This document shows, piece after piece, positions 1-64,000 of a stretch of DNA of 64,000 bases. Each line of letters opens with the position of its first letter. Position 1 is the stretch's first letter. The position numbers were made by a program, and so were the translations under genes. The notes under the pieces are model-generated. The model did no database searches and was not told the DNA's origin. It was given only the letters and a program-made list of their open reading frames with translations. The DNA lies in assembly GCF_001654455.1 (NCBI RefSeq), contig NZ_CP015772.1, positions 4,650,001 through 4,714,000 on the forward strand. Reading direction: 5' to 3'. The DNA is from Niabella ginsenosidivorans (GTDB taxonomy: Bacteria; Bacteroidota; Bacteroidia; Chitinophagales; Chitinophagaceae).

Positions 1-809
1 GGATTAGAAATATGCTCCCCGTTGGAGGAAAACCCGTACCCGATCACCTCCCCAATAATGGGCACCCCCCGCTTTTGGGCAGATTCCAGGCTTTCCAGGA
101 TCACCGTTGCTGCGCCACCGCTGGGAATGAGCCCGTCCCGGTCTTTATCAAACGGCCTGGATGCTTTTTCCGGTGCGTCTTCCCTTACGGAAAAAGCGCC
201 CAGCGCATCAAAAGTGCCCATGGATAAATGGTTGATCTCCTGTGCTCCCCCGGCTACCACGCAATGTTGCAAGCCCATTTTTATTAAAATATAGGCCAGC
301 CCGATGGCATGAGACCCGCTGGCACAGGCGGCGCTTACGGTAAGATTGATACCTTTCAGCTTAAAAATAGTGGCGAGGTTCATGGTTACCGTAGAGTTCA
401 GCGTCTGAAATACGGCTGCGGAACCTACCAGCATGGTATCTTTTTTTTCCCGGATAAGATCGGTTGATTCGACCACCGCTTTGGCCGAGCTGTCGTTCCC
501 ATAGAGAATGCCAGGTTCCAGCCGGGCAATATCCGCCTCTGTAAGTTTGGCCTCTTTCAGTGCTTCTATAGTGGCCATATAGGCATATTCCCCCTCTTCC
601 GGCAGCATAATACGCGATCTTCTGTCTAATAATCCTTTCAGCGAAGGCCGTTCCACAAAACCGGTGAGGGCGGAGCGGTAGCCAAAATCCTTTCGCACCG
701 GATCAAAAATGATCCCGGATCTACCTTCATATAACGCATTTTTTACTTCCTCCAGGTTTTTACCGATGCAGGAGTAAATGCCCAGGCCTGTTATCACCAC
801 TCTGTTCAT
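1..809 (-). CDS. beta-ketoacyl-ACP synthase (FabB/FabF-like), 3' part missing
   Basis: Condensing enzyme of type II fatty acid (or related polyketide) synthesis in the cytoplasm. The gene reads leftward from ATG at 807-809 and runs off the window edge, so only about 270 N-terminal residues are visible. The start MNRVVITGLG is typical of the thiolase-fold family, and the nucleophile elbow SAACASG puts the catalytic cysteine at residue 162. GGAQEI and RPFDKDRDGL follow, also as in FabF-type synthases. The two catalytic histidines should lie beyond the edge. FabF, FabB and a flexirubin/aryl-polyene KS cannot be told apart without the rest of the gene and its neighbours. Confidence 0.9.
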   Translation of the reverse strand, partial: MNRVVITGLGIYSCIGKNLEEVKNALYEGRSGIIFDPVRKDFGYRSALTGFVERPSLKGLLDRRSRIMLPEEGEYAYMATIEALKEAKLTEADIARLEPGILYGNDSSAKAVVESTDLIREKKDTMLVGSAAVFQTLNSTVTMNLATIFKLKGINLTVSAACASGSHAIGLAYILIKMGLQHCVVAGGAQEINHLSMGTFDALGAFSVREDAPEKASRPFDKDRDGLIPSGGAATVILESLESAQKRGVPIIGEVIGYGFSSNGEHISN

Positions 810-993
810 TGCTGCAAATTTAACGGGAAAACGGGTTTATATGGCGGCACAAAAAAAAGCGAATGCATAACATTTTTTCAGTTAGTGAGACACGATCCGA
901 TGATCCAGACCAGGGCATCGTGGCCTATACTTGCCTTGCCGGCAGACAGATCTGCACGCGCCATTCCAATCACAAAAATGTTATGCACCTCAA

Positions 994-1030
994 AAAAGGA
1001 GCCGCTCCGGTTAACAGAGCGGCTCCTTTT
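994..1030 (-). terminator. Rho-independent terminator
   Basis: A perfect 14-bp stem (994-1007 with 1017-1030) has a 9-nt loop and, read leftward, a T run after the GC-rich part. It sits just after the stop of the DUF2911 gene and most likely ends that transcript. Confidence 0.8.
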
Positions 1031-1045
1031 TCACCAAAAGATACC

Positions 1046-1558
1046 TTATTTTACTGTAAATGTTGCCACATAATCACCCCACAGCAAGGAAACTTTACCG
1101 TTTTCCCCAACCAGATACGTAAGCGTTTCTGTAAATTTAGCGGCCTTGGCGGCTTTTACTGTTACCCTTAATGCATCATCTGCCTCAGCATATTCTGTGC
1201 CCCACTGATCCCATTTCTTGCTGAAAATAAATGTCCAGTCGCCATTATTGGTTAACACGTGCAGCCCGTATTTGCCTGCAGGGAGCGGTTTTCCCTCTAT
1301 AGTAACATCTTTGTCAATCTCAAACAGGGTTGTTTTATTGGCCCCGGCACGCCATACCTGCCCGTCTTTGGGCTCCAGGTCTTTGCCAATAGTACGCCCT
1401 TTCACTGAAGGCTGGCTGTAATCAATGGTAATTGTTACACCCGATGCTGTTTTTTTGGTAACTGATGCAGGTGGGCTGGCTGGTTTTTTTGCTGCATCCT
1501 GGGCAGATGCTCCCATAACAAAAGCAATAGCAATAAAAATAAATAAAAACTTTTTCAT
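1046..1558 (-). CDS. DUF2911 family secreted protein
   Basis: A 170-residue exported protein of unknown function. I place the start at the ATG at 1556-1558 because it gives a clean signal peptide (MKKFLFIFIAIAFVMGASAQ); the longer frame upstream has no such sequence. The mature part begins with an Ala/Pro/Lys-rich stretch and continues with hallmarks of DUF2911: PPASV near the start, IDYSQPSVKGRTI, the WRAGANKTT motif and a C-terminal TLTYLVGENGKVSLLWG segment. The family is common in Bacteroidota envelopes. It appears monocistronic, closed by the hairpin just downstream. No catalytic motif is evident. Confidence 0.85.
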   Translation of the reverse strand: MKKFLFIFIAIAFVMGASAQDAAKKPASPPASVTKKTASGVTITIDYSQPSVKGRTIGKDLEPKDGQVWRAGANKTTLFEIDKDVTIEGKPLPAGKYGLHVLTNNGDWTFIFSKKWDQWGTEYAEADDALRVTVKAAKAAKFTETLTYLVGENGKVSLLWGDYVATFTVK

Positions 1559-2290
1559 ATGTAACTTTTTTATAAAAAGCGCAAAATGCTTGCCAAGAAC
1601 TACCTTGTACGCCATAATTGCAAAACTAAATTTCCGGAAGCCGGTAAACCGGTTATTAAGAAGCTGTGCTGCCGGGATGCTTATAACCACCACAGGGGAA
1701 TATGGCGAAGCTTCGGGTTAAAGGCAGCATCCGAAAAAAGAAAAACCGGTTCTGGCAAACAGAACCCCATTGCCCTGTCTATGATCCGTGAACGCGTAGC
1801 GCTGATCAATCAAACTACAAATAAAAAACTGGCCAGGCCTTTTTATGCGCATGATTATTATTGTTTTTGGCGCTTATGAACTCCCTTCGGTCGGTTTTCA
1901 GTCTTTTGTGGCCACAAAATATTGAAAAGAAAACAGATAAGTTGAAGGTCTGTCATTGTATCAATAACTCCACAGCTCAATAAAAACAACAATAACAATT
2001 ATTGCACGAGCCCTGGTTAATAAGAGGAAAAATTTGTGTGTATAGCGTAGCTACCGGAGGGGCACCACAAATAAAAAATTAAAGGATGATGATACTTTTT
2101 TAAAATCTAACTGATAAGAGCCGGTACAGAAAAAATTTCCGGATCATTACTTTATGCAGCTTTTGTTAAAAACAAGCTCAGCATCTTTAATCCTCTTTTA
2201 ACTTTTAGTAATATAATTCCCGTTAAACTTTTTCCTTTGAAAGGATTCCAATAAACAGATCCTGATTTTTAACCATTAAAAAATCATTTT
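1559..2290. other. AT-rich intergenic region, no gene supported
   Basis: About 730 bp between two divergent genes. Frames here are short, lack family resemblance and have no supporting start signals. It must contain the promoters of the flanking DUF2911 and lipoprotein genes, but I could not place a convincing -33/-7 pair. It may hold decayed sequence. Confidence 0.5.
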
Positions 2291-2473
2291 ATGAAAACTT
2301 CTTTTAAATCCTTCCTTTTCGCATTACTCACCGCCCTGTTTATAACAACGCTGGGATCCTGCACTGTAAGAGCTTATTCAACAGGAAGGCACCGGGTTTG
2401 GGTACCAGGCCACTGGGTAACCGGTTATTATGGCCACAGCCATTGGGTGAGAGGGCATTATGAATACAGGTAG
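2291..2473 (+). CDS. small lipoprotein with aromatic PGHW/GHW repeats
   Basis: A 60-residue protein. It has a positively charged start, a hydrophobic core and a lipobox (TTLGSC, Cys24), so it should be a lipoprotein of about 37 mature residues. The mature part repeats an aromatic theme: VWVPGHW, then YGHSHW, then VRGHYEYR. This resembles the short YxWxPGHW-type envelope proteins often found as stand-alone genes; their function is unknown. The frame starts right after an AT-rich leader, as is usual in Bacteroidota. It is small, so the call rests on the signal peptide and repeated motif. Confidence 0.75.
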   Translation: MKTSFKSFLFALLTALFITTLGSCTVRAYSTGRHRVWVPGHWVTGYYGHSHWVRGHYEYR

Positions 2474-2744
2474 TTGGGTACAGAGACCGGTTTGCTAATA
2501 AAATCGGCCCGGTGGGTATGGATCCACTCCTGCTGCGTTTTTGCGCCGCTTTGATTTGCGCATTCGCATAGCTGATCATTATGATCAGCAGCTCCGCCGG
2601 GAGCGCCACATCCCTGCAGCAGGTGATAAACAGCAAAACACAGCTGTCAGGCAGCTTATATTTCTCATAGCATTACTTAACTGGTGATTTATAAATAAAG
2701 CTACCTGTAATAAGTAATATCACCCAAACTTTTTTCCGGTATTG

Positions 2745-4484
2745 CTATTTTAGTTTTTCCAACTCTTCCTTTACAAAGGCCATTAACCCTTTAATATGAG
2801 CCGGTGAAAAATCAAATTTCAGGCCTGCGGTTTCAAACAACTGAGGCAGGGTACGGGTGCCGCCCAGGCGTAATGCATCCATATAGTGCATCAGTGCCTG
2901 TTCCTTATCTTTTTTATACTGCTGCCAGAGGCCAATGGCGCCCAGTTGTGCAATGCCATATTCTATATAATAGAACGGCACTTCAAATACATGCAGTTGC
3001 CGCTGCCAGCTATAATCCCGGTAATGCTCCAGCCCGCTTGTATTAAGCGTTTCCGGCGTAAATTCCTGTAAAATGGATTGCCAGGTTACCAGCCGTTCTG
3101 CATGGCTGTGTCCCGGGTTTTCGTAGATCCAGTGCTGGAATTTATCAATCGTGGCAATCCAGGGGAAAATGGTGAGCACCCGCTCCAGTTGTTGCTGATG
3201 GGCCCGTTTCAGTTCTTCGGGGGTTTTAAAAAATTCGGTCCAGTATTCCATACTGAACAATTCCATGCTCATACTGGCCACTTCTGCAATTTCTGTAGGA
3301 TATTCTTTAAATGCAGTTAACCGCAGCGGATGCGCCAGAAAGGAATGAATCGCATGCCCTCCTTCATGTACCATGGTAGTTACATCATCCATAGTGCCCG
3401 CAGCATTCATAAAAATAAAAGGAGCCCCGGTTTCGGCCAGCGGGCAGTTATATCCTCCGGGAGCTTTGCCCTTGCGGCTTTCCAGGTCCAGCCGCCCCAT
3501 TTCATTCATTTTTTTCAGGCAGTCTCCAAAAAACGGCTTCAGATCAGTAAAACAACGAATGGCTTTTTCAACCAGCTCATTTCCGGTTTTAAAAGGATGA
3601 AGTGGCTCTATACCTGCCGGCTGCGCATCAACATCCCAGGGCCTTAGTGTGTCCAATCCGAGTTTTGCTTTTTTTTGCCGGTAGATCTCATCTACTAACG
3701 GCAACACGTGTTGTTTTACAGCCTCGTGAAATTGAAAACAGTCCTCTTTTGTATAGTCAAAACGGCCCAGCTCAGCAAAACGATAATCCCTGTAATTTTT
3801 ATACCCTGCATTCAGAGCTACCTGATGTCTTTTTTTTAACAAAGTATCAAATAAGTCGTTCAACGCATCTTTATCCTGCAAACGTCGCTCATTGATTTTC
3901 CGGTACACTTCTTCACGCAGCGCCCTGTCCGGATTTTCTAAAAACTTTGCGGCCTGCTGCAACGTAAACTCCTGCCCGTTTACGGTTACTGTCATTTTTC
4001 CTGCAATCATTCCAAATTGCTGGGCTGCTACAGCCAGTTCGGCCTGGAGGGGTATGTTTTCCTTACGAAACAGGTCGATATTCTTTTTCACATTACGCAG
4101 ATAGGTAAAAAATTCTGGCGCAGTGAGCTCTTTTGAAAGCGGGCTTTCGATCAGCTTACGGTTCAGCAAATCAGCATAGGGCTGCATTTTGGGCTGGATC
4201 TCTGTCATAAAAAAGTTAAAGGATTCAGCTAAAGCCGTGTCTGTTGTATCTCTTGTCATATTGATCTGGCGCCAGCAGGCTTCCTCACTAACTACCGCCT
4301 CCAGTTCACTGATATCCCTGAGCCATTGATCCAGGTCCTCTTTTGTGGAAAGAGTTCTGCCTGTAAGCGCTTCAAAATAAGGCTCCAGTGTGGTCCAGTC
4401 TGTTATTCTAAACTCTTTTGGCAGAAATTGCCGTTCCTGCGGTTGAATATTTGCGTCCAAATTCATATTTGTTTTATTTTTCAT
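2745..4484 (-). CDS. M3 family metallopeptidase (oligoendopeptidase-like)
   Basis: A 579-residue zinc peptidase that cleaves short peptides, expected in the cytoplasm because there is no signal peptide. The zinc-binding HExxH motif is HEGGH at residues 373-377, followed by the usual downstream glutamate in PTEIAEVASM near residue 400. An N-terminal helical oligopeptidase domain precedes it, and the length fits the M3B/PepF-like group. The start could be the ATG at 4484 or the one six codons later (MNLDAN). A long AT-rich leader separates it from DUF5606, so it probably has its own promoter. Confidence 0.92.
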   Translation of the reverse strand: MKNKTNMNLDANIQPQERQFLPKEFRITDWTTLEPYFEALTGRTLSTKEDLDQWLRDISELEAVVSEEACWRQINMTRDTTDTALAESFNFFMTEIQPKMQPYADLLNRKLIESPLSKELTAPEFFTYLRNVKKNIDLFRKENIPLQAELAVAAQQFGMIAGKMTVTVNGQEFTLQQAAKFLENPDRALREEVYRKINERRLQDKDALNDLFDTLLKKRHQVALNAGYKNYRDYRFAELGRFDYTKEDCFQFHEAVKQHVLPLVDEIYRQKKAKLGLDTLRPWDVDAQPAGIEPLHPFKTGNELVEKAIRCFTDLKPFFGDCLKKMNEMGRLDLESRKGKAPGGYNCPLAETGAPFIFMNAAGTMDDVTTMVHEGGHAIHSFLAHPLRLTAFKEYPTEIAEVASMSMELFSMEYWTEFFKTPEELKRAHQQQLERVLTIFPWIATIDKFQHWIYENPGHSHAERLVTWQSILQEFTPETLNTSGLEHYRDYSWQRQLHVFEVPFYYIEYGIAQLGAIGLWQQYKKDKEQALMHYMDALRLGGTRTLPQLFETAGLKFDFSPAHIKGLMAFVKEELEKLK

Positions 4485-4692
4485 TAGTTACTGATTGTCA
4501 GCCCTATTGTACTTCCTGATGTTGTTTACAACAGTGGCAATATAATTATAAAAAATAAATCGCTATAAAAAGGAGGCGCTTAAAAAGGGAAATACTCTAT
4601 TGTGGTTTAAACAATTATTGAGCTGCATCTGTCTGATACTGAACACAAAACCTATCAAACGCCTGTTAAGGTACTGCCGGGAGCCCAAACAA

Positions 4693-4729
4693 AAAGAGGC
4701 CGCCCGCAAAAGTAAGGGGCGGCCTCTTT
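4693..4729 (-). terminator. Rho-independent terminator
   Basis: A perfect 13-bp GC-rich stem (4693-4705 with 4717-4729) has an 11-nt loop and flanking A/T runs. It lies just beyond the stop of the leftward DUF5606 gene. Confidence 0.8.
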
Positions 4730-4746
4730 ATTCAACATCCTTACTG

Positions 4747-5349
4747 TTATTCTGCTTTTCCGCCTTCAGAAGCGGTTGTCTTTTTAGGAGCTGCTTTCTT
4801 TACTGCTGTTTTTTTAGCCGGAGCTTTTTCTTTTTTCTCCGCTTTCTCTTCTGCTGCTCCTGTCTTTTCGGCCTTGCTTTTTGCAGCCGGTTTCTTTGCA
4901 GGCTCCGTTTTGGCCTCCTTTACTTCTTCTTCAACCGGTTCATCTTCCGTTTCCGGCTGACTGGTCAGCTTGATCTCAACATTATTTTTTTGTAAAATAT
5001 CAAACCACTTTACCATTTTTTTCATATCAGATGTGTATACCCTCTCAAAATCCATATCCGGATATACTTTCTCAAAATAAGCTTTGATGGCCTTATCATC
5101 TTTTGTATCAGGAAGCGCAGTTCCGGCTGCCTTCATGGCATTAAAAACATCAACAAGATTTACATTATCTCTTACTGTATAAATTTCAATGCTTTCCAGG
5201 TGTGAAAACTGATGAATGCGCGAAGAAGCAAATTTGGTGGTTTTGTCAATTAAAGACCGCACAATAGCACCATCGTTTTTACTGCTTATTAATTCAAACA
5301 AGCCGGGCAATCCACTAACTGCAACTAATTTATTATACTCCATGTTCAA
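4747..5349 (-). CDS. DUF5606 family protein with Lys/Ala/Pro-rich tail
   Basis: A 200-residue cytoplasmic protein of unknown function. Residues 1-125 form the conserved part, starting with the family-like phrase VSGLPGLFELISSKNDGAIVRSL and containing FASSRIHQFSHLESIEIYT. From about residue 130 the sequence becomes low-complexity, alternating Glu-rich and Lys/Ala/Pro-rich blocks. This resembles the basic disordered tails of histone-like or RNA-binding proteins, though nothing here shows nucleic-acid binding. The start may be the ATG at 5349 or the second ATG two codons later. It is divergent from the barrel gene and closed by the hairpin downstream. Confidence 0.8.
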   Translation of the reverse strand: MNMEYNKLVAVSGLPGLFELISSKNDGAIVRSLIDKTTKFASSRIHQFSHLESIEIYTVRDNVNLVDVFNAMKAAGTALPDTKDDKAIKAYFEKVYPDMDFERVYTSDMKKMVKWFDILQKNNVEIKLTSQPETEDEPVEEEVKEAKTEPAKKPAAKSKAEKTGAAEEKAEKKEKAPAKKTAVKKAAPKKTTASEGGKAE

Positions 5350-5535
5350 TTTTTAAAAGGTGCAAGATAAATGACTTTTCTTAAAATGCCTCAAAAAGGC
5401 TTTTTAGCAGCAAATAGGCTTGTTGTACCGGGATATTACAAAAAAATAATATTATTAAAAATACTTTATAATCCGCAGCACTTTTTTTTCCGAAAGTTTG
5501 CGACTGATTCAGCGTCTAACACACAAACCCTACTT

Positions 5536-8376
5536 ATGAAGCAAATTGTACTTTTACTGGCACTTGTGCTGGCGGGATTTTTATCGCATGCTCAATCAAT
5601 CCGTGGTACCCTTATGGACCCGGTTGAAGGAGTTACTGTGGGCGGGGCTACGGTAGTGCTGGAGAATGCAGCTGATTCCAGCGTGAAAGCTTCTACCATA
5701 TCTGATAAAGAAGGAAAATTCGCATTTACCAACCTTTCTTTAGGGGCTTATACCTTAAAAGCCACCTCTATTGGTTTTGAGCAACTGGAAAACAGGGTTG
5801 TTTTAGCTGATTCAATGCCCGATCTGGACTTAGGGGATGTTTACATTCCCAAAAAGACCACTACGCTTGCCGGTGTGGTGGTAGTGGCAACAGCCCCACC
5901 CGTAACCCAAAAGGGAGATACTACCCAGTTCAGCGCCAGCCAGTACAAAACAAATCCTGACGCTACTGTTGAAGACCTGATCAAAAAAATGCCGGGTATT
6001 TCAGTTGACAGGAACGGGAATATTACAGGACATGGAGAACAGGTGAAAAAAGTAACGGTTGATGGAAAAGATTTCTTTGGAGATGATGCCACTGCTGCTA
6101 TTAAGAACCTGCCTGCAGATGTGGTAGATAAGATCCAGCTATATGACCGGATGAGCGACCAGGCGCAACTGACGGGGTTTGATGACGGCAATTCAGTAAA
6201 AGCGATAAATATTGTTACCCGGAACGGGATGAAAGAGGCCCAGTTCGGAAAGATCTTTGGCGGCCTGGGTACCAGAAATACCTATAATGCCGGAGGCAAT
6301 ATGAATATTTTTGACGGGGACAGGCGGATATCCGTAATTGGTAATTTCAATAATATCAATGCAAAAAATTTCAGCGACCAGGATGTACTGGGCGTTTTAG
6401 GCGGCGGCCGGGGGCCCGGCGGTGGCGGCAGAGGAGGCGGAGGTGGAGGCATTAACTTAAACCAGCCCTCCGGAATTAATAAGGTAAATACATTCGGGAT
6501 AAATTATAACGACAAATGGGGTAAAAAAGTAAATTTCAGCGCCAGCTATTTCTTTAATAATGCCAATAATGTTACCGAATCCAACAGTATAAAACAAACG
6601 CCTTTGGGTACAGATACAACCTGGTATACCTATAATAACAGCAACTCCTCATCCAATAATAATAACCACCGGATCAATATGCGCATGGAATACCAGATCG
6701 ATTCCAGCAACAGCCTGTATATAATCCCGTCCATCGGTATCCAGAATTATAATGGAAGCAACTATGATCTTACCCGATCGCTGTACAATACAGGCGATTC
6801 TGTAAATTACCAGGATGCGCACAGTACCTCGCACAGGGATGGCTATAATATCGGGAACAACCTGATGTTCCGGCACTCCTTTGGAAAAAGAGGAAGAACA
6901 ATATCTGCCTCCTTGCAAACAACTTATACCGAAAATAAGGGGTACAGTTATAATAACCAGTACACCATCGATTACCTCGCAGACTCTATCACCAATGCGA
7001 ACCGGTATATTGACAATCCTACCAAAGGATCCAATATAAGCGGCAGGCTTTCCTATACCGAACCCGTTGGCCAGAAAGGTATGCTGGAATTTAATTACAC
7101 TACCGGCGTGCAGAAAAATGAGGCGGATCAAAAAACCTATGACTATGACGGCTCTGCCTATACTGATTTTAACCCGGGTTTATCCAATACATTTAAAAAC
7201 AGGATCATTACCAACAACGGCGGCGTAAATTACCGGTTGGGCAGGGGAAGGGATAACCAGCTTTCCTTAGGCGTAAATGTGCAACATTCAAAGCTGGTAA
7301 GCGACCGCGTTTATCCCGTTACGGGTTCTATGGGCCAGTCCTTCACTTCCGTTTTGCCCAATTTACGCTGGATGAAGAAAATCGGCAGGTACAGCAACAT
7401 CCGGTTATTTTACAGGGCAAATACCGATTTCCCCTCAATAAACCAGCTCCAGGATATTGTGGATAGCACCAATAAACTATATATCAGCTCCGGTAACCCC
7501 AACCTGAAACAATCCTATACCAATTTCGGTGCGCTCAGGTATATGTATACCAATACCCGAACCAGCAAAAGCTTTATTGCCAATATCCGGTTTCAGAGCG
7601 CAGATAACTATATCGTCCAGTCTACCGTTCTGGAAAATGGCATCACGTATAGCAAACCCATCAACCTGAACGGATACAAGAACCTGAGCTCTTTTTTCGT
7701 ATACTCAATGCCACTAAAGTTCATTAAAACCAACCTGAACCTTAATGCCGGCTATAATTATGCAACAACACCGGGTTCCTTTAATAACCATACAGGAAAA
7801 ACGGTCACCAATAATTACAGCGGTGGCATTGCCCTAACAAGCAATATCAGTGAATATGTTGATTTTAACCTGTCTTACAACCTGAACTATTATGATTCCA
7901 GGAGCGACCTGAACAGCAAAATGTCGAATGCAAAAACCAATTATATTAACCAGACCCCGGCATTGCAGCTGAATTTATTATCAAAAAATGGCTGGTTTAT
8001 TGAAACAGACGTCACTTCACAGATCTATAGCGGACTTTCCCAGGGCTACAACCAGCAATTCTGGCTATGGAATGCCGGAGCGGGTAAAAAATTCCTGAAA
8101 AACCATGCTGCAGAGCTGCGGTTATCAGCCTTTGATATTTTAAAGCAAAATCAAAGTATTTCCAGAACCATTGGCACAGCTGATAACTCCATTACGGATG
8201 CCAACACCCGTGTATTGCAGCAATATTTTATGCTTACATTTACTTATAAGCTAAAAAATATTGGCAAGCCAAAGGCTTCATATAATGAAGAAAGAAGGCA
8301 CTGGCGGGGTGGACCTCCCGGAGAGGGTAGAATGCCGGGTGGTGGCGGACCTCCCGGCGGCGGACCAATGTTTTAA
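5536..8376 (+). CDS. outer-membrane beta-barrel protein (TonB-receptor-like, OMP_b-brl type)
   Basis: A 946-residue outer-membrane protein. The start is the ATG at 5536, which gives a signal peptide ending SHAQ; the frame is open further upstream but without one. Order: carboxypeptidase-regulatory-like beta-sandwich (about 20-110, IRGTLMDPVEGVTVGGATV), plug-like domain (about 130-235, LIKKMPGISVDRNG, VDGKDFFG), then a long barrel rich in alternating Tyr/Asn/Ser strands. A Gly-rich insert lies near residues 286-305 and the C-terminus is a Pro/Gly-rich GGPPGGGPMF instead of a terminal aromatic beta-strand. It heads a same-strand cluster with an ECF sigma factor 54 bp downstream. Substrate unknown. 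Confidence 0.88.
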   Translation: MKQIVLLLALVLAGFLSHAQSIRGTLMDPVEGVTVGGATVVLENAADSSVKASTISDKEGKFAFTNLSLGAYTLKATSIGFEQLENRVVLADSMPDLDLGDVYIPKKTTTLAGVVVVATAPPVTQKGDTTQFSASQYKTNPDATVEDLIKKMPGISVDRNGNITGHGEQVKKVTVDGKDFFGDDATAAIKNLPADVVDKIQLYDRMSDQAQLTGFDDGNSVKAINIVTRNGMKEAQFGKIFGGLGTRNTYNAGGNMNIFDGDRRISVIGNFNNINAKNFSDQDVLGVLGGGRGPGGGGRGGGGGGINLNQPSGINKVNTFGINYNDKWGKKVNFSASYFFNNANNVTESNSIKQTPLGTDTTWYTYNNSNSSSNNNNHRINMRMEYQIDSSNSLYIIPSIGIQNYNGSNYDLTRSLYNTGDSVNYQDAHSTSHRDGYNIGNNLMFRHSFGKRGRTISASLQTTYTENKGYSYNNQYTIDYLADSITNANRYIDNPTKGSNISGRLSYTEPVGQKGMLEFNYTTGVQKNEADQKTYDYDGSAYTDFNPGLSNTFKNRIITNNGGVNYRLGRGRDNQLSLGVNVQHSKLVSDRVYPVTGSMGQSFTSVLPNLRWMKKIGRYSNIRLFYRANTDFPSINQLQDIVDSTNKLYISSGNPNLKQSYTNFGALRYMYTNTRTSKSFIANIRFQSADNYIVQSTVLENGITYSKPINLNGYKNLSSFFVYSMPLKFIKTNLNLNAGYNYATTPGSFNNHTGKTVTNNYSGGIALTSNISEYVDFNLSYNLNYYDSRSDLNSKMSNAKTNYINQTPALQLNLLSKNGWFIETDVTSQIYSGLSQGYNQQFWLWNAGAGKKFLKNHAAELRLSAFDILKQNQSISRTIGTADNSITDANTRVLQQYFMLTFTYKLKNIGKPKASYNEERRHWRGGPPGEGRMPGGGGPPGGGPMF

Positions 8377-8430
8377 TGCCTGCTCTCCCATTTTTTTAGT
8401 AATATCGTACCCACAATAACTGGTGTTACA

Positions 8431-9006
8431 TTGCTTAACGAAGATCAATTGGTACGTGCATTAAAGGAGGGCAGCGAAACTGCATTTAAGCATGTTGTGG
8501 ATACCTACCAGAATATGGTCTACAATACCTGTTTATCTATTGTAAAAAGTGAGGAAGATGCAGAAGACATTGCCCAAGAAGTATTTGTGCAGGTGTACCA
8601 GTCTATTGCATCTTTTAAAGGAGAATCCAAACTTTCTACCTGGATTTACCGCATTGCTACTACCAAATCACTGGACTTTGAGCGGAAAAAAAAACGCAAG
8701 AAGCGTTTTGGTTTTGTACGGAGTATTTTCGGGGAAGAAAGCGAAGTAGTCATCAATCCTCCCGATTTTCATCACCCGGGTGTGGTGCTGGACAAAAAGG
8801 AAAATGCAGCCCTTCTGTTTCAGGCAATAGATCAACTACCTGATAATCAGAGAACTGCTTTTTTGTTGAATAAAGTAGAAGGACTCAGTTATCAGGAAGT
8901 AGCCGAAGTTTTGCAAACATCTGTTTCCTCTATTGAATCCTTGCTGCACCGGGCAAAGAACAATCTTAGGAAACTTCTGGAAAAAGATTATAAGCCGGAA
9001 TCTTAA
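8431..9006 (+). CDS. ECF (sigma-70 family) RNA polymerase sigma factor
   Basis: A 191-residue alternative sigma factor. Region 2 occupies about residues 10-90 (YQNMVYNTCLSIVKSEEDAEDIAQEVFVQVY, then STWIYRIATTKSLDF). A basic linker KKKRKKR follows, and region 4 covers about residues 130-185 with the helix-turn-helix LSYQEVAEVLQTSVSSIESLLHRAK. The first usable codon is TTG at 8431 (MLNEDQLVRAL); no ATG lies nearby in frame. It is between the barrel gene and a small single-pass membrane gene that could serve as its anti-sigma factor, and it probably drives the cluster. Confidence 0.93.
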   Translation: MLNEDQLVRALKEGSETAFKHVVDTYQNMVYNTCLSIVKSEEDAEDIAQEVFVQVYQSIASFKGESKLSTWIYRIATTKSLDFERKKKRKKRFGFVRSIFGEESEVVINPPDFHHPGVVLDKKENAALLFQAIDQLPDNQRTAFLLNKVEGLSYQEVAEVLQTSVSSIESLLHRAKNNLRKLLEKDYKPES

Positions 9007-9097
9007 AAGAATTTCAGAAAAAAAACGTCAAATGAATAAATGATGATTTATTTTAGATGGCACGTGTGATCAGACAATTGAAAAACAAGGTTTACAC

Positions 9098-9427
9098 ATG
9101 GAACGTAATAACAATATAGAGCATATACTAAGCAGCCTTGATGGTATTCGCAGGGCGGAAGCCCGGCCTTTCATGTATACCCGTGTGATGGCACGCCTGA
9201 AAAATGAAGAATCTAATTTATGGGCAAAAGTAGGCTCATTTATTGCAAAGCCTGTTATAGCAGCCTGCTGTCTTATTGCTGTTATTGGCACCAACGTCTA
9301 TTTTATCATCAATACCCCTGACAGCAAACAGGAAGAGCCGGCCATTACGTCCAGTTCTACAGCTGAAATACTTCAGAATGAAAACTTTATCCTGGCTTCC
9401 AATTCCAGTTACGATTTAAACAGATAA
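9098..9427 (+). CDS. single-pass membrane protein, candidate anti-sigma factor
   Basis: A 109-residue protein of no recognised family. The cytoplasmic part (about residues 1-47) is helical and charged (NNNIEHILSSLDGIRRAEARPFMYTRVMARL). One transmembrane helix follows (about 50-72, IAKPVIAACCLIAVIGTNVYFII), then a short Ser/Asn-rich periplasmic tail. The architecture and its place directly after an ECF sigma gene fit a minimal anti-sigma factor, with the soluble N-terminus holding the sigma factor. This is inference; there is no recognisable zinc-binding anti-sigma motif. The next gene begins 6 bp after the stop, so they are probably co-transcribed. Confidence 0.75.
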   Translation: MERNNNIEHILSSLDGIRRAEARPFMYTRVMARLKNEESNLWAKVGSFIAKPVIAACCLIAVIGTNVYFIINTPDSKQEEPAITSSSTAEILQNENFILASNSSYDLNR

Positions 9428-9433
9428 AAAGGA

Positions 9434-9916
9434 ATGAACAGCAGTACGCGGAACAGAACGCTGATTTTTATAATTCTTTTACTACTGGTTACAAATATTG
9501 CGTTGCTCGCGTATACCTGTGCTTTTTCAAAAAGGCATCCGGGCGAAAAGATGAAGGATGGCTTTACCAATGCCCTGAAAAATGAGGTAGGGTTTTCAGA
9601 TAACCAGATACAGCAGTTTACAGCATTAAAAGAAAAACACTGGGCCGAAGCCAGGGCCGATATGGACCGTATCCGCAATATAAGACAGGAGCTGTTTGAT
9701 CTTACAAAAACCGCAAATGTTCCGGACAGCCTGGTTATGCAATATGCAGATTCCATTGCCGCTTTACAGAAAAGCGTTGAGATCAATACCTTCCATCATT
9801 TTAAAGCAGCCCGTCAGATCTGCACTCCCGAACAGCAGCCAAAATACGATTCCCTGATGAAAAAGATCATTAAACAGGGACGCCCCGGACGCCCGGGTGG
9901 CCCTCCTCCTAAATAA
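9434..9916 (+). CDS. Spy/CpxP-like periplasmic protein, membrane-anchored
   Basis: A 160-residue protein with one N-terminal hydrophobic segment (residues 9-29), which acts as an anchor or uncleaved signal. The rest is an all-helical periplasmic part: FTNALKNEVGFSDNQIQQFTALKEKHW, then ARADMDRIRNIRQELFDL and IAALQKSVEINTFHHFKAARQICTPEQQPKYDSLMKKI. A loose LTxxQ-type theme (FSDNQIQQF, CTPEQQPKY) resembles Spy/CpxP chaperones and periplasmic metal-sensor-like proteins. The C-terminus is a GRPGRPGGPPPK tail, echoing the Gly/Pro tail of the barrel protein in the same cluster. Chaperone or metal-sensing roles are inferred from family resemblance. Confidence 0.8.
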   Translation: MNSSTRNRTLIFIILLLLVTNIALLAYTCAFSKRHPGEKMKDGFTNALKNEVGFSDNQIQQFTALKEKHWAEARADMDRIRNIRQELFDLTKTANVPDSLVMQYADSIAALQKSVEINTFHHFKAARQICTPEQQPKYDSLMKKIIKQGRPGRPGGPPPK

Positions 9917-9995
9917 AATCAGTATCTTGCAACGTTCTTACCTGCTAAACACCTCTTATAACAGATCGTTTAAGTATTTATTATAATTTAGTAAC

Positions 9996-10376
9996 ATGAG
10001 AGTCCGATTAATGCTGATAATGAGCCTGTTTGTTATTTTGAGCAGCTTCATAAGTGCGCATGGGCAAAAAAGCGTCAGTGAAAAGGTCAGCAATGCCCTG
10101 GCAAAGTTTGATGCTGTCATTAAACCCGATAAAGCAAAACGGAGCAGTATTGAAACCATTTTTACCGATTTTTATACCGCCCATGAAAAATTGCGCAGCA
10201 ATATACAGGGCGCTGCATCTGATAACCGTCAACCCCTGCAACAGGATTATCAAAGTATCCGTAAACAAAATGAAAGCCTTTTTGCGGATCGCGACAATCG
10301 TTTAAAAAAGGTTCTGAGCACAGAGGAGTTTAAAAAATGGAAGGATGAAATAGAGCCATCCCTGCGAAAAAAATGA
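9996..10376 (+). CDS. small secreted helical protein (Spy/CpxP-like)
   Basis: A 126-residue exported protein with a signal peptide (residues 1-23, ending SAHGQ). The mature protein is entirely helical and charged, with Lys/Asp/Ser-rich helices (VSNALAKFDAVIKPDKAKRSSIETIFTDFY) and a C-terminal KKVLSTEEFKKWKDEIEPSLRKK. The pattern of an early helix hairpin with a late LSTEEFKKW motif resembles Spy/CpxP and DUF4890-like periplasmic proteins. It is the last same-strand gene of the sigma-factor cluster, 79 bp after the previous one, and ends 9 bp before a convergent gene. Confidence 0.7.
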   Translation: MRVRLMLIMSLFVILSSFISAHGQKSVSEKVSNALAKFDAVIKPDKAKRSSIETIFTDFYTAHEKLRSNIQGAASDNRQPLQQDYQSIRKQNESLFADRDNRLKKVLSTEEFKKWKDEIEPSLRKK

Positions 10377-10385
10377 CCGCAGTTC

Positions 10386-11555
10386 CTACTCAACAGCAAA
10401 TACATATAACTCGTCTGTGTATGGAAGTTTTGGATGCTCCTGTATAATAGCCAGTTGCCGACCGTTGCCGGACCAGGCTGCTGCATACACTTCTTTTTGA
10501 GGCAGCGGGAGCCGGGTTTGGGAAAAATCACTGATCCTCAGCACAAAACATGAAAGGCTGCTGTCTACATATGCCATAAATTTCCCGTCGGGGCTCAGGT
10601 ACGCCTTTGTAAAGTCAAAATTAACCGGTTTTTTAGATACCGTTCTGCCATTCTCAAACTGCACGATATAACTGGTATCTTCCGTCATCAGATGTTGATC
10701 ATCCAGGTAAATTACTTTTTTCCCCGGCAGTAAAGCAAATTTATAATCAAGGTTATTAAATTGCCTGATCCCGAAGTCCTGTAATGTATCTTTACCACGC
10801 ATCAGCAAATGAGCATACTCACCTGCAATACCAGATGCCGAGTCCTGCGGACTGTACAGTATATAGGAATAATCCTTCCCCGTTCCGTATACACCGCCGA
10901 TCAGATCGTACAACCGGTACCGGATTTTGGCCCCTCTGAGCAGTTCCTCTTTTTTTGTTAAAAGGTTCAGCCGGTGCAGGGCGATACCTCCTGCAAAAGG
11001 CCCGTTTACTGCATCACCGGTTTTATACAGAATATGTACAGAATCGGTAAACACCGGATCCAGCAGAAAGTCTTTTGCCAGGGGAGCGGCTGCTACCATG
11101 GCTTTCTTACCTTTAATATTCAGCACTTTTAGATCATTGCTCCTTAACGCATCTGCCGTAATTTTTGCTCCTGCTATGGCGTTTACCTGGTGCGCGTATA
11201 CCAGGCGATTGCCATTAGGAGAAAAATGCGGCGACCAGCCGTAGTCGATTAACAGCAAATGCCGGTTATCTAGGTTCAGCAAGGATACAACGGGGTCTCC
11301 GTAACGACCGGAATCCCGGTTCTTATTCAGCAGGCTCTCAGTAGCCCTGTCTTCTTTAAAACCGGTTTTCAGGGTGGCCGAATCAGCCGGGTTGATCCGC
11401 TTTACAAAAGCAAGTTCATCTCCTTCAGGGCTTAACACCACACTTTGAATAATATGGCTGTTCTGAAACCAATTTAATTGCAATTGTACCCTGGGCTGCT
11501 GAGCCCGGGACCACAGGGTAAGGAAAACAAGAAAAACAGAAAAGGCGAACTTCAT
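10386..11555 (-). CDS. secreted beta-propeller protein (TolB/PD40-like)
   Basis: A 389-residue exported protein with a short signal peptide (residues 1-18, ending SRAQ). The mature part repeats the WD40-like/PD40 blade signature: SVVLSPEGDELAFV, GWSPHFSPNGNRLVYAH, KAYLSPDGKFMAYVDSS and AAWSGNGRQLAIIQEHP. These match the SPDGxxLAF theme of TolB-type propellers. No peptidase domain follows, so it is not a prolyl oligopeptidase. The probable role is periplasmic binding or scaffolding; the partner is unknown. It faces the Spy-like genes head to head and reads away from its own upstream neighbour, the HAD gene. Confidence 0.75.
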   Translation of the reverse strand: MKFAFSVFLVFLTLWSRAQQPRVQLQLNWFQNSHIIQSVVLSPEGDELAFVKRINPADSATLKTGFKEDRATESLLNKNRDSGRYGDPVVSLLNLDNRHLLLIDYGWSPHFSPNGNRLVYAHQVNAIAGAKITADALRSNDLKVLNIKGKKAMVAAAPLAKDFLLDPVFTDSVHILYKTGDAVNGPFAGGIALHRLNLLTKKEELLRGAKIRYRLYDLIGGVYGTGKDYSYILYSPQDSASGIAGEYAHLLMRGKDTLQDFGIRQFNNLDYKFALLPGKKVIYLDDQHLMTEDTSYIVQFENGRTVSKKPVNFDFTKAYLSPDGKFMAYVDSSLSCFVLRISDFSQTRLPLPQKEVYAAAWSGNGRQLAIIQEHPKLPYTDELYVFAVE

Positions 11556-11606
11556 TCACAAAAGCATTTAACAACCTACAGGTATATGCGGGTTAAGTTA
11601 AGCTTT

Positions 11607-12443
11607 TTATTGCCGGAACCTGTTTTTTTCAACCGGGTTTTTATTGAAAAAAAGGGGATTCTCCAGTATTTTAACAATTGTTTGCAGCACCCCGTTATTA
11701 TTGTTATCCAGCTCAGTAATAAAAGAAGCCGCGTTCAGAATGCCTGGATGAGCATTTTTCATAGCAAAGCTGTACTTTGCGGTTTGCATCATTTCAAGAT
11801 CATTCATATAATCACCAAAAACCATTGTTTCATTAAATCCAATGCCCAGGCGCTGCTGCAGCAACCGGACGGCGGTTCCTTTGTTTGCGTCACAGGCGGT
11901 AAAGTCAAGCCACCGCTCTCCCGCAACTGCTACTTTATACTCGTTTTCAAATTTTTTAAAATGAGGATAGCTGTTTGTTTCCGCATTTTGCAGATCGCAT
12001 AAGGAAACTTTCAGCACCGGTTCTGAAACCCTGGTAAGATCATCAACCATCTGGTAAGACTGGTAATATTGAAGCGCCTGTTCTAAAAGTGCTTCATTAT
12101 GATCTTCCATATACGCTTTTCCCATCCCGCAAAGCACGGGGTAAACATCTGCCAGACCGCGGGAAGCTTTAACAAGCGTAGCTACGATTTGCGGATCCAG
12201 CATTTTGATCAAAAGCGCCTCTTCATTATAGCTAACATAGCTGCCGTTATCTGACAGAAAATAGGTATGCTTCTTTATGGGCTGAAAAAGCCGCGTCAGA
12301 TTATGATGTGGCCGGCCACTGGCTATGCAAAATACAATCCCAAGTTCCCTCAATGTTTTTTCAAACTCCCAGAAGTCGGGAGGCAGCTCTTTATTATCAT
12401 TCAATAACGATCCATCTAAATCTGTCACAATCAATTTTATCAT
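11607..12443 (-). CDS. Cof-type HAD-superfamily phosphatase
   Basis: A 278-residue cytoplasmic phosphatase of the HAD IIB (Cof/YbiV) group, which dephosphorylates sugar phosphates, flavin precursors or similar small molecules. Motif I is VTDLDGSL with the Asp nucleophile at residue 8 and the acid/base Asp at 10. Motif II is ASGRP near residue 42, the motif III lysine is in NKGTAV (188) and motif IV is GDYMND (Asp211, Asp215). The C2-type cap lies between about residues 80 and 185. A run of Asn (LDNNNNGV) near the C-terminus is typical of this family's GVAxxI region. Substrate cannot be predicted. Confidence 0.9.
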   Translation of the reverse strand: MIKLIVTDLDGSLLNDNKELPPDFWEFEKTLRELGIVFCIASGRPHHNLTRLFQPIKKHTYFLSDNGSYVSYNEEALLIKMLDPQIVATLVKASRGLADVYPVLCGMGKAYMEDHNEALLEQALQYYQSYQMVDDLTRVSEPVLKVSLCDLQNAETNSYPHFKKFENEYKVAVAGERWLDFTACDANKGTAVRLLQQRLGIGFNETMVFGDYMNDLEMMQTAKYSFAMKNAHPGILNAASFITELDNNNNGVLQTIVKILENPLFFNKNPVEKNRFRQ

Positions 12444-12638
12444 AAATAACTACACGGGTTCTATTATAAAAGGCCAAAAATATCAAACCCACAGCAAATC
12501 ACTTAAAAACAGCGAAGATTTGACCTGGATCAATTTTTTAACCCTGCAAAATGATGGGTTTATCGAAAAATGCGGATGGTTCATCTAAAAAGCATTCAAG
12601 GGCCTGCTACTTAATAATAACATTGTGCCTCAAAGATC

Positions 12639-13844
12639 ATGTCAGTACCAATAAACCATAGATTGCAACATCGAATTTTTGAAGTAGATGGATTGAAAGG
12701 ATTAGCCATTTTTGCCATCCTCATCTATCATTTTGTTACGCAATTTAACCTGCAGGTAGTTCCAGACGTATCGGCCCCTGCTCTTTTAAAGTCGGATGCA
12801 TGGGTTGCCAAAATTTCATCGTCTTTATTGTTTGGTAAAATTTATCCAGTTTTTTCCCTGCTTTTTGGGTTTACTTTCTTTTTACAAACAAAAAGGCAAA
12901 AAGAAAAGGGTACTTATACTACGCAAAAAGCAATCCGAAGAGCCTGTCTGCTTTTTGCATTCGGCGCTTTAAACAGTTTATTTTTTCCTGATGGGGATAT
13001 ACTGGTTATGTATGCAATTATGGGGTTATTACTGATCCCTTTAAGCCGGTTAAGCACCCGTGCACTGGCTATAATTGCCGTTATATTATTTTTACAGCCT
13101 TTCCAGTTGTACTACATTTTCAAAACTGCTGCAGATCCTCATTATGTATTTCCCCCTGTTTATTCAGATGTTCTGAAGAAGGAAATTATTACCACCTTAC
13201 AGGAAGGGTCACTGGGGAAAATCTTACTTACCAATATCACCAAAGGCCCGCTGGCAAGCATGGTATGGTCTTTTGAAAGCGGAAGGCTTACACAAATGCC
13301 GGGAATGTTCCTTTGCGGCGTTATTGCAGGCAGAATGTCCGTCTTTGATACCACGAAATACAATAAAAAATTCTGGTTAAGTGTATTGTTCTTCTCTTTT
13401 TTATTGTTTTTTATTATCTATACGCAAAAACACTACTTTATAACGCGGGATTCAACAGAAGCGTTCAAAAACTGTGTTTCCCTTACCTTTTCCCTTTGGC
13501 TTAATTTATTCTTTTCATTCGGCCTGGTTGCTTTATTTATTATACTCTTTAATACTACGTTCCAAAAAACGCTTTTTCCTTTTACTTATCTGGGAAAGAT
13601 GAGTTTAACCAATTATATAGTACAGTCCATTATTGGATCCCTATTCTTTTTCCCATTCGGGCTCAACCTTGCCAGTAAAATAGGTGTTACCGGCAGTTTT
13701 TTATTAAGTATTCCTATTGGGTTATTCCTGATCATCTTTTCAAAATGCTGGCTGCAGAAGCATGCTCATGGGCCGCTTGAATACATATGGTCAAAGCTCA
13801 GCGCTATTCAAAACATAAAACTCAATTACACACATAAAAATTAA
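12639..13844 (+). CDS. DUF418-type polytopic membrane protein
   Basis: A 401-residue inner-membrane protein with roughly ten hydrophobic helices. The opening EVDGLKGLAIFAILIYHFV matches the DUF418/acyltransferase-3-like start RxxxLDxLRGxAxxGIL. The pattern SLLFGKIYPVFSLLFGFTFFLQ followed by RRACLLFAFGALN is characteristic of DUF418. A C-terminal domain has LGKMSLTNYIVQSIIGSLFF, also a family hallmark. The function of DUF418 is not established. The next gene starts 8 bp after the stop, so the two are almost certainly co-transcribed and may act together at the envelope. Confidence 0.85.
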   Translation: MSVPINHRLQHRIFEVDGLKGLAIFAILIYHFVTQFNLQVVPDVSAPALLKSDAWVAKISSSLLFGKIYPVFSLLFGFTFFLQTKRQKEKGTYTTQKAIRRACLLFAFGALNSLFFPDGDILVMYAIMGLLLIPLSRLSTRALAIIAVILFLQPFQLYYIFKTAADPHYVFPPVYSDVLKKEIITTLQEGSLGKILLTNITKGPLASMVWSFESGRLTQMPGMFLCGVIAGRMSVFDTTKYNKKFWLSVLFFSFLLFFIIYTQKHYFITRDSTEAFKNCVSLTFSLWLNLFFSFGLVALFIILFNTTFQKTLFPFTYLGKMSLTNYIVQSIIGSLFFFPFGLNLASKIGVTGSFLLSIPIGLFLIIFSKCWLQKHAHGPLEYIWSKLSAIQNIKLNYTHKN

Positions 13845-13852
13845 CGTCAATT

Positions 13853-15220
13853 ATGAAAAAAGTCCTACTACTTCTTCTTACCATTGCTCTTGCAAAAATA
13901 TCCTACAACCAGGATGTTGTTTATACGGTAAACAACTGGAACAGCACCCAGATAACTCAGTATACGGGGATTAACCCTTCTACCGGCACCTATACCGGCA
14001 GCACTACCAAATTCGGCGACGTTTCATCATCCGCTATGGGTATGAACACCGCCGGGTACCTTTATTATATTCCTGTAAGCACCAATACAGGCGACTTTGA
14101 AGTATATTCCACGGCAACCCCATCTGCCGGAAATCCCTATCCATCTGCTACAGAAGTACTTTCCGCGGATATGAATGGTTCATCTGACGAAGAGATTTAC
14201 TTCAGAAGGCTTGGCATAAGAGCAGACGGATGGGCCTACATGGTTTTATCAGGGGCCACCGGAAACATCTACATGGCACGTTTCAAGACCTATCCTGACG
14301 GATCAGCCAGTGATTTTGAAAACCTGGGAACGATTACTCTGGACGATGGCAGCGCAGGCAGCGAATTTAACAATGGGGATCTTGTTTTTGATGAAACCGG
14401 TAATATGTTCATAATGGTGAACCAGGACACTGGTGGCGGTACAACAAAACTTTATATGATCACTCCTGCCGCTCTTAATGCAGCAACAGGCCCTGCTTCT
14501 GTTACACAGGCAGCCTTTAAGTGGAACGTAAAAGATGCGGATGGCGACAATTTTGGCCAGGCAGTTACAGGCCTTGCCATGTCTTCAACAGGAGGTTTCT
14601 ATCTTTCCGCACAGGGCGGGGCAGGAAGCTCGGACGCAGGCCTGTTCTATCTTGATCCAACTACAGCTAATGCCACTACTAAAGAGGTAAACGTAACAAA
14701 GCTCATTTCTACAGAACCGGGCATGGCCGATGTTGCTACTAATTATTATGCTTCTACCATTCTGCCGGTTAGCTTTGGTTCCATAAGCGCAAGCATCACA
14801 GGCAATCAGTTACAGGTAAACTGGACAACAGAAACAGAAACCAACAATGACCATTTTGAAATATGGGTTTCTCAGGATGGGAAAACATTTGCAAAGGCAG
14901 GAGAAGTTGCCTCCAAAGCCTCTAACGGAACTTCAACGCAAAGCATTGCTTATTCCTATAGCACACCGGCTGGCAAAGCAGTTTCTTTACTGGGGCTTTC
15001 CATCTTTGCATTAGGCCTGATGACCCTGTTCTTTACCAAAAAGAACAAAGCGCTGCTGGTGTTCATTGCCTTTGCCGGGCTGGGGGTTACTTCCTGCAGT
15101 AAACATTCAGAACAAATAGACACAACCGGCAACGGTAAATTGTTTGTGAAAATTATTCAGGTAGACAAAGATGGCAAACAATCTTCCTCTAAAGTAGTTA
15201 CAGCTTACAAGGCTGACTAG
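13853..15220 (+). CDS. secreted propeller-like protein with C-terminal membrane segment and internal lipobox
   Basis: A 455-residue protein. It opens with a signal peptide (residues 1-20). Residues 20-300 are a Gly/Ser/Thr-rich repeat region reading like a beta-propeller (TKLYMITPAALNAATG, GLFYLDPTTANA). From about 303 comes an FN3/Ig-like module common in Bacteroidota surface proteins (LPVSFGSISASITGNQLQVN, NNDHFEIWVSQDGKTF). Then there is a hydrophobic helix (about 376-394), a short KKNK linker, and a second hydrophobic stretch ending GLGVTSC at Cys415, just like a lipoprotein signal. About 40 mature-looking residues follow (GKLFVKIIQVDKDGKQ). Adjacent to DUF418. Function unknown. Confidence 0.8.
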   Translation: MKKVLLLLLTIALAKISYNQDVVYTVNNWNSTQITQYTGINPSTGTYTGSTTKFGDVSSSAMGMNTAGYLYYIPVSTNTGDFEVYSTATPSAGNPYPSATEVLSADMNGSSDEEIYFRRLGIRADGWAYMVLSGATGNIYMARFKTYPDGSASDFENLGTITLDDGSAGSEFNNGDLVFDETGNMFIMVNQDTGGGTTKLYMITPAALNAATGPASVTQAAFKWNVKDADGDNFGQAVTGLAMSSTGGFYLSAQGGAGSSDAGLFYLDPTTANATTKEVNVTKLISTEPGMADVATNYYASTILPVSFGSISASITGNQLQVNWTTETETNNDHFEIWVSQDGKTFAKAGEVASKASNGTSTQSIAYSYSTPAGKAVSLLGLSIFALGLMTLFFTKKNKALLVFIAFAGLGVTSCSKHSEQIDTTGNGKLFVKIIQVDKDGKQSSSKVVTAYKAD

Positions 15221-15240
15221 AATAAAGCAAAATTATAGCC

Positions 15241-15280
15241 AAAAGGGCCGCTCCTGTTATTGGGCGGCTTCTTTGTTTTT
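15241..15280 (+). terminator. probable Rho-independent terminator
   Basis: An imperfect hairpin with GCCGC/GCGGC core (15247-15251 with 15264-15268) and a T-rich run follows the stop of the secreted propeller gene by about 25 bp. Confidence 0.6.
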
Positions 15281-15437
15281 ATCAGACCTGTGTATCCTGC
15301 AATGACTGTCATTATTTCACATGCTGAGCGCATCCTTTTTTAATAACAGAGAACATATAAAGAGCATGTATCAAAGGTTTTTGAAGACTCCGGGAATCGC
15401 GCAGTTTATACTGTATTCCATCACCCTATCAAATAAA

Positions 15438-15467
15438 AAAAGAGGCTGTCTGTAAAACAACCTCTTT
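15438..15467 (-). terminator. Rho-independent terminator
   Basis: A stem of about 11 bp with one mismatch (AAAGAGG core) is flanked by A/T runs. It lies 24 bp past the stop of the leftward deoxyhypusine-synthase-like gene. Confidence 0.7.
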
Positions 15468-15490
15468 AAATTAACTATTGCACTTGCAGC

Positions 15491-16465
15491 TTACCAACCC
15501 AATATCCATGCAAACATCAGCGGCGCTACAATAGTGGCATCACTTTCTACAATAAATTTAGGTGTATCAATATCCAATTTTCCCCAGGTGATCTTTTCAT
15601 TGGGAACCGCGCCGGAGTAAGAGCCGTAGGACGTAGTGCTGTCGCTGATCTGGCAAAAATAGCTCCAGAACGGGACATCGTGCCATTCCAGGTCCTGATA
15701 CATCATCGGTACTACGCAAATAGGAAAATCACCAGCAATGCCTCCGGCAATCTGGAAAAAGCCAACGCCTTTCCCGCCACTGTTGTTCCGGTACCAATCA
15801 GCCAGCCAGGTCATATATTCAATACCGCTTTTAACCGTATTTGCCTTTAACTCACCTTTGATTACATAGCTTGCAAAAATGTTACCGGTAGTGCTGTCTT
15901 CCCAGCCCGGCACTACAATCGGGATGTTTTTTTGCGCCGCGGCAACAATCCAGCTGTTTTTCGGGTCTATTTCATAATACTGTTCCAGGTCCCCGCTCAG
16001 CACCGTTTTATATAAGAATTCATGCGGAAAATAACGCGCTCCCTTTGCTTCAGCCTCTTTCCATTGCCGGTACAAATGTTGCTGCAAACGACGGAACGCT
16101 TCTTCTTCAGGAATACAGGTATCCGTAACCCGGTTATAATGATTTTCCAGCAAATCCCATTCTTCTTTAGGGGTCAGGTCCCGGTAATTGGGAACACGTT
16201 TGTAGTGTGAGTGCGCCACAAGGTTCATTACGTCCTCTTCCAGGTTGGCTCCTGTGCAGGAAATGATCTGCACTTTATCCTGACGGATCATTTCGGCCAG
16301 GGAAATGCCCAGCTCGGCTGTACTCATTGCCCCTGCCAGCGTAATCATCATTTTGCCACCGGCATTCATGTGGGCCTCATACGCTTTTGCAGCATCAATC
16401 AATGCAGCAGCGTTAAAATGTCTGTAGTGATGCTCAATAAACTGAGAAACAGGTCCTTTACTCAT
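15491..16465 (-). CDS. deoxyhypusine synthase family protein
   Basis: A 324-residue cytoplasmic enzyme of the deoxyhypusine synthase fold. Eukaryotic and archaeal members transfer the aminobutyl group of spermidine to a lysine of eIF5A using NAD. Visible features: a Rossmann-like core (MMITLAGAMSTAELGISLAEMIRQ), SCTGANLEEDV, IPIVVPGWEDSTTGNIFAS, and the C-terminal active-site region EKITWGKLDI, whose lysine (about residue 296) aligns with the catalytic lysine of DHS. Bacteria have no eIF5A, so the substrate is probably a small amine (as in homospermidine synthase) or an unknown protein. The gene has its own terminator and is divergent from mutL. Confidence 0.88.
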   Translation of the reverse strand: MSKGPVSQFIEHHYRHFNAAALIDAAKAYEAHMNAGGKMMITLAGAMSTAELGISLAEMIRQDKVQIISCTGANLEEDVMNLVAHSHYKRVPNYRDLTPKEEWDLLENHYNRVTDTCIPEEEAFRRLQQHLYRQWKEAEAKGARYFPHEFLYKTVLSGDLEQYYEIDPKNSWIVAAAQKNIPIVVPGWEDSTTGNIFASYVIKGELKANTVKSGIEYMTWLADWYRNNSGGKGVGFFQIAGGIAGDFPICVVPMMYQDLEWHDVPFWSYFCQISDSTTSYGSYSGAVPNEKITWGKLDIDTPKFIVESDATIVAPLMFAWILGW

Positions 16466-16678
16466 ATCTTTTTGAATTTATCCGTTTCCGCCAGTCGGCG
16501 GAACACAGTGCGAGTGGCAAAAATACAGCAATCGGGCGCAAATCACCTTTCAATCAGGGAAAGCTTTATAAAATAATGACCTCCCGGATAAAAATACATC
16601 CTTCTTCCCAACCGGCTTTGTCTGATATCCGGAGCACGCCCGGCTAATAATGATTCCTCCCCAGTGGTTGGAGGAGGC

Positions 16679-16708
16679 ATTGAGGATGCAGTAAAAAATG
16701 TACCTTTA
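16679..16708 (+). promoter_or_regulatory. candidate mutL promoter
   Basis: ATTG (16679-16682), an 18-bp spacer and TACCTTTA (16701-16708) approximate the Bacteroidota -33/-7 consensus. They lie 22 bp before the GTG start of mutL. Pattern match only. Confidence 0.4.
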
Positions 16709-16729
16709 CCGGCTAAATTGTAAGATACT

Positions 16730-18577
16730 GTGGCAGATAAGATCCTTTTATTACCCGATAATATTGCTAACCAGATTGCCGCTGGTGAAGTGATTCAGCG
16801 CCCTGCCAGTGCCGTAAAGGAATTACTGGAAAATGCGGTGGATGCGGGCGCAACCTCTATACAGTTAATTGTAGTGGATGCAGGAAAGACTCTGCTGCAG
16901 GTAGTGGATAATGGCAGCGGGATGAGTGAAACAGATGCCCGTATGAGCTTTGAACGGCACGCTACTTCCAAGATCAGGAATATTGATGATCTTTTTCATA
17001 TCCGCACCATGGGTTTCCGGGGAGAAGCATTGGCTTCCATTGCGGCTGTAGCCCAGGTAGAGCTCAAAACAAAAAGAACGGGAGATGAAACAGGAACTTT
17101 TATCGAAATAGCTAACAGCTCCGTTATCAGGCAGGAGCCCATCGCGGTGGCTGAAGGTACCAGCATTGCCATGAAAAACCTGTTCTTCAACGTTCCTGCC
17201 CGGCGCAATTTCCTGAAAAGTAATGCTGCTGAAATGCGCCATATTGTGGAGGAATTTACCCGGGTGGCCATGGCTTACCCGCATATCAAGTTCACGCTTA
17301 CAAGCAATGGTCAGCAATTACTGCACCTGGAATCCGGGAGCTTAAAACAGCGTGTAATACAGCTGCTCGGCAACCCGTACAACACAAAGATGGTATCCGT
17401 TACAGACAATACGGATTATATGAATATTCATGGCTTTACAGGAAAGCCCGAAACGGCTAAAAAAACGAGGGGTGACCAATATTTTTTTGTAAACAACCGT
17501 TTCATTAAAAGCGCTTACCTGAACCATGCCGTAATGAGTGCCTACCAGCAGCTGATCCCTGCCGACAGCTTCCCTATGTATGTACTGTTCATTGATCTTG
17601 ATCCTGAGCAGGTAGATGTAAACGTGCACCCTACCAAACAGGAAATAAAATTTGAAGATGAGAAGATCGTATACGCTTTTGTGCAGGCAGCTATAAAGCA
17701 TGCCCTGGCCCAGTTCAGCATTACGCCAACCCTGGACTTTGACCTGGACGCTTCTATTCAGAAGTTACCTTCCATTAACCAGCCTTTTACGACAGAACAA
17801 AAGGAGCATGTTTCCGGGGGTATCTTATACCAGGGATTTACGCAAAAGAACCAGGCGCATTTTATTGAAAAGCCTTCTTCACAGGAATTAAAAAGCTGGA
17901 AAGCCTTTTATGAGCCTGTTAAACAGGAAGAAGCGCTGTTTGATTATGAGAAAAAAGCGCGTCAGCAGCATTTTGCCATACAGTCCAAAAAAAATCAGTT
18001 TGAAATAGACGATACTACCGAACTGGCGCAGGTGCTGAACACTTATATTATACTACCTGCTGAAAACCGTTTTTTACTGATCCACCAGCAGGCCGCCCAT
18101 GAACGGGTATTGTACCAGCAGATGAAACAGGCTACCACCGGGGTACCGGTCACTATTCAAAAAAGCCTGTTCCCCGTTACTTTAGAACTGACACCTGCGG
18201 ATGCGGTGCTGCTGAATGAACTGTTACCGGATCTTTTGCTGCTGGGCTACCAGATTGAACCCTTTGGTAAAAACAGTTTTGTAGTACAGGGCACCCCTGC
18301 CGACCTGGAAGATACGGATGAAAAACACCTGATTGATTTTACACTGGAACAGTACAAACATTTTAACAGTGATATCCGGGTTTCCAACCGGGAGAAGCTG
18401 ATCCGTTCACTGGCAAGGCAACGCTCTGTAAAAAAGGATACCCGTTTAACAGAGCGCGAAATGCGGCAACTGGTTACCGATCTTTTTCAATGCGAACCCT
18501 TCAATACAGCGCCCGATGGCAGTCCTACTTACCTGGAATTTAAGCAGGACCAGATTGAGAAGATGTTTGGGCGGTAG
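16730..18577 (+). CDS. mutL: DNA mismatch repair protein MutL
   Basis: A 615-residue GHKL ATPase that links MutS-bound mismatches to downstream repair. The GTG at 16730 begins MADKILLLPDNIANQIAAGEV, the standard start. ATP-site motifs follow: ELLENAVDAGAT, DNGSGM, MGFRGEALASIAAV and FFNVPARRNFLK, then DVNVHPTKQEIKF. The C-terminal dimerisation domain is present, but the metal-dependent endonuclease motifs are degenerate: DQHAxxE reads HQQAAHERVLYQ (about 453-464), the Cys/His helix reads LARQRSVKK, and CPHGRP reads APDGSP (594-599). The protein is therefore predicted not to nick DNA itself. It stands alone with its own candidate promoter. Confidence 0.96.
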   Translation: MADKILLLPDNIANQIAAGEVIQRPASAVKELLENAVDAGATSIQLIVVDAGKTLLQVVDNGSGMSETDARMSFERHATSKIRNIDDLFHIRTMGFRGEALASIAAVAQVELKTKRTGDETGTFIEIANSSVIRQEPIAVAEGTSIAMKNLFFNVPARRNFLKSNAAEMRHIVEEFTRVAMAYPHIKFTLTSNGQQLLHLESGSLKQRVIQLLGNPYNTKMVSVTDNTDYMNIHGFTGKPETAKKTRGDQYFFVNNRFIKSAYLNHAVMSAYQQLIPADSFPMYVLFIDLDPEQVDVNVHPTKQEIKFEDEKIVYAFVQAAIKHALAQFSITPTLDFDLDASIQKLPSINQPFTTEQKEHVSGGILYQGFTQKNQAHFIEKPSSQELKSWKAFYEPVKQEEALFDYEKKARQQHFAIQSKKNQFEIDDTTELAQVLNTYIILPAENRFLLIHQQAAHERVLYQQMKQATTGVPVTIQKSLFPVTLELTPADAVLLNELLPDLLLLGYQIEPFGKNSFVVQGTPADLEDTDEKHLIDFTLEQYKHFNSDIRVSNREKLIRSLARQRSVKKDTRLTEREMRQLVTDLFQCEPFNTAPDGSPTYLEFKQDQIEKMFGR

Positions 18578-18739
18578 TCTTCTTGCCCAATTGCATACGG
18601 AAAATGTATCCGATAGTGTTGAAAATCGCCCATTAAAGGATTAACCATAAAAATAATTTCCACTGTTTCACTATTTCTATTGGTCAATAACATCAACAGT
18701 GACAATTTCCTTTTAGAAATCCTTATTTATAAGTTGTCG

Positions 18740-18970
18740 CTAATTACAGGAACTCCAAATTGTAAACATCGTCTGTTGAGAGACACCACAGGCATCTGTA
18801 TAAGTTACTTTTATTACTGCCCCGCCACCACTTATATCAACCCATGTACTCAGAGAAATAGGGCTGTTAATATATACAGTTGTATTAGGGTCTTTATACC
18901 CAACCGGCCACTGCCAATTTCCTGTACCAGCAAATGATATTGCTGCTATCTTTTTTTCATTACACCTTTT
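18740..18970 (-). pseudogene. 3' remnant of a secreted Ig-like-repeat protein
   Basis: About 77 codons with no start codon, reading leftward out of the terminator of the upstream susD gene to a natural stop. The encoded text (GTGNWQWPVGYKDPNTTVY, then ISGGGAVIKVTYTDACGVSQ) resembles the Ig/PKD-like repeats of large Bacteroidota surface proteins (ISGGxG..VT.T..CG). The frame has protein-like composition, so I read it as the stranded tail of a lost gene. It could also be a chance open frame. Confidence 0.45.
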
Positions 18971-18973
18971 TGA

Positions 18974-19005
18974 CAAAAAAAGTCCTCCGTATATTCCGGA
19001 GGACT
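18974..19005 (-). terminator. Rho-independent terminator of the susC/susD operon
   Basis: A perfect 9-bp stem AGTCCTCCG/CGGAGGACT (18981-18989 with 18997-19005) has a 7-nt loop and, read leftward, a run of seven T. It lies 26 bp past the susD stop. Confidence 0.85.
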
Positions 19006-19030
19006 GCAATCACTATTTAAAGCCAGTATT

Positions 19031-20755
19031 CTAGTAGCCGCCATTCTGAGTCAGAATACCAGGAGCCCTGTCCAGTTCTTGTTGTGGAATAGGGAAAATG
19101 GTATCACGTGCATTAAAATTAATTGTGGCTGATGCCGCAACATATTGCTTTTCAAAAGTCATATAACTTTCCAGCACAGTTTTGGCAGTACCCCAGCGCA
19201 CTAAATCAAAGAAGCGCTGCCCTTCCAATGCCAGCTCCAGTCTTCTTTCAAACCGAACAGCATTACGTGCATAATCAGCATTGGGAAATGAGGGATAAGT
19301 TTTCACATTATATCTCGCTACCGCCTTATTGTTAACTCGCAGGCCAGGAAGATTTGCAGCGCGCTTACGAACTGCATTTACCCAATCCAATGCATCCTTG
19401 AGGTTACCTGTTTCAATGGCACATTCTGCTGCCATCAGGTAAACATCTGCCAGACGTATAATATTTACATCCAGTGCGGTTATATATTCTCCACCTGAAA
19501 CTGTGTTACCAGCGAATTCGGCTTTATCGATTTGCTGTTTTTTTGAAACAAACGGTCCGCCAAATGCGGGGTCCCGTATCCAGGCATCTCCAGGAAAAAT
19601 TCCCCAATCCCTGTAAGGTACTCCTCTTCTTCCTACTGTATAATCTACCCGTGGATCAAAAGCTATCGTTGTATCTACCTTATAGTTGGTCTTTGCAGAA
19701 TCTCCTTTCTTATCAACCAGGCCCTGATCTGATTTATAAGTGTTATTCCTATAGGAGCCATCGAGGTAAGGCAATCCGTCAGCATTTACTTTGAACGCAT
19801 TCACTAAATCAACAGAAGGCTGATAAAACCCGCAACAGCTAACCGGGGCTGTTCCATAGCCACCTGCAAGCATATCGCCCACATTTGCGTTATCCCCGCT
19901 ACCATCCGGATTGATGATGTTTTCGTCTACAAAAAGCCCTTCGGGGCCGCCTTCTCCGGCTATGGAAAAGTTGTTTCTGAAATCCATAGTGGTTAAATCC
20001 GGTTTATGAGCTATCACATCCTTAAATAAGGTTAAAGCCTCAGCATATTTTTTTTGATATAAATATACTTTACCCAGGTAAGCCTCTGCAGCCAGTTTAT
20101 CAACCCGTCCTCGGTCTCCCAATGGTTTTGTATAATCCAGTGCCTGTACTGCAAATTGCAGGTCAGCTTCAATCTTCGGATAAAGATTTTCTCCATTTTT
20201 TACCTTAGTGGCATCTGTTGTACTAATGGTTTCATCAATATAGGGTACATTTCCAAATACTCTTCTTAAATAAAAATAGTAATGCGCCCGCAACATCCTG
20301 GCTTCGGCCTCAATTTGTTTGGCCCGGTCATCACTAAATTTATCGGAGGAGCTTCCTTCCTGCACTGCTTTCAGTAAATTGATTGTAGCATTGCAACGCA
20401 AAACTCCTTCAAAATAGTTGGTCCACATTGCCGGCAACTGATCATTAGCGCTATTGGGTTTATGAAGCTCAATGTCATTCATGGTACTTTGGTCCGTGTT
20501 AGAGCTTCCTTTATGCGCATTGTCTCCTGCTACTTCGCCAAACAACCACTGACTGGGCGCAGAGGAATAATTACCCCATGTTCCGCTTATGTTTCCATTC
20601 ATCAAACCATAAGCACCTATAAGAGCAGCTTCCACCCCTTTTGTGGTTAGTAACTGGTCCTGGGAAATGGTGGCCTGGGGCTTTGTTTCCAAAAAGCTTT
20701 TTCCGCAGGACGCTACCGTTAAACCCAAAACAAATAGTATATATATTTTCTTCAT
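19031..20755 (-). CDS. RagB/SusD family nutrient-binding outer-membrane lipoprotein
   Basis: A 574-residue surface lipoprotein that caps a SusC channel and captures glycans or peptides. The lipobox VASC puts the lipidated Cys at residue 17, followed by the usual GKSFLETKPQATIS. Typical SusD phrases are present: ALIGAYGLMNG, AEARMLRAHYYFYLRRVFGNVPYI, KLAAEAYLGKVYLYQKKYAEAL, and at the C-terminus VRFERRLELALEGQRFFDLVRWG plus a final IFPIPQQELDRAPGILTQNGGY. The helical TPR scaffold thus appears complete. It lies 29 bp downstream of susC and forms an operon with it. No glycosidase, peptidase or regulator is adjacent, so the substrate is unknown. Confidence 0.95.
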   Translation of the reverse strand: MKKIYILFVLGLTVASCGKSFLETKPQATISQDQLLTTKGVEAALIGAYGLMNGNISGTWGNYSSAPSQWLFGEVAGDNAHKGSSNTDQSTMNDIELHKPNSANDQLPAMWTNYFEGVLRCNATINLLKAVQEGSSSDKFSDDRAKQIEAEARMLRAHYYFYLRRVFGNVPYIDETISTTDATKVKNGENLYPKIEADLQFAVQALDYTKPLGDRGRVDKLAAEAYLGKVYLYQKKYAEALTLFKDVIAHKPDLTTMDFRNNFSIAGEGGPEGLFVDENIINPDGSGDNANVGDMLAGGYGTAPVSCCGFYQPSVDLVNAFKVNADGLPYLDGSYRNNTYKSDQGLVDKKGDSAKTNYKVDTTIAFDPRVDYTVGRRGVPYRDWGIFPGDAWIRDPAFGGPFVSKKQQIDKAEFAGNTVSGGEYITALDVNIIRLADVYLMAAECAIETGNLKDALDWVNAVRKRAANLPGLRVNNKAVARYNVKTYPSFPNADYARNAVRFERRLELALEGQRFFDLVRWGTAKTVLESYMTFEKQYVAASATINFNARDTIFPIPQQELDRAPGILTQNGGY

Positions 20756-20784
20756 AACTAATTTAATTTATTTGTTACAACAAT

Positions 20785-23700
20785 TTAGAAAGTAACGTTT
20801 AGGCCCAATAAAAACTGACGGGAAGCAGGATATGTACCCAAGTCAACGCCGGGTGCTGTGAACGTACTTGAAAATTGGGTAATTTCTGGATCCAGACCGG
20901 AATATTTTGTAATTGTAAACAGGTTCGTTCCGCTAATATAAACCCGTAAAGCGCTGATCTTATCTTTTAAATTCCCGTTCATTTTAAAGTTGTACCCTAT
21001 CTGTAAATTTTTCATCCTGAAATAGCTGCCTGGTTGAATATAATAACTATTCGCTGCCAGTTCATACGCTGAAGGGTTCCTGTAAGGAGAAGGAATCATA
21101 CTGCCTGTATTAGTGGGGCTCCAGGCATCCAGCATACGGGTGCTAACGGCACCATCAAAAGCGCTAAAGTCTGTATAATAGCGGGTAGCATCAAAAATCT
21201 CATTGCCATAGGAACCATTAAAGAACATCAGTAAATCAAATCTTTTATAAGAAGCATTAAAGCTTAAGGAATACAGGAATTTCGGATGCGGGTTGCCAAT
21301 AATGGTTCTGTCAAAAGCATCAACAATTCCATCGGGCTTTCCATCGGCGCCTGAAACATCAGCATATTTTAAACCACCAACACGGGCTCCCTCATAATGA
21401 GGTGTATTATCTATATCCTGCTGGCTTTGATAAATACCTGTTACTTTATATCCATAAAAGGCACCTAAAGGCTGACCCGGCATCAGAATAGAAGTGCTGA
21501 TACTTCTAAAGCCGCCATATACCTGGTTTGTTACCGTAGGGGCTAATTCAAGCACTTTATTAATATTTCTTGAAAAATTGACGCCTGCGTCAAATTTAAA
21601 GCCATCCTCAACCGAATTAATATAATGATAATTCAAGGCAAACTCAAACCCCTTGTTACTCATTGACCCAACATTTACCCAGGGAGATAATCCTCCACCT
21701 GCTGCCTGCGCCGGAAGTGGAACCCGATACAGCATATCTGTGGTTTTCCGGTTATACACATCAAAGGTTCCATCCAGTTTATTATTTAAAACGGTGAAAT
21801 CAAAACCAGCGTTCCAGGATTTCAGGGCTTCCCATTTAATATCCGGATTATCATAACTATTGGTCCAGATCCCACTTGATAAAGCTGTTCCATTAATCGG
21901 ATACGAAGAATTATTGATCACCGATTGGAACTGGCGCAAATACTGAAAATCAGGGATAGACTGATTACCAGTTTCCCCGTAGCCGGCCCTTAATTTTAAA
22001 TCATTGATCCATGAAACACTTTTCATGAATTCTTCGTTAGAAACCCTCCAGGCAGCACTTCCAGCCGGGAAATTACCATACTGATGGCTGGGACCGAATT
22101 TAGAAGACCCATCTCTTCTAAAAGTAGCTGAAAGCAGGTATTTATCTTTAAACGCATAATCTGCCCTACCAAACGTTGAAAATAAGGTACTAAAACCCCC
22201 ACTACTTGTTGCAGAAACGTTGGTACTGGCAGCGCCCACATAATAATAATTCAAATCACCAAATACAAAAAAACCATTTCCCGATCCACTAAGAACCCTG
22301 GATTGTTCCTTCACAGCTTCCGTACCCACCATTAATGTCAGGTCGTGTTTGTCGTTAAAGCGGTGTTTATAGGTTAGTGTATTGGTCCAGGTCCAGTTCG
22401 ATTGATACCCTTGCCCTTCACTCATAGGATTGTTACTATAACTGCCTTCAGAGAATTCAGGATTAGGATAGCTTATATTTTTACCCTGGTAGTTATTATA
22501 TAATATCCCGTATGTAGTTTTTAAATTAAGCCCTTCAATAATTTTCAGATCGGCAAATGCAGTACCAAAAAACTGATTGTCTGTCCATATATTATCCTTG
22601 GCTCTATACAATGAGGCCAGTGGATTTTCCGCATTTCCTAACAGGCTGCCCTTAGAACCTGCAAAATTCCCCATAATATCATACACTGGTATAATAGTTT
22701 GCATCCGGTAGGTCCAGCCGATTGGAGAGCCTTCTCCCATATATTGCCCTGCCGTATTTACATTAGTTGCAAAACCCTGCCCCTCATCACGGGAATACTG
22801 CATACTTTCTCCGATATTCAGCCGGCCTCCCAAAGTAGTAAAATTGGTATTAGCCCGAATGGTATAGCGTTTAAACCCGGTGTACTTAATAGTACCATCC
22901 TGGTTCAGGTAGCCGCCACTAACAGCATAGGAAGAGTTTTCTCCACCACCAAGTACGGTCAACTGATAGTTTTGCATAGGAGCATTATGTGTAATTTCTT
23001 TCATCCAGTTAGTACCAGCCTGGTTGGCTTTGGTAATCTGGTAAAAAGTGGAAGCGTCCTGCGTATAACGATATTTGGAGGGATCCGCATCCGCGGCAGT
23101 AATATTTTGTCCGGTAGCTGATCCTGCCAATAAATATTCAGGCAGTGTGGGCTTATCCGGATCATTCCCATAGTTGGAACCCGTTGTAGTTGTGGTTCCC
23201 GGTGTTAATCCTGCATTTTTAAAAGCGGTATACAAATACTCAGCAAACTGCATAGGATTCAGGTATTTCGGAAAAGTTTCCCTATTGGGACTTTGAACAC
23301 CATAATAGGCATCCAGTGAAACTTTAGGAGGGCCTTTGCGCCCTTTCTTTGTAGTAATAATTACCACACCATTATTGGCCCTGGCTCCGTAGATTGATGA
23401 AGCAGATGCATCTTTTAATACCTGCATGCTTTCAATATCATTGGGGCTTAACCAGGCCAGCTTGCCCTCATAGGGCATTCCATCAATAATAAAGAGCGGG
23501 TCATTGTTGTTAATAGTACTAAACCCGCGTATTCTTATTTGCGGAGTTGAGCCGGGCGATCCATCATTGATGATCTGAACACCGGCAGCTTTCCCCTGCA
23601 ATGCTTCAACAGGGCTGGCCGCTGGCTGCGATTTCAATTCCTTCATATCCACCACGGCTACTGAACCGGTCAGGTCCTTTTTCCGGGCTGTTCCATAACC

Positions 23701-24030
23701 AATGACCACCACATCAGTTAAATTGGATACGTCTGATACCAAGGTAATAGAAACATCCTGTTCAGCCCCTACTTTAAAAGTAGTGGCTTTAAAACCTACG
23801 CTGGTCAATTCCAGCACATCGCCCTGTTTGGCAGCAATCGTAAATTTGCCTTCTTCATTGGTAGAAGTACCGCTGGTACTCCCTTTTACAATAACAGAAA
23901 CATTTGCAACCGGGTTTCCCTTATCATCAATAACGGTTCCGGTAATCATTTTGCCCTGGCTGAAGCCGTTCATAGCAAAGCCAAAACAGAAAAGCAATAA
24001 AAGCAATACTGAAGCCCTCGTTCTTTTCAT
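20785..24030 (-). CDS. SusC/RagA family TonB-linked outer-membrane transporter
   Basis: A 1081-residue TonB-dependent importer. Order: signal peptide (1-25, ending NGFSQ), carboxypeptidase-regulatory-like domain (about 28-105, ITGTVIDDKGNPVANVSVIVKG), the TonB-box region VVVIGYGTARKKDLTGSV, the plug domain (about 120-230, PVEALQGKAAGVQI, DPLFIIDGMPYEGKLAWLSP, VLKDASASSIYGARANNGVV) and a complete barrel ending LGLNVTF. These phrases are SusC hallmarks. No STN domain precedes it, so it is not expected to transduce to a FecR anti-sigma factor. It forms an operon with the SusD gene, and the length is normal. Confidence 0.96.
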   Translation of the reverse strand: MKRTRASVLLLLLFCFGFAMNGFSQGKMITGTVIDDKGNPVANVSVIVKGSTSGTSTNEEGKFTIAAKQGDVLELTSVGFKATTFKVGAEQDVSITLVSDVSNLTDVVVIGYGTARKKDLTGSVAVVDMKELKSQPAASPVEALQGKAAGVQIINDGSPGSTPQIRIRGFSTINNNDPLFIIDGMPYEGKLAWLSPNDIESMQVLKDASASSIYGARANNGVVIITTKKGRKGPPKVSLDAYYGVQSPNRETFPKYLNPMQFAEYLYTAFKNAGLTPGTTTTTGSNYGNDPDKPTLPEYLLAGSATGQNITAADADPSKYRYTQDASTFYQITKANQAGTNWMKEITHNAPMQNYQLTVLGGGENSSYAVSGGYLNQDGTIKYTGFKRYTIRANTNFTTLGGRLNIGESMQYSRDEGQGFATNVNTAGQYMGEGSPIGWTYRMQTIIPVYDIMGNFAGSKGSLLGNAENPLASLYRAKDNIWTDNQFFGTAFADLKIIEGLNLKTTYGILYNNYQGKNISYPNPEFSEGSYSNNPMSEGQGYQSNWTWTNTLTYKHRFNDKHDLTLMVGTEAVKEQSRVLSGSGNGFFVFGDLNYYYVGAASTNVSATSSGGFSTLFSTFGRADYAFKDKYLLSATFRRDGSSKFGPSHQYGNFPAGSAAWRVSNEEFMKSVSWINDLKLRAGYGETGNQSIPDFQYLRQFQSVINNSSYPINGTALSSGIWTNSYDNPDIKWEALKSWNAGFDFTVLNNKLDGTFDVYNRKTTDMLYRVPLPAQAAGGGLSPWVNVGSMSNKGFEFALNYHYINSVEDGFKFDAGVNFSRNINKVLELAPTVTNQVYGGFRSISTSILMPGQPLGAFYGYKVTGIYQSQQDIDNTPHYEGARVGGLKYADVSGADGKPDGIVDAFDRTIIGNPHPKFLYSLSFNASYKRFDLLMFFNGSYGNEIFDATRYYTDFSAFDGAVSTRMLDAWSPTNTGSMIPSPYRNPSAYELAANSYYIQPGSYFRMKNLQIGYNFKMNGNLKDKISALRVYISGTNLFTITKYSGLDPEITQFSSTFTAPGVDLGTYPASRQFLLGLNVTF

Positions 24031-24079
24031 ACAGCAATTTTAAAATTAGAAATTGAGTTAAAAACATTCGTTACAGGAT

Positions 24080-24110
24080 GTAAGATAACATTTCATTAAC
24101 AAAAAACAAA
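24080..24110 (-). promoter_or_regulatory. candidate susC promoter
   Basis: Read leftward, TTTG (24107-24110), a 19-bp spacer and TATCTTAC (24080-24087) fit the Bacteroidota -33/-7 pattern with two mismatches in the -7 box. It lies 50 bp before the susC ATG. Pattern match only. Confidence 0.35.
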
Positions 24111-24285
24111 TTTTATTATGTTCAAAGAACACAATAAAATAAATAACCGGTGTTTAATGATTTGCATCATCTTTTTTGCGGCTTTTATGGCCTTTCCGTT
24201 AAAAGCAACCCTGTCTATACCATTCTAATTAATTAAACTTGCATAAATTTAAAATATATAAACCAGTTACTATATTCTTTTATAT

Positions 24286-24780
24286 ATGAAAACATTGATC
24301 ATCATCCGCCATGCAAAGGCCGAACAGGGATCGGGTAAAGACATTGAACGCAAGCTTACAGAAAGAGGCCACCGGAATGCAATTCAGATGGCCGAAAAAT
24401 TAAAAGCCGGCGGATATAAAATTGATAAAATTTTTTCCAGTCCCTCAGAAAGAACCCTGCAAACAACCCGGCATTTTGCAGAAGTTTTCGGGGTAATGGC
24501 CAATCATATACGTTATTTTGAAAGCCTCTACCTGGGCGATGTACTGGCCATTTCAGAAACCATTTGCTGGCTGTACCAGCATGAAAACGTTCATACGCTG
24601 GCAATTGTAGGGCATAACCCCGGCGTTACCAATTTTGTGAATGATCTCACCCATTCAACTATCAACAGCATTCCTACATCAGGCATCGCTGTGCTGCGGA
24701 TTGATACAGATCACTGGGATCATTTTGCAACTGCGCCAAAATCCCTGGAGGCAGTTCTCTCCCCAAAAGATGAAAATTAG
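24286..24780 (+). CDS. SixA-like histidine phosphatase
   Basis: A 164-residue cytoplasmic enzyme of the branch-1 histidine phosphatase superfamily. The catalytic RHG-type motif is RHAKAE with the nucleophilic His at residue 9. A conserved arginine is in SSPSERTLQT (about 56), and the second catalytic His (110) is in VGHNPGVTNF. The short length and RHAKAE motif point to the SixA group, whose characterised E. coli member removes phosphate from histidine phosphotransfer domains. Whether that substrate applies here is not known. The stop overlaps the stop of the convergent glycosyltransferase by 4 bp. Confidence 0.9.
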   Translation: MKTLIIIRHAKAEQGSGKDIERKLTERGHRNAIQMAEKLKAGGYKIDKIFSSPSERTLQTTRHFAEVFGVMANHIRYFESLYLGDVLAISETICWLYQHENVHTLAIVGHNPGVTNFVNDLTHSTINSIPTSGIAVLRIDTDHWDHFATAPKSLEAVLSPKDEN

Positions 24781-25880
24781 TTTTTCCCGCAGTCTTCCAG
24801 GAACGCAGCAACAGCACCGGTCAGCAGTTGGTTGTTTTCGGGGCTGTTGATCTGATAATTGCCTGTTTTTACCCTGGAAAGCGCCGCTGCAAGATCAAAG
24901 TGCTCCTGTGTGCTTATCACCGCTTTTTTTGACCGCTCCAGCAATGCGGCAAGATATTCCTGTTCTGTTTGCCCTGGTGTAGGTATTAGTATGGCTCTTG
25001 CACCTACTGCACTGATGTCCATTATGGAACTGTAGCCGCTCCTGCATATAACAACAGCAGCGCTGCACAGGTACCGGTTTAGTTGATCTGTGGGAAGATG
25101 ATCAAAAACGATCACATGATCAAGTACCGGTAATAAAGGCCCGCCTGCATTGGGCAGGCCCCGTACCACTACAAAATTATGGCCGGCCAGAGGCATCTGG
25201 TTAAAAATTATTTTTTCAAACAGGGATCGCTGAGGCTCAGGACCTGATAACAGCACTAATATATGATCCCCCTTTTCGTATTTAGCAGCAGGCTGCATTC
25301 TTGACAGCGGGCCAATATAGGAACAGGGAACCGATGGCATTTTTAAAGGATGCGAAAGCGCACCGGCCAGTCCGGGAGCTGCTTCATCATCTGGGATCCA
25401 GCAGCGGGAAAACTGATTGATCCATTTATAGTTTATGTTCTGTGCAAGCCCTTCCGCCATTTTCCCCAGAGGATTTTTTATCCGTAACTGATGCGTAATA
25501 AAAACAGCAGGAATCCCCGGGCAACTCAGCCCAAAACGGTTATCGCTTATAATGCCATCAATAGGTTGCTTATGAATAAGTTTTTGCAACCATTCCCGCT
25601 CATGCTTTATCGCCTTTAAAATAGCCGGGGTCTGTTTTGCCATGGTTCGCAAAAAAGATCCCTTTTTTGCTGAATAATGCACGTTATATCCATCGAGATG
25701 AAGATATTCAATATCCGGAAGCTCCTGCTGCAGCAGCCTCAATTGCACCTCATTACCAGCGGCCCAAACACGTGCGCCCTGTTTCAGTAATTCGCAGATC
25801 ACTGGGATGCAACGGGTTGTATGTCCCAGTCCCCAATCAAGGGGCGCCACCAGTATATTCTTCTTTTTATGCTCCAACAT
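24777..25880 (-). CDS. MurG-like glycosyltransferase (GT28-type C-terminal domain)
   Basis: A 367-residue GT-B fold enzyme. The N-terminal part begins NILVAPLDWGLGHTTRCIPV, the usual GxGHxxR loop of MurG/GT28 and UDP-glycosyltransferase-like proteins. The C-terminal half holds HILVLLSGPEPQRSLFE, a short FDHLPTDQLNRYLCSAAVVICRSGYSSIMD segment (the nucleotide-sugar binding region with an SGY/S motif) and PTPGQTEQEYLA. This matches proteins annotated as glycosyl transferase family 28 or GT1-like enzymes of unknown acceptor. It is not MurG itself, which is normally in the mur/fts cluster. It is convergent with the phosphatase gene. Confidence 0.82.
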   Translation of the reverse strand: MLEHKKKNILVAPLDWGLGHTTRCIPVICELLKQGARVWAAGNEVQLRLLQQELPDIEYLHLDGYNVHYSAKKGSFLRTMAKQTPAILKAIKHEREWLQKLIHKQPIDGIISDNRFGLSCPGIPAVFITHQLRIKNPLGKMAEGLAQNINYKWINQFSRCWIPDDEAAPGLAGALSHPLKMPSVPCSYIGPLSRMQPAAKYEKGDHILVLLSGPEPQRSLFEKIIFNQMPLAGHNFVVVRGLPNAGGPLLPVLDHVIVFDHLPTDQLNRYLCSAAVVICRSGYSSIMDISAVGARAILIPTPGQTEQEYLAALLERSKKAVISTQEHFDLAAALSRVKTGNYQINSPENNQLLTGAVAAFLEDCGKN

Positions 25881-25926
25881 TCAGCCCTCTTTAACTGTTA
25901 TAATATGGCAAAAGTTAAAAAGATTA

Positions 25927-25958
25927 ATTGCGTTTTTTTATAAAAAATAGTATTTTTA
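25927..25958 (+). promoter_or_regulatory. candidate promoter of the 80-residue ORF
   Basis: ATTG (25927-25930), a 20-bp spacer and TATTTTTA (25951-25958) fit the Bacteroidota -33/-7 consensus with one mismatch in the -7 box. It lies 37 bp before the ATG at 25996 and supports that small gene being real. Confidence 0.5.
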
Positions 25959-25962
25959 GAAT

Positions 25963-25975
25963 TGTGAAATTCACA
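25963..25975. promoter_or_regulatory. palindrome at the predicted transcription start, possible operator
   Basis: TGTGAA-A-TTCACA is a perfect 13-bp palindrome beginning 4 bp after the predicted -7 box. A site so close to the start would suit a repressor or a short 5' hairpin. No regulator is assigned. Confidence 0.35.
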
Positions 25976-25995
25976 TTTTTCAGGCAGAACTCAAA

Positions 25996-26238
25996 ATGAA
26001 CGATTATAGCCGTGATATTATTTTTCTTTTGAAGGAAGAAAGTTTCACCAAAGAATACTTAAAGCAAGAGATGCAGCTTGTTCATAAGATTGTTGCATCT
26101 ATAGATAATGATGCCAGTTTTTGCAGGGCTCACGAGCTGGTAAAACGAAACCGTATTACCAGCAAAAGAAGGACTATTGTTAACGCGATCAACAGATCCC
26201 GCCTGAAGCCTTTTTACTTTCTTATTAATAAAAACTGA
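25996..26238 (+). CDS. small basic protein of unknown function
   Basis: An 80-residue soluble protein I do not recognise. The N-terminal half is a charged helix pair (DIIFLLKEESFTKEYLKQEMQLVHKIVASIDNDASF). The C-terminal half is strongly basic (ELVKRNRITSKRRTIVNAINRSRLKP), the kind of surface that could bind nucleic acid, although no fold is evident. There is no signal peptide or membrane helix. A plausible promoter and a palindrome sit directly upstream, and the gene stands alone between a divergent glycosyltransferase and a convergent ribonuclease gene. It could be a small regulator, but that is a guess. Confidence 0.55.
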   Translation: MNDYSRDIIFLLKEESFTKEYLKQEMQLVHKIVASIDNDASFCRAHELVKRNRITSKRRTIVNAINRSRLKPFYFLINKN

Positions 26239-26314
26239 GACCTGGTTTTTGAAAGCCGTTACTTACAGTTAAGTTGTTTTATACACCTTCATTTTTCAGA
26301 ACATTGGAGGAAAC

Positions 26315-27868
26315 CTACATTTTTATTTCCTCGTCTTCTTTATTGAAAAAATGATACTCAATTAACTGGTAGGCGCTATTGGATTCCAGCTTTATTTTTT
26401 GCCCGAATTTTTTGTTCCATTTTGCCAGCTTGCTGTTAAACCACCAGCCTCTGGTAAGGTATGCATACATAATGGGGTTTACAACCAATTTTAGTCCCGT
26501 ATGCTTGTGAGTGATCAGATAATTGAGGTTCTTTTCAATTTCATCTTCAAGGATCAATGAAGAGCTTATTTTTCCGGTACCGTTGCAGGTGGGGCAAATT
26601 TCCTGTGTATTGATGTTTACCTCCGGGCGCATACGCTGGCGCGTGATCTGCATCAATCCAAATTTGGAAATGGGTAGCACAGAATGCCGGGCGCGGTCTG
26701 TTTTCATGAACTCTTCCATCTTTTCATAAAGAGCTCTTTTGTTTTCAGCCAGTTTCATATCAATGAAATCAACCACTATAATTCCGCCGATATCTCTTAA
26801 GCGTAATTGTCTTGAAATTTCTTCAGCCGCTTCCAGGTTGGTGGCTAAAGCGTTCTGTTCCTGGTTATTCCCAACATTTTTATATCCACTGTTCACATCA
26901 ATTACGTGTAAGGCTTCCGTATGTTCAATGATCAGGTAGGCACCGCTGTTCAGGTTCACCGTTTTACCAAAAGACGATTTTACCTGCTTGGTAACACCAA
27001 AGGAATCAAAAATACTGCCCGGACCCTGGTATAAAGAAACAATCGCTTCTTTTTCCGGGGCAATTTTCTGGAGATACTGTCTTGTCTCCGTATAAATATT
27101 CTTTGAGTTGGCAATAATCCGGTTAAAATCGGCATTGAGCAGATCCCTTAAAATGCTGTTGGTCTTATTTTGCTCACTCAGGATCTTAGCCGGGGCCACA
27201 GCACCTTTCAGGTTCTGTTCTATTGTTTTCCATGAGTTCAGCAAATTGGTAAGATCTTCATAAAGCTCTGCTGTATTTTTTCCTTCAGCAGCAGTACGAA
27301 CAATAACGCCAAAGTTTTTAGGCTTTACCGCCTCTACAATTTTTTGCAGCCTTTTCCGTTCTTCAGCCGAGTGGATTTTTTTGGATACAGCTACAATATT
27401 ATTAAACGGAGTAATTACAATATACCTTCCCGGCAGGGAAAGTTCACAGCTCAGGCGCGGTCCTTTAGCCGCAATCGGCTCTTTCAGTATCTGAACCAGC
27501 ACATGGGGCTTGCCATTGAGCACTTCGGTAATTTTTCCGGTTTTTACGATTTCCGGTTCAATTTCAAATTTTGAAAAATCCATTATCTGGTCACCCTGGG
27601 CTTTCATAGCCTGCTGGGTAAACTTTAATAATGATTTTACATAGGGACTGAGATCCGTGTAATGCAGAAATGCATCCTTCTCATATCCCAGGTCAATAAA
27701 CGCGGCATTCAAAGCCGGCATCAGTTTTTTTACCTTTCCAAGGTATAAATCTCCAACAGCAAACTGAGAATCCGTTTTTTCACTGTGTAATTCTACAAGT
27801 TTGTTATTTTCAAGTAATGCTATATCCACACCCACCGGTGTGGCATTGATAATAAGGTCCTTATTCAT
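26315..27868 (-). CDS. rng: ribonuclease E/G family protein (RNase G-like)
   Basis: A 517-residue endoribonuclease of the Rne/Rng family, which processes rRNA and decays mRNA. An S1 domain lies at about 35-130 (VGDLYLGKVKKLMPALNAAFIDLGYEKDAFLHYTDL), interrupted by an insert. The RNase H/DNase I-like catalytic core contains the metal-binding Asp in VIDVNSGYKN (about 318) and in VVDFIDM (about 365). The Zn-link motif CPTCNGTG is at about 424-431. It lacks the long degradosome scaffold of RNase E, hence RNase G. It closes the HU-TPR-COX24-rng cluster, with about 200 bp between it and the tiny ribosomal gene. Confidence 0.93.
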   Translation of the reverse strand: MNKDLIINATPVGVDIALLENNKLVELHSEKTDSQFAVGDLYLGKVKKLMPALNAAFIDLGYEKDAFLHYTDLSPYVKSLLKFTQQAMKAQGDQIMDFSKFEIEPEIVKTGKITEVLNGKPHVLVQILKEPIAAKGPRLSCELSLPGRYIVITPFNNIVAVSKKIHSAEERKRLQKIVEAVKPKNFGVIVRTAAEGKNTAELYEDLTNLLNSWKTIEQNLKGAVAPAKILSEQNKTNSILRDLLNADFNRIIANSKNIYTETRQYLQKIAPEKEAIVSLYQGPGSIFDSFGVTKQVKSSFGKTVNLNSGAYLIIEHTEALHVIDVNSGYKNVGNNQEQNALATNLEAAEEISRQLRLRDIGGIIVVDFIDMKLAENKRALYEKMEEFMKTDRARHSVLPISKFGLMQITRQRMRPEVNINTQEICPTCNGTGKISSSLILEDEIEKNLNYLITHKHTGLKLVVNPIMYAYLTRGWWFNSKLAKWNKKFGQKIKLESNSAYQLIEYHFFNKEDEEIKM

Positions 27869-28012
27869 GAGAAACCACCATGAGTACGCATCCTGATTGT
27901 ATTAAAAGTAACCGGTTAGCAGAATAATGAGGGGGGCAACAAGAAATAATTTAATGGCAGCAGGAAGAATAGTATGCTCTCATCATTATTAAAAACCGAT
28001 AAACAGCAAATG

Positions 28013-28044
28013 AATAACAGGTAATAAAAAGTATACCTGTTATT
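28013..28044. repeat. inverted repeat, terminator-like
   Basis: A perfect 11-bp stem AATAACAGGTA/TACCTGTTATT has a 10-nt A-rich loop. It lies 28 bp past the stop of the tiny COX24-like gene on the leftward strand. There is no long T run, so it may be an RNA-stabilising hairpin or a weak terminator. Confidence 0.5.
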
Positions 28045-28071
28045 CGAATGCCTTAAAAGAAAAACGTAAGC

Positions 28072-28164
28072 TTATTTTCTTTTCTTATGACGATTTTTTC
28101 TTAATCTTTTTTTACGTTTATGCGTAGCAATTTTATGACGCTTTCTTTTTTTACCACAAGGCAT
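28072..28164 (-). CDS. tiny ribosome-associated protein, AURKAIP1/COX24 (mS38-like) domain
   Basis: A 30-residue, extremely basic protein. It starts MPCGKKRKRHKIATHKRKKR and continues with further Arg/Lys/His to the stop. This is the short AURKAIP1/COX24-domain protein common in Bacteroidota, homologous to the C-terminus of mitochondrial mS38 and expected to bind the small ribosomal subunit. The pattern HKxATHKRKKR is the domain core. Cys at position 3, where Ser is common, is a small variation. It is encoded between the TPR gene (41 bp upstream) and rng. It is easily missed because of its length. Confidence 0.85.
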   Translation of the reverse strand: MPCGKKRKRHKIATHKRKKRLRKNRHKKRK

Positions 28165-28205
28165 ACTCAATAAATTTTTTAAATGATTTGTAAATTAAAT
28201 GTGTT

Positions 28206-29081
28206 TTACTTTTTTAGTTCTTCAATCCGCTTCTCCAGTTCTCCCCTGAGATCCTTTCGTTGAACCAGTTTTGCCGCTTTAGAGTAAAGCTCAATTGCCT
28301 GGCTCTTATCTCCATCCTTCTCATATAAGTCTCCAAGCATTAAAATGGCCTGAAGATTTTGTGGTTGAATGCTTAAAACAGTTGCCAGTCTTTCTTTTGC
28401 CTTTTCCTTTTGACCACTCATAAGGGAAGCAGTGGCCAGGGTCATTTGCGCATAAACATTGGTACTATCTTTTTCAACAACCTCTCTGATCTTTCCAATA
28501 CCTTCCATAGGGGAACCAAGTCCGCCATACAGGTAAGTAGCGCCCAAACCGACTTTTGCAGAATCATTTGCCGGGTTTAAAGCCAACACCTTTTCAAAAA
28601 GATCTTTAGCCTGTTCAGCCATCCAATGACGCTGCGGTTCATTATCCTGCTGAGGCAGCTGGTTCAGGAATAATTGGCCTGCAAAGTTGAGATTTTTTTC
28701 GGAATTTTCCAATCGGGCGGATTGTGCAGTATACCAGGCAAAGGGTATAAAAGCCTTTGCCGTATCTCTCCAGAAGTGCGCCAATTGATGATATACATCT
28801 ATTTGCTGCTTCTTAACATCGCCTCTTGTAATGCTTTTTTCAAGCAGATCCAGGCGTAATACCTGGTCCGGGTTTAATTCTTTTTTTGACAATGCAAGCA
28901 CCGTATCAATAGAAAAACCGGCAATCATATCCTGTTGATCGCCAGCAGGTTCTCCCTGGCTCTGACCATTCATTGCCATAGCAGGCCGGGTACCCGGCTT
29001 CTGAGCCGTACGCCCAAATGCCAGGAGCACCACCACAGCAATTGCTGCTACAATTATAGTTATAACCTGAGGTTTCTTCAC
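28206..29081 (-). CDS. membrane-anchored TPR protein
   Basis: A 291-residue protein with an N-terminal membrane anchor (residues 5-23, VITIIVAAIAVVVLLAFG), then a linker of about 40 residues. Tetratricopeptide-like helical repeats follow: AKDLFEKVLALNPANDSAKVGLGATYLYGG, KIREVVEKDSTNVYAQMTLATASLMSGQKEKA, and ATVLSIQPQNLQAILMLGDLYEKDGDKSQAIELYSKAAKL. TPR proteins at this position between HU and the tiny ribosomal gene recur in this phylum and are probably periplasmic scaffolds; no partner is visible. It lies 66 bp after HU and 41 bp before the COX24-like gene, suggesting one transcript. Confidence 0.85.
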   Translation of the reverse strand: MKKPQVITIIVAAIAVVVLLAFGRTAQKPGTRPAMAMNGQSQGEPAGDQQDMIAGFSIDTVLALSKKELNPDQVLRLDLLEKSITRGDVKKQQIDVYHQLAHFWRDTAKAFIPFAWYTAQSARLENSEKNLNFAGQLFLNQLPQQDNEPQRHWMAEQAKDLFEKVLALNPANDSAKVGLGATYLYGGLGSPMEGIGKIREVVEKDSTNVYAQMTLATASLMSGQKEKAKERLATVLSIQPQNLQAILMLGDLYEKDGDKSQAIELYSKAAKLVQRKDLRGELEKRIEELKK

Positions 29082-29147
29082 CTGTCCTTAAATTGGATGG
29101 CAAAGGTAACTGCAATTGGCTACAAAATGAAGTTTTTTTGTGGAATT

Positions 29148-29471
29148 CTAATCATCAGCATCCTCTCCGGGACCTGTATCCGGCTTCGGCTCTACCAGTT
29201 TTTTCACTTCTGCCGTAAATTCTTTTGCAGGTTTAAATGCAGGAATGTAATGCTCCGGGATATGGACTGCCACATTTTTCTTAATGTTTCTGCCAATTTT
29301 AGCAGCTCTTTTTTTGGTAATAAAACTACCAAAACCCCGGATATAGATATTTTCCCCGGAAGCCAGTGTGTCCTTAACTTCTTTAAACATAGTTTCCAGT
29401 GTTACCAGAACATCCACCTTGGGAATGCCCGTTTTATCTGAAATCTTATTTACTAAATCCGCTTTTCGCAT
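29148..29471 (-). CDS. HU/IHF family DNA-binding protein
   Basis: A 107-residue nucleoid protein that bends DNA as a dimer. The start MRKADLVNKISDKTGIPKVDVLVTLETMFKEVKDTLASGENIYIRGFGSF is the classic HU N-terminus, including the GFGSF turn. The DNA-binding arm reads KRAAKIGRNIKKNVAVHIPEHYIPAFKPAKEF. A short acidic tail (EPKPDTGPGEDADD) extends past the normal end. It heads the leftward cluster HU-TPR-COX24-rng and is divergent from mutY across an AT-rich spacer that must carry both promoters. Confidence 0.96.
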   Translation of the reverse strand: MRKADLVNKISDKTGIPKVDVLVTLETMFKEVKDTLASGENIYIRGFGSFITKKRAAKIGRNIKKNVAVHIPEHYIPAFKPAKEFTAEVKKLVEPKPDTGPGEDADD

Positions 29472-29632
29472 AGTTCTTGATATTAAGAGTAGTTCAATAC
29501 CTAATAGTTTTTGTAAAGTTACAGCAATAAGTGTGCAAAACTTTAATAATTAATTTACAATCAATTATTAATCCAAACTTTACAAAATTTGAAAAAATTT
29601 AAAGTAATTTACTAAAAATAACTGAGAACACA

Positions 29633-30697
29633 TTGAATTACAGGAATTTTGATCGCATCTTACTACATTGGAACCAAACGCAGAATAACAGGCAAATGCC
29701 CTGGAAAGGCGAAAAAAACCCTTATAAGATCTGGCTGAGCGAAGTGATCCTCCAGCAAACCCGGGTAGAACAGGGGCTTAGGTACTATCATAATTTTATC
29801 GAAAATTACCCAACCGTTACCGATCTGGCCAATGCTGAAGAGAAAAAGGTCTTTAAACTATGGGAAGGGCTGGGCTATTACTCGCGCTGCAAAAATCTGA
29901 TCCAGACAGCAAAAACCGTTAGTACGGAGTTTAACGGGAAATTTCCGGATACCTATGAAGTTATTTTAAAACTAAAAGGCATTGGCCCGTATACAGCCGC
30001 TGCCATCGCATCCTTTGCCTTTGACCTGCCCCATGCTGTTATTGACGGTAATGTTTTCAGGGTGCTGTCCAGGATTTTTGGTATCCGGGAGCCCATTGAT
30101 ACCACTGCCGGAAAAAAATTATTTACTGCTCTGGCCGAAAAACTGTTAGATAAAGAACAGCCGGGACTTTACAACCAGGCTATTATGGACTTTGGCGCCA
30201 CGGTTTGCAAGCCATCAAATCCGCTTTGCAATAAGTGCCCTTTCCGGAATAAATGCGTAGCCTTTCAAAAAGGACTTATTGAAACACTTCCCGTTAAAAG
30301 CAAGAAAATAGCTGTACGTACCCGTTATTTTTATTATTTTCTGCCCGCTTACAGGAACCAACTGCCTGTAAGGGAGCGGCTGGGCAGGGATATATGGCAG
30401 CACCTTTACGAATTTCCAATAATAGAAACAGATGCAGAAACGGATACAGGAAAGATCATTAAAAAAGCGGTTCAAAATGGCTGGATGGATAAGGCAGCCA
30501 CGCCTTGCATCAGCCCCGTTTTTTCACAAAAGCTCAGCCATCAGTTGATAAAAGCGGTCTTCATCTCTTATAAAACAAAAACCAGGGATACTGCTTTTAA
30601 AAACTATCAATGGGTAACACCTGCCGTCTTACAAACCCTGCCCTTTCCCAAAACCATTACGCAATATCTGAACCGGTTTTTAGCAAGTAGGGAATAG
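29633..30697 (+). CDS. mutY: adenine DNA glycosylase MutY
   Basis: A 354-residue base-excision repair enzyme that removes adenine mispaired with 8-oxoguanine. The start is TTG at 29633 (MNYRNFDRILLHWN), consistent with the family N-terminus. Catalytic Glu37 is in SEVILQQTRVEQ, the helix-hairpin-helix is LKGIGPYTAAAIASFAF and catalytic Asp138 is in VIDGNVFRVLSR. The [4Fe-4S] ligands fit C-x6-C-x2-C-x5-C (Cys192, 199, 202, 208). A NUDIX-like C-terminal domain recognises 8-oxoG. It is followed by ssb and gldE, an order conserved in Bacteroidota. Confidence 0.96.
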   Translation: MNYRNFDRILLHWNQTQNNRQMPWKGEKNPYKIWLSEVILQQTRVEQGLRYYHNFIENYPTVTDLANAEEKKVFKLWEGLGYYSRCKNLIQTAKTVSTEFNGKFPDTYEVILKLKGIGPYTAAAIASFAFDLPHAVIDGNVFRVLSRIFGIREPIDTTAGKKLFTALAEKLLDKEQPGLYNQAIMDFGATVCKPSNPLCNKCPFRNKCVAFQKGLIETLPVKSKKIAVRTRYFYYFLPAYRNQLPVRERLGRDIWQHLYEFPIIETDAETDTGKIIKKAVQNGWMDKAATPCISPVFSQKLSHQLIKAVFISYKTKTRDTAFKNYQWVTPAVLQTLPFPKTITQYLNRFLASRE

Positions 30698-31020
30698 TAA
30701 GTGCGAACCTCCGGATGTAGTTTATGGTCGATAGTCAATAGAGCCTGGGACTGAAAACTGATCCGGATAACTATCAGAACTTATTTTCTCATATTTCAAA
30801 TTTTGCATCTTCAGCAAATAGTAATGGTTAATGGAAGTGCCAATGGCAGATATAAAAGCCCGGACACCTGATATCGGGCATCTCAATCCCCGTTTCCGAA
30901 TACCCGATTCCCTGATAACTGGCGGCTGGCAACTAAAAAGTTTTGTTTATCCACCCAAAAAAATTAATTTTAGTTGGATTTTGTGTGAACCTTCGTAATT
31001 AAAAACAGGAATTATATACT
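30698..31020. other. intergenic region upstream of ssb
   Basis: About 320 bp with no credible frame. It carries a small hairpin GCCCG/CGGGC (30858-30862 with 30875-30879) and the ssb promoter at its right end. The remainder is unremarkable. Confidence 0.5.
30942..30972 (+). promoter_or_regulatory. candidate ssb promoter
   Basis: TTTG (30942-30945), a 19-bp spacer and TAATTTTA (30965-30972) match the Bacteroidota -33/-7 pattern with one mismatch. It is 48 bp before the ATG of ssb. Confidence 0.55.
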
Positions 31021-31422
31021 ATGAGAGGCGTTAACAGAGTTATGCTGATTGGAAATTTAGGAAAGGATCCGGATGTACAGACATTAGAAGGAAACATTGC
31101 GGTAGCAAAATTTCCGCTGGCTACAACAGAAACCTTTAAAGACCGAACCGGCAAACTGATCTCCCAAACTGAATGGCACACCGTTGTATTATGGCGAGGG
31201 CTGGCAGAACTGGCCCAGAAATTTTTACATAAGTCAAGTTTGGTTTATATTGAAGGAAGATTGAGAACCCGCAGCTGGGAAGATAAGGATGGTGTAAAAA
31301 AATATGTTACGGAGGTGGTTGGTGAAAACCTGATCATGCTTGACAAAAAAGCAGAAGGAACTCCCTCGCCGGACGAACAGGCGGGCACAGGCCTGGAAGG
31401 TTTTGACCTGCACCCGTTTTAA
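31021..31422 (+). CDS. ssb: single-stranded DNA-binding protein
   Basis: A 133-residue OB-fold protein that coats ssDNA in replication and repair. The start GVNRVMLIGNLGKDPDVQTLEGNIAVAKFPLAT is canonical, as are SQTEWHTVVLWRGLAELAQKFLHKSSLVYIEGRLRTRSW and the YVTEVVGENLIML strand. The C-terminal linker is short (about 25 residues). The tip reads GLEGFDLHPF instead of the usual acidic DDDIPF: the aromatic Pro-Phe end is kept, but the acidic run is weak. It follows mutY and precedes gldE by 55 bp. Confidence 0.96.
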   Translation: MRGVNRVMLIGNLGKDPDVQTLEGNIAVAKFPLATTETFKDRTGKLISQTEWHTVVLWRGLAELAQKFLHKSSLVYIEGRLRTRSWEDKDGVKKYVTEVVGENLIMLDKKAEGTPSPDEQAGTGLEGFDLHPF

Positions 31423-31477
31423 AGGATATTTGCGGCCCGCATCAACTATATAAAACCCGTTTACGAAAACTCAAATT

Positions 31478-32830
31478 TTGGAGAACCTGTCTAACGTATT
31501 TCTTTTAGCGGATATGGCGCAAGGGCAATTGCCTGTAGGCATACAGAATGCTACCTTTTTAGGAGTGGCATTAGGGCTGCTTGTTATTATTTCATTTTCC
31601 ATTGCAGGTTCCCAGGCAGCCATTTTTTCACTGGATGAAAAGGATATTGATGTCCTAAAAACCAAGCAACAGACTTCAGCAAAAAGAATTTTGAATTTGC
31701 TCGAAGAGCCAAAAGAGGTTTTTACATCCATGCTGATTGCAAAAACACTGGTAAACATCTGCATCATTGTTCTGGCCAATTACCTGATCAACTATTATGT
31801 TCCGGCGCAGTACCTGGACACGATATGGGGCATCTTTTTAAAATTTGTGCTCATAGCATTTTCTATCCTCTTTCTTGTGGAAATATTTCCCCGTGTTTGG
31901 GCCACACAAAACAATCTGCGCTTTGCATTTGAGTGGCCGGTGCTGATCATGATCGTTGAATTCATTTACCTGTTGCTGAGACGCATCAGCCGGTGGACAG
32001 TAGCGCTGGCGGATAGCTTTGGACGTACCGTTGGCGCCAATAAAGCAGAAGAGACCAATATTCAGGAACTGGATGAAGCTATTGATATCCAAACAGACGA
32101 AGTAACTCCTGAAGAAAAGAACATTATGAAGGGCATCGTAAAGTTTGGAAAAATATCAGTGAAGAAAGTAATGCGTAGCAGGCTGTATGTAAGCGGCGTG
32201 GAATATAATACCCCTTTTGAAGAACTGATCCGGCAGGTTGAGGAACTGCATTATTCAAGGCTGCCCGTTTACAGGGGTGATATGGATCAGATCGCCGGTG
32301 TTTTAAATACCAAAGACCTGATTCCTTATTTACTGGATGGTACTCCTATAAAGGACTGGCATGAAAAGATACGGCCACCTTATTTTGTGCCGGAAACCAA
32401 GCTGATTGAAGATCTGCTGCTTGATTTTCAAAAAAAGCGGATTCATTTTGCGGTTGTGGTAGATGAGTTTGGTGGTACCAGCGGTATCGTAACCATGGAG
32501 GATATTATTGAGGAGGTTATCGGGGAAATAAAAGATGAGTTTGATGATGAAGAGCTGCTGATCAATAAAATTGACGACAATAATTACATTTTCGAAGGCC
32601 GCACCATGCTGCACGATATGTGCAAGGCCATGAAGCTGCCTATTGAAACCTTTGATGAAGTGCGGGGCGACAGTGAATCCCTGGGTGGGTTGATCAATGA
32701 ACTTTCCGGTGAGCTTCCTCACGCGGGAGACGTGGTAAAAACCGGCGACTTTGAATTCACGGTTATGGAAACCGAACGCAACAGGGTAAAAACGGCAAAA
32801 ATTACGATTACCCACAGCAAGGAAGATTAA
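31478..32830 (+). CDS. gldE: gliding motility-associated protein GldE (CNNM/CorC-type)
   Basis: A 450-residue integral membrane protein. Three to four N-terminal helices form a CNNM/DUF21-like domain (LGVALGLLVIISFSIAGSQAAIFSLDEKD, through residue 170). Two CBS domains follow (about 210-330; VMRSRLYVSGVEYNTPFEELI, VEELHYSRLPVYRGDMDQIAG, VVVDEFGGTSGIVTMEDIIEEVIGEIKDEF), then a CorC/HlyC C-terminal domain. The start is TTG at 31478, with ATG at 31514 as an alternative. GldE is named for gliding genes of Flavobacterium, where it follows mutY and ssb as here. gldD, often its partner, is absent; the next gene is DUF3109. Confidence 0.9.
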   Translation: MENLSNVFLLADMAQGQLPVGIQNATFLGVALGLLVIISFSIAGSQAAIFSLDEKDIDVLKTKQQTSAKRILNLLEEPKEVFTSMLIAKTLVNICIIVLANYLINYYVPAQYLDTIWGIFLKFVLIAFSILFLVEIFPRVWATQNNLRFAFEWPVLIMIVEFIYLLLRRISRWTVALADSFGRTVGANKAEETNIQELDEAIDIQTDEVTPEEKNIMKGIVKFGKISVKKVMRSRLYVSGVEYNTPFEELIRQVEELHYSRLPVYRGDMDQIAGVLNTKDLIPYLLDGTPIKDWHEKIRPPYFVPETKLIEDLLLDFQKKRIHFAVVVDEFGGTSGIVTMEDIIEEVIGEIKDEFDDEELLINKIDDNNYIFEGRTMLHDMCKAMKLPIETFDEVRGDSESLGGLINELSGELPHAGDVVKTGDFEFTVMETERNRVKTAKITITHSKED

Positions 32831-32858
32831 GAGCGCACATTCCATATAAAAAATCAAG

Positions 32859-32886
32859 AGCACCCGGAGGCGGGTGCTTATTTTTG
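32859..32886 (+). terminator. Rho-independent terminator after gldE
   Basis: A perfect 8-bp stem AGCACCCG/CGGGTGCT with a GAGG loop is followed by TATTTTTGT. It lies 28 bp past the gldE stop and only 14 bp before the next start codon. Confidence 0.85.
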
Positions 32887-32899
32887 TAAAAAAACAGCC

Positions 32900-33502
32900 A
32901 TGATCATTATTGAAAATAAACTGATAAGTGACGATGTTATTGAGAGCGCGTTTGTTTGTGACCTGTCTCACTGCAAAGGCGGCTGCTGTGAAGATGGTGA
33001 TGCCGGAGCTCCTCTTAATAATGAAGAGCTGAAGATTGTGGAGCAATATTATGAAACAGTTAAGCCTTATCTTACCCGCCCGGCCGTTAAGGAAATTGAA
33101 AAGAAGGGAAAATACGTATTTGATGATGAATTCGGCTGGGTAACGCCTACCCTGCCCAGCGATAACGAAATTTGTGTTTATGCCTTCCGGGAAAAAGACG
33201 GGCTGATCAAATGCGCTTTTGAACAGGCCTATAATGAAGGGCTTATTCCCTGGAAAAAACCCATCAGTTGCCATCTTTACCCGATCATTGCCTATAAAGG
33301 AAAGCATGGCGATTATGAACGCCTGAATTATGAGCCCAGGAAGAAATTATGCAGCCCGGCCTGCACACTGGGCGCCACCTTACAGGTTCCTGTTTATAAA
33401 TTCCTGAAAGAGCCTATTATCCGTAAATATGGTGAGGAATTTTATGATGTGCTGGACCAGATGGCAAACAGGCATGAAGCAGCAACAAACGAACAGGTAT
33501 AA
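32900..33502 (+). CDS. DUF3109 family protein
   Basis: A 200-residue cytoplasmic protein of unknown function, typical of Bacteroidota. The N-terminal phrase CDLSHCKGGCCEDGDAGAPL has closely spaced cysteines. Others appear in NEICVYAF, GLIKCAFEQAY, KPISCHLYPI and KLCSPACTLGA. About eight conserved cysteines in this arrangement suggest a metal or Fe-S cluster, as in related YkgJ-type (zinc- or iron-chelating) proteins; this is inference. The stop is 2 bp before the ABC ATPase ATG, so they are translationally coupled. Its start follows the gldE terminator closely. Confidence 0.88.
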   Translation: MIIIENKLISDDVIESAFVCDLSHCKGGCCEDGDAGAPLNNEELKIVEQYYETVKPYLTRPAVKEIEKKGKYVFDDEFGWVTPTLPSDNEICVYAFREKDGLIKCAFEQAYNEGLIPWKKPISCHLYPIIAYKGKHGDYERLNYEPRKKLCSPACTLGATLQVPVYKFLKEPIIRKYGEEFYDVLDQMANRHEAATNEQV

Positions 33503-33504
33503 AT

Positions 33505-34254
33505 ATGAGCAGGCAGCAGGCATTGGTAATAGAAAAACTCAGCTACAGCTATAAAAAGACTTCCAGGCCAATTATACAGGAGCTCAGCCTGAAGGTAAAA
33601 AAAGGCAGCCGCTTTGGTTTGTTTGGGCCCAACGGGGCTGGTAAAACCACTTTAATGAGCCTGATGACGGGCTTGCTCCCTTATTATTCCGGGTCTGTAA
33701 AATTGCTGGACGCAGAAGTAAAGAACAATAAGGAATTCATAAAGCATACTATTGGTTTTGTACCACAGGACTTTTCTTTTTATGAAGAACTGACCCCTGC
33801 GGAAAATATGGAGTTCTTTGGTGCCTGGTACGGTCTCAAAAAAACAGCTATAAAAAGCACTACACAACACCTGTTAAAGGTAATGGGGTTGAGCGCCATG
33901 GCTAACAGGCCGCTGAAAGAATTTTCCGGCGGCATGAAACGCCGTGTAAACCTTGCCATCGGCGTAATGAACCAGCCGGCCATCCTGTTTCTGGATGAGC
34001 CTACTGTAGGCGTTGATGTACAGTCCCGCAACGCCATCATTTCTTTTCTGAAAGAGATCAATGCGGCAGGTACCACACTTGTCTACACATCGCACCAGCT
34101 GAATGAAGCAGAAGATCTTTGTACAGAAATTGCCCTGATCGATGGAGGCGGCATCATTACCCAGGGAACACTAAACAACCTGCTGGAGCAGCACCAGCAG
34201 GACGGATTGGAAGGACTTTTTTTACAGCTGACAGGAAGGGCATACAGAGACTGA
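33505..34254 (+). CDS. ABC transporter ATP-binding protein
   Basis: A 249-residue ATPase subunit. Walker A is GPNGAGKTT (41-49), the Q-loop is in GFVPQDFSFYEELT, the ABC signature is EFSGGMKRRVNLAIG (about 136-150), Walker B is AILFLDEPTVGVD and the H-loop is YTSHQLNEAE. It resembles the ABC-2 type ATPases (NatA/CcmA-like) of drug, Na+ or lipid exporters. No permease gene is adjacent; the next gene is a small YtxH protein. The partner is therefore elsewhere or lost. It is coupled to DUF3109 (2-bp gap). Confidence 0.95.
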   Translation: MSRQQALVIEKLSYSYKKTSRPIIQELSLKVKKGSRFGLFGPNGAGKTTLMSLMTGLLPYYSGSVKLLDAEVKNNKEFIKHTIGFVPQDFSFYEELTPAENMEFFGAWYGLKKTAIKSTTQHLLKVMGLSAMANRPLKEFSGGMKRRVNLAIGVMNQPAILFLDEPTVGVDVQSRNAIISFLKEINAAGTTLVYTSHQLNEAEDLCTEIALIDGGGIITQGTLNNLLEQHQQDGLEGLFLQLTGRAYRD

Positions 34255-34431
34255 TTTACCAACGGAAGGATGCCAGACAGCTACAGATCCTGTTTGCATA
34301 AAAGAATCTGTTCATTTTCGTTAAACTTTGACCATCCCGGTCATTTAATACGGTAATTCCTTTTTTTGGCATAGTTATTTGTGTATCTTTATTCTAACAA
34401 CTATAATTGTAAACCTTAAAGATACAATATT

Positions 34432-34659
34432 ATGAATAAGCTAATTACAGGCTTCGCCCTTGGTCTTTTAGTAGGCATTCTGTATGCCCCGGAAAAGGGA
34501 ACCACTACCCGCCAGCGCATAGCGGATAAAGGAAATGACCTTAAAGATCAGTTTGCTGACTTTATTGATAACCTGGCTGGCCGCTTTGAGGACCGGGCTG
34601 ATGAGCTTGAAGATTATGTACATGAAGAAGCAGAAAACATAAAGGCAGAAAGCGTTTAA
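34432..34659 (+). CDS. YtxH domain protein (stress-associated)
   Basis: A 75-residue protein of the YtxH family. It has an N-terminal hydrophobic helix with the family signature LITGFALGLLVGILYAPEKGTTTR (residues 4-27). A charged helix (QRIADKGNDLKDQFADFIDNLAGRFEDRADELEDYV) follows. YtxH proteins are general-stress membrane-associated proteins whose biochemical role is unknown. The gene is followed by a strong terminator and is probably monocistronic. The region upstream is AT-rich, and I could not fix a promoter. Confidence 0.88.
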   Translation: MNKLITGFALGLLVGILYAPEKGTTTRQRIADKGNDLKDQFADFIDNLAGRFEDRADELEDYVHEEAENIKAESV

Positions 34660-34680
34660 TTTTGCTTAAACGAATGGTGA

Positions 34681-34718
34681 AAACCCTGCGCAATGAAGCC
34701 GCAGGGTTTTTGTTTTTC
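34681..34718 (+). terminator. Rho-independent terminator after the YtxH gene
   Basis: A perfect 10-bp stem AAACCCTGCG/CGCAGGGTTT (34681-34690 with 34700-34709) with a 9-nt loop is followed by a T-rich run. Confidence 0.85.
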
Positions 34719-34758
34719 CTTGTTGCAACCAGCCGGTATCCATTTATTTGTGCTGCAA

Positions 34759-34805
34759 AAAACAGATCCCGGAACAAGTCCTGGATGACATCTTCAGGGT
34801 GACCA
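34759..34805. repeat. dispersed 47-bp intergenic repeat, copy A
   Basis: 42 of 47 positions match 42326-42372. It holds an imperfect inverted repeat ATCCCGG/CCTGGAT. Both copies are intergenic. Directly beyond, at 34806-35002, no gene is seen. Confidence 0.7.
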
Positions 34806-34902
34806 TAAGCGGGTTTGTCATCACCTCATTGATTAGCTCTCCTATCAAAAACTCGCCATGACATTCATTTTTGATAACGTCCAGCTTACTTGTCATTTCA
34901 TA

Positions 34903-34929
34903 AATCATAAAAGCGTTGCTTTTATGATT
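34903..34929. repeat. 12-bp perfect inverted repeat
   Basis: AATCATAAAAGC and GCTTTTATGATT are separated by 3 nt. It is about 75 bp past the stop of the leftward DUF1501 gene, with no T run. It could be an RNA hairpin or a protein-binding site. Confidence 0.6.
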
Positions 34930-35002
34930 GCCTCAGCCTGGCATATCTTCACCTTCTCCAGGCGAAATTTAAAAGTATCTAAATGGCATGGGCAGCTCTT
35001 TA

Positions 35003-36259
35003 TTAAATAAAATCCATGGTATCGTAATGCGCTTTTAAGATCTTACCGGAATCTGCTGCCAGCCATTTTTCCAGCACAGTAGCGTATACATTCTTAAAAT
35101 CCACATTGTATTTCAGATCGCCCTGGTTCAGATCTTCCAGGTCCGGCATCGGGTTTAAGAGCCCTTTTTTCTTTAAGCCACCGCTTATTAAAAACATGTT
35201 ATTGGCGGTACCATGGTCTGTTCCGTTACTGGCGTTTTGCGCCACACGCCTGCCGAATTCTGAAAAGGTGAATAACAGCACATCCTCCATACGGCCATTC
35301 TTTTTCAGGTCGTCCGTAAAAGATTTCACGGCATCGCTTAGCTGTGTAAACAGCCTTGCCTGTTGTGCCTCCTGGCCTACATGCGTATCAAAGCTTCCTA
35401 ATGAAATATAATACACTTTCGTGTTGATGTCGGAAAAGATCAACGAGGCAATTGTCTTTAATCCGTTTCCGAGCTCTGTATTAGGATAGCTGCCCGTTGA
35501 CGGATGCAGCCTGCTTTGCTTAAAAATATAATCAGCGGAGGATAATGTTTCCGCTAATGTTTTATATAAATAGTCTACCGGTTTTTCATCATGATGATCA
35601 CCAGTGTGAAAACTCTTGTTCATTTCTCTGAAGTATTTTTCATTCGATGTTCCAAAAAGGCGCCTGGGGTCTTTAACGGCTAACGCGTTGTTCTGCTCCC
35701 CTTTCAGGGCAAGGCTTAATACATCATCAATTTCGAGGGCCTGAGTGGGTTTATCGCATCCATGACATTGTGCATCCAGGTATCTTCCGATCCAGCCGTT
35801 GTTCCAGTATTCATTGGACTGACTTGCAGAATGCCAGATATCCATGCTCCTGAAATGGGAACGGTCGGGGTTGGGATAGCCTACATTATTTAAAATTGCC
35901 ATATTGCCTTCATCATAAAGCGTTTTGAGGGAAATCAGCGCCGGGTGCAGACTTACCTCATCCGTCAGCGCCAGGGATTTATCTTTTTGCACCCCTATGC
36001 CTGGTCTTGACCTGTAGTAAATATCATTGCGAACGGGGATCACCGTGTTCAATCCGTCATTGCCGCCGCTGAGTTGCAGCACCACTACTACTTTATTCCC
36101 TGGTGGAACTGCCGCCTGTGTTTCCAGTGCCTTTAAGAATTTTGGCATCATCAATGAAGCCGTTGCAAAAGAGCTTGCATATAAAAAATCCCTGCGCTTA
36201 ATGAGCAGGCCGGAACCAGTATGACTTTTATTTAAGAAAGAGGCGCTTTTTTTGTTCAT
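35003..36259 (-). CDS. DUF1501 family Tat-exported protein
   Basis: A 418-residue protein with a twin-arginine export signal: KRRDFLYASSFATASLMMPKF (residues 22-42), preceded by about 20 extra residues. The mature part shows LQLSGGNDGLNTVIPVRND, SLHPALISLKTLYDEG, NPDRSHFRSMDIWHSAS and the C-terminal VLLFTFSEFGRRVAQNASNGTDHG. This sulfatase/alkaline-phosphatase-like DUF1501 fold has unknown chemistry. It lies 10 bp after the DUF1800 gene; this pair is widely conserved and probably works together. The length is normal and the frame is intact. Confidence 0.9.
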   Translation of the reverse strand: MNKKSASFLNKSHTGSGLLIKRRDFLYASSFATASLMMPKFLKALETQAAVPPGNKVVVVLQLSGGNDGLNTVIPVRNDIYYRSRPGIGVQKDKSLALTDEVSLHPALISLKTLYDEGNMAILNNVGYPNPDRSHFRSMDIWHSASQSNEYWNNGWIGRYLDAQCHGCDKPTQALEIDDVLSLALKGEQNNALAVKDPRRLFGTSNEKYFREMNKSFHTGDHHDEKPVDYLYKTLAETLSSADYIFKQSRLHPSTGSYPNTELGNGLKTIASLIFSDINTKVYYISLGSFDTHVGQEAQQARLFTQLSDAVKSFTDDLKKNGRMEDVLLFTFSEFGRRVAQNASNGTDHGTANNMFLISGGLKKKGLLNPMPDLEDLNQGDLKYNVDFKNVYATVLEKWLAADSGKILKAHYDTMDFI

Positions 36260-36269
36260 GGTATTGAGT

Positions 36270-37745
36270 TTAACACATTTGATATTCCGGGGTGCTCATC
36301 AACTGGACGGTGGCGGACCGGATGTATGCCCCACGATCTGAAGAATCAACATATTTTGCAGCCACCTGATCTGCATTTGCCGCATTCACCTGGAACAGAC
36401 ACCCGGAAATGGCAGAAAAAAGATCCTCCCGTTTTACTTTATCAAATCCGGACACATACTGTGCCCAATCAATTTTTGCATTGATCAGACCGGCACCAGG
36501 TTTAGCCGGTTGCTTTTTAATTTCCTGCTTTGCAGCAGGAATATTAGCAAGCCCATCTGCTTTACGCCCCATCATCACATCATCATCCTGCTTGGGTTTT
36601 ACATTCAGCAGATCTTTGTCATTAAACAGCTGTGGAATCCGCAGCCGCATCATTAAAGTGCTGCTGTCGATCCATGATCTTCCGCCCGGCCATCCCGCCA
36701 CATTAGGCGGATATAACAGTTGCTGGCCAAGGATCCGCTGAAGGTTCATCAATGCATTATCATTATCCAGCCGCATAGGCACCATACGCTGAATACCCAC
36801 CAGCAGCTCTATGGGCGATTTGATTCGGATGCCGATGTTTTTTTCATCATAGAACCAGTCTGCAGTAAATATCCTGCCCATCAGCTTACCAATATCATAG
36901 TCTTTATAAAAGGAATCAGACAGATCCTGCACAATTGCTTTATCTACATTTTCATTTACAAAAAACTTATAGATCTTTTCCGTTATAAACCGGGCTGTTT
37001 GCGGATTGTCTGCAATAATGTCCAGCACCTGATCCCCGTCAAAATTGCCTTTTTTGTCAAGAAATGTTTTTATACCCTCATCGTGCTGCTTCTTTATAAA
37101 ATTAAATTCGCCCCTTGCGTTGGCCGTCCACCCCGTAAAAGCCCGTGCGCCTTCTTTAATATCCGTTTCCGTATAATGCCCGCGGCCTAAAGTAAACAGC
37201 TCCATTACCTCACGGGCAAAATTTTCATTGGGATGCCCTTTCTTATTTTGCTGGTTATTGAGAAAATACAGCATGGCAGCTGATTTGGAAACTTCTTTCA
37301 GCAGGGCTCTGAAATTGCCCAGCGCATTTTCACGCAATGTGTGCAGGAAAAGCTGGTTGTAAAAAAGATTGCCGTTCCGACAGGCAAAATGCCCGTGCCA
37401 GAAAAAGGCCATCTTTTCACGCAGCTGCGCGGCGCTGCCCACCATTTCCTTCAGCCAGTACAGATTGAGGTCCTTTACGCCCTGTTGTTGCTTGCGGTTC
37501 AGTATTTTTTTATCGTCCGTCGTCAGTTTGGACCGTTGTGCAGGATCCAGGTAGTTTTCATACAATGCCAGCAGCTCATCGCTTGCTATATTGATGTATT
37601 CCGGCTTTTTGGCTGATGCTTTTACCAGTGCCTGATAATACTCCTGCGGCGTATATTTTGCCAGCTCCTGTAACTGTTCTACCGCAGGCCCAAAACCTGC
37701 GCGCCACAGGAGATGCTGATTTTTTAGCTGATTATTCACCACCAT
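36270..37745 (-). CDS. DUF1800 family protein
   Basis: A 491-residue protein of unknown function. Family landmarks: QHLLWRAGFGP near the start, FFWHGHFACRNGN, LREKMA, ENFAREVMELFTLGRGHYTETDIKEGARAFTGW and ILGQQLLYPPNVAGWPGGRSWIDSSTLMMRL. All are standard DUF1800 blocks. No signal peptide is visible at the start chosen (ATG at 37745), and there is an insert of about 35 residues (LNVKPKQDDDVMMGRKADG) before the C-terminal helices. It is co-transcribed with DUF1501, 10 bp downstream. These pairs are often described as secreted or cell-surface modules. Confidence 0.9.
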   Translation of the reverse strand: MVVNNQLKNQHLLWRAGFGPAVEQLQELAKYTPQEYYQALVKASAKKPEYINIASDELLALYENYLDPAQRSKLTTDDKKILNRKQQQGVKDLNLYWLKEMVGSAAQLREKMAFFWHGHFACRNGNLFYNQLFLHTLRENALGNFRALLKEVSKSAAMLYFLNNQQNKKGHPNENFAREVMELFTLGRGHYTETDIKEGARAFTGWTANARGEFNFIKKQHDEGIKTFLDKKGNFDGDQVLDIIADNPQTARFITEKIYKFFVNENVDKAIVQDLSDSFYKDYDIGKLMGRIFTADWFYDEKNIGIRIKSPIELLVGIQRMVPMRLDNDNALMNLQRILGQQLLYPPNVAGWPGGRSWIDSSTLMMRLRIPQLFNDKDLLNVKPKQDDDVMMGRKADGLANIPAAKQEIKKQPAKPGAGLINAKIDWAQYVSGFDKVKREDLFSAISGCLFQVNAANADQVAAKYVDSSDRGAYIRSATVQLMSTPEYQMC

Positions 37746-38159
37746 AAAGCTGCTTTTTAATGGTAGACACCTTAAAAAGGGAAAAGTTTAAACGGGCTTT
37801 AAAGCTTAACAAATACTGTTTGACGTGTTTTTTGGCTTTTAAAGCATACCATAACAGTTCCTCAGCCTTATTGCACCGTGTTCAGGCAAACTATGATGTA
37901 AAATATTTTTTGCAGCTAAAATCATGCGGGCTTTTATAACCTGCGAATACCGTGCATTTTTATGCATGGGCAAATGTTGTCCAAACAGCCCGGCAACCAA
38001 CTAATTATGAGCAAGAGCTGCTATTGGTAATGAAGCGCATTAACAATAAAACCACTTATGTATACGGGTTCTCAACGGAAGTGCAACAACTGCAGCCGTT
38101 AATTAAAATTGGCGAAGTGGGTAATTTGTTGTACCTTTTATAGATTAAAATGTGTTGCT
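37746..38159. other. intergenic region, no gene supported
   Basis: About 410 bp between divergent genes. A short frame at 37952-38143 shows no family resemblance or signal and overlaps the presumed promoter zone. The sequence TACCTTTT (38132-38139) with ATTG about 20 bp upstream could be the promoter of the next gene. Confidence 0.45.
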
Positions 38160-38567
38160 ATGAAAAGTTATCACATCGTTTCACGCCTTGCCATTTACCT
38201 TCTTGCCGCCGTTCTGTTTGCTTTTGGTATTTTTCATTTCTTGCATCCCCGTGAACTGCTGGTAGCCGTGCCCACTTTTTTACCTGGCGGGATCATATGG
38301 GTAAAACTGGTTGGTGCAGCCTTTATATTAGTGTCTATTTCCTTTGTTACCAACCGGATGGTGAAACTGGCGGCCTATTTACTGGCGTTGTTGCTGCTCA
38401 TTTTTATCCTTACAGTACATCTGCCTAACTGGATCAACTCCGGCAATGAAGAGTCTACCATGATGGCCATGACGAACCTGTTAAAGGATACGGCCATATT
38501 TGGCTTTGCCCTGCACATTGCCGCATCGGCGCATCACCAGCGGCTGGATCTGACGGATGATGATTAA
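38160..38567 (+). CDS. DoxX-like four-helix membrane protein
   Basis: A 135-residue integral membrane protein with four hydrophobic helices. I chose the ATG at 38160; a longer frame upstream has no signal. The sequence RLAIYLLAAVLFAFGIFHFLHP followed by LPGGIIWVKLVGAAFILVSISF resembles the DoxX/DoxD-like family, where a conserved G-I-x-HF begins the first helix. A loop TVHLPNWINSGNEESTMMAMTNLLKD and a final FGFALHIAAS helix complete the fold. The role is unknown; some relatives take part in redox or sulfur metabolism. Confidence 0.75.
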   Translation: MKSYHIVSRLAIYLLAAVLFAFGIFHFLHPRELLVAVPTFLPGGIIWVKLVGAAFILVSISFVTNRMVKLAAYLLALLLLIFILTVHLPNWINSGNEESTMMAMTNLLKDTAIFGFALHIAASAHHQRLDLTDDD

Positions 38568-38743
38568 CCGGCTGGCCGGCAATAACGATCCCGTTCAAGA
38601 GTAACCAAACATACCGGCTGCCTGTAATTTATGCACTGCAGCTTTATAAAAAGGAGTCTTTTGCCTGAGCCTGCTTTTTATACAATATCCGTATTTTTCA
38701 TTTTTTAAGCAGCCTGTTTATCCCGCGTTCCATTTAAAAAAAA

Positions 38744-38751
38744 TAGATTTG
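38744..38751 (+). promoter_or_regulatory. candidate -7 promoter element (TAGATTTG)
   Basis: An exact match to TAnnTTTG lies 17 bp before the ATG of the enoyl-CoA hydratase gene. No clear -33 TTTG is visible at the right distance. Confidence 0.4.
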
Positions 38752-38768
38752 CACAAAACCCATATTTC

Positions 38769-39548
38769 ATGAATTATGAAACATTGTTGACCAGTGTTGA
38801 GGATGCAATCCTGACTATAAAAATCAACCGGCCGGATAAATTAAACGCGCTGAATAAGATAATGCTGAGAGAACTGGAAACAGCATTGAGCGAGCTCAAC
38901 CGCAACACAGAAATAAAGGCTGCAATGATTACAGGCAGCGGAGATAAAGCATTTATTGCAGGTGCCGATATCTCTGAATTTTCTTCTTTAGATGCAGCCG
39001 GGGGAGAGCTGCTCTCAAAAAATGGCCAGCGCCTGTTCTCAAAAATTGAAACTTCTGTAAAACCAATTATAGCTGCCGTAAACGGCTTTGCTTTGGGAGG
39101 TGGTTGTGAGCTGGCTATGGCCTGCCATTTCAGAATAGCCAGTGAAAATGCAAAATTCGGGCAGCCGGAGGTGAACCTGGGGTTATTGCCCGGTTATGGC
39201 GGCACACAACGGCTGACGCAATTAATCGGCAAAGGCCGCGCATTAGAGCTGTTACTGACCGGCAATATGATTGATGCGGTTACGGCTTTTAATTACGGCC
39301 TGGTGAACCATGTGGTGCCACAGCCGGAGTTGCTGATCAAAGCAAAGTCCATCTTATCGCTTATTAATACAAAAGCGCCTTTAGCCGTTGCAGGCTGTAT
39401 TGAAGCAGCCAATCTTGCTTATGCGCCGGATGGGGAAGGATATAAAAGCGAGGCTGCATTATTTGGCAACCTGATTGCCACTGAAGACGCTAAAGAAGGC
39501 ATCAGCGCGTTCCTGGAAAAACGCAAAGCCTCTTTTAAAGGAATATAA
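38769..39548 (+). CDS. enoyl-CoA hydratase/isomerase family protein
   Basis: A 259-residue crotonase-fold enzyme that hydrates trans-2-enoyl-CoA in beta-oxidation. Catalytic Glu114 is in ALGGGCELAMACHFRIAS and Glu134 in GQPEVNLGLLPGYGGTQRL. The oxyanion-hole loop AFIAGADISEFSS (about 61-73) is canonical. Both Glu are kept, so hydratase activity is likely. It is flanked by a DoxX-like gene and a convergent WG-repeat gene with a 2-bp gap. No other beta-oxidation genes are next to it, so the exact acyl substrate is not clear. Confidence 0.93.
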   Translation: MNYETLLTSVEDAILTIKINRPDKLNALNKIMLRELETALSELNRNTEIKAAMITGSGDKAFIAGADISEFSSLDAAGGELLSKNGQRLFSKIETSVKPIIAAVNGFALGGGCELAMACHFRIASENAKFGQPEVNLGLLPGYGGTQRLTQLIGKGRALELLLTGNMIDAVTAFNYGLVNHVVPQPELLIKAKSILSLINTKAPLAVAGCIEAANLAYAPDGEGYKSEAALFGNLIATEDAKEGISAFLEKRKASFKGI

Positions 39549-39550
39549 AT

Positions 39551-40552
39551 TTACAGCCCCTTTAAATATTCGCTAACATTAAACCGGTTCGGCGCATTCC
39601 TGTTCTGGCGGAAAAATCGGTCGCAGTTCTGAAGCGAGGCTTTCAACCACCTGTTAAAAGGGATGAGCTTTCCTTCCGGACCCGGATGAAACAGCTGGCC
39701 GGCTTCATCTCTCAAAAACAGAAACTGGTCCACTCCCTGCATGTCTCCGTAAGTAAATCCCTGTATCTGGTAATAGGGAGAAGTTTCTGATGGCCTTTCC
39801 AGGATCTGAAAATGCAACTGCCCCGATTTTCCGGTAACCGGCTCTTCCAAAAAAGCCGTATAAATTTTTGAGAGAACGTCCATGGCATTCATACTATCAA
39901 CAATTGCCTGCTCCTGCCGGTTATAATGAAAAGGATAAGGAAGAAAGCCCCCGTCAACAGGCAGGTCTTTATCAGACTGCCGTTTGCTCATTAACGGAAC
40001 CGTATCTCCCTGCCTGTTGATATATACTTTTTCCCCATTGCTGCTCAAGGCTATGGAGGGATGCTCCGGATCGCTTTCCCTGTCCAGGTAGCAGCCATTG
40101 CAGGCAGATGCGTACCCATAATTAAATGGCGAAGCCCAATCCCATTGCGGTTGTATAATGATCTGTCCCTGCAGGTTTACAAAACCCACTTTGCCTTTAT
40201 CCACACAACGGGACAAGCCTTCTACAAAGTAATCGGGACCATTATCAAAAGCCATCGGGTGAAACAGGAAATTCCCCCTGCGGTCATAGGTACTGCCAAA
40301 CGCATATGCTGCGGCACTATCCCGGCGATGCCGCACATCCAGCAGGTTGATCAGCGAGTCAGTAATGGGTGCTCTCAAATTAACATCATAATAAACATGC
40401 CCTCTTGCGGGAATAATAATTTTACCCGATTGATCTTTTACGCCCAGCAGCATACTCCTGGGATCCTGGAAATAATAAAGCTGGTGCTGCGCAAATAATA
40501 CTGCCGGTGAAAGCAGTGCCAGGAGAACAATATAAAATTTTATTCGTTTCAT
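39551..40552 (-). CDS. exported WG-repeat protein
   Basis: A 333-residue protein with a signal peptide (residues 1-21, ending LFAQ). It contains WG beta-hairpin repeats: MLLGVKDQSGKIIIPARG and KGKVGFVNLQGQIIIQPQWDWASPFNYGYASA. The latter is a full WG motif (G-x-V-x-x-x-G-x-x-V-x-P-x-x-x-x). The rest (about 200-333) is a globular domain without a recognised family. The pattern is common in Bacteroidota, with unknown function. It is convergent with the enoyl-CoA hydratase gene (2-bp gap) and divergent from fumC. Confidence 0.82.
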   Translation of the reverse strand: MKRIKFYIVLLALLSPAVLFAQHQLYYFQDPRSMLLGVKDQSGKIIIPARGHVYYDVNLRAPITDSLINLLDVRHRRDSAAAYAFGSTYDRRGNFLFHPMAFDNGPDYFVEGLSRCVDKGKVGFVNLQGQIIIQPQWDWASPFNYGYASACNGCYLDRESDPEHPSIALSSNGEKVYINRQGDTVPLMSKRQSDKDLPVDGGFLPYPFHYNRQEQAIVDSMNAMDVLSKIYTAFLEEPVTGKSGQLHFQILERPSETSPYYQIQGFTYGDMQGVDQFLFLRDEAGQLFHPGPEGKLIPFNRWLKASLQNCDRFFRQNRNAPNRFNVSEYLKGL

Positions 40553-40621
40553 AACTTCCGTTTAAAACATTTTACCACACAAACAAAATGAAGATTGAAG
40601 GTAATTAAAGTTTATTAATGA

Positions 40622-40629
40622 TACCTTTG
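40622..40629 (+). promoter_or_regulatory. candidate -7 promoter element (TACCTTTG)
   Basis: An exact TAnnTTTG match lies 31 bp before the fumC ATG. The nearest upstream TTG is 24 bp away, slightly too far for a standard -33 box. Confidence 0.4.
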
Positions 40630-40660
40630 TAAACTGATCATCTATTTAAAAAACAAGAAT

Positions 40661-42058
40661 ATGGATTACAGAATTGAAAAAGACACGATGGGTGAGGTAA
40701 AAGTACCTGCTGATGCATTGTATGGCGCCCAAACCGAACGGTCTGTTGAGAATTTCCGGATTGCTACCGATATTAATAAAATGCCCAAAGAAATCATCAG
40801 GGCCTTTGCGTACCTGAAAAAAGCAGCAGCAAATACCAATTATAAGGCCAAGGTGCTGGATAAGAAAAAGGCGGTACTTATCGGCAAGGTCTGTGATGAG
40901 ATCCTGGAAGGAAAACTGGACGACAGTTTTCCACTGGTGGTATGGCAAACGGGCAGTGGTACGCAAAGCAATATGAATGTAAACGAAGTGATCGCTTACC
41001 GCGGGCATGTGCTCAATGGTGGTAAGCTTACTGATAAGGAAAAATTCCTGCATCCCAATGACGATGTCAATAAATCGCAAAGCAGCAACGATACCTTTCC
41101 TACGGCCATGCATATTGCGGCTTATAAGATACTGGTGGAAGTAACAATTCCCGGTATTGAAAAACTAAGGGATACACTGCAAAAGAAAAGCAGGCAGTTT
41201 CTAAAAGTGGTAAAGATCGGCCGTACCCATTTTATGGATGCCACCCCGCTTACGCTGGGGCAGGAAATAAGCGGCTATGTATCCCAGTTAAACCACGGAC
41301 TGAAAGCCGTTAAAAATACATTACCCCATTTGGCTGAACTGGCACTGGGCGGCACTGCCGTTGGCACAGGCATCAATACTCCGCCGGATTATGCCAAAAA
41401 TGTGGCAGAAGAAATTGCAAGGCTTACAAAGCTGCCCTTTAAAACTGCAGAAAATAAGTTTGAAGCGCTGGCAGCACATGATGCCATTGTAGAGGCGCAC
41501 GGTGCCTTAAAAACAGTTGCCGTAAGCCTGATGAAGATCGCCAATGATATACGCATGCTGTCCTCCGGCCCGCGCAGCGGCATCGGTGAAATTCATATTC
41601 CGGATAACGAACCCGGCTCTTCCATTATGCCGGGCAAGGTGAACCCGACACAGTGCGAAGCATTAACAATGATCGCGGCACAGGTGCTGGGCAATGATGT
41701 GGCCATTAACGTAGGTGGCGCTACCGGCCATTTTGAACTGAACGTGTTTAAGCCCATGATGATCTATAATTTCCTGCACAGCGCCCGCCTGATCGGGGAA
41801 GGATGTGTATCTTTTAATGATAAATGCGCCACGGGTATTGAGCCGATCAAAGAAAATATTAAAAAGCACCTGGACAATTCCCTGATGCTGGTAACTGCGC
41901 TGAATACAAAGATCGGTTATTATAAAGCAGCAGAGATTGCGCAGAAAGCCCATAAAGAAAACACCACCTTAAAACAGATGGCCGTAAAGCTGGGCTATCT
42001 TACAGAAAAGGAATTTGATGAGTGGGTGGTTCCCTCAAAGATGGTAGGGAAAATATAG
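40661..42058 (+). CDS. fumC: class II fumarate hydratase
   Basis: A 465-residue TCA-cycle enzyme that interconverts fumarate and malate. The signature [11 protein letters not shown] is present (about 318-328), with [31 protein letters not shown] and [16 protein letters not shown] (catalytic His region). The length and start [28 protein letters not shown] are standard. It is an iron-independent, oxygen-stable form. No neighbours belong to the pathway, so it is probably monocistronic. Confidence 0.97.
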
Positions 42059-42248
42059 CATTTGATTCTGGGCCTGAATTAAGAATTTGCGCTGCAAAAA
42101 CAATGGAAAAAGAGTATCGTCATCTAGCGCAGCCCAGTCGAAAGGTCTTCTTAATTGGAGAAGCTGCCCCATCCACCGGCCGGCGGGGGCTGGCTGTGCT
42201 GTCAACGACAGATTACATGATACGGTGAAAACCAATTATACTTTAGTC

Positions 42249-42293
42249 ATGCTGAATTCCCGCCCGGATGAGCCCGGACGGGTATTTCAGCAT
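42249..42293. repeat. large intergenic hairpin
   Basis: ATGCTGAA (42249-42256) pairs with TTCAGCAT (42286-42293), and the inner part holds CCGG-rich complementary blocks around an ATGAG turn. It lies 33 bp left of dispersed repeat copy B. Confidence 0.6.
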
Positions 42294-42325
42294 CTATGTA
42301 TAGTATCACTCAACAGACCTGAAGC

Positions 42326-42372
42326 AAAACAGATCCCAGAACAAACCCGGGATGACATCTTCAGAGTGACCA
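42326..42372. repeat. dispersed 47-bp intergenic repeat, copy B
   Basis: Partner of 34759-34805, with 42 of 47 positions identical. It contains the inverted repeat ATCCC...GGGAT and the shared end GATGACATCTTCAG. No gene was found in the surrounding 42059-42622. Confidence 0.7.
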
Positions 42373-42528
42373 ATCCTATCTTCTTCAAAAGTATCCTATT
42401 TTCCTGTGCCGGAATCTTTTTTCAGAATTCCCGATTGTTGCATGAAAAGAAAATAAAGCAGCCCCTATTTTTTCCTTTTTCAGACTGTGTATGCTTCTGC
42501 TTTGTATTTAATATTGCTTATGACTCCA

Positions 42529-42605
42529 ATATGCCGCCCCTACAGGGCTTAAAAGCCATAAAAGTTTTTTTTACAAAAATATTTGCCCAATGGGGCTATA
42601 GTTCG
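42529..42605. repeat. repeat-like intergenic sequence with CCCC/GGGG elements
   Basis: GCCGCCCCTACAGGGCTT and GCCCAATGGGGCTATA are short hairpin-prone blocks that recall dispersed repeats of Bacteroidota genomes. A related TAGCCCCTATCGGGGG text occurs at about 46716-46735. This is a visual match only. Confidence 0.35.
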
Positions 42606-42622
42606 TAAGAGTTATGACCTTG

Positions 42623-43318
42623 TCAGGACTCAGGTTCAGTTACAGCCGCATTATCAGGTACAATAGTGGTGTCCTTCACTTTACGATAAAACTTTTTCTG
42701 GAACACCAGCAACGCAATCACGCCTGTTGAAATAGCCATATCAGCAATATTAAAGATGGGTGCAAAAAATTCAAACGGTTCACCACCCACCCATGGGAAC
42801 CAGGAGGGGTAGTGGGTTTTTATCATAGGAAAATACAGCATATCCACCACGCTTCCATGTAAAAAAGAGGCATACCCATGACCGCCGAACTTAGCAATAC
42901 CTTCATAACCAATATAATCGCCAAAAGCAGGGTCAAAATGCAGGCCTTTGTCAAAGATCATGCCGTAAAACATACTGTCAATAAGATTACCCAGTGCCCC
43001 GGCATAGATCAGCGCTACGCAGATCATAAATCCACGGGTGTATTTTTCCCTTGCAAACCGTACCAGCAGGAAAGAGCCAAAGATAACCGCAGCCAGGCGA
43101 AACAGTGTCAGGGCTACTTTACCCCCTTCATTCCCGAACTTCCAGCCCCAGGCCATACCGGAGTTTTCAATAAAATGGATACGTGCCCAGTTCATTCCAA
43201 AAATGCGGGTCACTTCCCCTATGGGATAATGTGTTTTTATATAGATCTTCACCACCTGGTCTACAACCAGGATCAGTAGAATAACGATAATTGATGTACT
43301 TAATTTCCCTGCTTTCAT
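42623..43318 (-). CDS. lspA: lipoprotein signal peptidase (signal peptidase II)
   Basis: A 231-residue inner-membrane aspartic protease that removes lipoprotein signal peptides. Catalytic aspartates are Asp159 in GSVVDMLYFP and Asp193 in FNIADMAIST, with ENSGMAWGW and GALGNLIDSMFYG as conserved blocks. Between them is an insert of about 35 residues (GMIFDKGLHFDPAFGDYIGYEGIAKFGGHGYA), which makes the protein longer than E. coli LspA; longer forms are usual in this phylum. The C-terminus is a short soluble tail. It is consistent with the several lipoprotein genes in this window. Confidence 0.95.
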   Translation of the reverse strand: MKAGKLSTSIIVILLILVVDQVVKIYIKTHYPIGEVTRIFGMNWARIHFIENSGMAWGWKFGNEGGKVALTLFRLAAVIFGSFLLVRFAREKYTRGFMICVALIYAGALGNLIDSMFYGMIFDKGLHFDPAFGDYIGYEGIAKFGGHGYASFLHGSVVDMLYFPMIKTHYPSWFPWVGGEPFEFFAPIFNIADMAISTGVIALLVFQKKFYRKVKDTTIVPDNAAVTEPES

Positions 43319-43638
43319 CCGTAGTTTTTTATAGCATTGATGCCAGGCAGCGCTTTATAGTATACCTAATGATATACGCCTTCTGTTATGCCCTGTTTCA
43401 TGCGGGGGCAAAGATACGGTTAAAAGAAAAAGTAATGATTGGTTTGTACAAACAACAACTGCCTGAAAATTGAGGGTAAGCGCATAAATTGACTTTTAAC
43501 TATGATTGTCTAACAATGCCACAAATGCACGAATAAACAAGAAAGAACATTTTATTTATTCATGCAATTGCGGCAGCATACAGAAATACCGACCGAATTT
43601 TCTTAATTTGGAGTCGTTTTATTATCAACCAGCGTCAT
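43319..43638. other. intergenic region between lspA and GH130
   Basis: About 320 bp without a supported gene. The only notable element is the 19-bp repeat at 43518-43536. The two flanking genes are divergent, so both promoters are expected here. Confidence 0.45.
43518..43536. repeat. 19-bp dispersed repeat, copy 1
   Basis: GCCACAAATGCACGAATAA is identical at 18 of 19 positions to the complement of 57300-57318, and a diverged third copy lies at 56916-56934. Confidence 0.55.
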
Positions 43639-44775
43639 ATGAAAATAAAAACGTTACCATTTCTATTATTATGTACATTACTCATAATATCCGTTATTGT
43701 TTCCGGACAAGCCAATCTGCAATTGTCTTCCTGGGCCATGGGTCCTTTTATACGGCCCAATCCTGCCCGGCCGGTTATTACCCCGGATCATCAAAGAACA
43801 TTTACAGATCCTATGTCCGGCAAAAAGGTAACCTGGATGTCGAATGCGGCTTTTAATCCGGCCGCAGTTGTTAAAGACGGAAAAATCATTGTGCTCTTTA
43901 GGGCCGAAGATATTACCGGGAAAAATAAAATTGGCGGACATACATCGCGCATTGGGTTAGCGGAAAGCACAGACGGCGTTACACTGAAAATCAGCCCGGT
44001 GCCTGTTTTATTTCCGGCCAAGGATGACCAGAAGGAATACGACTGGCCGGGAGGCTCTGAAGACCCCAGGGTGGCCCAAACGGAAGACGGCACTTATATA
44101 ATGTTTTATACTTCCTGGAATATGAAAACACCCCGGCTTTCAGTTGCCACCTCCAAAGACCTGTTACACTGGACCAAGCACGGCCCGGCCTTTAAAGCTG
44201 CCTGGAACGGGCGCTTTGTCAATATGGCCAGTAAATCGGCTTCTATTGTAACTGAGTTGAAAAACGGTAAACAGGTGATCGCAAAAGTGAATGGAAAATA
44301 TTTAATGTACTGGGGAGAGCATTTTGTAAACCCGGCCACTTCTGACGATTTAATTAACTGGACGCCCCTGCTGGATGATAAAAATGAGTTACAGCGATTG
44401 ATAGCGCCCAGAAGCGGTTATTTTGACAGTGATCTTACCGAATGCGGCCCACCGGCATTGATTACTGATAAAGGCATCCTGTTATTATATAATGGGAAAA
44501 ACAGTGAAGGCAACAGAAGGGATACCAGCTATGCTGCACACAGCTATTGCGCAGGACAGGTTCTGTTTGATAAAAACGATCCCACAAAAGTGCTGGCCCG
44601 GCTGGATAAGCCTTTCTTATATCCAACAGAACCATTTGAACAATCCGGCCAATATGCCGCGGGTACTGTTTTTATTGAAGGTATGGCCTATTATAACAAC
44701 AAATGGTTCTTATACTACGGCTGTGCCGATTCAAGAGTGGGCGTAGCCATTTTTGATCCTAATGGGATAAAATAA
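43639..44775 (+). CDS. glycoside hydrolase family 130-like protein, exported
   Basis: A 378-residue five-bladed beta-propeller enzyme with a signal peptide (1-23, ending VSGQ). GH130 members act on beta-mannosides, as phosphorylases or hydrolases. Visible blocks: GPFIRPNPARPVI, FNPAAVVKDGKIIVLFRAED, GGSEDPRVAQTEDGTYIMFYT (with the presumed catalytic Asp142) and DLTECGPPALITDKGILLLYNG. Export and the absence of obvious phosphate-binding basic residues suggest a hydrolase, as in beta-1,2-mannosidases, but this is uncertain. It stands alone, away from the SusC/SusD pair. Confidence 0.85.
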   Translation: MKIKTLPFLLLCTLLIISVIVSGQANLQLSSWAMGPFIRPNPARPVITPDHQRTFTDPMSGKKVTWMSNAAFNPAAVVKDGKIIVLFRAEDITGKNKIGGHTSRIGLAESTDGVTLKISPVPVLFPAKDDQKEYDWPGGSEDPRVAQTEDGTYIMFYTSWNMKTPRLSVATSKDLLHWTKHGPAFKAAWNGRFVNMASKSASIVTELKNGKQVIAKVNGKYLMYWGEHFVNPATSDDLINWTPLLDDKNELQRLIAPRSGYFDSDLTECGPPALITDKGILLLYNGKNSEGNRRDTSYAAHSYCAGQVLFDKNDPTKVLARLDKPFLYPTEPFEQSGQYAAGTVFIEGMAYYNNKWFLYYGCADSRVGVAIFDPNGIK

Positions 44776-44834
44776 TATATTCAGTTTTGGGGAGCAAAGT
44801 AGACCTGGAGACCTGTAGGCGCTTATATACCCCT

Positions 44835-45253
44835 CTACAGAGATGCACTGGTGGAGAAATTTGTGCGGTTTTGAAAATAAAAGCAATTCCCTGCAAGAAC
44901 CAGGAGCAAGGCAACCAGTGCGGGTAGTCTCTGTGTAAAAAATATTTTTTATCTGCTGTTACAGTGCCGTAAACGCCGGCAATAACCACATAGCTTAAAA
45001 AGAAAACAGCAATGTTGCAGTGCCATCCCGGGTTTTGGATAAAGAAGGTCCATATTAGACCTGCTGCAAGAAAACCATTATAAAGCTCCTGGTTGGCTGC
45101 AAGGCCTTTTGTTGGTGGAAATAATTCTTTGGGCGGTTTTTTTAATACGCGGCACCAATTGTTGTCCACGCAACATTTCAAACCAAAGTATATAGCAATG
45201 AAAAGCAGCAACCAGCCCTATTAATAGTTTTGTTAATAGTTCCCATAGTTTCA
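44835..45253 (-). pseudogene. DUF1304 membrane protein pseudogene (three frame breaks)
   Basis: Read leftward from ATG at 45253, one frame gives MKLWELLTKLLIGLVAAFHC then YILWFEMLR, a DUF1304 N-terminus. The text then moves to a second frame (WTTIGAAY), to a third (KKPPKELFPPTKGLAANQ, ELYNGFLAAGLIW, FFLSYVVIAGVYGTVTADKK), and after an A/T run near 44940 back out of frame to FFTQRLPALVALLLVLAG. The combined text follows the family order through to a natural stop. At least two and probably three indels break it, so it cannot make a whole protein. DUF1304 function is unknown. Confidence 0.8.
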
Positions 45254-45431
45254 TTTTTATTCCTGCTACAGCGCGTGGAAGTACACGCCCCGAAAAATGT
45301 TATGCTTCAAATTATGCTGTTTACAAACAATACCGGCCTGGCTATCCCCCTGTTGTTTATTTGTTTGCAACCACTTATTTTAAAGCTACTTTTGCATCCT
45401 GTTTTAAAACGCCTCTATAAAACTATTAAAA

Positions 45432-45902
45432 ATGACCTTAAAAGAGCAAAATAAAATAAGGCTGGAGCGTATTGCAAACATTGCCACCCAATGGATAGGG
45501 TCTACCTCTTCTTTGGTGTTTCATACCTTATTGTTCATTGTAGCATTCCTGCTGCCCGTACTCCACATTATGGAGTTTGATAAAATGCTGCTGGTACTTA
45601 CCACCATTGTTTCCCTGGAAGCTATTTACCTGGCTATTTTTATACAAATGTCCGTAAATAAAAACAGCCAGGACATTGAAGAAATTCAGGAAGATATTGA
45701 AGAGATACAGGAGGATGTGGAGGAAATTCAGGAAAACGTAGAAGAATTGCAGGAAAATGTGGATACAGAAGCAACCCTTCTCACAAAAGAAACACCCCCG
45801 GTAATTGCAGCAATGTCTCCAACGGATGAAAAACTGCAACATATACAGTTGCTGTTACAGCAATTGCAGCAGGAAGTAGCCGCGTTAAAAGAAGCACATT
45901 AA
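45432..45902 (+). CDS. DUF1003-like membrane protein with heptad coiled coil
   Basis: A 156-residue protein. Residues 1-75 match the DUF1003 pattern: LERIANIATQWIGSTSSLVF, two hydrophobic helices (about 30-45 and 52-72) and the TIVSLEAIYLAIFIQMSVNK block. A repetitive coiled coil follows (about 82-110), four heptads of (I/V)EE(I/L)QE(D/N). The C-terminal part adds another helix rich in Gln (EKLQHIQLLLQQLQQEVAALKEAH). It should sit in the inner membrane and oligomerise through the coiled coil. It is intact, while pseudogenes flank it on both sides. Function unknown. Confidence 0.8.
   Translation: MTLKEQNKIRLERIANIATQWIGSTSSLVFHTLLFIVAFLLPVLHIMEFDKMLLVLTTIVSLEAIYLAIFIQMSVNKNSQDIEEIQEDIEEIQEDVEEIQENVEELQENVDTEATLLTKETPPVIAAMSPTDEKLQHIQLLLQQLQQEVAALKEAH
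45675..45758 (+). repeat. four tandem 21-bp repeats within the DUF1003-like gene
   Basis: Each 21-bp unit encodes one heptad: IEEIQED, IEEIQED, VEEIQEN, VEELQEN. Wobble positions differ between units, so the array is not very recent, but it could change length by slippage. Confidence 0.85.
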
Positions 45903-46044
45903 TGCAGGCGATTTCATCCTTTACCAGGTAAGCTACACGGTAGCGGTGCAGTTCAAAGGCCCGGTAATTAAAGGATCAGCCTATCCGTTGTTAAGCGCAC
46001 GGGCTTTGAGGAGTTTTTTAGGGAAATTAAGAGGCAGGCTTTCG

Positions 46045-46615
46045 TCAAAGGGTATTAATATTTTTCAATAGATGTTTGATATTCTTACCTATTTTTACAA
46101 TAGTGTTTTTTGTTTCAGGTGACAGGGAGGCGCGGGGGAGACGGAGGTAAGCTGTAATCTTGCGTGCACCATTCGTTCGCACAAGTCACCTTCTTTAAGA
46201 AATGCCTTTTCTAATGATATTATTTGCTGTCCCAGCAAATAAGTGTTACCCTTAAATAGACTTTGCAATACGTTACCGCTAATTTCCGCATCTTCATGCT
46301 CTATATCTTTTTAAAAAGTATCATAAATAGCGTGTTGGGAGTTTTGTTAAGCTCATCAAATCGCAGGGGAAAGCGATGATTACGATCCCACTGCGGTAGT
46401 TTGTTCGTACGCAAAAAAACCTCATAATCTATCAATAATTCTTCTAACGAAGCCCAGGCAACATTGGCTAACTTTAGCGGAAGCCATACTTGCCTTAGCA
46501 ATATTTTATTTTCCTGAGCGGGCCGCCTGTATCATCTGCTCTTTGGTGCGGTCATATTTGCTAAAGTAGACGCCGTTGTAAAAATAATGGGTTGACTTAC
46601 GTTTTTTGGGAACAA
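46045..46615 (-). pseudogene. four-helix-bundle suffix domain protein pseudogene
   Basis: Fragments in different frames line up along one family. First comes KKRKSTHYFYNGVYFSKYDR then TKEQMIQAARSGK, broken by TAA where CAA (Gln) is expected before NIA. Next, in another frame (46301-46501), LKLANVAWASLEELLIDYEVFLRTNKLPQWD. Finally, in another frame, a C-terminal GNVLQSLFKGNTYLLGQQIISLEKAFL then KEGDLCERMVHARLQ, to a stop at 46045. These are the conserved parts of the S23/IVP-related four-helix-bundle suffix family. A stop and at least two frameshifts inactivate it. The family's role is not established. Confidence 0.75.
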
Positions 46616-46640
46616 AGGCGACCTTGGAAGACGAGCAGGC
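46602..46640. repeat. direct repeat R1 of a three-copy family
   Basis: Core TTTTTTGGGAACAAAGGCGA then CCTTGG and a GCAGGC end. Related to R2 (46850-46885) and R3 (47307-47347). It lies at the 5' end of the four-helix-bundle pseudogene, so part may be coding. Confidence 0.5.
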
Positions 46641-46849
46641 ACCTATTCTATAGCCCCGCAGCCTTGCCTGCCCGAAAGGGTTAGAAACAGGTCGCCCGGC
46701 AAATACAAGCTACCTATATATAGCCCCTATCGGGGGTTAATATGAATAGATATGGAAACAGCACATTATAACAAGTCGCATAGCGGCGGCCTGTTAGCAC
46801 CTGAAAAATGCGTTTAACCTGTGATTGACATGGTATAAATACCCTGCAA

Positions 46850-46885
46850 TTTTGTGGGACAAGGGCGACTTGGGGAACAGGCAAG
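46850..46885. repeat. direct repeat R2 of a three-copy family
   Basis: TTTTGTGGGACAAGGGCGAC then TTGGGGAACAGGCAAG, same orientation as R1 and R3. It lies between the two pseudogenes. The surrounding 46640-46940 holds no supported gene. Confidence 0.5.
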
Positions 46886-46941
46886 ATTGCTACCACCCCC
46901 ATAGCCATCTGGATTATTATTGGTACAATAAAAAATCATTT

Positions 46942-47216
46942 TTACTTTGTGGCAGTTTTTGTTTTAAACCCAATGGGATTGCGTGGCCCGGGATGCAGCT
47001 TTTCATCCATAATTTCCTTTATCAATTCAAAAATAGTTTCAATTTCACCATCGTGCATTTTTGCGCTATGACCCATATTAATAAGTTTTTTGTCCAGTTG
47101 TTCCAACTTTAACAGTATATCCTGATTAGCAAGCAGCGCTTCCCGCGAATGTTGACTTCAATAGCAGTATCGCTATTTAATACATCAGACAACGTTGGGC
47201 AACTTGCGCAACCCCA
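46942..47216 (-). pseudogene. ORF6N-domain protein pseudogene (C-terminal part)
   Basis: One frame reads CPTLSDVLNSDTAIEVNIR, where EVNIR is the hallmark after the ORF6N domain (usual form: LSSVLNS..AIEVNI.IMR). The text then skips to another frame: REALLANQDILLKLEQLDKK, MHDGEIETIFELIKEIMD, then PRNPIGF with a stop at 46942-46944. This matches the helical C-terminal half of chromosomal ORF6N proteins with a deletion of about 25 bp in the middle and the N-terminal domain missing. Intact relatives derive from phage antirepressor-type proteins. Confidence 0.75.
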
Positions 47217-47306
47217 TTTATTCTTTATTGGATGTCACATTCTGTGATTTCCATTGATAAAAGCTGCGCGTGGTCGGTTTTGGGGTACCAGGTGGGGTGT
47301 GGTAGC

Positions 47307-47347
47307 TTTTTGTAGAACAGGGCAACCTGGAAAACAGAAGCAGGCAA
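47307..47347. repeat. direct repeat R3 of a three-copy family
   Basis: TTTTTGTAGAACAGGGCAAC then CTGG and a GCAGGCAAG-like end. It lies upstream of the ORF6N pseudogene and about 60 bp from the stop of the response regulator gene. No gene was found in 47217-47407. Confidence 0.5.
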
Positions 47348-47407
47348 GACCCATAAGTTATACACGGAGTAAAGATCTTATAGCTCTTTTATTTTGGCAA
47401 CCCCGGC

Positions 47408-48166
47408 TTATGCGCTTAGCCAGGATAAAAAATCGGTGATCTTTGTTTTGTTAAGAACCAGGTCTGGCGCATCGTTCACTTTTAAACGGATGATCAGCTT
47501 GCGTGCATACCCCTGTATTACCTCATCTATAGCTTCCCTGTTCACCAATATCTGCCGGTTGACCCTGTAAAACCGGGTGCCGCATATTTTTTCTATGTCT
47601 TCAAGCGTTTTGCTTACACTATATTTATCGTTGTTTAACGTAGTCAAACGGAGCGTTTTGTTTTCTGTAACAAAAAAAGCCACATCTGAAATCTTCACGG
47701 GTTTTATTTTATCGCGATATTTTACCAGTAGTGAAGTGGGCTCTGCTACCCTGTTTCTGATCACCTGTGTAGCCAGGTACTCATAATCCAGCACATTCTT
47801 TACCGCGCTCCTGTGCAGCCCGCGGAATTTATTGATGGCCTCGGCAATATCGTTATCCTTAAAAGGTTTTAAAATATAGTCAATACCGTTTGCTTTAAAT
47901 GCCTGTAAGGCATACTGGTCATAGGCAGTAATAAATATTACCGGCGCGTTCATTCCTGCATTTTTAAAGATCTCAAAACTTTGCCCGTCTGCCAGGTGTA
48001 TATCGCAAAATATAAGATCCGGCTGCTCCGTTCTTTTAAAAAAATGAACGGATTCAGATACACTGGAAAGTATTTGCATTACCTGCGCATCCGGTGCAAT
48101 TTTAGCCAGGGACTCTTTCAGAAACTCCGCAGTGAGCGGTTCGTCTTCAATGATCACTACTTGCAT
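47408..48166 (-). CDS. LytTR-type response regulator
   Basis: A 252-residue transcription regulator. The receiver domain (about 1-120) has the acidic pocket IIEDEP, phosphoacceptor Asp55 in FCDIHLADG, the T/S site in VIFITAYDQYALQAF and the lysine in YILKPF. The LytTR DNA-binding domain (about 145-250) includes KISDVAFFVTENKTLRL and FYRVNRQILVNREAIDEV. Its start overlaps the histidine kinase gene by 20 bp, so they are translationally coupled. Such LytS/LytR pairs in Bacteroidota regulate envelope or metabolic genes; the target is not visible, although the surface operon upstream is a candidate. Confidence 0.94.
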   Translation of the reverse strand: MQVVIIEDEPLTAEFLKESLAKIAPDAQVMQILSSVSESVHFFKRTEQPDLIFCDIHLADGQSFEIFKNAGMNAPVIFITAYDQYALQAFKANGIDYILKPFKDNDIAEAINKFRGLHRSAVKNVLDYEYLATQVIRNRVAEPTSLLVKYRDKIKPVKISDVAFFVTENKTLRLTTLNNDKYSVSKTLEDIEKICGTRFYRVNRQILVNREAIDEVIQGYARKLIIRLKVNDAPDLVLNKTKITDFLSWLSA

Positions 48167-49298
48167 TATCCAAAACTTTTAGTGTAACACGAAACAAGTC
48201 TGTTGTTTTTTCAATAACAATTGCCTCTCCCTGAAGCAGTTGATACCGCTCCGAAAGATTCTGAAGTCCTACACCCTCTGTACCTCCCGCGTCCCGCTTT
48301 GGCTGAAGATTGTTTTCAATAGTGATGGTTTTGGTTTTTATATCGCCTGTTACTTTTATGAACAAAGGTTGTGCCGCCGTAAAAATATTATGCTTCAACG
48401 CATTTTCTACCAGTAATTGTATAGAATAAACGGGCAGGCTGCTATGCAGCAGCTGGGAAGGCATGTCTGTTGAAAATTTAAGCGCATCGCCAAAGCGCAG
48501 GTTTTGCATTTCAATATAATTATTTACATGCCCCAACTCTTCAGCTACCGGAACAGTAAACTGGTTAATGGAATAAACAGAATAGCGCAGCAGTTCAGAA
48601 AGCCGGTTGATGTAAGCATCTGCCTTTAAAGGATCCTTTTTTATAAGCGCTTTAACTATCGTAAGCGAATTGAACAGGAAATGCGGCTGCAACTGCTGTT
48701 TTAAAAGATTGTGCTTGGCCTCCAGGTTTGCCATCCGCAATGAATCATTTTCCTTTTCAGTCCTTGCTTTTTTGCTCCTGAGCACAATGATGTCCAGCAA
48801 AATAAGGATAATGACATTTACAGCCTGCGCCTGTAATAAAGGGAAAAAGAAAAAACCTATCCGGTCATGCATAATACCGGGTGCCGGCGGAAAGCCGAGA
48901 TGCCGTTCTCCATAAACGCCATAAACGGGCCGGAACATGGGCGGAAAATTGTGTTTGGGCAACCTGTGCATCCGGAAGTTGTGCAACAGGAGGAAGCCGA
49001 TCAGCCCAAAGAACAGCACGCTCAGAACAATACGCAGCCAGCCAAAACGGGGCACTACATATCTTGTAAAAAGATATAGCAGCAGGGTATTGAGGCCCCA
49101 CAAAACAAGGATTGTTGCAGCAATGGTCAAAAAGCTATGCCATACTTCTCCCCGGGTAAACCTGACGAAAAACGATGCGTGACCGGAAAACAGGGCCGGC
49201 ATGGGAACCGCCCCGAAAATACCAAATAAAGGCACCGTGATTAACGCAATAACGATGATGGTTTTATACGGGATCTCCTGTTGTTGAATAGTCATCAT
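48147..49298 (-). CDS. LytS-like sensor histidine kinase
   Basis: A 383-residue inner-membrane kinase. Hydrophobic segments lie at about 12-32, 55-78, 88-105 and 150-172, separated by a periplasmic loop (about 106-148) with His/Pro-rich text (NFRMHRLPKHNFPPMFRPVYG, HLGFPPAPGIMHDR). The phosphoacceptor His206 is in KQQLQPHFLFNSLTIVKALI, the HisKA_7TM/His_kinase (PF06580-type) motif, and the HATPase region includes LLVENALKHNI and GVGLQNLSERYQLLQGE. The His-rich loop might bind metal. It is coupled to the response regulator gene, which overlaps it. Confidence 0.92.
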   Translation of the reverse strand: MMTIQQQEIPYKTIIVIALITVPLFGIFGAVPMPALFSGHASFFVRFTRGEVWHSFLTIAATILVLWGLNTLLLYLFTRYVVPRFGWLRIVLSVLFFGLIGFLLLHNFRMHRLPKHNFPPMFRPVYGVYGERHLGFPPAPGIMHDRIGFFFFPLLQAQAVNVIILILLDIIVLRSKKARTEKENDSLRMANLEAKHNLLKQQLQPHFLFNSLTIVKALIKKDPLKADAYINRLSELLRYSVYSINQFTVPVAEELGHVNNYIEMQNLRFGDALKFSTDMPSQLLHSSLPVYSIQLLVENALKHNIFTAAQPLFIKVTGDIKTKTITIENNLQPKRDAGGTEGVGLQNLSERYQLLQGEAIVIEKTTDLFRVTLKVLDNASSDH

Positions 49299-49398
49299 TT
49301 TCTACCATTGCAGTATTGCCGGCAAAATTAGGGGGCCGGTAAAAGCCATAACCAGAATTAGCCATCTTTTAACAGAATGCATATGCCGTTACCGGATA

Positions 49399-50685
49399 TC
49401 AGTTTCCGCCAAGCCTTGACCGGAACCAGATGTCCTTAATAGTAAACCCTAATGTAAACCGGGTATAGCGCTCCTGCACCTGGCCCGCGCTGCTGAACCC
49501 GCGCAGCCCAAATTCCAGCCCCGTATGCAGGTAAAGATTCCCTGACAGATTATACCCGCCACCCATGGTTACTGCATACTCCCATATTTTAGCCCCATTC
49601 AGATAAAAATAGCTGTTCTGCGCGTTTAACCCCATGCCCAGGTAATACTTTTCATACGATGTGTTTGTTAATGTATATTGAGCCTGCTTGGCATATTCCC
49701 AACCTGCGGCAAAGCGTACAGAAGGTGCTGTATAAGAGTTTGTATAATTAATTACCTGGTATGGCCAGTGATAATAATCTGCTTCCAGCGAAATACTTAA
49801 CCCCTGCCGGTTGGTTGCCGTGTACCCAAGCCCTGCGCTTACCGGCATTTTAAACAGCGCTTTTCCATCGCTCTGCGTTAAAAAAATACTGTCCGCCTGT
49901 ACATAATCGGTCTTTGCATATCCTTTCAGGCTGGTTCCTGCTGACACTGTAAGCCCCACCGTGTGTTGCCATCTTTTGCCGGGGCGGGTGTAATACTGTA
50001 GGCCGCCCAATACAGATGCTCCGCTATAAAAACTGTATTCTTCCTTTGTTATATCCAGGTTGAGCAGCGCATCTGTATACGTTGTATTTTTTTGGGTGCT
50101 GCCAAATAAATAGGAAGCGGTAATACCGGCAGACCAGTTTTCCCCCAGTACATACCCAAAGGAGCCATACACCTGGTTAATGCCGCCTGAACCTTCTATT
50201 GTTTTGGAATAGCCGGCAGTTCCATCGCTGTAAACCGCATTGGGCAGCTCATATTTGTAGTTTACGGAGCTATAAGGCCTGAGGCCAAAGGCAAACGCTG
50301 TCTTGGCAGAATTCCGGAACGCCATAGTGATACGCCTAATAACAAAGTCTTTGCTCACAGCCGATAAAGTGTCCTGACCAACAGATTTAAAGGCACTTAT
50401 CCGCCCGCTGCCCATCAGTTCAAAATTCATTACTTTGGGCGCCAGCGATGTAAGGGATGCCGGGTTGGAAAAATTATAGCTGATTGCGTTGCGGCGGGAG
50501 ATACCAGTACTGCCGCTTACAGAATACCGGCCCACATCTTTTGTATCTATATCCCCAATACCCAGTATGGAATAAGGCGAAGTAACGTTTTGCGCCTTTG
50601 CCTTTTGCATACCCAGCAGTTGCGTAAGCAACAGGATACCCACAATTAAAACCCCCGCTTTATGTGAACTATAGCCCAAGTACAT
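49399..50685 (-). CDS. outer-membrane beta-barrel protein (FadL/PorV-like)
   Basis: A 428-residue outer-membrane protein. The signal region lies at about residues 10-32 (AGVLIVGILLLTQLLGMQKAKAQ). The mature start NVTSPYSILGIGDIDTKDVGRYSVSGSTG recalls the SPYSxxGxGD start of Bacteroidota FadL-like/PorV-like barrels. The remainder alternates amphipathic strands (GLSISLEADYYHWPYQVIN) and ends with aromatic-rich strands; the final residue is Asn, so it may lack the terminal Phe. Its first 17 bp overlap the end of the DUF4270 gene, implying one operon with it. Substrate unknown. Confidence 0.75.
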   Translation of the reverse strand: MYLGYSSHKAGVLIVGILLLTQLLGMQKAKAQNVTSPYSILGIGDIDTKDVGRYSVSGSTGISRRNAISYNFSNPASLTSLAPKVMNFELMGSGRISAFKSVGQDTLSAVSKDFVIRRITMAFRNSAKTAFAFGLRPYSSVNYKYELPNAVYSDGTAGYSKTIEGSGGINQVYGSFGYVLGENWSAGITASYLFGSTQKNTTYTDALLNLDITKEEYSFYSGASVLGGLQYYTRPGKRWQHTVGLTVSAGTSLKGYAKTDYVQADSIFLTQSDGKALFKMPVSAGLGYTATNRQGLSISLEADYYHWPYQVINYTNSYTAPSVRFAAGWEYAKQAQYTLTNTSYEKYYLGMGLNAQNSYFYLNGAKIWEYAVTMGGGYNLSGNLYLHTGLEFGLRGFSSAGQVQERYTRFTLGFTIKDIWFRSRLGGN

Positions 50686-51988
50686 ATAATTTCAGTCGTA
50701 TATCCGGATCATCCGCTTTATTGAAGACCGCCAGTCTTGATGTTTCACTTTTATAATTATTGTTAACCGCACTTAACAGGAGCGCTTTGGTGGAAAAACG
50801 CCCTTCATCTATTAGGGTATTAATATAACTGGTAATATCAAACGTGTATTTGGTGCCGTTTTCTACCAGGCTATTGACCACCAGGTTGCCGGTCTGGGGA
50901 GTCTGCGCATCTAAAGGATCAGTTACCACAGCGCTCACCTGGTTATTAAGATTACTGATGTAAAGCCACAATTGCCCCGGCAACTGATAAGGGTAGGCGT
51001 TACCGGTGCTATTGACCCTTATTTCCAGAACGGCCTTTACTACTTTTACATAAAGATAGGTTTGCTTTACGTTCAGAATGTCCGGAAACGTTATTTTAAT
51101 ATAGGAAGGCAAATAGTTGCTGAGCAATGCGGTATTTTGCATTTCCGTGCTTTCCGTTATAGTTGATTTCAGCGGGGAAAAAGAAGCCATTGGGGTTCCT
51201 GTATAATTATAGCTTAAATGATTGAACTGCTTGGAAGCATTATAAGTAAGGTCAAAATATTTGTGCTCATTGTACAGCCCTTTTAATGTATAATAAATTC
51301 TTATAAGCCCCGCACCGGAAGCCCCGCGGAACTGGAACAGGGCCTTATTATAGCTGCTGTCCGTTGCAATGCAGATTCCTTTTAAATAAGTTCTGAAACT
51401 GTTCTGATTGCTGCTAATGTTTACATTGTTCCTGATCTGGTCAAAAAGATCCTGAGCAAAATCATCTGCCAGTTTTAAGAACAGGGAGTCTTTTCTTAAT
51501 GGCGCTACCCGTGTATTGATGGTAGCTATTGCATTGCTGTTATCATAAGCAATAGTTGCCGGGTTATAATAGGTGGCACTGGAAGCGGTATCGTCCCCTA
51601 TCAACCTGGTGAGCTTATATACATTCAGCCGGAAGGGCGCGGTAGTATCTCCATAATAGTTTCCATTGGGCACCAAAACAACAGCGGCAGAGTCCAGTAT
51701 CACATTCTGGTCTTTAAGCGGATTTTGAGACGGGTGATTGATCTCGGCAAATGCCATTCCACTGGTTTTTCCAAAAAGAGGATCAGCGTGTGTGCCCAGC
51801 ACAAACAGGCTATCGCCGGTGGTTGCAAAGGTATCCAGCTTGTAGGTACTGAGGGCTACGGCATAGTTATCCCAATACGTAACGTTCGGGTCTTCCGTTA
51901 TGGAGCTATCCGTAAAAAGGACATCTGCTTTGTTGCATGCCCAAAACATGCCCAGTACCATTAATATACAAATACCCGTTATCCTCAT
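50669..51988 (-). CDS. DUF4270 family lipoprotein
   Basis: A 439-residue lipoprotein: the lipobox MFWAC sets Cys18, followed by a short Asn/Lys linker. The body shows the family's pattern: STYKLDTFATTGDSLFVLGTHADPLFGKTSGMAFAEI near the start, DQNVILDSAAVVLVP, and TSYINTLIDEGRFSTKALLLSAVNNNYKSETSRLAVF at the end. DUF4270 proteins are surface-associated and of unknown role. The stop overlaps the barrel gene's start by 17 bp, and a Kelch gene lies upstream on the same strand. The three are probably expressed together. Confidence 0.86.
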   Translation of the reverse strand: MRITGICILMVLGMFWACNKADVLFTDSSITEDPNVTYWDNYAVALSTYKLDTFATTGDSLFVLGTHADPLFGKTSGMAFAEINHPSQNPLKDQNVILDSAAVVLVPNGNYYGDTTAPFRLNVYKLTRLIGDDTASSATYYNPATIAYDNSNAIATINTRVAPLRKDSLFLKLADDFAQDLFDQIRNNVNISSNQNSFRTYLKGICIATDSSYNKALFQFRGASGAGLIRIYYTLKGLYNEHKYFDLTYNASKQFNHLSYNYTGTPMASFSPLKSTITESTEMQNTALLSNYLPSYIKITFPDILNVKQTYLYVKVVKAVLEIRVNSTGNAYPYQLPGQLWLYISNLNNQVSAVVTDPLDAQTPQTGNLVVNSLVENGTKYTFDITSYINTLIDEGRFSTKALLLSAVNNNYKSETSRLAVFNKADDPDIRLKLYVLGL

Positions 51989-52139
51989 ATACCTTTTATA
52001 GATATACCACGAAATAGTAGTAACGTGGTTAACGTTTTTTTAATAAAAAGGGCAATTAATAGGAATATTAACTGCCCATTCCCTGAATTATGCTTCTATG
52101 CTATTAGTGAAGCACAAAAATTTATATTCCTGCTGAATG

Positions 52140-53189
52140 TTAATAGTTGTTGTTGGAGTTCTGGTCCGCATCGGGATAAAACTGCCACAGATCATCATAC
52201 CAGGAACTGCCACTGGTTCCGGTAGTGATGTACCCCGCCCCGTCTACTGAAAAACCGATGGCTCCCTGCCGGGCTGCACCTTCAAAGGACGTTTTCTGGG
52301 TCCACAGATCGCTATCGATATTATATTCCCACACGGTACCGATTACCCCGCTTCTTTCCCCGCAGCACAAATAGGCTTTATTGCTCAAAACAAACACGGC
52401 AGCATTGCTCCGCATAATATTGGATCCATAATCATCATCATAAGAATTGTCGTCATCAGAAGAATTAATATTTCTTAACCGCGTCCAGGCATCTGCAGAC
52501 GGATCATAAGAATAAAAATCGGTCAGATAGCTGCCATTATTCACCCCCGTTACCAGGTAGGCTTTATTGTTATAAACAAAGGCTACCGCATCGGTCCTTT
52601 TAGAGCCTGCCAGGCTGGCCTTTTGCTGCCATTTGTTGGTTGCAGGGTCATACTCCCATAAATCCTTTAAATAGTTTCCATCGTATCCTGTTGCTATATA
52701 TCCTTTATTACCGATTGAAAAACCAACGGCCCCATAACGTGCTGTTCCGCCGAAAGCAGCCAGGTCCGCCACTTTTGCCCAGGAATCTGAGGAAGGATTG
52801 TAAGACCAGAAATCGCTTAGTTTATCAGTGCCATTAAAACCCGTGCCCACATAGCCTATTCCATTTATTGTAAAGGCAACGGCTGAATTTCTTGCATCGC
52901 CCGGAAATGTGGCTACCCGCTTCCAGGTACCGGTGGATTTTTGAAATGCCCAAAAATCATTCAGCCGGTCTGTGCCGTTATAGCCCAATCCTACATAAAC
53001 CAGATCCCCAATTGTAAAACTTACGGCATCTGTACGGCCTACCCCTTCATACTCAAAAGACACAGCCCAATCGCCGGTAAGCGTTGTGGAAGATGTATCT
53101 TTAGAGCAACCGCTTATTAACACTATTGCAACTACCGCAGCTATAAGTAACCTTGTTTTGGGAGATCGTAGTCTTTTAAGAATCATCAT
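52140..53189 (-). CDS. Kelch-repeat lipoprotein
   Basis: A 349-residue surface lipoprotein. I start it at 53189 (MMILKRL) because that gives a signal peptide with lipobox ISGC (Cys28); the frame extends further upstream without a signal. Six Kelch-like blades follow. Each has a YVGLGYNGTDRLNDFWAFQ-type strand (G-x-G-x-D-x-x-x-L-x-D-x-W) and a W..V/K..F..A sequence: GIGYVGTGFNGTDKLSDFWSY, NKGYIATGYDGNYLKDLWEY, NKAYLVTGVNNGSYLTDFYSY, NKAYLCCGERSGVIGTVWEY, GAGYITTGTSGSSWYDDLWQF. An acidic insert (SSDDDNSYDDDYGS) lies between two blades. It is upstream of DUF4270 and may bind partners on the cell surface. Confidence 0.88.
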   Translation of the reverse strand: MMILKRLRSPKTRLLIAAVVAIVLISGCSKDTSSTTLTGDWAVSFEYEGVGRTDAVSFTIGDLVYVGLGYNGTDRLNDFWAFQKSTGTWKRVATFPGDARNSAVAFTINGIGYVGTGFNGTDKLSDFWSYNPSSDSWAKVADLAAFGGTARYGAVGFSIGNKGYIATGYDGNYLKDLWEYDPATNKWQQKASLAGSKRTDAVAFVYNNKAYLVTGVNNGSYLTDFYSYDPSADAWTRLRNINSSDDDNSYDDDYGSNIMRSNAAVFVLSNKAYLCCGERSGVIGTVWEYNIDSDLWTQKTSFEGAARQGAIGFSVDGAGYITTGTSGSSWYDDLWQFYPDADQNSNNNY

Positions 53190-53351
53190 ATCTGTAGTCC
53201 TATTTACCAGCAAAATGGCAGCATTTTTTCGTAAATAAAAAGTTAATAAGACCGGGCAGGACAAAAACATTACCCAGTGGGACAAAAGCAGATCTTAGCA
53301 GGACAGGAGTGCCGGCAACACTTCCCGCATCAATAGGTGTTTCCTGCATAC

Positions 53352-53385
53352 AAAAGCCGGGGCACTGTTGGTACCCCGGCTTTTT
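53352..53385 (-). terminator. Rho-independent terminator
   Basis: A perfect 11-bp stem AAAAGCCGGGG/CCCCGGCTTTT (53352-53362 with 53374-53384) is flanked by A and T runs. It is 20 bp after the stop of the broken dioxygenase gene on the leftward strand. Confidence 0.8.
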
Positions 53386-53404
53386 CCGATCTATTAAAGG
53401 GTAG

Positions 53405-54236
53405 TTATCTTACGCCTATTTTTACAGAAGTCATTGTTAACGATCCTGCCACAGCCTTATCATTAAAAAGCTTTATTTCATCCCTGTTATCTTTTAACGC
53501 TAATGCATACAGCAATGGCATATAATGCTCCGGAGAAGGAATGGAAAGCAGGAAGGCCGCGCCCTGCTTATCATAACGGATCAATGATTGGTGATCACCA
53601 TTAAGAATAAATTGATTCATTTTTTCTTTTGCTTCCCGTGCCCAGTCATATGCATAATCATCCGCATTCAATTTATCCCATGCCACCTGCCGCAGGTTAT
53701 GCACCATATTCCCGCTGCCAATGATCAGCACCCCTTTTTCCCGTAATTTTTTTAATTCCCCAGCCAGCTTATAGTGCGCTTGTGGTGTTTTATAATAATC
53801 CAGGCTCATTTCAATTACAGGTATGTTTGCTTTTGGGTACAGGTGTTTGATCACGCTCCAGGCGCCATGATCCAGCCCCCATTGAGTGGTTAGTTCCAGT
53901 TCTGCTCCTTTAACCAGCGCTTTTGTTGCTGCCGCCAGTCCGGGATCCCGGGAGCCGGATACTGTACCTCAAACAGCTCTTTGGGAAAACCGCCAAAATC
54001 ATGAATGGTAGGTGGCTTTTCCATCGCCGTTAAAAAAGTACTTTTTGTTTCCCAGTGTGCGCTTATGCAAAGAATGGCACCGGGCTTTGGAATTTCTTTT
54101 TCAATAGTACGGAAGCCCTGTACAAATTCATTTTCTTCAATAGCATTCATGGGGCTTCCATGTCCTAAGAACAGCCCTGGCATTTTGGGTGTATTGCCTA
54201 ATGAAACGGCTATTTTATTCAGACCTTTAGTTCCAT
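53405..54236 (-). pseudogene. YgiD/LigB-type extradiol dioxygenase pseudogene (two frameshifts)
   Basis: The intact family (4,5-DOPA-type extradiol dioxygenase) starts M(E/N)LxxLNK..., reads MPVLFLGHGSPMNAIEDN, then a QWGLDHGAW block. Here ATG at 54236 gives MELK, then the frame shifts to LNKIAVSLGNTPKMPGLFLG then HGSPMNAIEENEF (54183 down to about 53945). Near 53945, at CCCGGGATCCCGG, it shifts again to LAAATKALVKGAELELTTQW then GLDHGAWSVIKHLYP, continuing to the stop at 53405. The His zinc/iron ligands are still encoded (HGSP, HWE, NLR, EHY), but no single frame spans them. Confidence 0.85.
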
Positions 54237-54374
54237 TATTGTTTCCTTAACATGAATTGTATTTCATAAAAAAGCTCCTGGAGTATTCGCTACATGTATA
54301 CCTTGCACTCGCTTACAGCTTTTCTTCCAGAGTACTTCCGGAGTATTAAAATTTATCCGCTTTCAGTGTGTTAC

Positions 54375-56858
54375 TTACCCTTCCCCATAATACACCCGTT
54401 TTACCCGCTGGGAAATGCCCGTCATAATTTCATAAGGAATAGTACCGATCCATTCTGCCAGTTGCTGTACCGGAACGGCTTCTCCAAATACAATTACATC
54501 ATCGCCCTCCTTCACCTCAGGGATATGGGTAATATCAATCATAGTCATATCCATACATACAGTACCTATTACCGGTGCCAGCTGCCCGTTTACCCAAACC
54601 TTTCCTACCCCGTTTCCCAGGCGGCGGCTATAGCCATCTGCATAGCCAATACGGATCGTAGCAATAACGGAGTCTTCTTTTGCAATGCCCCGCCGGTTGT
54701 AGCTTACCGTTTCCCCATTCCTTATTCTTTTGATCTGGGAAATGGTTGTTTTTAATGTGGCAACGGTTTGCAGCGGTATTTTATCATTGCCGGCTATTCC
54801 ATATAAACCAATCCCCAGCCGCACCATATCCAGCTGTAATTCAGGAAAGCGCATAATAGCCGAAGTATTGGCAATATGTCTGATAAAAGTATAGCTCAGG
54901 CCCGCTTCAAGTATATCCGTTGCTTTTTTCAGCAACTCAAACTGGTGCAGCGTAAAGGCATCTTCCACCTTGTCTTCGCTGGCGGCTAAATGCGAAAAGC
55001 AGGACTGTACTTTTATAAATTCATTACCGGTTAACCGGTCCGCCAGCACGGAAATATCCGCAACAGCAAAGCCGGAACGGTTCATCCCGGTTTCTACTTC
55101 AATATGAACCGGATAGTTCTTTAATCCGGCGCTTTTTATATGTTGCTCAAAAGCGTTCAGCAACTCAAAGCTGAAAATATCCGGCTCCAGGTTATAATCC
55201 GTGATCGCATCAAAAGCGCTTTCCTCCACATTCAGCACCATAATGGGAATGGTAATACCTGCTTTCCGCAGCTCCACACCTTCATCCGCATAAGCAACAC
55301 CCAGGTAATCTGCCTTGTGGAACTGGACCACGCTGGCTATTTCAGCTGCACCACTTCCATAAGCAAATGCTTTTACCATTGCCATCAGCTTTACACCAGG
55401 TTTTAATAACTGTTGAAAAGCTTTCAGGTTATGAGCAACCGCATCCAGGTTTATTTCCAGCACTGTTTCATGTACTTTCTGCTCCAGCAGCGTAACAATG
55501 CGTTCAAAACCGAACCTGCGTGCGCCTTTTACCAGAATGTATTCGTCCCGGTATTGCGTGCTGTGATACTGCTGCAGGTATTTTTTTGTGCTTAAAAAAA
55601 AGGAGGCTTCCATGGTTTCTTCTTCTGTAAGCAATAACGGAAATAACAGCTGCATTTTTTCCCCGATGCCGATCAGCCGGTTAATATCATACCGTTTCAG
55701 CAATTGATATATAGATTGGTATAACTGCCGGTCATTGGCATCATTTTCAAAAAAATCAGAAAGAATGACCGTTTTCTTTTTTCCTTTTGACTGCTGCTGC
55801 AGAAACTGCAATGCCACTTCCAGCGAGGTCAGATCAGCACTGTAGCTGTCATTAATGATCACGCAGTTATTGATCCCCTGTTTAAACTCCATCCGCATGT
55901 TTACCGGCTGCAGGGCCTTCATTCCCGAAGCAATAACAGAAGGCGCAAATTTCAGGTACAATAATACCGTGGCGCAGATAATGGCGTTTTCAACAGAAGC
56001 ATTGTCTGAGAAAGGAATTTCTATATTAAAATCGCTGCCTTCTTTTTCTTTTAACCGGATCACAGCATACGCGCCTGTGGTGTGTACCGCAAGAACCTGT
56101 ACATTATTGTGCGCTGCCTTTCCCCAGGAAAAAAGGGGCCTGTTCAGCTGCCGGGCACCCCAGGTAATCAATTCACTGTCGCCATTGGCAATGACCACCT
56201 TTGCTGTTTTAAACAGTTGTAGTTTTTCAGAAAGCTTTTGCGCATCGTTTACAAAGCCTTCACTGTGCGCCAGCCCTATATTGGTAAGCACGCCAATGGT
56301 AGGGTCAATGATTTCCTGTAATTGTTCCATTTCCCCGGGTTTGCTGATGCCGGCCTCAAAAACGGCCAGATCATTTTCCGGGCTCATTTGCCATATGCTT
56401 AAGGGAACTCCTAATTGTGAATTATAGCTTTTAGGACTGCGCACAATATTTTTATACGGCTGTAACAATTGATACAGCCATTCTTTTACCACTGTTTTCC
56501 CGTTACTGCCGGTAATACCAATAACATCAACAGCAAACCGGTGCCGGTGGGCAGCGGCTATTTTCTGCAGGGATTGTAACGGATCTGCTACCTTAAAAAA
56601 GACGGAACCGGGGTAAAGCGTTTCGTCAATATCCCGGGAAATAACAAAAAAGCGCACTCCTTTTTTATACAACTCGGGTACAAAAACATGCCCGTTACGC
56701 TGCGGACCCTGCAAGGCAAAAAACAAAGAAGTGGAAGGGCTGGTTAGTTTACGGCTGTCTGTAAGAAGAGTATTTACAAAACCTTTATTGACATCAGGAA
56801 TGTTCTGAAGACCTAAAATGGCTGCTATTTGCTGAATAGAATATCCGGGATTAACCAC
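54375..56858 (-). CDS. bifunctional MurF ligase / alanine racemase
   Basis: An 827-residue fusion that makes both the UDP-MurNAc-pentapeptide D-Ala-D-Ala addition (MurF) and the L- to D-Ala conversion (Alr). MurF is about 1-455: ATP loop VIGITGSNGKTVVKEWL (residues 112-128), FEAGISKPGEMEQLQEI, NDSYSADLTSLEVAL. Alr is about 465-827: PLP lysine 496 in MVKAFAYGSGA, catalytic Tyr739 in IGYADGYSRR, GMNRSGF, and GTVCMDMTMIDIT. Fusions of this order are standard in Bacteroidota. The only start in frame is GTG at 56858, just 4 bp after a perfect TAAATTTG box. Confidence 0.94.
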   Translation of the reverse strand: MVNPGYSIQQIAAILGLQNIPDVNKGFVNTLLTDSRKLTSPSTSLFFALQGPQRNGHVFVPELYKKGVRFFVISRDIDETLYPGSVFFKVADPLQSLQKIAAAHRHRFAVDVIGITGSNGKTVVKEWLYQLLQPYKNIVRSPKSYNSQLGVPLSIWQMSPENDLAVFEAGISKPGEMEQLQEIIDPTIGVLTNIGLAHSEGFVNDAQKLSEKLQLFKTAKVVIANGDSELITWGARQLNRPLFSWGKAAHNNVQVLAVHTTGAYAVIRLKEKEGSDFNIEIPFSDNASVENAIICATVLLYLKFAPSVIASGMKALQPVNMRMEFKQGINNCVIINDSYSADLTSLEVALQFLQQQSKGKKKTVILSDFFENDANDRQLYQSIYQLLKRYDINRLIGIGEKMQLLFPLLLTEEETMEASFFLSTKKYLQQYHSTQYRDEYILVKGARRFGFERIVTLLEQKVHETVLEINLDAVAHNLKAFQQLLKPGVKLMAMVKAFAYGSGAAEIASVVQFHKADYLGVAYADEGVELRKAGITIPIMVLNVEESAFDAITDYNLEPDIFSFELLNAFEQHIKSAGLKNYPVHIEVETGMNRSGFAVADISVLADRLTGNEFIKVQSCFSHLAASEDKVEDAFTLHQFELLKKATDILEAGLSYTFIRHIANTSAIMRFPELQLDMVRLGIGLYGIAGNDKIPLQTVATLKTTISQIKRIRNGETVSYNRRGIAKEDSVIATIRIGYADGYSRRLGNGVGKVWVNGQLAPVIGTVCMDMTMIDITHIPEVKEGDDVIVFGEAVPVQQLAEWIGTIPYEIMTGISQRVKRVYYGEG

Positions 56859-56862
56859 AACA

Positions 56863-56870
56863 CAAATTTA
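56863..56870 (-). promoter_or_regulatory. candidate -7 element (TAAATTTG) at the murF-alr start
   Basis: Read leftward, an exact TAnnTTTG lies 4 bp before the GTG codon, implying a leaderless or nearly leaderless mRNA. No TTTG is placed at the usual -33 distance, so this is tentative. Confidence 0.35.
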
Positions 56871-57299
56871 AACCAAATTGATTATTGTATGGAGTACTGG
56901 TGGTCACATAAATCAGCCACGAATCCACAAATCAATTGAATCAGTAAAAATCATATCAAAATAATATACGAACAGGTGCCTGAGGCGTATGGTCTGAATA
57001 AACTTGTTGAAACTTTCAGAATGAATAACAAACAGGCCGCTCCTATGGAGCCCTGTTTCAAGGGCTGCTGTTTTTTTACCAGTATTTTGGTAAAAGCACT
57101 TTTACAATGACCTTAATCTGCTTCCGGCGGAGCGATTTAAAAAAGTTTCAGCAACTCTAATTATCAGAACCGGGACCTTCGTTTTATTTTTATACGAAAG
57201 AGATTTTTATTTTCAGGCCTGAATAGCTTATATGCCTGCCAGGCCAATTCCGGCTTACCGGAGGATCTATAATATCGGTTTACAGAGGTGCAATGAGTA

Positions 57300-57318
57300 T
57301 TATTCGTGCATTTTTGGC
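57300..57318. repeat. 19-bp dispersed repeat, copy 2
   Basis: The complement reads GCCAAAAATGCACGAATAA, 18 of 19 identical to copy 1 at 43518-43536, in inverted orientation. Confidence 0.55.
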
Positions 57319-57361
57319 CAATTACTGTTTTACCGCCACCCGGCAGCGGGCTTCAGCCTTC

Positions 57362-58315
57362 TTAACCATTATCCGGAATTTCTTTCTTTTTCTTATAGAT
57401 AGAAAAAAGGATACTTCCGGTAATGCATAAAACGATCACTCCCAATGATAAAACTACCTGCTGTTCTTTGGGCAGCCATTGGTTCAACCAATGCTCCCCC
57501 AGCATTTTTGCGCCTATAAATACCAGCACAATTGCGATGCCCTGCTGCAGGTAATCGAATTTATTTACGGCGCCCCTTAACAGGAAGAACAGGGAGCGCA
57601 GCCCTAAAACGGCAAAAATATTAGAGGTGTAAATGATCATCGGGTGCCTGGAAATACCCATTACTGCCGGTATGGAATCCAATGCAAATACCAGGTCAAT
57701 GCCCGCCAGCATCAGCACCACCACAAACAGCAGAGTATATCTTTTCTTTCCGTTTTCATGAACGGCAAATTTACCGTTGCCATCATGCGGCACCAGGGGA
57801 ATCACTTTTTTGATCCATTTATAAATAGCATAATCATGGGGATCTTTTTCTTTTCCATCCTCTTTGGAAGCAAACATCTTAATGCCCGTATAAAGCAGGA
57901 AGGCGCCAAAAATATAGAGTACCCAGTTAAAACGCTGTACCAGCGCAACGCCCAGCGTAATAAAAATAATGCGCAAAACAATAGCCATTAAAATACCAAT
58001 GAGCAAAACACGGCCGTAGTGTTTTTGTTTTACGTCAAAGGCTGAAAATATAAGGATAAAAACAAATATATTATCAATGCTGAGGCTCCATTCCATAAGG
58101 TAGGCACTGATATATTCAAAAGCGAAGGTTTTGCCATCTTCCCACCATACAAATACAAAAAAACACAGCGACAGGATGACCCAGAAAACGGTTTGCAGCA
58201 GCGCCTGCCGGATCGTTACCACCTTATTTCGTTTGCTCAGTAATCCCAGATCAAAGATCAGCGCAAATACGATCACTACCCCAAAAACAAGGTACGTGAT
58301 TTGTTCATGTGTCAT
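57362..58315 (-). CDS. TerC family integral membrane protein
   Basis: A 317-residue inner-membrane protein with about nine helices. TerC hallmarks: LMEWSLSIDNIFVFILIFSAF (helix with buried acidic Asp), GVALVQRFNWVLYIFGAFLLYTGIKM, and AGIDLVFALDSIPAVMGISRHPMIIYTSNIFAVLGLRSLFFLL. It is related to Alx/MeeF-type manganese exporters and to TerC of tellurite resistance; metal extrusion is the best guess. The ATG is only 29 bp after the Fe-S carrier gene, leaving no room for a manganese riboswitch directly before it. The two genes probably form an operon. Confidence 0.92.
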   Translation of the reverse strand: MTHEQITYLVFGVVIVFALIFDLGLLSKRNKVVTIRQALLQTVFWVILSLCFFVFVWWEDGKTFAFEYISAYLMEWSLSIDNIFVFILIFSAFDVKQKHYGRVLLIGILMAIVLRIIFITLGVALVQRFNWVLYIFGAFLLYTGIKMFASKEDGKEKDPHDYAIYKWIKKVIPLVPHDGNGKFAVHENGKKRYTLLFVVVLMLAGIDLVFALDSIPAVMGISRHPMIIYTSNIFAVLGLRSLFFLLRGAVNKFDYLQQGIAIVLVFIGAKMLGEHWLNQWLPKEQQVVLSLGVIVLCITGSILFSIYKKKKEIPDNG

Positions 58316-58344
58316 TTATTGAGTTTTTGTGCGTGGATTTTTGT

Positions 58345-58710
58345 TTAAACGGCAAAGCTTTCCCCGCAGGCACAGGTTCTGGATGCATTGGGGTTATTAA
58401 AATAAAAACCTTTACCGCTTAACCCTTCAGAAAACTCAAGGGTAGTGTCCAGCAGGTAAAGCAGGCTTTTCATATCGGTAACTACTTTAACGCCATTATC
58501 TTCAAACACCTGGTCCATAGGTTTTTGCTCTTTGTCAAAATCCAGCCGGTAGCTAAGGCCGGAGCAACCTCCGCTTACAACGCTTACCCGCAAAAAATAA
58601 CCGGCCTCATCCGCTGCCTCTTTTTCAGCAAGAATCTCTTTAATACGTTTTTTTGCACTTTCACTTACGTAAATATTACCGGGGATTGTATTTTTTGCAA
58701 TTTCAGTCAT
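58345..58710 (-). CDS. A-type iron-sulfur carrier (IscA/ErpA/HesB family)
   Basis: A 121-residue cytoplasmic protein that carries or delivers Fe-S clusters. The three cluster-binding cysteines are present: Cys49 in SGGCSGLSYRLDFD, Cys113 and Cys115 in CACGESFAV near the C-terminus. The start MTEIAKNTIPGNIYVSESAKKRIKEILAEK has the expected helix. It is upstream of terC with a 29-bp gap. No suf genes are nearby. It is more likely a stand-alone maturation factor than SufA of a suf operon. The frame is intact. Confidence 0.93.
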   Translation of the reverse strand: MTEIAKNTIPGNIYVSESAKKRIKEILAEKEAADEAGYFLRVSVVSGGCSGLSYRLDFDKEQKPMDQVFEDNGVKVVTDMKSLLYLLDTTLEFSEGLSGKGFYFNNPNASRTCACGESFAV

Positions 58711-58992
58711 TTTTTTCTTTTATCAGAACTAATAAAAACAGCATAGCCACCGGAAAGGTTCAGTTTTTACTGTTTTCTGTCAAGGCAAAGATAGCTCAGA
58801 ACCGGCAACGATGCAAGAACGGTAATCGTCTTACGCTGTCATACGCCCGGACAAAGCCTCGGAAAAAACTGATACCTATAAAGTTATGTAAACAGGGATC
58901 AGCAGGTGCTGCTGCCGGCCAAGGCAAAATAGCTGTTTATTAAAACTTCTATTCCGCAGATGTGTTGTATTTTTACACTTATTTTAAAAATC

Positions 58993-60117
58993 ATGGATTT
59001 ACAGGATCTTTATAAAAAAGCAGCGGCGTTTGAGTTTTTAAGTGCGGAAGAGGGCGTCTTTTTGTATCATAACGCGCCCCTTGCAGAGCTGATGTTCATT
59101 GCAGATGAACTGCGTAAAAAGCAGGTTCCCCATGGTAAAGTAACCTGGCAGATCGACCGTAATGTAAACACGACCAATGTTTGCATTGCCAATTGCAAGT
59201 TTTGTAATTTTTTCCGCATACCCGGCCATCCGGAGGCATATATAACAGATATGCCTACCTACCGCCGGAAAATTGAGGAAACCATTAAATATGGCGGAGA
59301 CCAGTTGCTGTTGCAGGGGGGGCACCATCCAGATCTGGGCCTTCAGTTTTATGTAGATACTTTCCGGCAGATCAAGGCCGAATTTCCTGATATCCGTTTA
59401 CACGCTTTAGGGCCTCCTGAAGTAGCCCATATTACCAAGCTGGAAAAAAGTACTCACAAGGAGGTGTTGCAGGCATTAAAAGCTGCCGGTATGGACTCTT
59501 TGCCGGGCGCAGGCGCGGAAATACTGGTAGACCGTGTGCGCCGCCTTATCAGTAAAGGAAAATGCGGGGCACAGGAATGGCTGGATATTATGCATGAGGC
59601 CCATAAGCTGGATATTACCACTTCCGCAACCATGATGTTCGGCCACGTGGAAACCATTGAAGAGCGCTTTGAGCACCTGATTAAAATAAGGGAAGTACAA
59701 AGCCGCAAGCCTGAAGGAACAAACGGGTTCCTGGCATTTATTGCCTGGACCTTCCAGGATGTAGACACGCTGCTGACAAGAATACGCGGGGTACATAACC
59801 TGACAACAACCGAAGAATATATTAAAATGGTGGCCCTAAGCAGGATTATGCTGCCCAATATTAAAAACATCCAGGCATCATGGCTTACCGTAGGGAAGGC
59901 TACGGCGCAGGTATGCTTACAGGCAGGCGCTAATGATTTCGGAAGCATAATGATTGAGGAAAACGTGGTAAGCGCCGCAGGAGCCCCGCACCGGTTCACC
60001 TACAAATCCATACAGGAAGCCATTCGTGAAGCCGGCTTTGAGCCACAGCTTCGCACACAGAAATACGAATGGCGAAAGATACCTGAGACCATTGTTGAGC
60101 AGGTAGTGGATTATTAA
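58993..60117 (+). CDS. mqnC: cyclic dehypoxanthine futalosine synthase, radical SAM
   Basis: A 374-residue radical SAM enzyme of the futalosine route to menaquinone. It cyclises dehypoxanthine futalosine. The start is ATG at 58993 (MDLQDLYKKAAAFEFL); an in-frame extension upstream has no support. The [4Fe-4S] CxxxCxxC is Cys64, 68, 71 in NTTNVCIANCKFCNFFR. Family blocks: LLLQGGHHPDLGLQFYVDTFRQIK, LHALGPPEVAHI, GMDSLPGAGAEILVDRVRRLIS and ATMMFGHVETIEERFEHLIKIRE. It is followed by an Ndh-type dehydrogenase gene, a plausible menaquinone user. The other mqn genes are not in this window. Confidence 0.93.
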   Translation: MDLQDLYKKAAAFEFLSAEEGVFLYHNAPLAELMFIADELRKKQVPHGKVTWQIDRNVNTTNVCIANCKFCNFFRIPGHPEAYITDMPTYRRKIEETIKYGGDQLLLQGGHHPDLGLQFYVDTFRQIKAEFPDIRLHALGPPEVAHITKLEKSTHKEVLQALKAAGMDSLPGAGAEILVDRVRRLISKGKCGAQEWLDIMHEAHKLDITTSATMMFGHVETIEERFEHLIKIREVQSRKPEGTNGFLAFIAWTFQDVDTLLTRIRGVHNLTTTEEYIKMVALSRIMLPNIKNIQASWLTVGKATAQVCLQAGANDFGSIMIEENVVSAAGAPHRFTYKSIQEAIREAGFEPQLRTQKYEWRKIPETIVEQVVDY

Positions 60118-60249
60118 GCAGCGGCTCATAGCAGATAGGTCATCGTTCATGGCAGCCAGACCATAATGTATGGCTCCTGGCATAACTACAAAATGTACGT
60201 GAAACCATGATGTATTTTTAAAGATGATTCCTATATTCCGTTCTCCGCT

Positions 60250-60277
60250 ATGAACTATAAGCCATGAACTATGAGCC
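60250..60277 (+). repeat. 14-bp tandem repeat in the mqnC-ndh spacer
   Basis: ATGAACTATAAGCC is followed directly by ATGAACTATGAGCC (13 of 14 identical). It is in the 200-bp spacer 60118-60317, which has no other gene. Confidence 0.6.
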
Positions 60278-60317
60278 TCAATTTATCTCATTCATGGAAC
60301 ACAAAACCTGATCTACT

Positions 60318-61604
60318 ATGAACAAAAGCTCAAAAAAGTTAATTATCATCGGCGGCGGATTTGCCGGACTAAACCTGGTAATGGCCTTAAAGAATAAACC
60401 CGGCATTGAAGTAACGCTGGTTGATAAAAATAATTATAATTTCTTTCCCCCGCTGTTATACCAGGTGGCCACCGGCTTCCTGGAGCCCTCCAGCATCAGC
60501 TATCCGTTCCGCCGTTTCCTCAGGGGAAAGCACAATGTGCATTTCAGGATGGCAGAGCTTTTGAAAATTGTGCCCCAGGAAAACAAGGTCATTCTTTCCA
60601 ACGGAGAATTGTTTTACGATTACCTGGTGCTGGCAACCGGGGCAGAAAGTAATTTTTTTGGAATGGAGAATGTAGAGCGGGAGGCGCTCCCCATGAAAAC
60701 CTTAAGCGATGCGCTCTATATGCGCAATACCCTGCTGAACCGCCTGGAAGAAGCTACCCGTATCAGTGATATTGACCGGATAAAAAAACTGGCCACTATA
60801 GTGGTTGCGGGAGGCGGCCCTACCGGCGTGGAGCTTTCCGGTATGTTTGCAGAAATGCGCACCAAGATCGTTCAAAAAGACTACCCGGAGCTGGCCGGCC
60901 GCCAGGTAGGCAAAATTTACCTGGTAGATGGTGGAAATGCGGTTCTGGGGCCGATGTCGGAAAAATCGCAAAAGTATTCAAAAGAATCCCTTGAAAAACT
61001 GGGCGTGATCATAAAACTGGGTGTAACCGTAAAAGACTTTAAAGACGATACTGTTTTTCTTTCTGACGGTACCGTTATACCTACTACTACGCTCATCTGG
61101 GCTGCCGGTGTAACCGCCAGAGCTTTTGAGGGTATCCCGGCGGAAGCCTACGGGCGCGGAAAACGAATAACAGTGGATGCATTCAATAAGATCAACGGCT
61201 ACTCCAATATTTATGCACTGGGAGACACCTGTTTTCAAACAACCGACCCGCCATTTCCCAACGGGCATCCCCAACTGGCGCAGGTAGCCATCCAACAGGC
61301 AAAGAATCTGGGCAGGAACCTGGTGCGCCCCGTTGAATCCTGGACGCCCTTCCGGTATAATGATAAAGGAACCATGGCCATTATCGGGCGCAATAAGGCC
61401 GTTGCGGATCTTCAGAAACCCAAGCTGCATTTTAACGGGTTTATTGCCTGGATGATCTGGTTATTTATACATGTAATGTCCCTGTTAAATTTCCGCAATC
61501 GTTTAAGAACATTATACAACTGGGTAGGTGCTTATTTTACAATGGACCAGTATTTCCGCATGATCATAAAAGCAGAAGACCGCAAGCCGTCAAAAAACGG
61601 GTAA
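60318..61604 (+). CDS. type II NADH dehydrogenase-like FAD oxidoreductase
   Basis: A 428-residue membrane-associated flavoprotein that passes electrons from NADH to quinone without pumping protons. The FAD loop IIGGGFAGLNLVMALKN (9-25) is a Rossmann GxGxxG. The NADH-binding fold is VVAGGGPTGVELSGMFAE (about 164-181). NDH-2 blocks include NYNFFPPLLYQVATGFLEPSSISYPFR, GMENVEREALPMKTLSDAL and YALGDTCFQTTDPPFPNGHPQLAQVAIQQAKNLGRNL. A C-terminal amphipathic and hydrophobic helix pair (FIAWMIWLFIHVMSLLNFRNR) anchors it. A menaquinone enzyme is encoded directly upstream. Confidence 0.92.
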   Translation: MNKSSKKLIIIGGGFAGLNLVMALKNKPGIEVTLVDKNNYNFFPPLLYQVATGFLEPSSISYPFRRFLRGKHNVHFRMAELLKIVPQENKVILSNGELFYDYLVLATGAESNFFGMENVEREALPMKTLSDALYMRNTLLNRLEEATRISDIDRIKKLATIVVAGGGPTGVELSGMFAEMRTKIVQKDYPELAGRQVGKIYLVDGGNAVLGPMSEKSQKYSKESLEKLGVIIKLGVTVKDFKDDTVFLSDGTVIPTTTLIWAAGVTARAFEGIPAEAYGRGKRITVDAFNKINGYSNIYALGDTCFQTTDPPFPNGHPQLAQVAIQQAKNLGRNLVRPVESWTPFRYNDKGTMAIIGRNKAVADLQKPKLHFNGFIAWMIWLFIHVMSLLNFRNRLRTLYNWVGAYFTMDQYFRMIIKAEDRKPSKNG

Positions 61605-61626
61605 GCCATCATCATACCCCATAGAT

Positions 61627-62406
61627 TTGGTATCTTTGGAAAAATCCATTTCCTTGGTTGCTGCTACTATTACAGACGTTGTGTCCCTGCTGGACCAGAT
61701 CATTGCCAACTGCATCCTAAAAGCTTCCCGCACCGGTTATTTTGCGGCGCTTTACCGTAAAATGACGATAGGCGTGCAGGAAGGCATCGGCAACGGGGTC
61801 TTTGATGACGGTTCCCGCATGGAAACACTGGATGTGGTTTTTGCCAATCGTTACCTGGCGGCTTATAACCAATTTACAAACGGGGAAATGCCCTGCAAAT
61901 GCTGGAAAACCGCATTTGAAGCGGCCGTTTCCGATGATCTCATCGTTTTACAGCACCTGCTGCTGGGAATGAACGCGCATATTAACTTAGACCTGGCTAT
62001 TGCCGCGGCGCAGATCAGCACGCCTGAAACCATCGGATCGCTTTATAATGATTACCTGAAAATCAATACCATTATTGCCGGTTTTTTTAAATCGGTTCAA
62101 TCCGATCTTTCAAAGATCGCATTCCCCATGCGTTTTATTGAGCTGGTAGATCCCGAACAGACCAATGCCGTACTAAATTTCAGCATTTCGAAAGCCCGGG
62201 AGGCTGCCTGGGCCAATGCTTTGCTGTTTTGCGAAGCTGGAAACGCAAATGAAACACCCCTCATCAACACCTGTGACAACGTGGTAGACAGCGTGGCGCA
62301 AAAAATTCTGCAACCAGGCGCAGCAGCGTCTGTACTGACCAACCTGGTGCTTCGCACGGAACAAAAGGACGTGGCCCAAAACATTGCTTTTCTTAACCAG
62401 GATTAA
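61627..62406 (+). CDS. DUF5995 family protein
   Basis: A 259-residue, mostly helical soluble protein. DUF5995 hallmarks: SRMETLDVVFANRYLAAYNQFTNGEMPCKCWKTAFEAA and LQHLLLGMNAHINLDLAIAAAQI, with a C-terminal RTEQKDVAQNIAFLNQ. The HINLDLAIA block suggests a metal or ligand site, but the function is unknown. The start is uncertain: TTG at 61627 gives MVSLEKSISLVAATITDVV, while TTG at 61654 begins at the conserved region. A perfect -7-like TATCTTTG at 61631-61638 overlaps the first start, which favours the shorter form. It follows ndh by 22 bp and precedes the antiporter. Confidence 0.8.
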   Translation: MVSLEKSISLVAATITDVVSLLDQIIANCILKASRTGYFAALYRKMTIGVQEGIGNGVFDDGSRMETLDVVFANRYLAAYNQFTNGEMPCKCWKTAFEAAVSDDLIVLQHLLLGMNAHINLDLAIAAAQISTPETIGSLYNDYLKINTIIAGFFKSVQSDLSKIAFPMRFIELVDPEQTNAVLNFSISKAREAAWANALLFCEAGNANETPLINTCDNVVDSVAQKILQPGAAASVLTNLVLRTEQKDVAQNIAFLNQD

Positions 62407-62491
62407 CATCAGGAGCGGCAATAAGGGATGAGTTCAGTAAAAATAACAGGCATTGTTGCTGCCGGCAACAAGAACTTTCGTATTTTAAACC

Positions 62492-64000
62492 ATGATCGAA
62501 AACAGCCTTTTGCTTATCCTGGCAATGTTATTTGTAATTACAATGCTCACAATGCTGAGCAGCAAATTACGCATACCTTATCCCATTTTTCTGGTCATTG
62601 CCGGGCTGGCCATCAGCCTTTTGCCGGGAATGCCCCGTATAAGAATCAACCCGGAGCTGATCTTCCTGATCTTTTTGCCCCCGATCCTCTTTTCCGCCGC
62701 ATGGCAAATACCCTGGGCTGATTTCTGGGGAATGCGATCATCCGTTGCCACATTAGGATTTGGCCTGGTATTTTTTACAGCATTACTCATTGCTTATTTA
62801 TCCCATGTCCTCATTCCGGGGTTTGATCTTGCCCTTGGATTTGTGTTGGGGGGCATCATTTCCCCGCCGGATGCGGTAGCTGCCACATCTGTACTTAACA
62901 AACTAAAAGTGCCTAAAAGCGTTGTACACCTGCTGGAGGGGGAAAGCCTTGTAAATGACGCATCCAGCCTTATTGTTTTCCATTTTGCACTGGCTGCGGT
63001 GCTTACACATACTTTCAGTTTCTGGGATGCAACCCGGTCTTTTTTCCTGGTATCCTGCATGGGCATTGTCATCGGGCTGGCTATTGCTTTTATCGTTTCC
63101 ATTATTCATAAATATTTTCCGACCACGCCGGTCATAGATGCGGCGCTTACGCTGGTAGCCCCTTATGTAATGTACCTGGCAGCGGAAAATCTGCATTTTT
63201 CAGGGGTGCTTGCAGTGGTTGTCGGCGGGCTCTTTCTGAGCTACCATGCGCATGACACGTTAACCTATGCATCCCGGCTGAATCTTGCCGGTATCTGGAA
63301 CACCATCGGATTTCTCCTGAACGGGTTCATTTTCGTTCTTATAGGGTTACAGATGCCCTATATTATCAGCAATTTTACACATAATACGGTAAAAGAAGCC
63401 CTGTATTATGGGCTGATCATCAGCGCCGCTGTAATAGTGATCCGTATTGTATGGGTTTATACTATTACTTATTTAAGAGAAAAGCTTACCCCAAAAAATA
63501 CATCGCACTATTATATACCCACTGCCAAAGAAAAATTTTTGATCGCCTGGTGTGGCATGAGAGGCGTGGTATCATTAGCAGCTGCCTTATCCATCCCTTT
63601 TTATTTAACGGGCAAAACAGAATTTCCTTACCGGAACCTGATCCTGTTTATAACATTTGTGGTCATCCTTATTACGCTGGTGGTTCAGGGATTAACCATT
63701 ACACCTATTATCCGGTTGCTGAAAATTGAGGACAGCAACAGTGCCATAAGAAGAAAGGAAGAGGAGCAGCTAAAGCTGCAGTTGGCACAGGCCTGCTTAC
63801 AATACATTGATTCCAATTACGCCCATGAGCTCAAAGAGAATGAACCGTTCAGGATCCTGCGCAATCGCTACAGCCGCATGATTGAGGTGGCTCAAAGCAA
63901 ACTGCACGGTCAAACAGACGGCGCAGGTGCTACAGCTGAGGATAAAAAGCAGGAGCGCTTCCAGTACCTCCTGCTGGAGCTGGTAGATATACGGCGCGGG
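62492..64000 (+). CDS. CPA1-family Na+/H+ antiporter, 3' end missing
   Basis: An inner-membrane cation/proton antiporter. At least 503 codons are visible and the frame is still open at the window's end. About twelve helices start with ENSLLLILAMLFVITMLTMLSSKLRIPYPIFLVIAGLAI. The ion-binding region is IISPPDAVAATSVLNKLKVPKS and LEGESLVNDASSLIVFHFAL, the ND-type site of electroneutral NhaP/NHE-like exchangers. A helix GFLLNGFIFVLIGLQMPYII follows, and a soluble charged C-terminus begins near residue 410 (LLKIEDSNSAIRRKEEEQLKLQ). The ATG at 62492 is well placed 85 bp after DUF5995. Confidence 0.93.
   Translation, partial: MIENSLLLILAMLFVITMLTMLSSKLRIPYPIFLVIAGLAISLLPGMPRIRINPELIFLIFLPPILFSAAWQIPWADFWGMRSSVATLGFGLVFFTALLIAYLSHVLIPGFDLALGFVLGGIISPPDAVAATSVLNKLKVPKSVVHLLEGESLVNDASSLIVFHFALAAVLTHTFSFWDATRSFFLVSCMGIVIGLAIAFIVSIIHKYFPTTPVIDAALTLVAPYVMYLAAENLHFSGVLAVVVGGLFLSYHAHDTLTYASRLNLAGIWNTIGFLLNGFIFVLIGLQMPYIISNFTHNTVKEALYYGLIISAAVIVIRIVWVYTITYLREKLTPKNTSHYYIPTAKEKFLIAWCGMRGVVSLAAALSIPFYLTGKTEFPYRNLILFITFVVILITLVVQGLTITPIIRLLKIEDSNSAIRRKEEEQLKLQLAQACLQYIDSNYAHELKENEPFRILRNRYSRMIEVAQSKLHGQTDGAGATAEDKKQERFQYLLLELVDIRRG

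Follow-up and report, generated by a model that had tools for sequence, protein, structure and literature searches.

How can a protein carry, close to its end, what looks like the beginning of a lipoprotein? The question is raised by an open reading frame at 13853-15220 in a stretch of 64,000 nucleotides from the genome of Niabella ginsenosidivorans, a member of the Chitinophagaceae; this stretch was analysed as a whole and is called the window here. Read from the plus strand, it encodes 455 amino acids followed by a stop codon. The protein consists of a signal peptide, an all-β N-terminal domain, an FN3-like region, a hydrophobic stretch, the tetrapeptide KKNK and a second hydrophobic stretch that ends in GLGVTSC, the cysteine of which is residue 415 and is followed by a tail of 40 residues (Table 1). 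The original prediction had described the signal peptide, the FN3-like region, the order of the two hydrophobic segments, KKNK and Cys415, and a tail of about 40 residues, all of which agree with the sequence. The region behind the signal peptide had been called propeller-like. The strands of the full-length model make it all-β, and many of the Foldseek matches of this model are proteins that we take to be propellers; however, since the TM-scores to the whole model do not exceed 0.36, a propeller is only likely. The signal peptide itself appears in the model as a helix at residues 2-11, with low confidence.

Table 1. Features of the gene for the 455-residue protein and its upstream neighbour (positions in the window)
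Feature	Position	Strand	Residues and remarks
DUF418/acyltransferase-3-like polytopic membrane protein	12639..13844	+	401 aa, directly upstream; Pfam DUF418 5.3e-34
N-terminal signal peptide, without lipobox	13853..13912	+	1-20, from sequence; predicted cleavage site
All-β N-terminal domain, perhaps a propeller	13913..14752	+	21-300; strands in full-length model
FN3-like domain, first part (strands A-E)	14762..14968	+	304-372
Hydrophobic helix 1	14969..15028	+	373-392
Positive loop KKNK	15038..15049	+	396-399
Hydrophobic segment 2, lipoprotein-signal-like h-region, lipobox VTS	15050..15094	+	400-414
Cys415, predicted lipidation and cleavage site	15095..15097	+	
FN3-like domain, second part (strands F-G)	15140..15211	+	430-453

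What is the tail behind the cysteine? It had been described as hydrophilic, and the description can now be refined: it forms the last two strands, F and G, of the FN3 domain that begins before the hydrophobic hairpin. The first indication comes from relatives. A profile of the C-terminal module, which corresponds to the last 152 residues of the 455-residue protein, matches proteins outside the genus as two adjoining pieces, about 1-70 and 125-150, which are separated by 2-13 amino acids in 33 of 37 proteins as against 54-68 profile positions. The tail, YIRIAQVDKDG..YSKVV, is therefore the counterpart of YYRLKQVDxDG..YSxVV in uninterrupted modules, and the FN3 loop ahead of it has received the hairpin with its cysteine as an insertion. 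In an AlphaFold2 model (81 modules), strands within residues 4-69 are followed by helices at 70-91 and 96-106 and by strands at 126-135, 140-142 and 146-150; the mean pLDDT is 96 at residues 131-140 and 92 at 141-150, and falls below 50 at 111-122, the hairpin region having low confidence in both the module and the full-length models. A Foldseek comparison of the module model with the PDB gave no match below E 0.001, and Pfam fn3 gave none with the 455-residue protein at E ≤ 1. FN3 structures can be aligned over about 85-100 residues with Z of about 9-10 (88-99 residues and Z 9.2-9.7 for 2ibb, 4n68, 3mpc_A and the like), in alignments that run from residue 1 to residue 152 of the model and cover 90-110 residues of the chain; VIA-align gave Z 9.2 over 88 residues of 3mpc_A (96 long) and Z 9.4 over 91 residues of 4n68 (99 long). 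The model thus has the β sandwich of about 90 residues and the strand order of FN3. A single FN3-like domain spans both sides of the hairpin, and the hairpin with its lipobox sits in the E-F loop.

The arrangement is not peculiar to this protein. The genome of N. ginsenosidivorans (one contig, 5.63 Mb) encodes five more proteins that have only their last 150-200 residues or so in common with it, at 35-42% identity, and a profile search finds the same six places and none besides at E ≤ 10. The N-terminal parts of the five others differ, with NHL repeats, Laminin_G_3 or DUF285 in three of them and no Pfam match at E ≤ 0.01 in the other two. All six copies have the order of a hydrophobic helix, a K/R-containing loop, a second helix and a cysteine, with the cysteine invariant and the helices variable. 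In contigs of relatives, a search with the single protein gave no match, and a profile search was used instead, which yielded 76 loci. At E ≤ 0.001, the profile matches 14 of 16 other Niabella genomes, with 2-62 matches per genome, and has no match in the remaining two (G008 and G016); in G009, which is a single contig, all 12 matches listed span helix 1 to the tail. Counts were made on two samples, both taken from the best-scoring matches and hence biased to complete modules. The first has 82 distinct Niabella modules, one of which (L086, with a stop shortly after the cysteine) was dropped for the counts at other positions to leave 81; the second has 97 distinct modules found in named records, including two in metagenome-assembled genomes (MAGs) of Ferruginibacter. 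The samples share 36 modules and comprise 143 distinct ones.

The original prediction had proposed to look for conservation of this order among homologues, and had named homologues lacking the second segment as evidence against a designed arrangement. The order is conserved, with the cysteine present in all six copies of the genome, in 82/82 modules of the first sample and in 96/97 of the second, or 142 of the 143 distinct modules. Homologues without the second segment do occur, but all of those found belong to other genera; they lack the hairpin altogether, and a type IX tail usually follows. Their absence from the Niabella sample has to be read with the fact that it was composed of top-scoring, and hence complete, matches.

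Some arrangements of module genes were also noted. In G005 (L070:3698-9506), two proteins of 207 amino acids have nothing in front of the module but a signal peptide and a short stretch, and sit between proteins that by eye have YadA-head-like repeats and an S74-like end, for which they are perhaps the anchor subunits; pairs of similarly short module reading frames are also seen in L043, L051 and L083. In N. ginsengisoli (G002, L057:2362-11413), a tandem array of six module genes has N-terminal parts of unequal length, and five of its six modules are, by eye, nearly identical.

Is the cysteine in the context of a lipoprotein signal? Among the 81 modules, the residue in front of it is S in 45, G in 28 and A in 8, and the second residue behind it is K in 76 and R in 5, so that C-x-[KR] is present in every one. 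In 81/81, the eight-residue stretch of the interhelical loop that is richest in K/R contains two or more of these residues and is free of D/E. The second sample includes the sole module without the cysteine (L178:5431-5898) and three more in which R, T or C directly precedes it. The module alignments show that the cysteine is kept while the helices diverge. For comparison, a position profile was made from 68 N-terminal lipoprotein-like signals picked by rule from the window, the collected loci, 400 kb of the same genome and a further 400 kb from three other Niabella genomes, and these reference signals were scored by leaving one out; 38 other cysteines in a hydrophobic context, selected with the same rule for the preceding residue, served as controls. 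The median score is 11.7 for the internal sites (n = 81), 11.1 for the N-terminal signals (n = 68, leave-one-out) and -0.2 for the controls (n = 38). The site of Cys415 scores 11.8, in line with the earlier remark that this region looks just like the start of a lipoprotein. The 10th percentile of the reference is reached by 74 of the 81 internal sites and missed by 7, and 7 of the 38 controls reach it too. A first profile, built on 18 N-terminal signals, was set aside because of its small size; only 2/81 internal sites passed with it, though they still scored above the controls. Cys415 is thus preceded by a positive n-region, a hydrophobic h-region and an [SGA]C lipobox, as in lipoproteins; the signal of a lipoprotein also lies at the N-terminus of the precursor, whereas Cys415 lies at position 415 of 455. 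By a crude rule, a lipobox at the N-terminus is rare in the module proteins: 58 have a signal without a lipobox and one has a doubtful lipobox, the remainder being without a clear signal (18) or cut by the end of the locus (11).

What occupies this place in the relatives? Modules outside the genus in which the FN3 domain is ordinary, that is, uninterrupted, are followed by the tail that serves in type IX secretion (T9SS): PF18962 (Por_Secre_tail) in 34/36 and TIGR04183 in 35/36. Neither of these C-terminal sorting domains is found in the 455-residue protein. At E ≤ 0.001, PF18962 is missing from its genome and from 14 of the 16 other genomes of the genus (15/17 altogether), and is present in 42/42 other relatives searched. 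SprA_N (PF14349) is found in none of the 17 Niabella genomes, three of which are under 90% complete, in 19/19 other genera of the family and in 21/23 further genomes of the order. Within the family, 324/344 genomes have it, and the 20 that do not are the eight sampled from the genus and 12 others, 10 of which are under 90% complete. A protein of G035 has an N-terminal domain homologous to that of the 455-residue protein (29% over 293 amino acids), followed by an ordinary FN3 domain and a T9SS tail. On the two markers searched, Niabella thus appears to have lost T9SS and to employ the hairpin module in the position of the sorting tail, in a causal relation and an order that we infer.

A few genomes deserve separate mention. 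G002 and G010 have one Por_Secre_tail match each though they are without SprA_N, and these may be relics. G008 and G016 have neither the module nor the T9SS markers searched for. Two genomes of the family outside Niabella, G154 (100% complete) and G240 (92%), are without SprA_N, possibly through independent losses of T9SS, and have no hairpin module at E ≤ 1e-18.

Versions of the module outside Niabella are of two kinds. The fused hairpin occurs as a single copy each in G318 and G277, both of which keep SprA, and in G413, and also in three MAGs (two labelled Ferruginibacter and one Chitinophagaceae), which have ordinary modules as well. In the other kind, found in five genomes, the domain is split between two genes. 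The first encodes an exported protein and stops after strand E; the second, beginning with an ATG 26, 27 and 3 bases further on in one genus (G024, G267 and G146) and 64 and 100 bases further on in another (G189 and G114), encodes 64, 63, 57, 52 and 51 residues, respectively, comprising a lipoprotein-type signal, the cysteine and strands F-G. Here the lipoprotein signal does lie at the N-terminus of its precursor. The first gene belongs to no firm family in the genus of G024, G267 and G146, G8 being just over the cut-off in G146, and is esterase-like, by weak NCBIfam matches, in that of G189 and G114. Since such gene pairs exist, two chains can be the normal state of this FN3 domain. Apparent split genes inside Niabella (L310, L312 on the plus strand, and L313-L316) were rejected, because these short frames have no lipoprotein start of their own and look like remnants of broken fused copies.

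Did the hairpin arise more than once? A quick tree was made on the FN3 columns without the insert, which are few and leave most forks open. In it, the copies of G318 and G413 and those of both Ferruginibacter MAGs join Niabella in one starred branch, L228 of G277 falls among ordinary modules despite its hairpin, and the split pairs stand apart. AU tests did not reject a single clade, with p 0.708 for all hairpin copies and 0.915 for hairpin and split copies together, and the trees constrained to one clade had the higher likelihood. In a search of 395 genomes across the phylum, no hairpin module was found outside the family at E ≤ 1e-5, with 13 candidates per genome scored; G752 gave one tail-only match in this search. 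Nearly full-length profile matches (about 1e-9) in G377 and G376 turned out to lack the hairpin; these modules are ordinary and are followed by a type IX-like tail.

The gene at 13853 had also been said to be paired, after 8 bp, with a DUF418 membrane gene, and the spacing is confirmed (Table 1). Does this pair amount to the two-gene envelope system that had been suggested? Close homologues of the N-terminal part (E ≤ 1e-20 among Niabella loci) occur in seven genomes, and a DUF418 homologue adjoins in six of them (the present genome, G001, G002, G003, G004 and G012), the exception being the G014 locus, where none was found. The DUF418 frame is broken in the assembly in G002, G003 and G012, as is that of its neighbour in G003. 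No further DUF418 match was present among the module loci collected at that point. DUF418 is therefore a conserved partner of the close homologues of the 455-residue protein and not part of the module, so that the suggestion holds locally and not for the module at large.

How might such a module work? We infer from its anatomy the following scheme, which we consider probable: the module is a C-terminal membrane anchor in which the hairpin of the E-F loop is lipidated and cut at Cys415, and strands F-G are held by strand complementation. The N-terminal signal peptide would export the protein until helix 1 stops transfer; the K/R loop would remain inside, and helix 2 would lead the chain back out, acting as a type II (lipoprotein) signal peptide. 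Lgt and Lsp, the general enzymes of the established lipoprotein pathway, would attach the lipid to Cys415 and cleave the chain just ahead of it. This would yield a small lipoprotein with strands F-G, which would remain part of the FN3 sheet of the large fragment; strand complementation would thus tie the ectodomain to a lipid anchor, the module taking the place that the type IX sorting tail has in relatives. The fate of the large fragment is the weakest step of this scheme. Because it would keep helix 1 and the cut helix 2, a location in the outer membrane or at the surface needs a further step, for which no motif was seen; the fragment may either stay in the inner membrane beside its lipoprotein or be freed by a further cut. 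For Capnocytophaga, the available text of PMC5080379 defines the Bacteroidota surface-export signal (LES) as C-X-K-(D/E)2. This signal is only half present in the modules, because the third residue after the cysteine is D/E in 2/81; D/E is found at the fourth in 35/81 and at the sixth in 35/81.

The original prediction had left two readings side by side: either two genes had fused, or a larger protein is deliberately built so that its C-terminal part can be cut and lipidated. The design reading gains support because the arrangement is conserved across paralogues, species and varied N-terminal parts and scores like a lipoprotein, with cutting and lipidation themselves staying predictions. Fusion may be how the module originated, as free-standing mini-lipoproteins homologous to its F-G tail exist in other genera, but a chance fusion whose joint has no function is hardly credible in the face of six copies in one genome, matches in 14/16 other genomes of the genus and a nearly invariant cysteine. 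The same free-standing gene invites the thought that Niabella, too, makes the C-terminal lipoprotein separately, from a start codon in helix 1 or the loop, and an in-frame ATG indeed lies 25 codons before the cysteine in the 455-residue protein. Such a start, which had been named as a refuting observation, is not general: in the interval of 14-33 residues ahead of the cysteine, a Met codon is lacking in 25/81 modules, and any ATG, GTG or TTG in 8/81, making internal initiation improbable in our view.

A simpler possibility is that the hairpin is only an inner-membrane anchor, around the two helices of which the FN3 domain closes, with no cut and no lipid. In the model, the strands that flank the hairpin do close into one FN3 domain within a single chain, and a helical hairpin would presumably suffice for anchoring. 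We nevertheless think it unlikely, since it needs no cysteine, yet the cysteine is kept in nearly every module while the helices diverge; the site scores like lipoprotein signals; and the split version has the lipoprotein part and no hairpin. Helix 1 and the K/R loop might instead be a signal of the sortase-like kind (exosortase, rhombosortase or CPBP-type), cut ahead of helix 1, with the lipoprotein-like part left behind or serving the enzyme. They resemble LPXTG/PEP-CTERM signals, and among ten sequences scanned with the LPXTG_anchor model, two scored 15.5 and 15.2 bits, the cut-off being 15.9. MYXO-CTERM provides a precedent for C-terminal sorting that depends on a cysteine (available text of PMC11980579). 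However, alignments of 49 or 81 modules show no conserved motif in the interval from strand E to helix 1, the cysteine comes after the helices, and the F-G strands behind it are conserved and complete the FN3 fold; there is thus little to be said for a sortase-like signal.

How does the proposed lipid anchor compare with known systems? With proteins bearing the T9SS type A sorting domain (PF18962/TIGR04183), it shares the FN3-like module near the C-terminus of exported Chitinophagaceae proteins; it differs in lacking the sorting tail and in the interruption of the FN3 domain by a hairpin and lipobox. Ordinary Bacteroidota lipoproteins likewise have a K/R region, a hydrophobic stretch, [SGA]C and frequently C-x-K, and the scores have the same distribution, but in the 455-residue protein this signal is situated about 395 residues from the N-terminus, behind another helix, in a chain that already has an export signal. 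In the split FN3 pairs (G024, G267, G146, G189 and G114), F-G behind a lipobox cysteine would complete an exported C-terminal FN3 domain in the same way, though from two chains from the start and with no helix 1 or inside loop. As far as the available text of PMC11980579 goes, MYXO-CTERM is found in dozens of proteins per genome, as a C-terminal anchor that depends on an invariant cysteine, in the order of cysteine, single C-terminal helix and Arg-rich cytoplasmic end, and is cut by a CPBP protease. The Niabella anchor is likewise C-terminal with a near-invariant cysteine, but its order is reversed (helix, K/R, helix, cysteine) and the rest of a folded domain follows, so that it is not of the MYXO-CTERM type.

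The nearest entry is NCBIfam NF058595, a "lipo-invert putative C-terminal anchoring domain", compared here by its model name and matches only. The stretch from helix 1 through K/R and helix 2 to the cysteine aligns with it in some modules, at profile positions up to 6-73 of 113. It matches 16/81 modules at E ≤ 0.01 and 22/49 at E ≤ 0.1, with best E values of 8.1e-5 and 9.3e-5, respectively, and 0/36 ordinary modules at E ≤ 0.1; the best score among the matches listed is 22.7 bits, the cut-off being 37. The module of the 455-residue protein is not matched even at E ≤ 10. In five of the six matches for which a range is listed, the alignment ends directly behind the cysteine, and the F-G tail is hardly covered. 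The matches are below the cut-off. As a model name, an inverted lipoprotein-like anchor has thus been proposed before. The present analysis adds the insertion in an FN3 domain, a link with the absence of T9SS markers, the existence of split gene pairs and a reading in terms of strand complementation. The portions of the literature retrieved by our searches, which included the term "internal lipobox", do not describe such a membrane-anchoring architecture, and those on Niabella with T9SS or lipoproteins amount to few papers.

A more general formulation, to which we give an even chance, is that a folded β sandwich is completed by its own last two strands, turned into a tiny lipoprotein, and that this replaces the type IX tail genus-wide. 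The F-G lipoprotein would come from a cut in the precursor in Niabella and from a neighbouring gene in other genera, anchor and ectodomain being different chains in either case. If true, lipoprotein processing would act in the middle of an exported protein and leave a two-chain domain behind, and a lipid anchor of this kind, completed by strand complementation, might be used for display. One would then also see how FN3-bearing exported proteins are kept in large numbers by a Bacteroidota genus without SprA.
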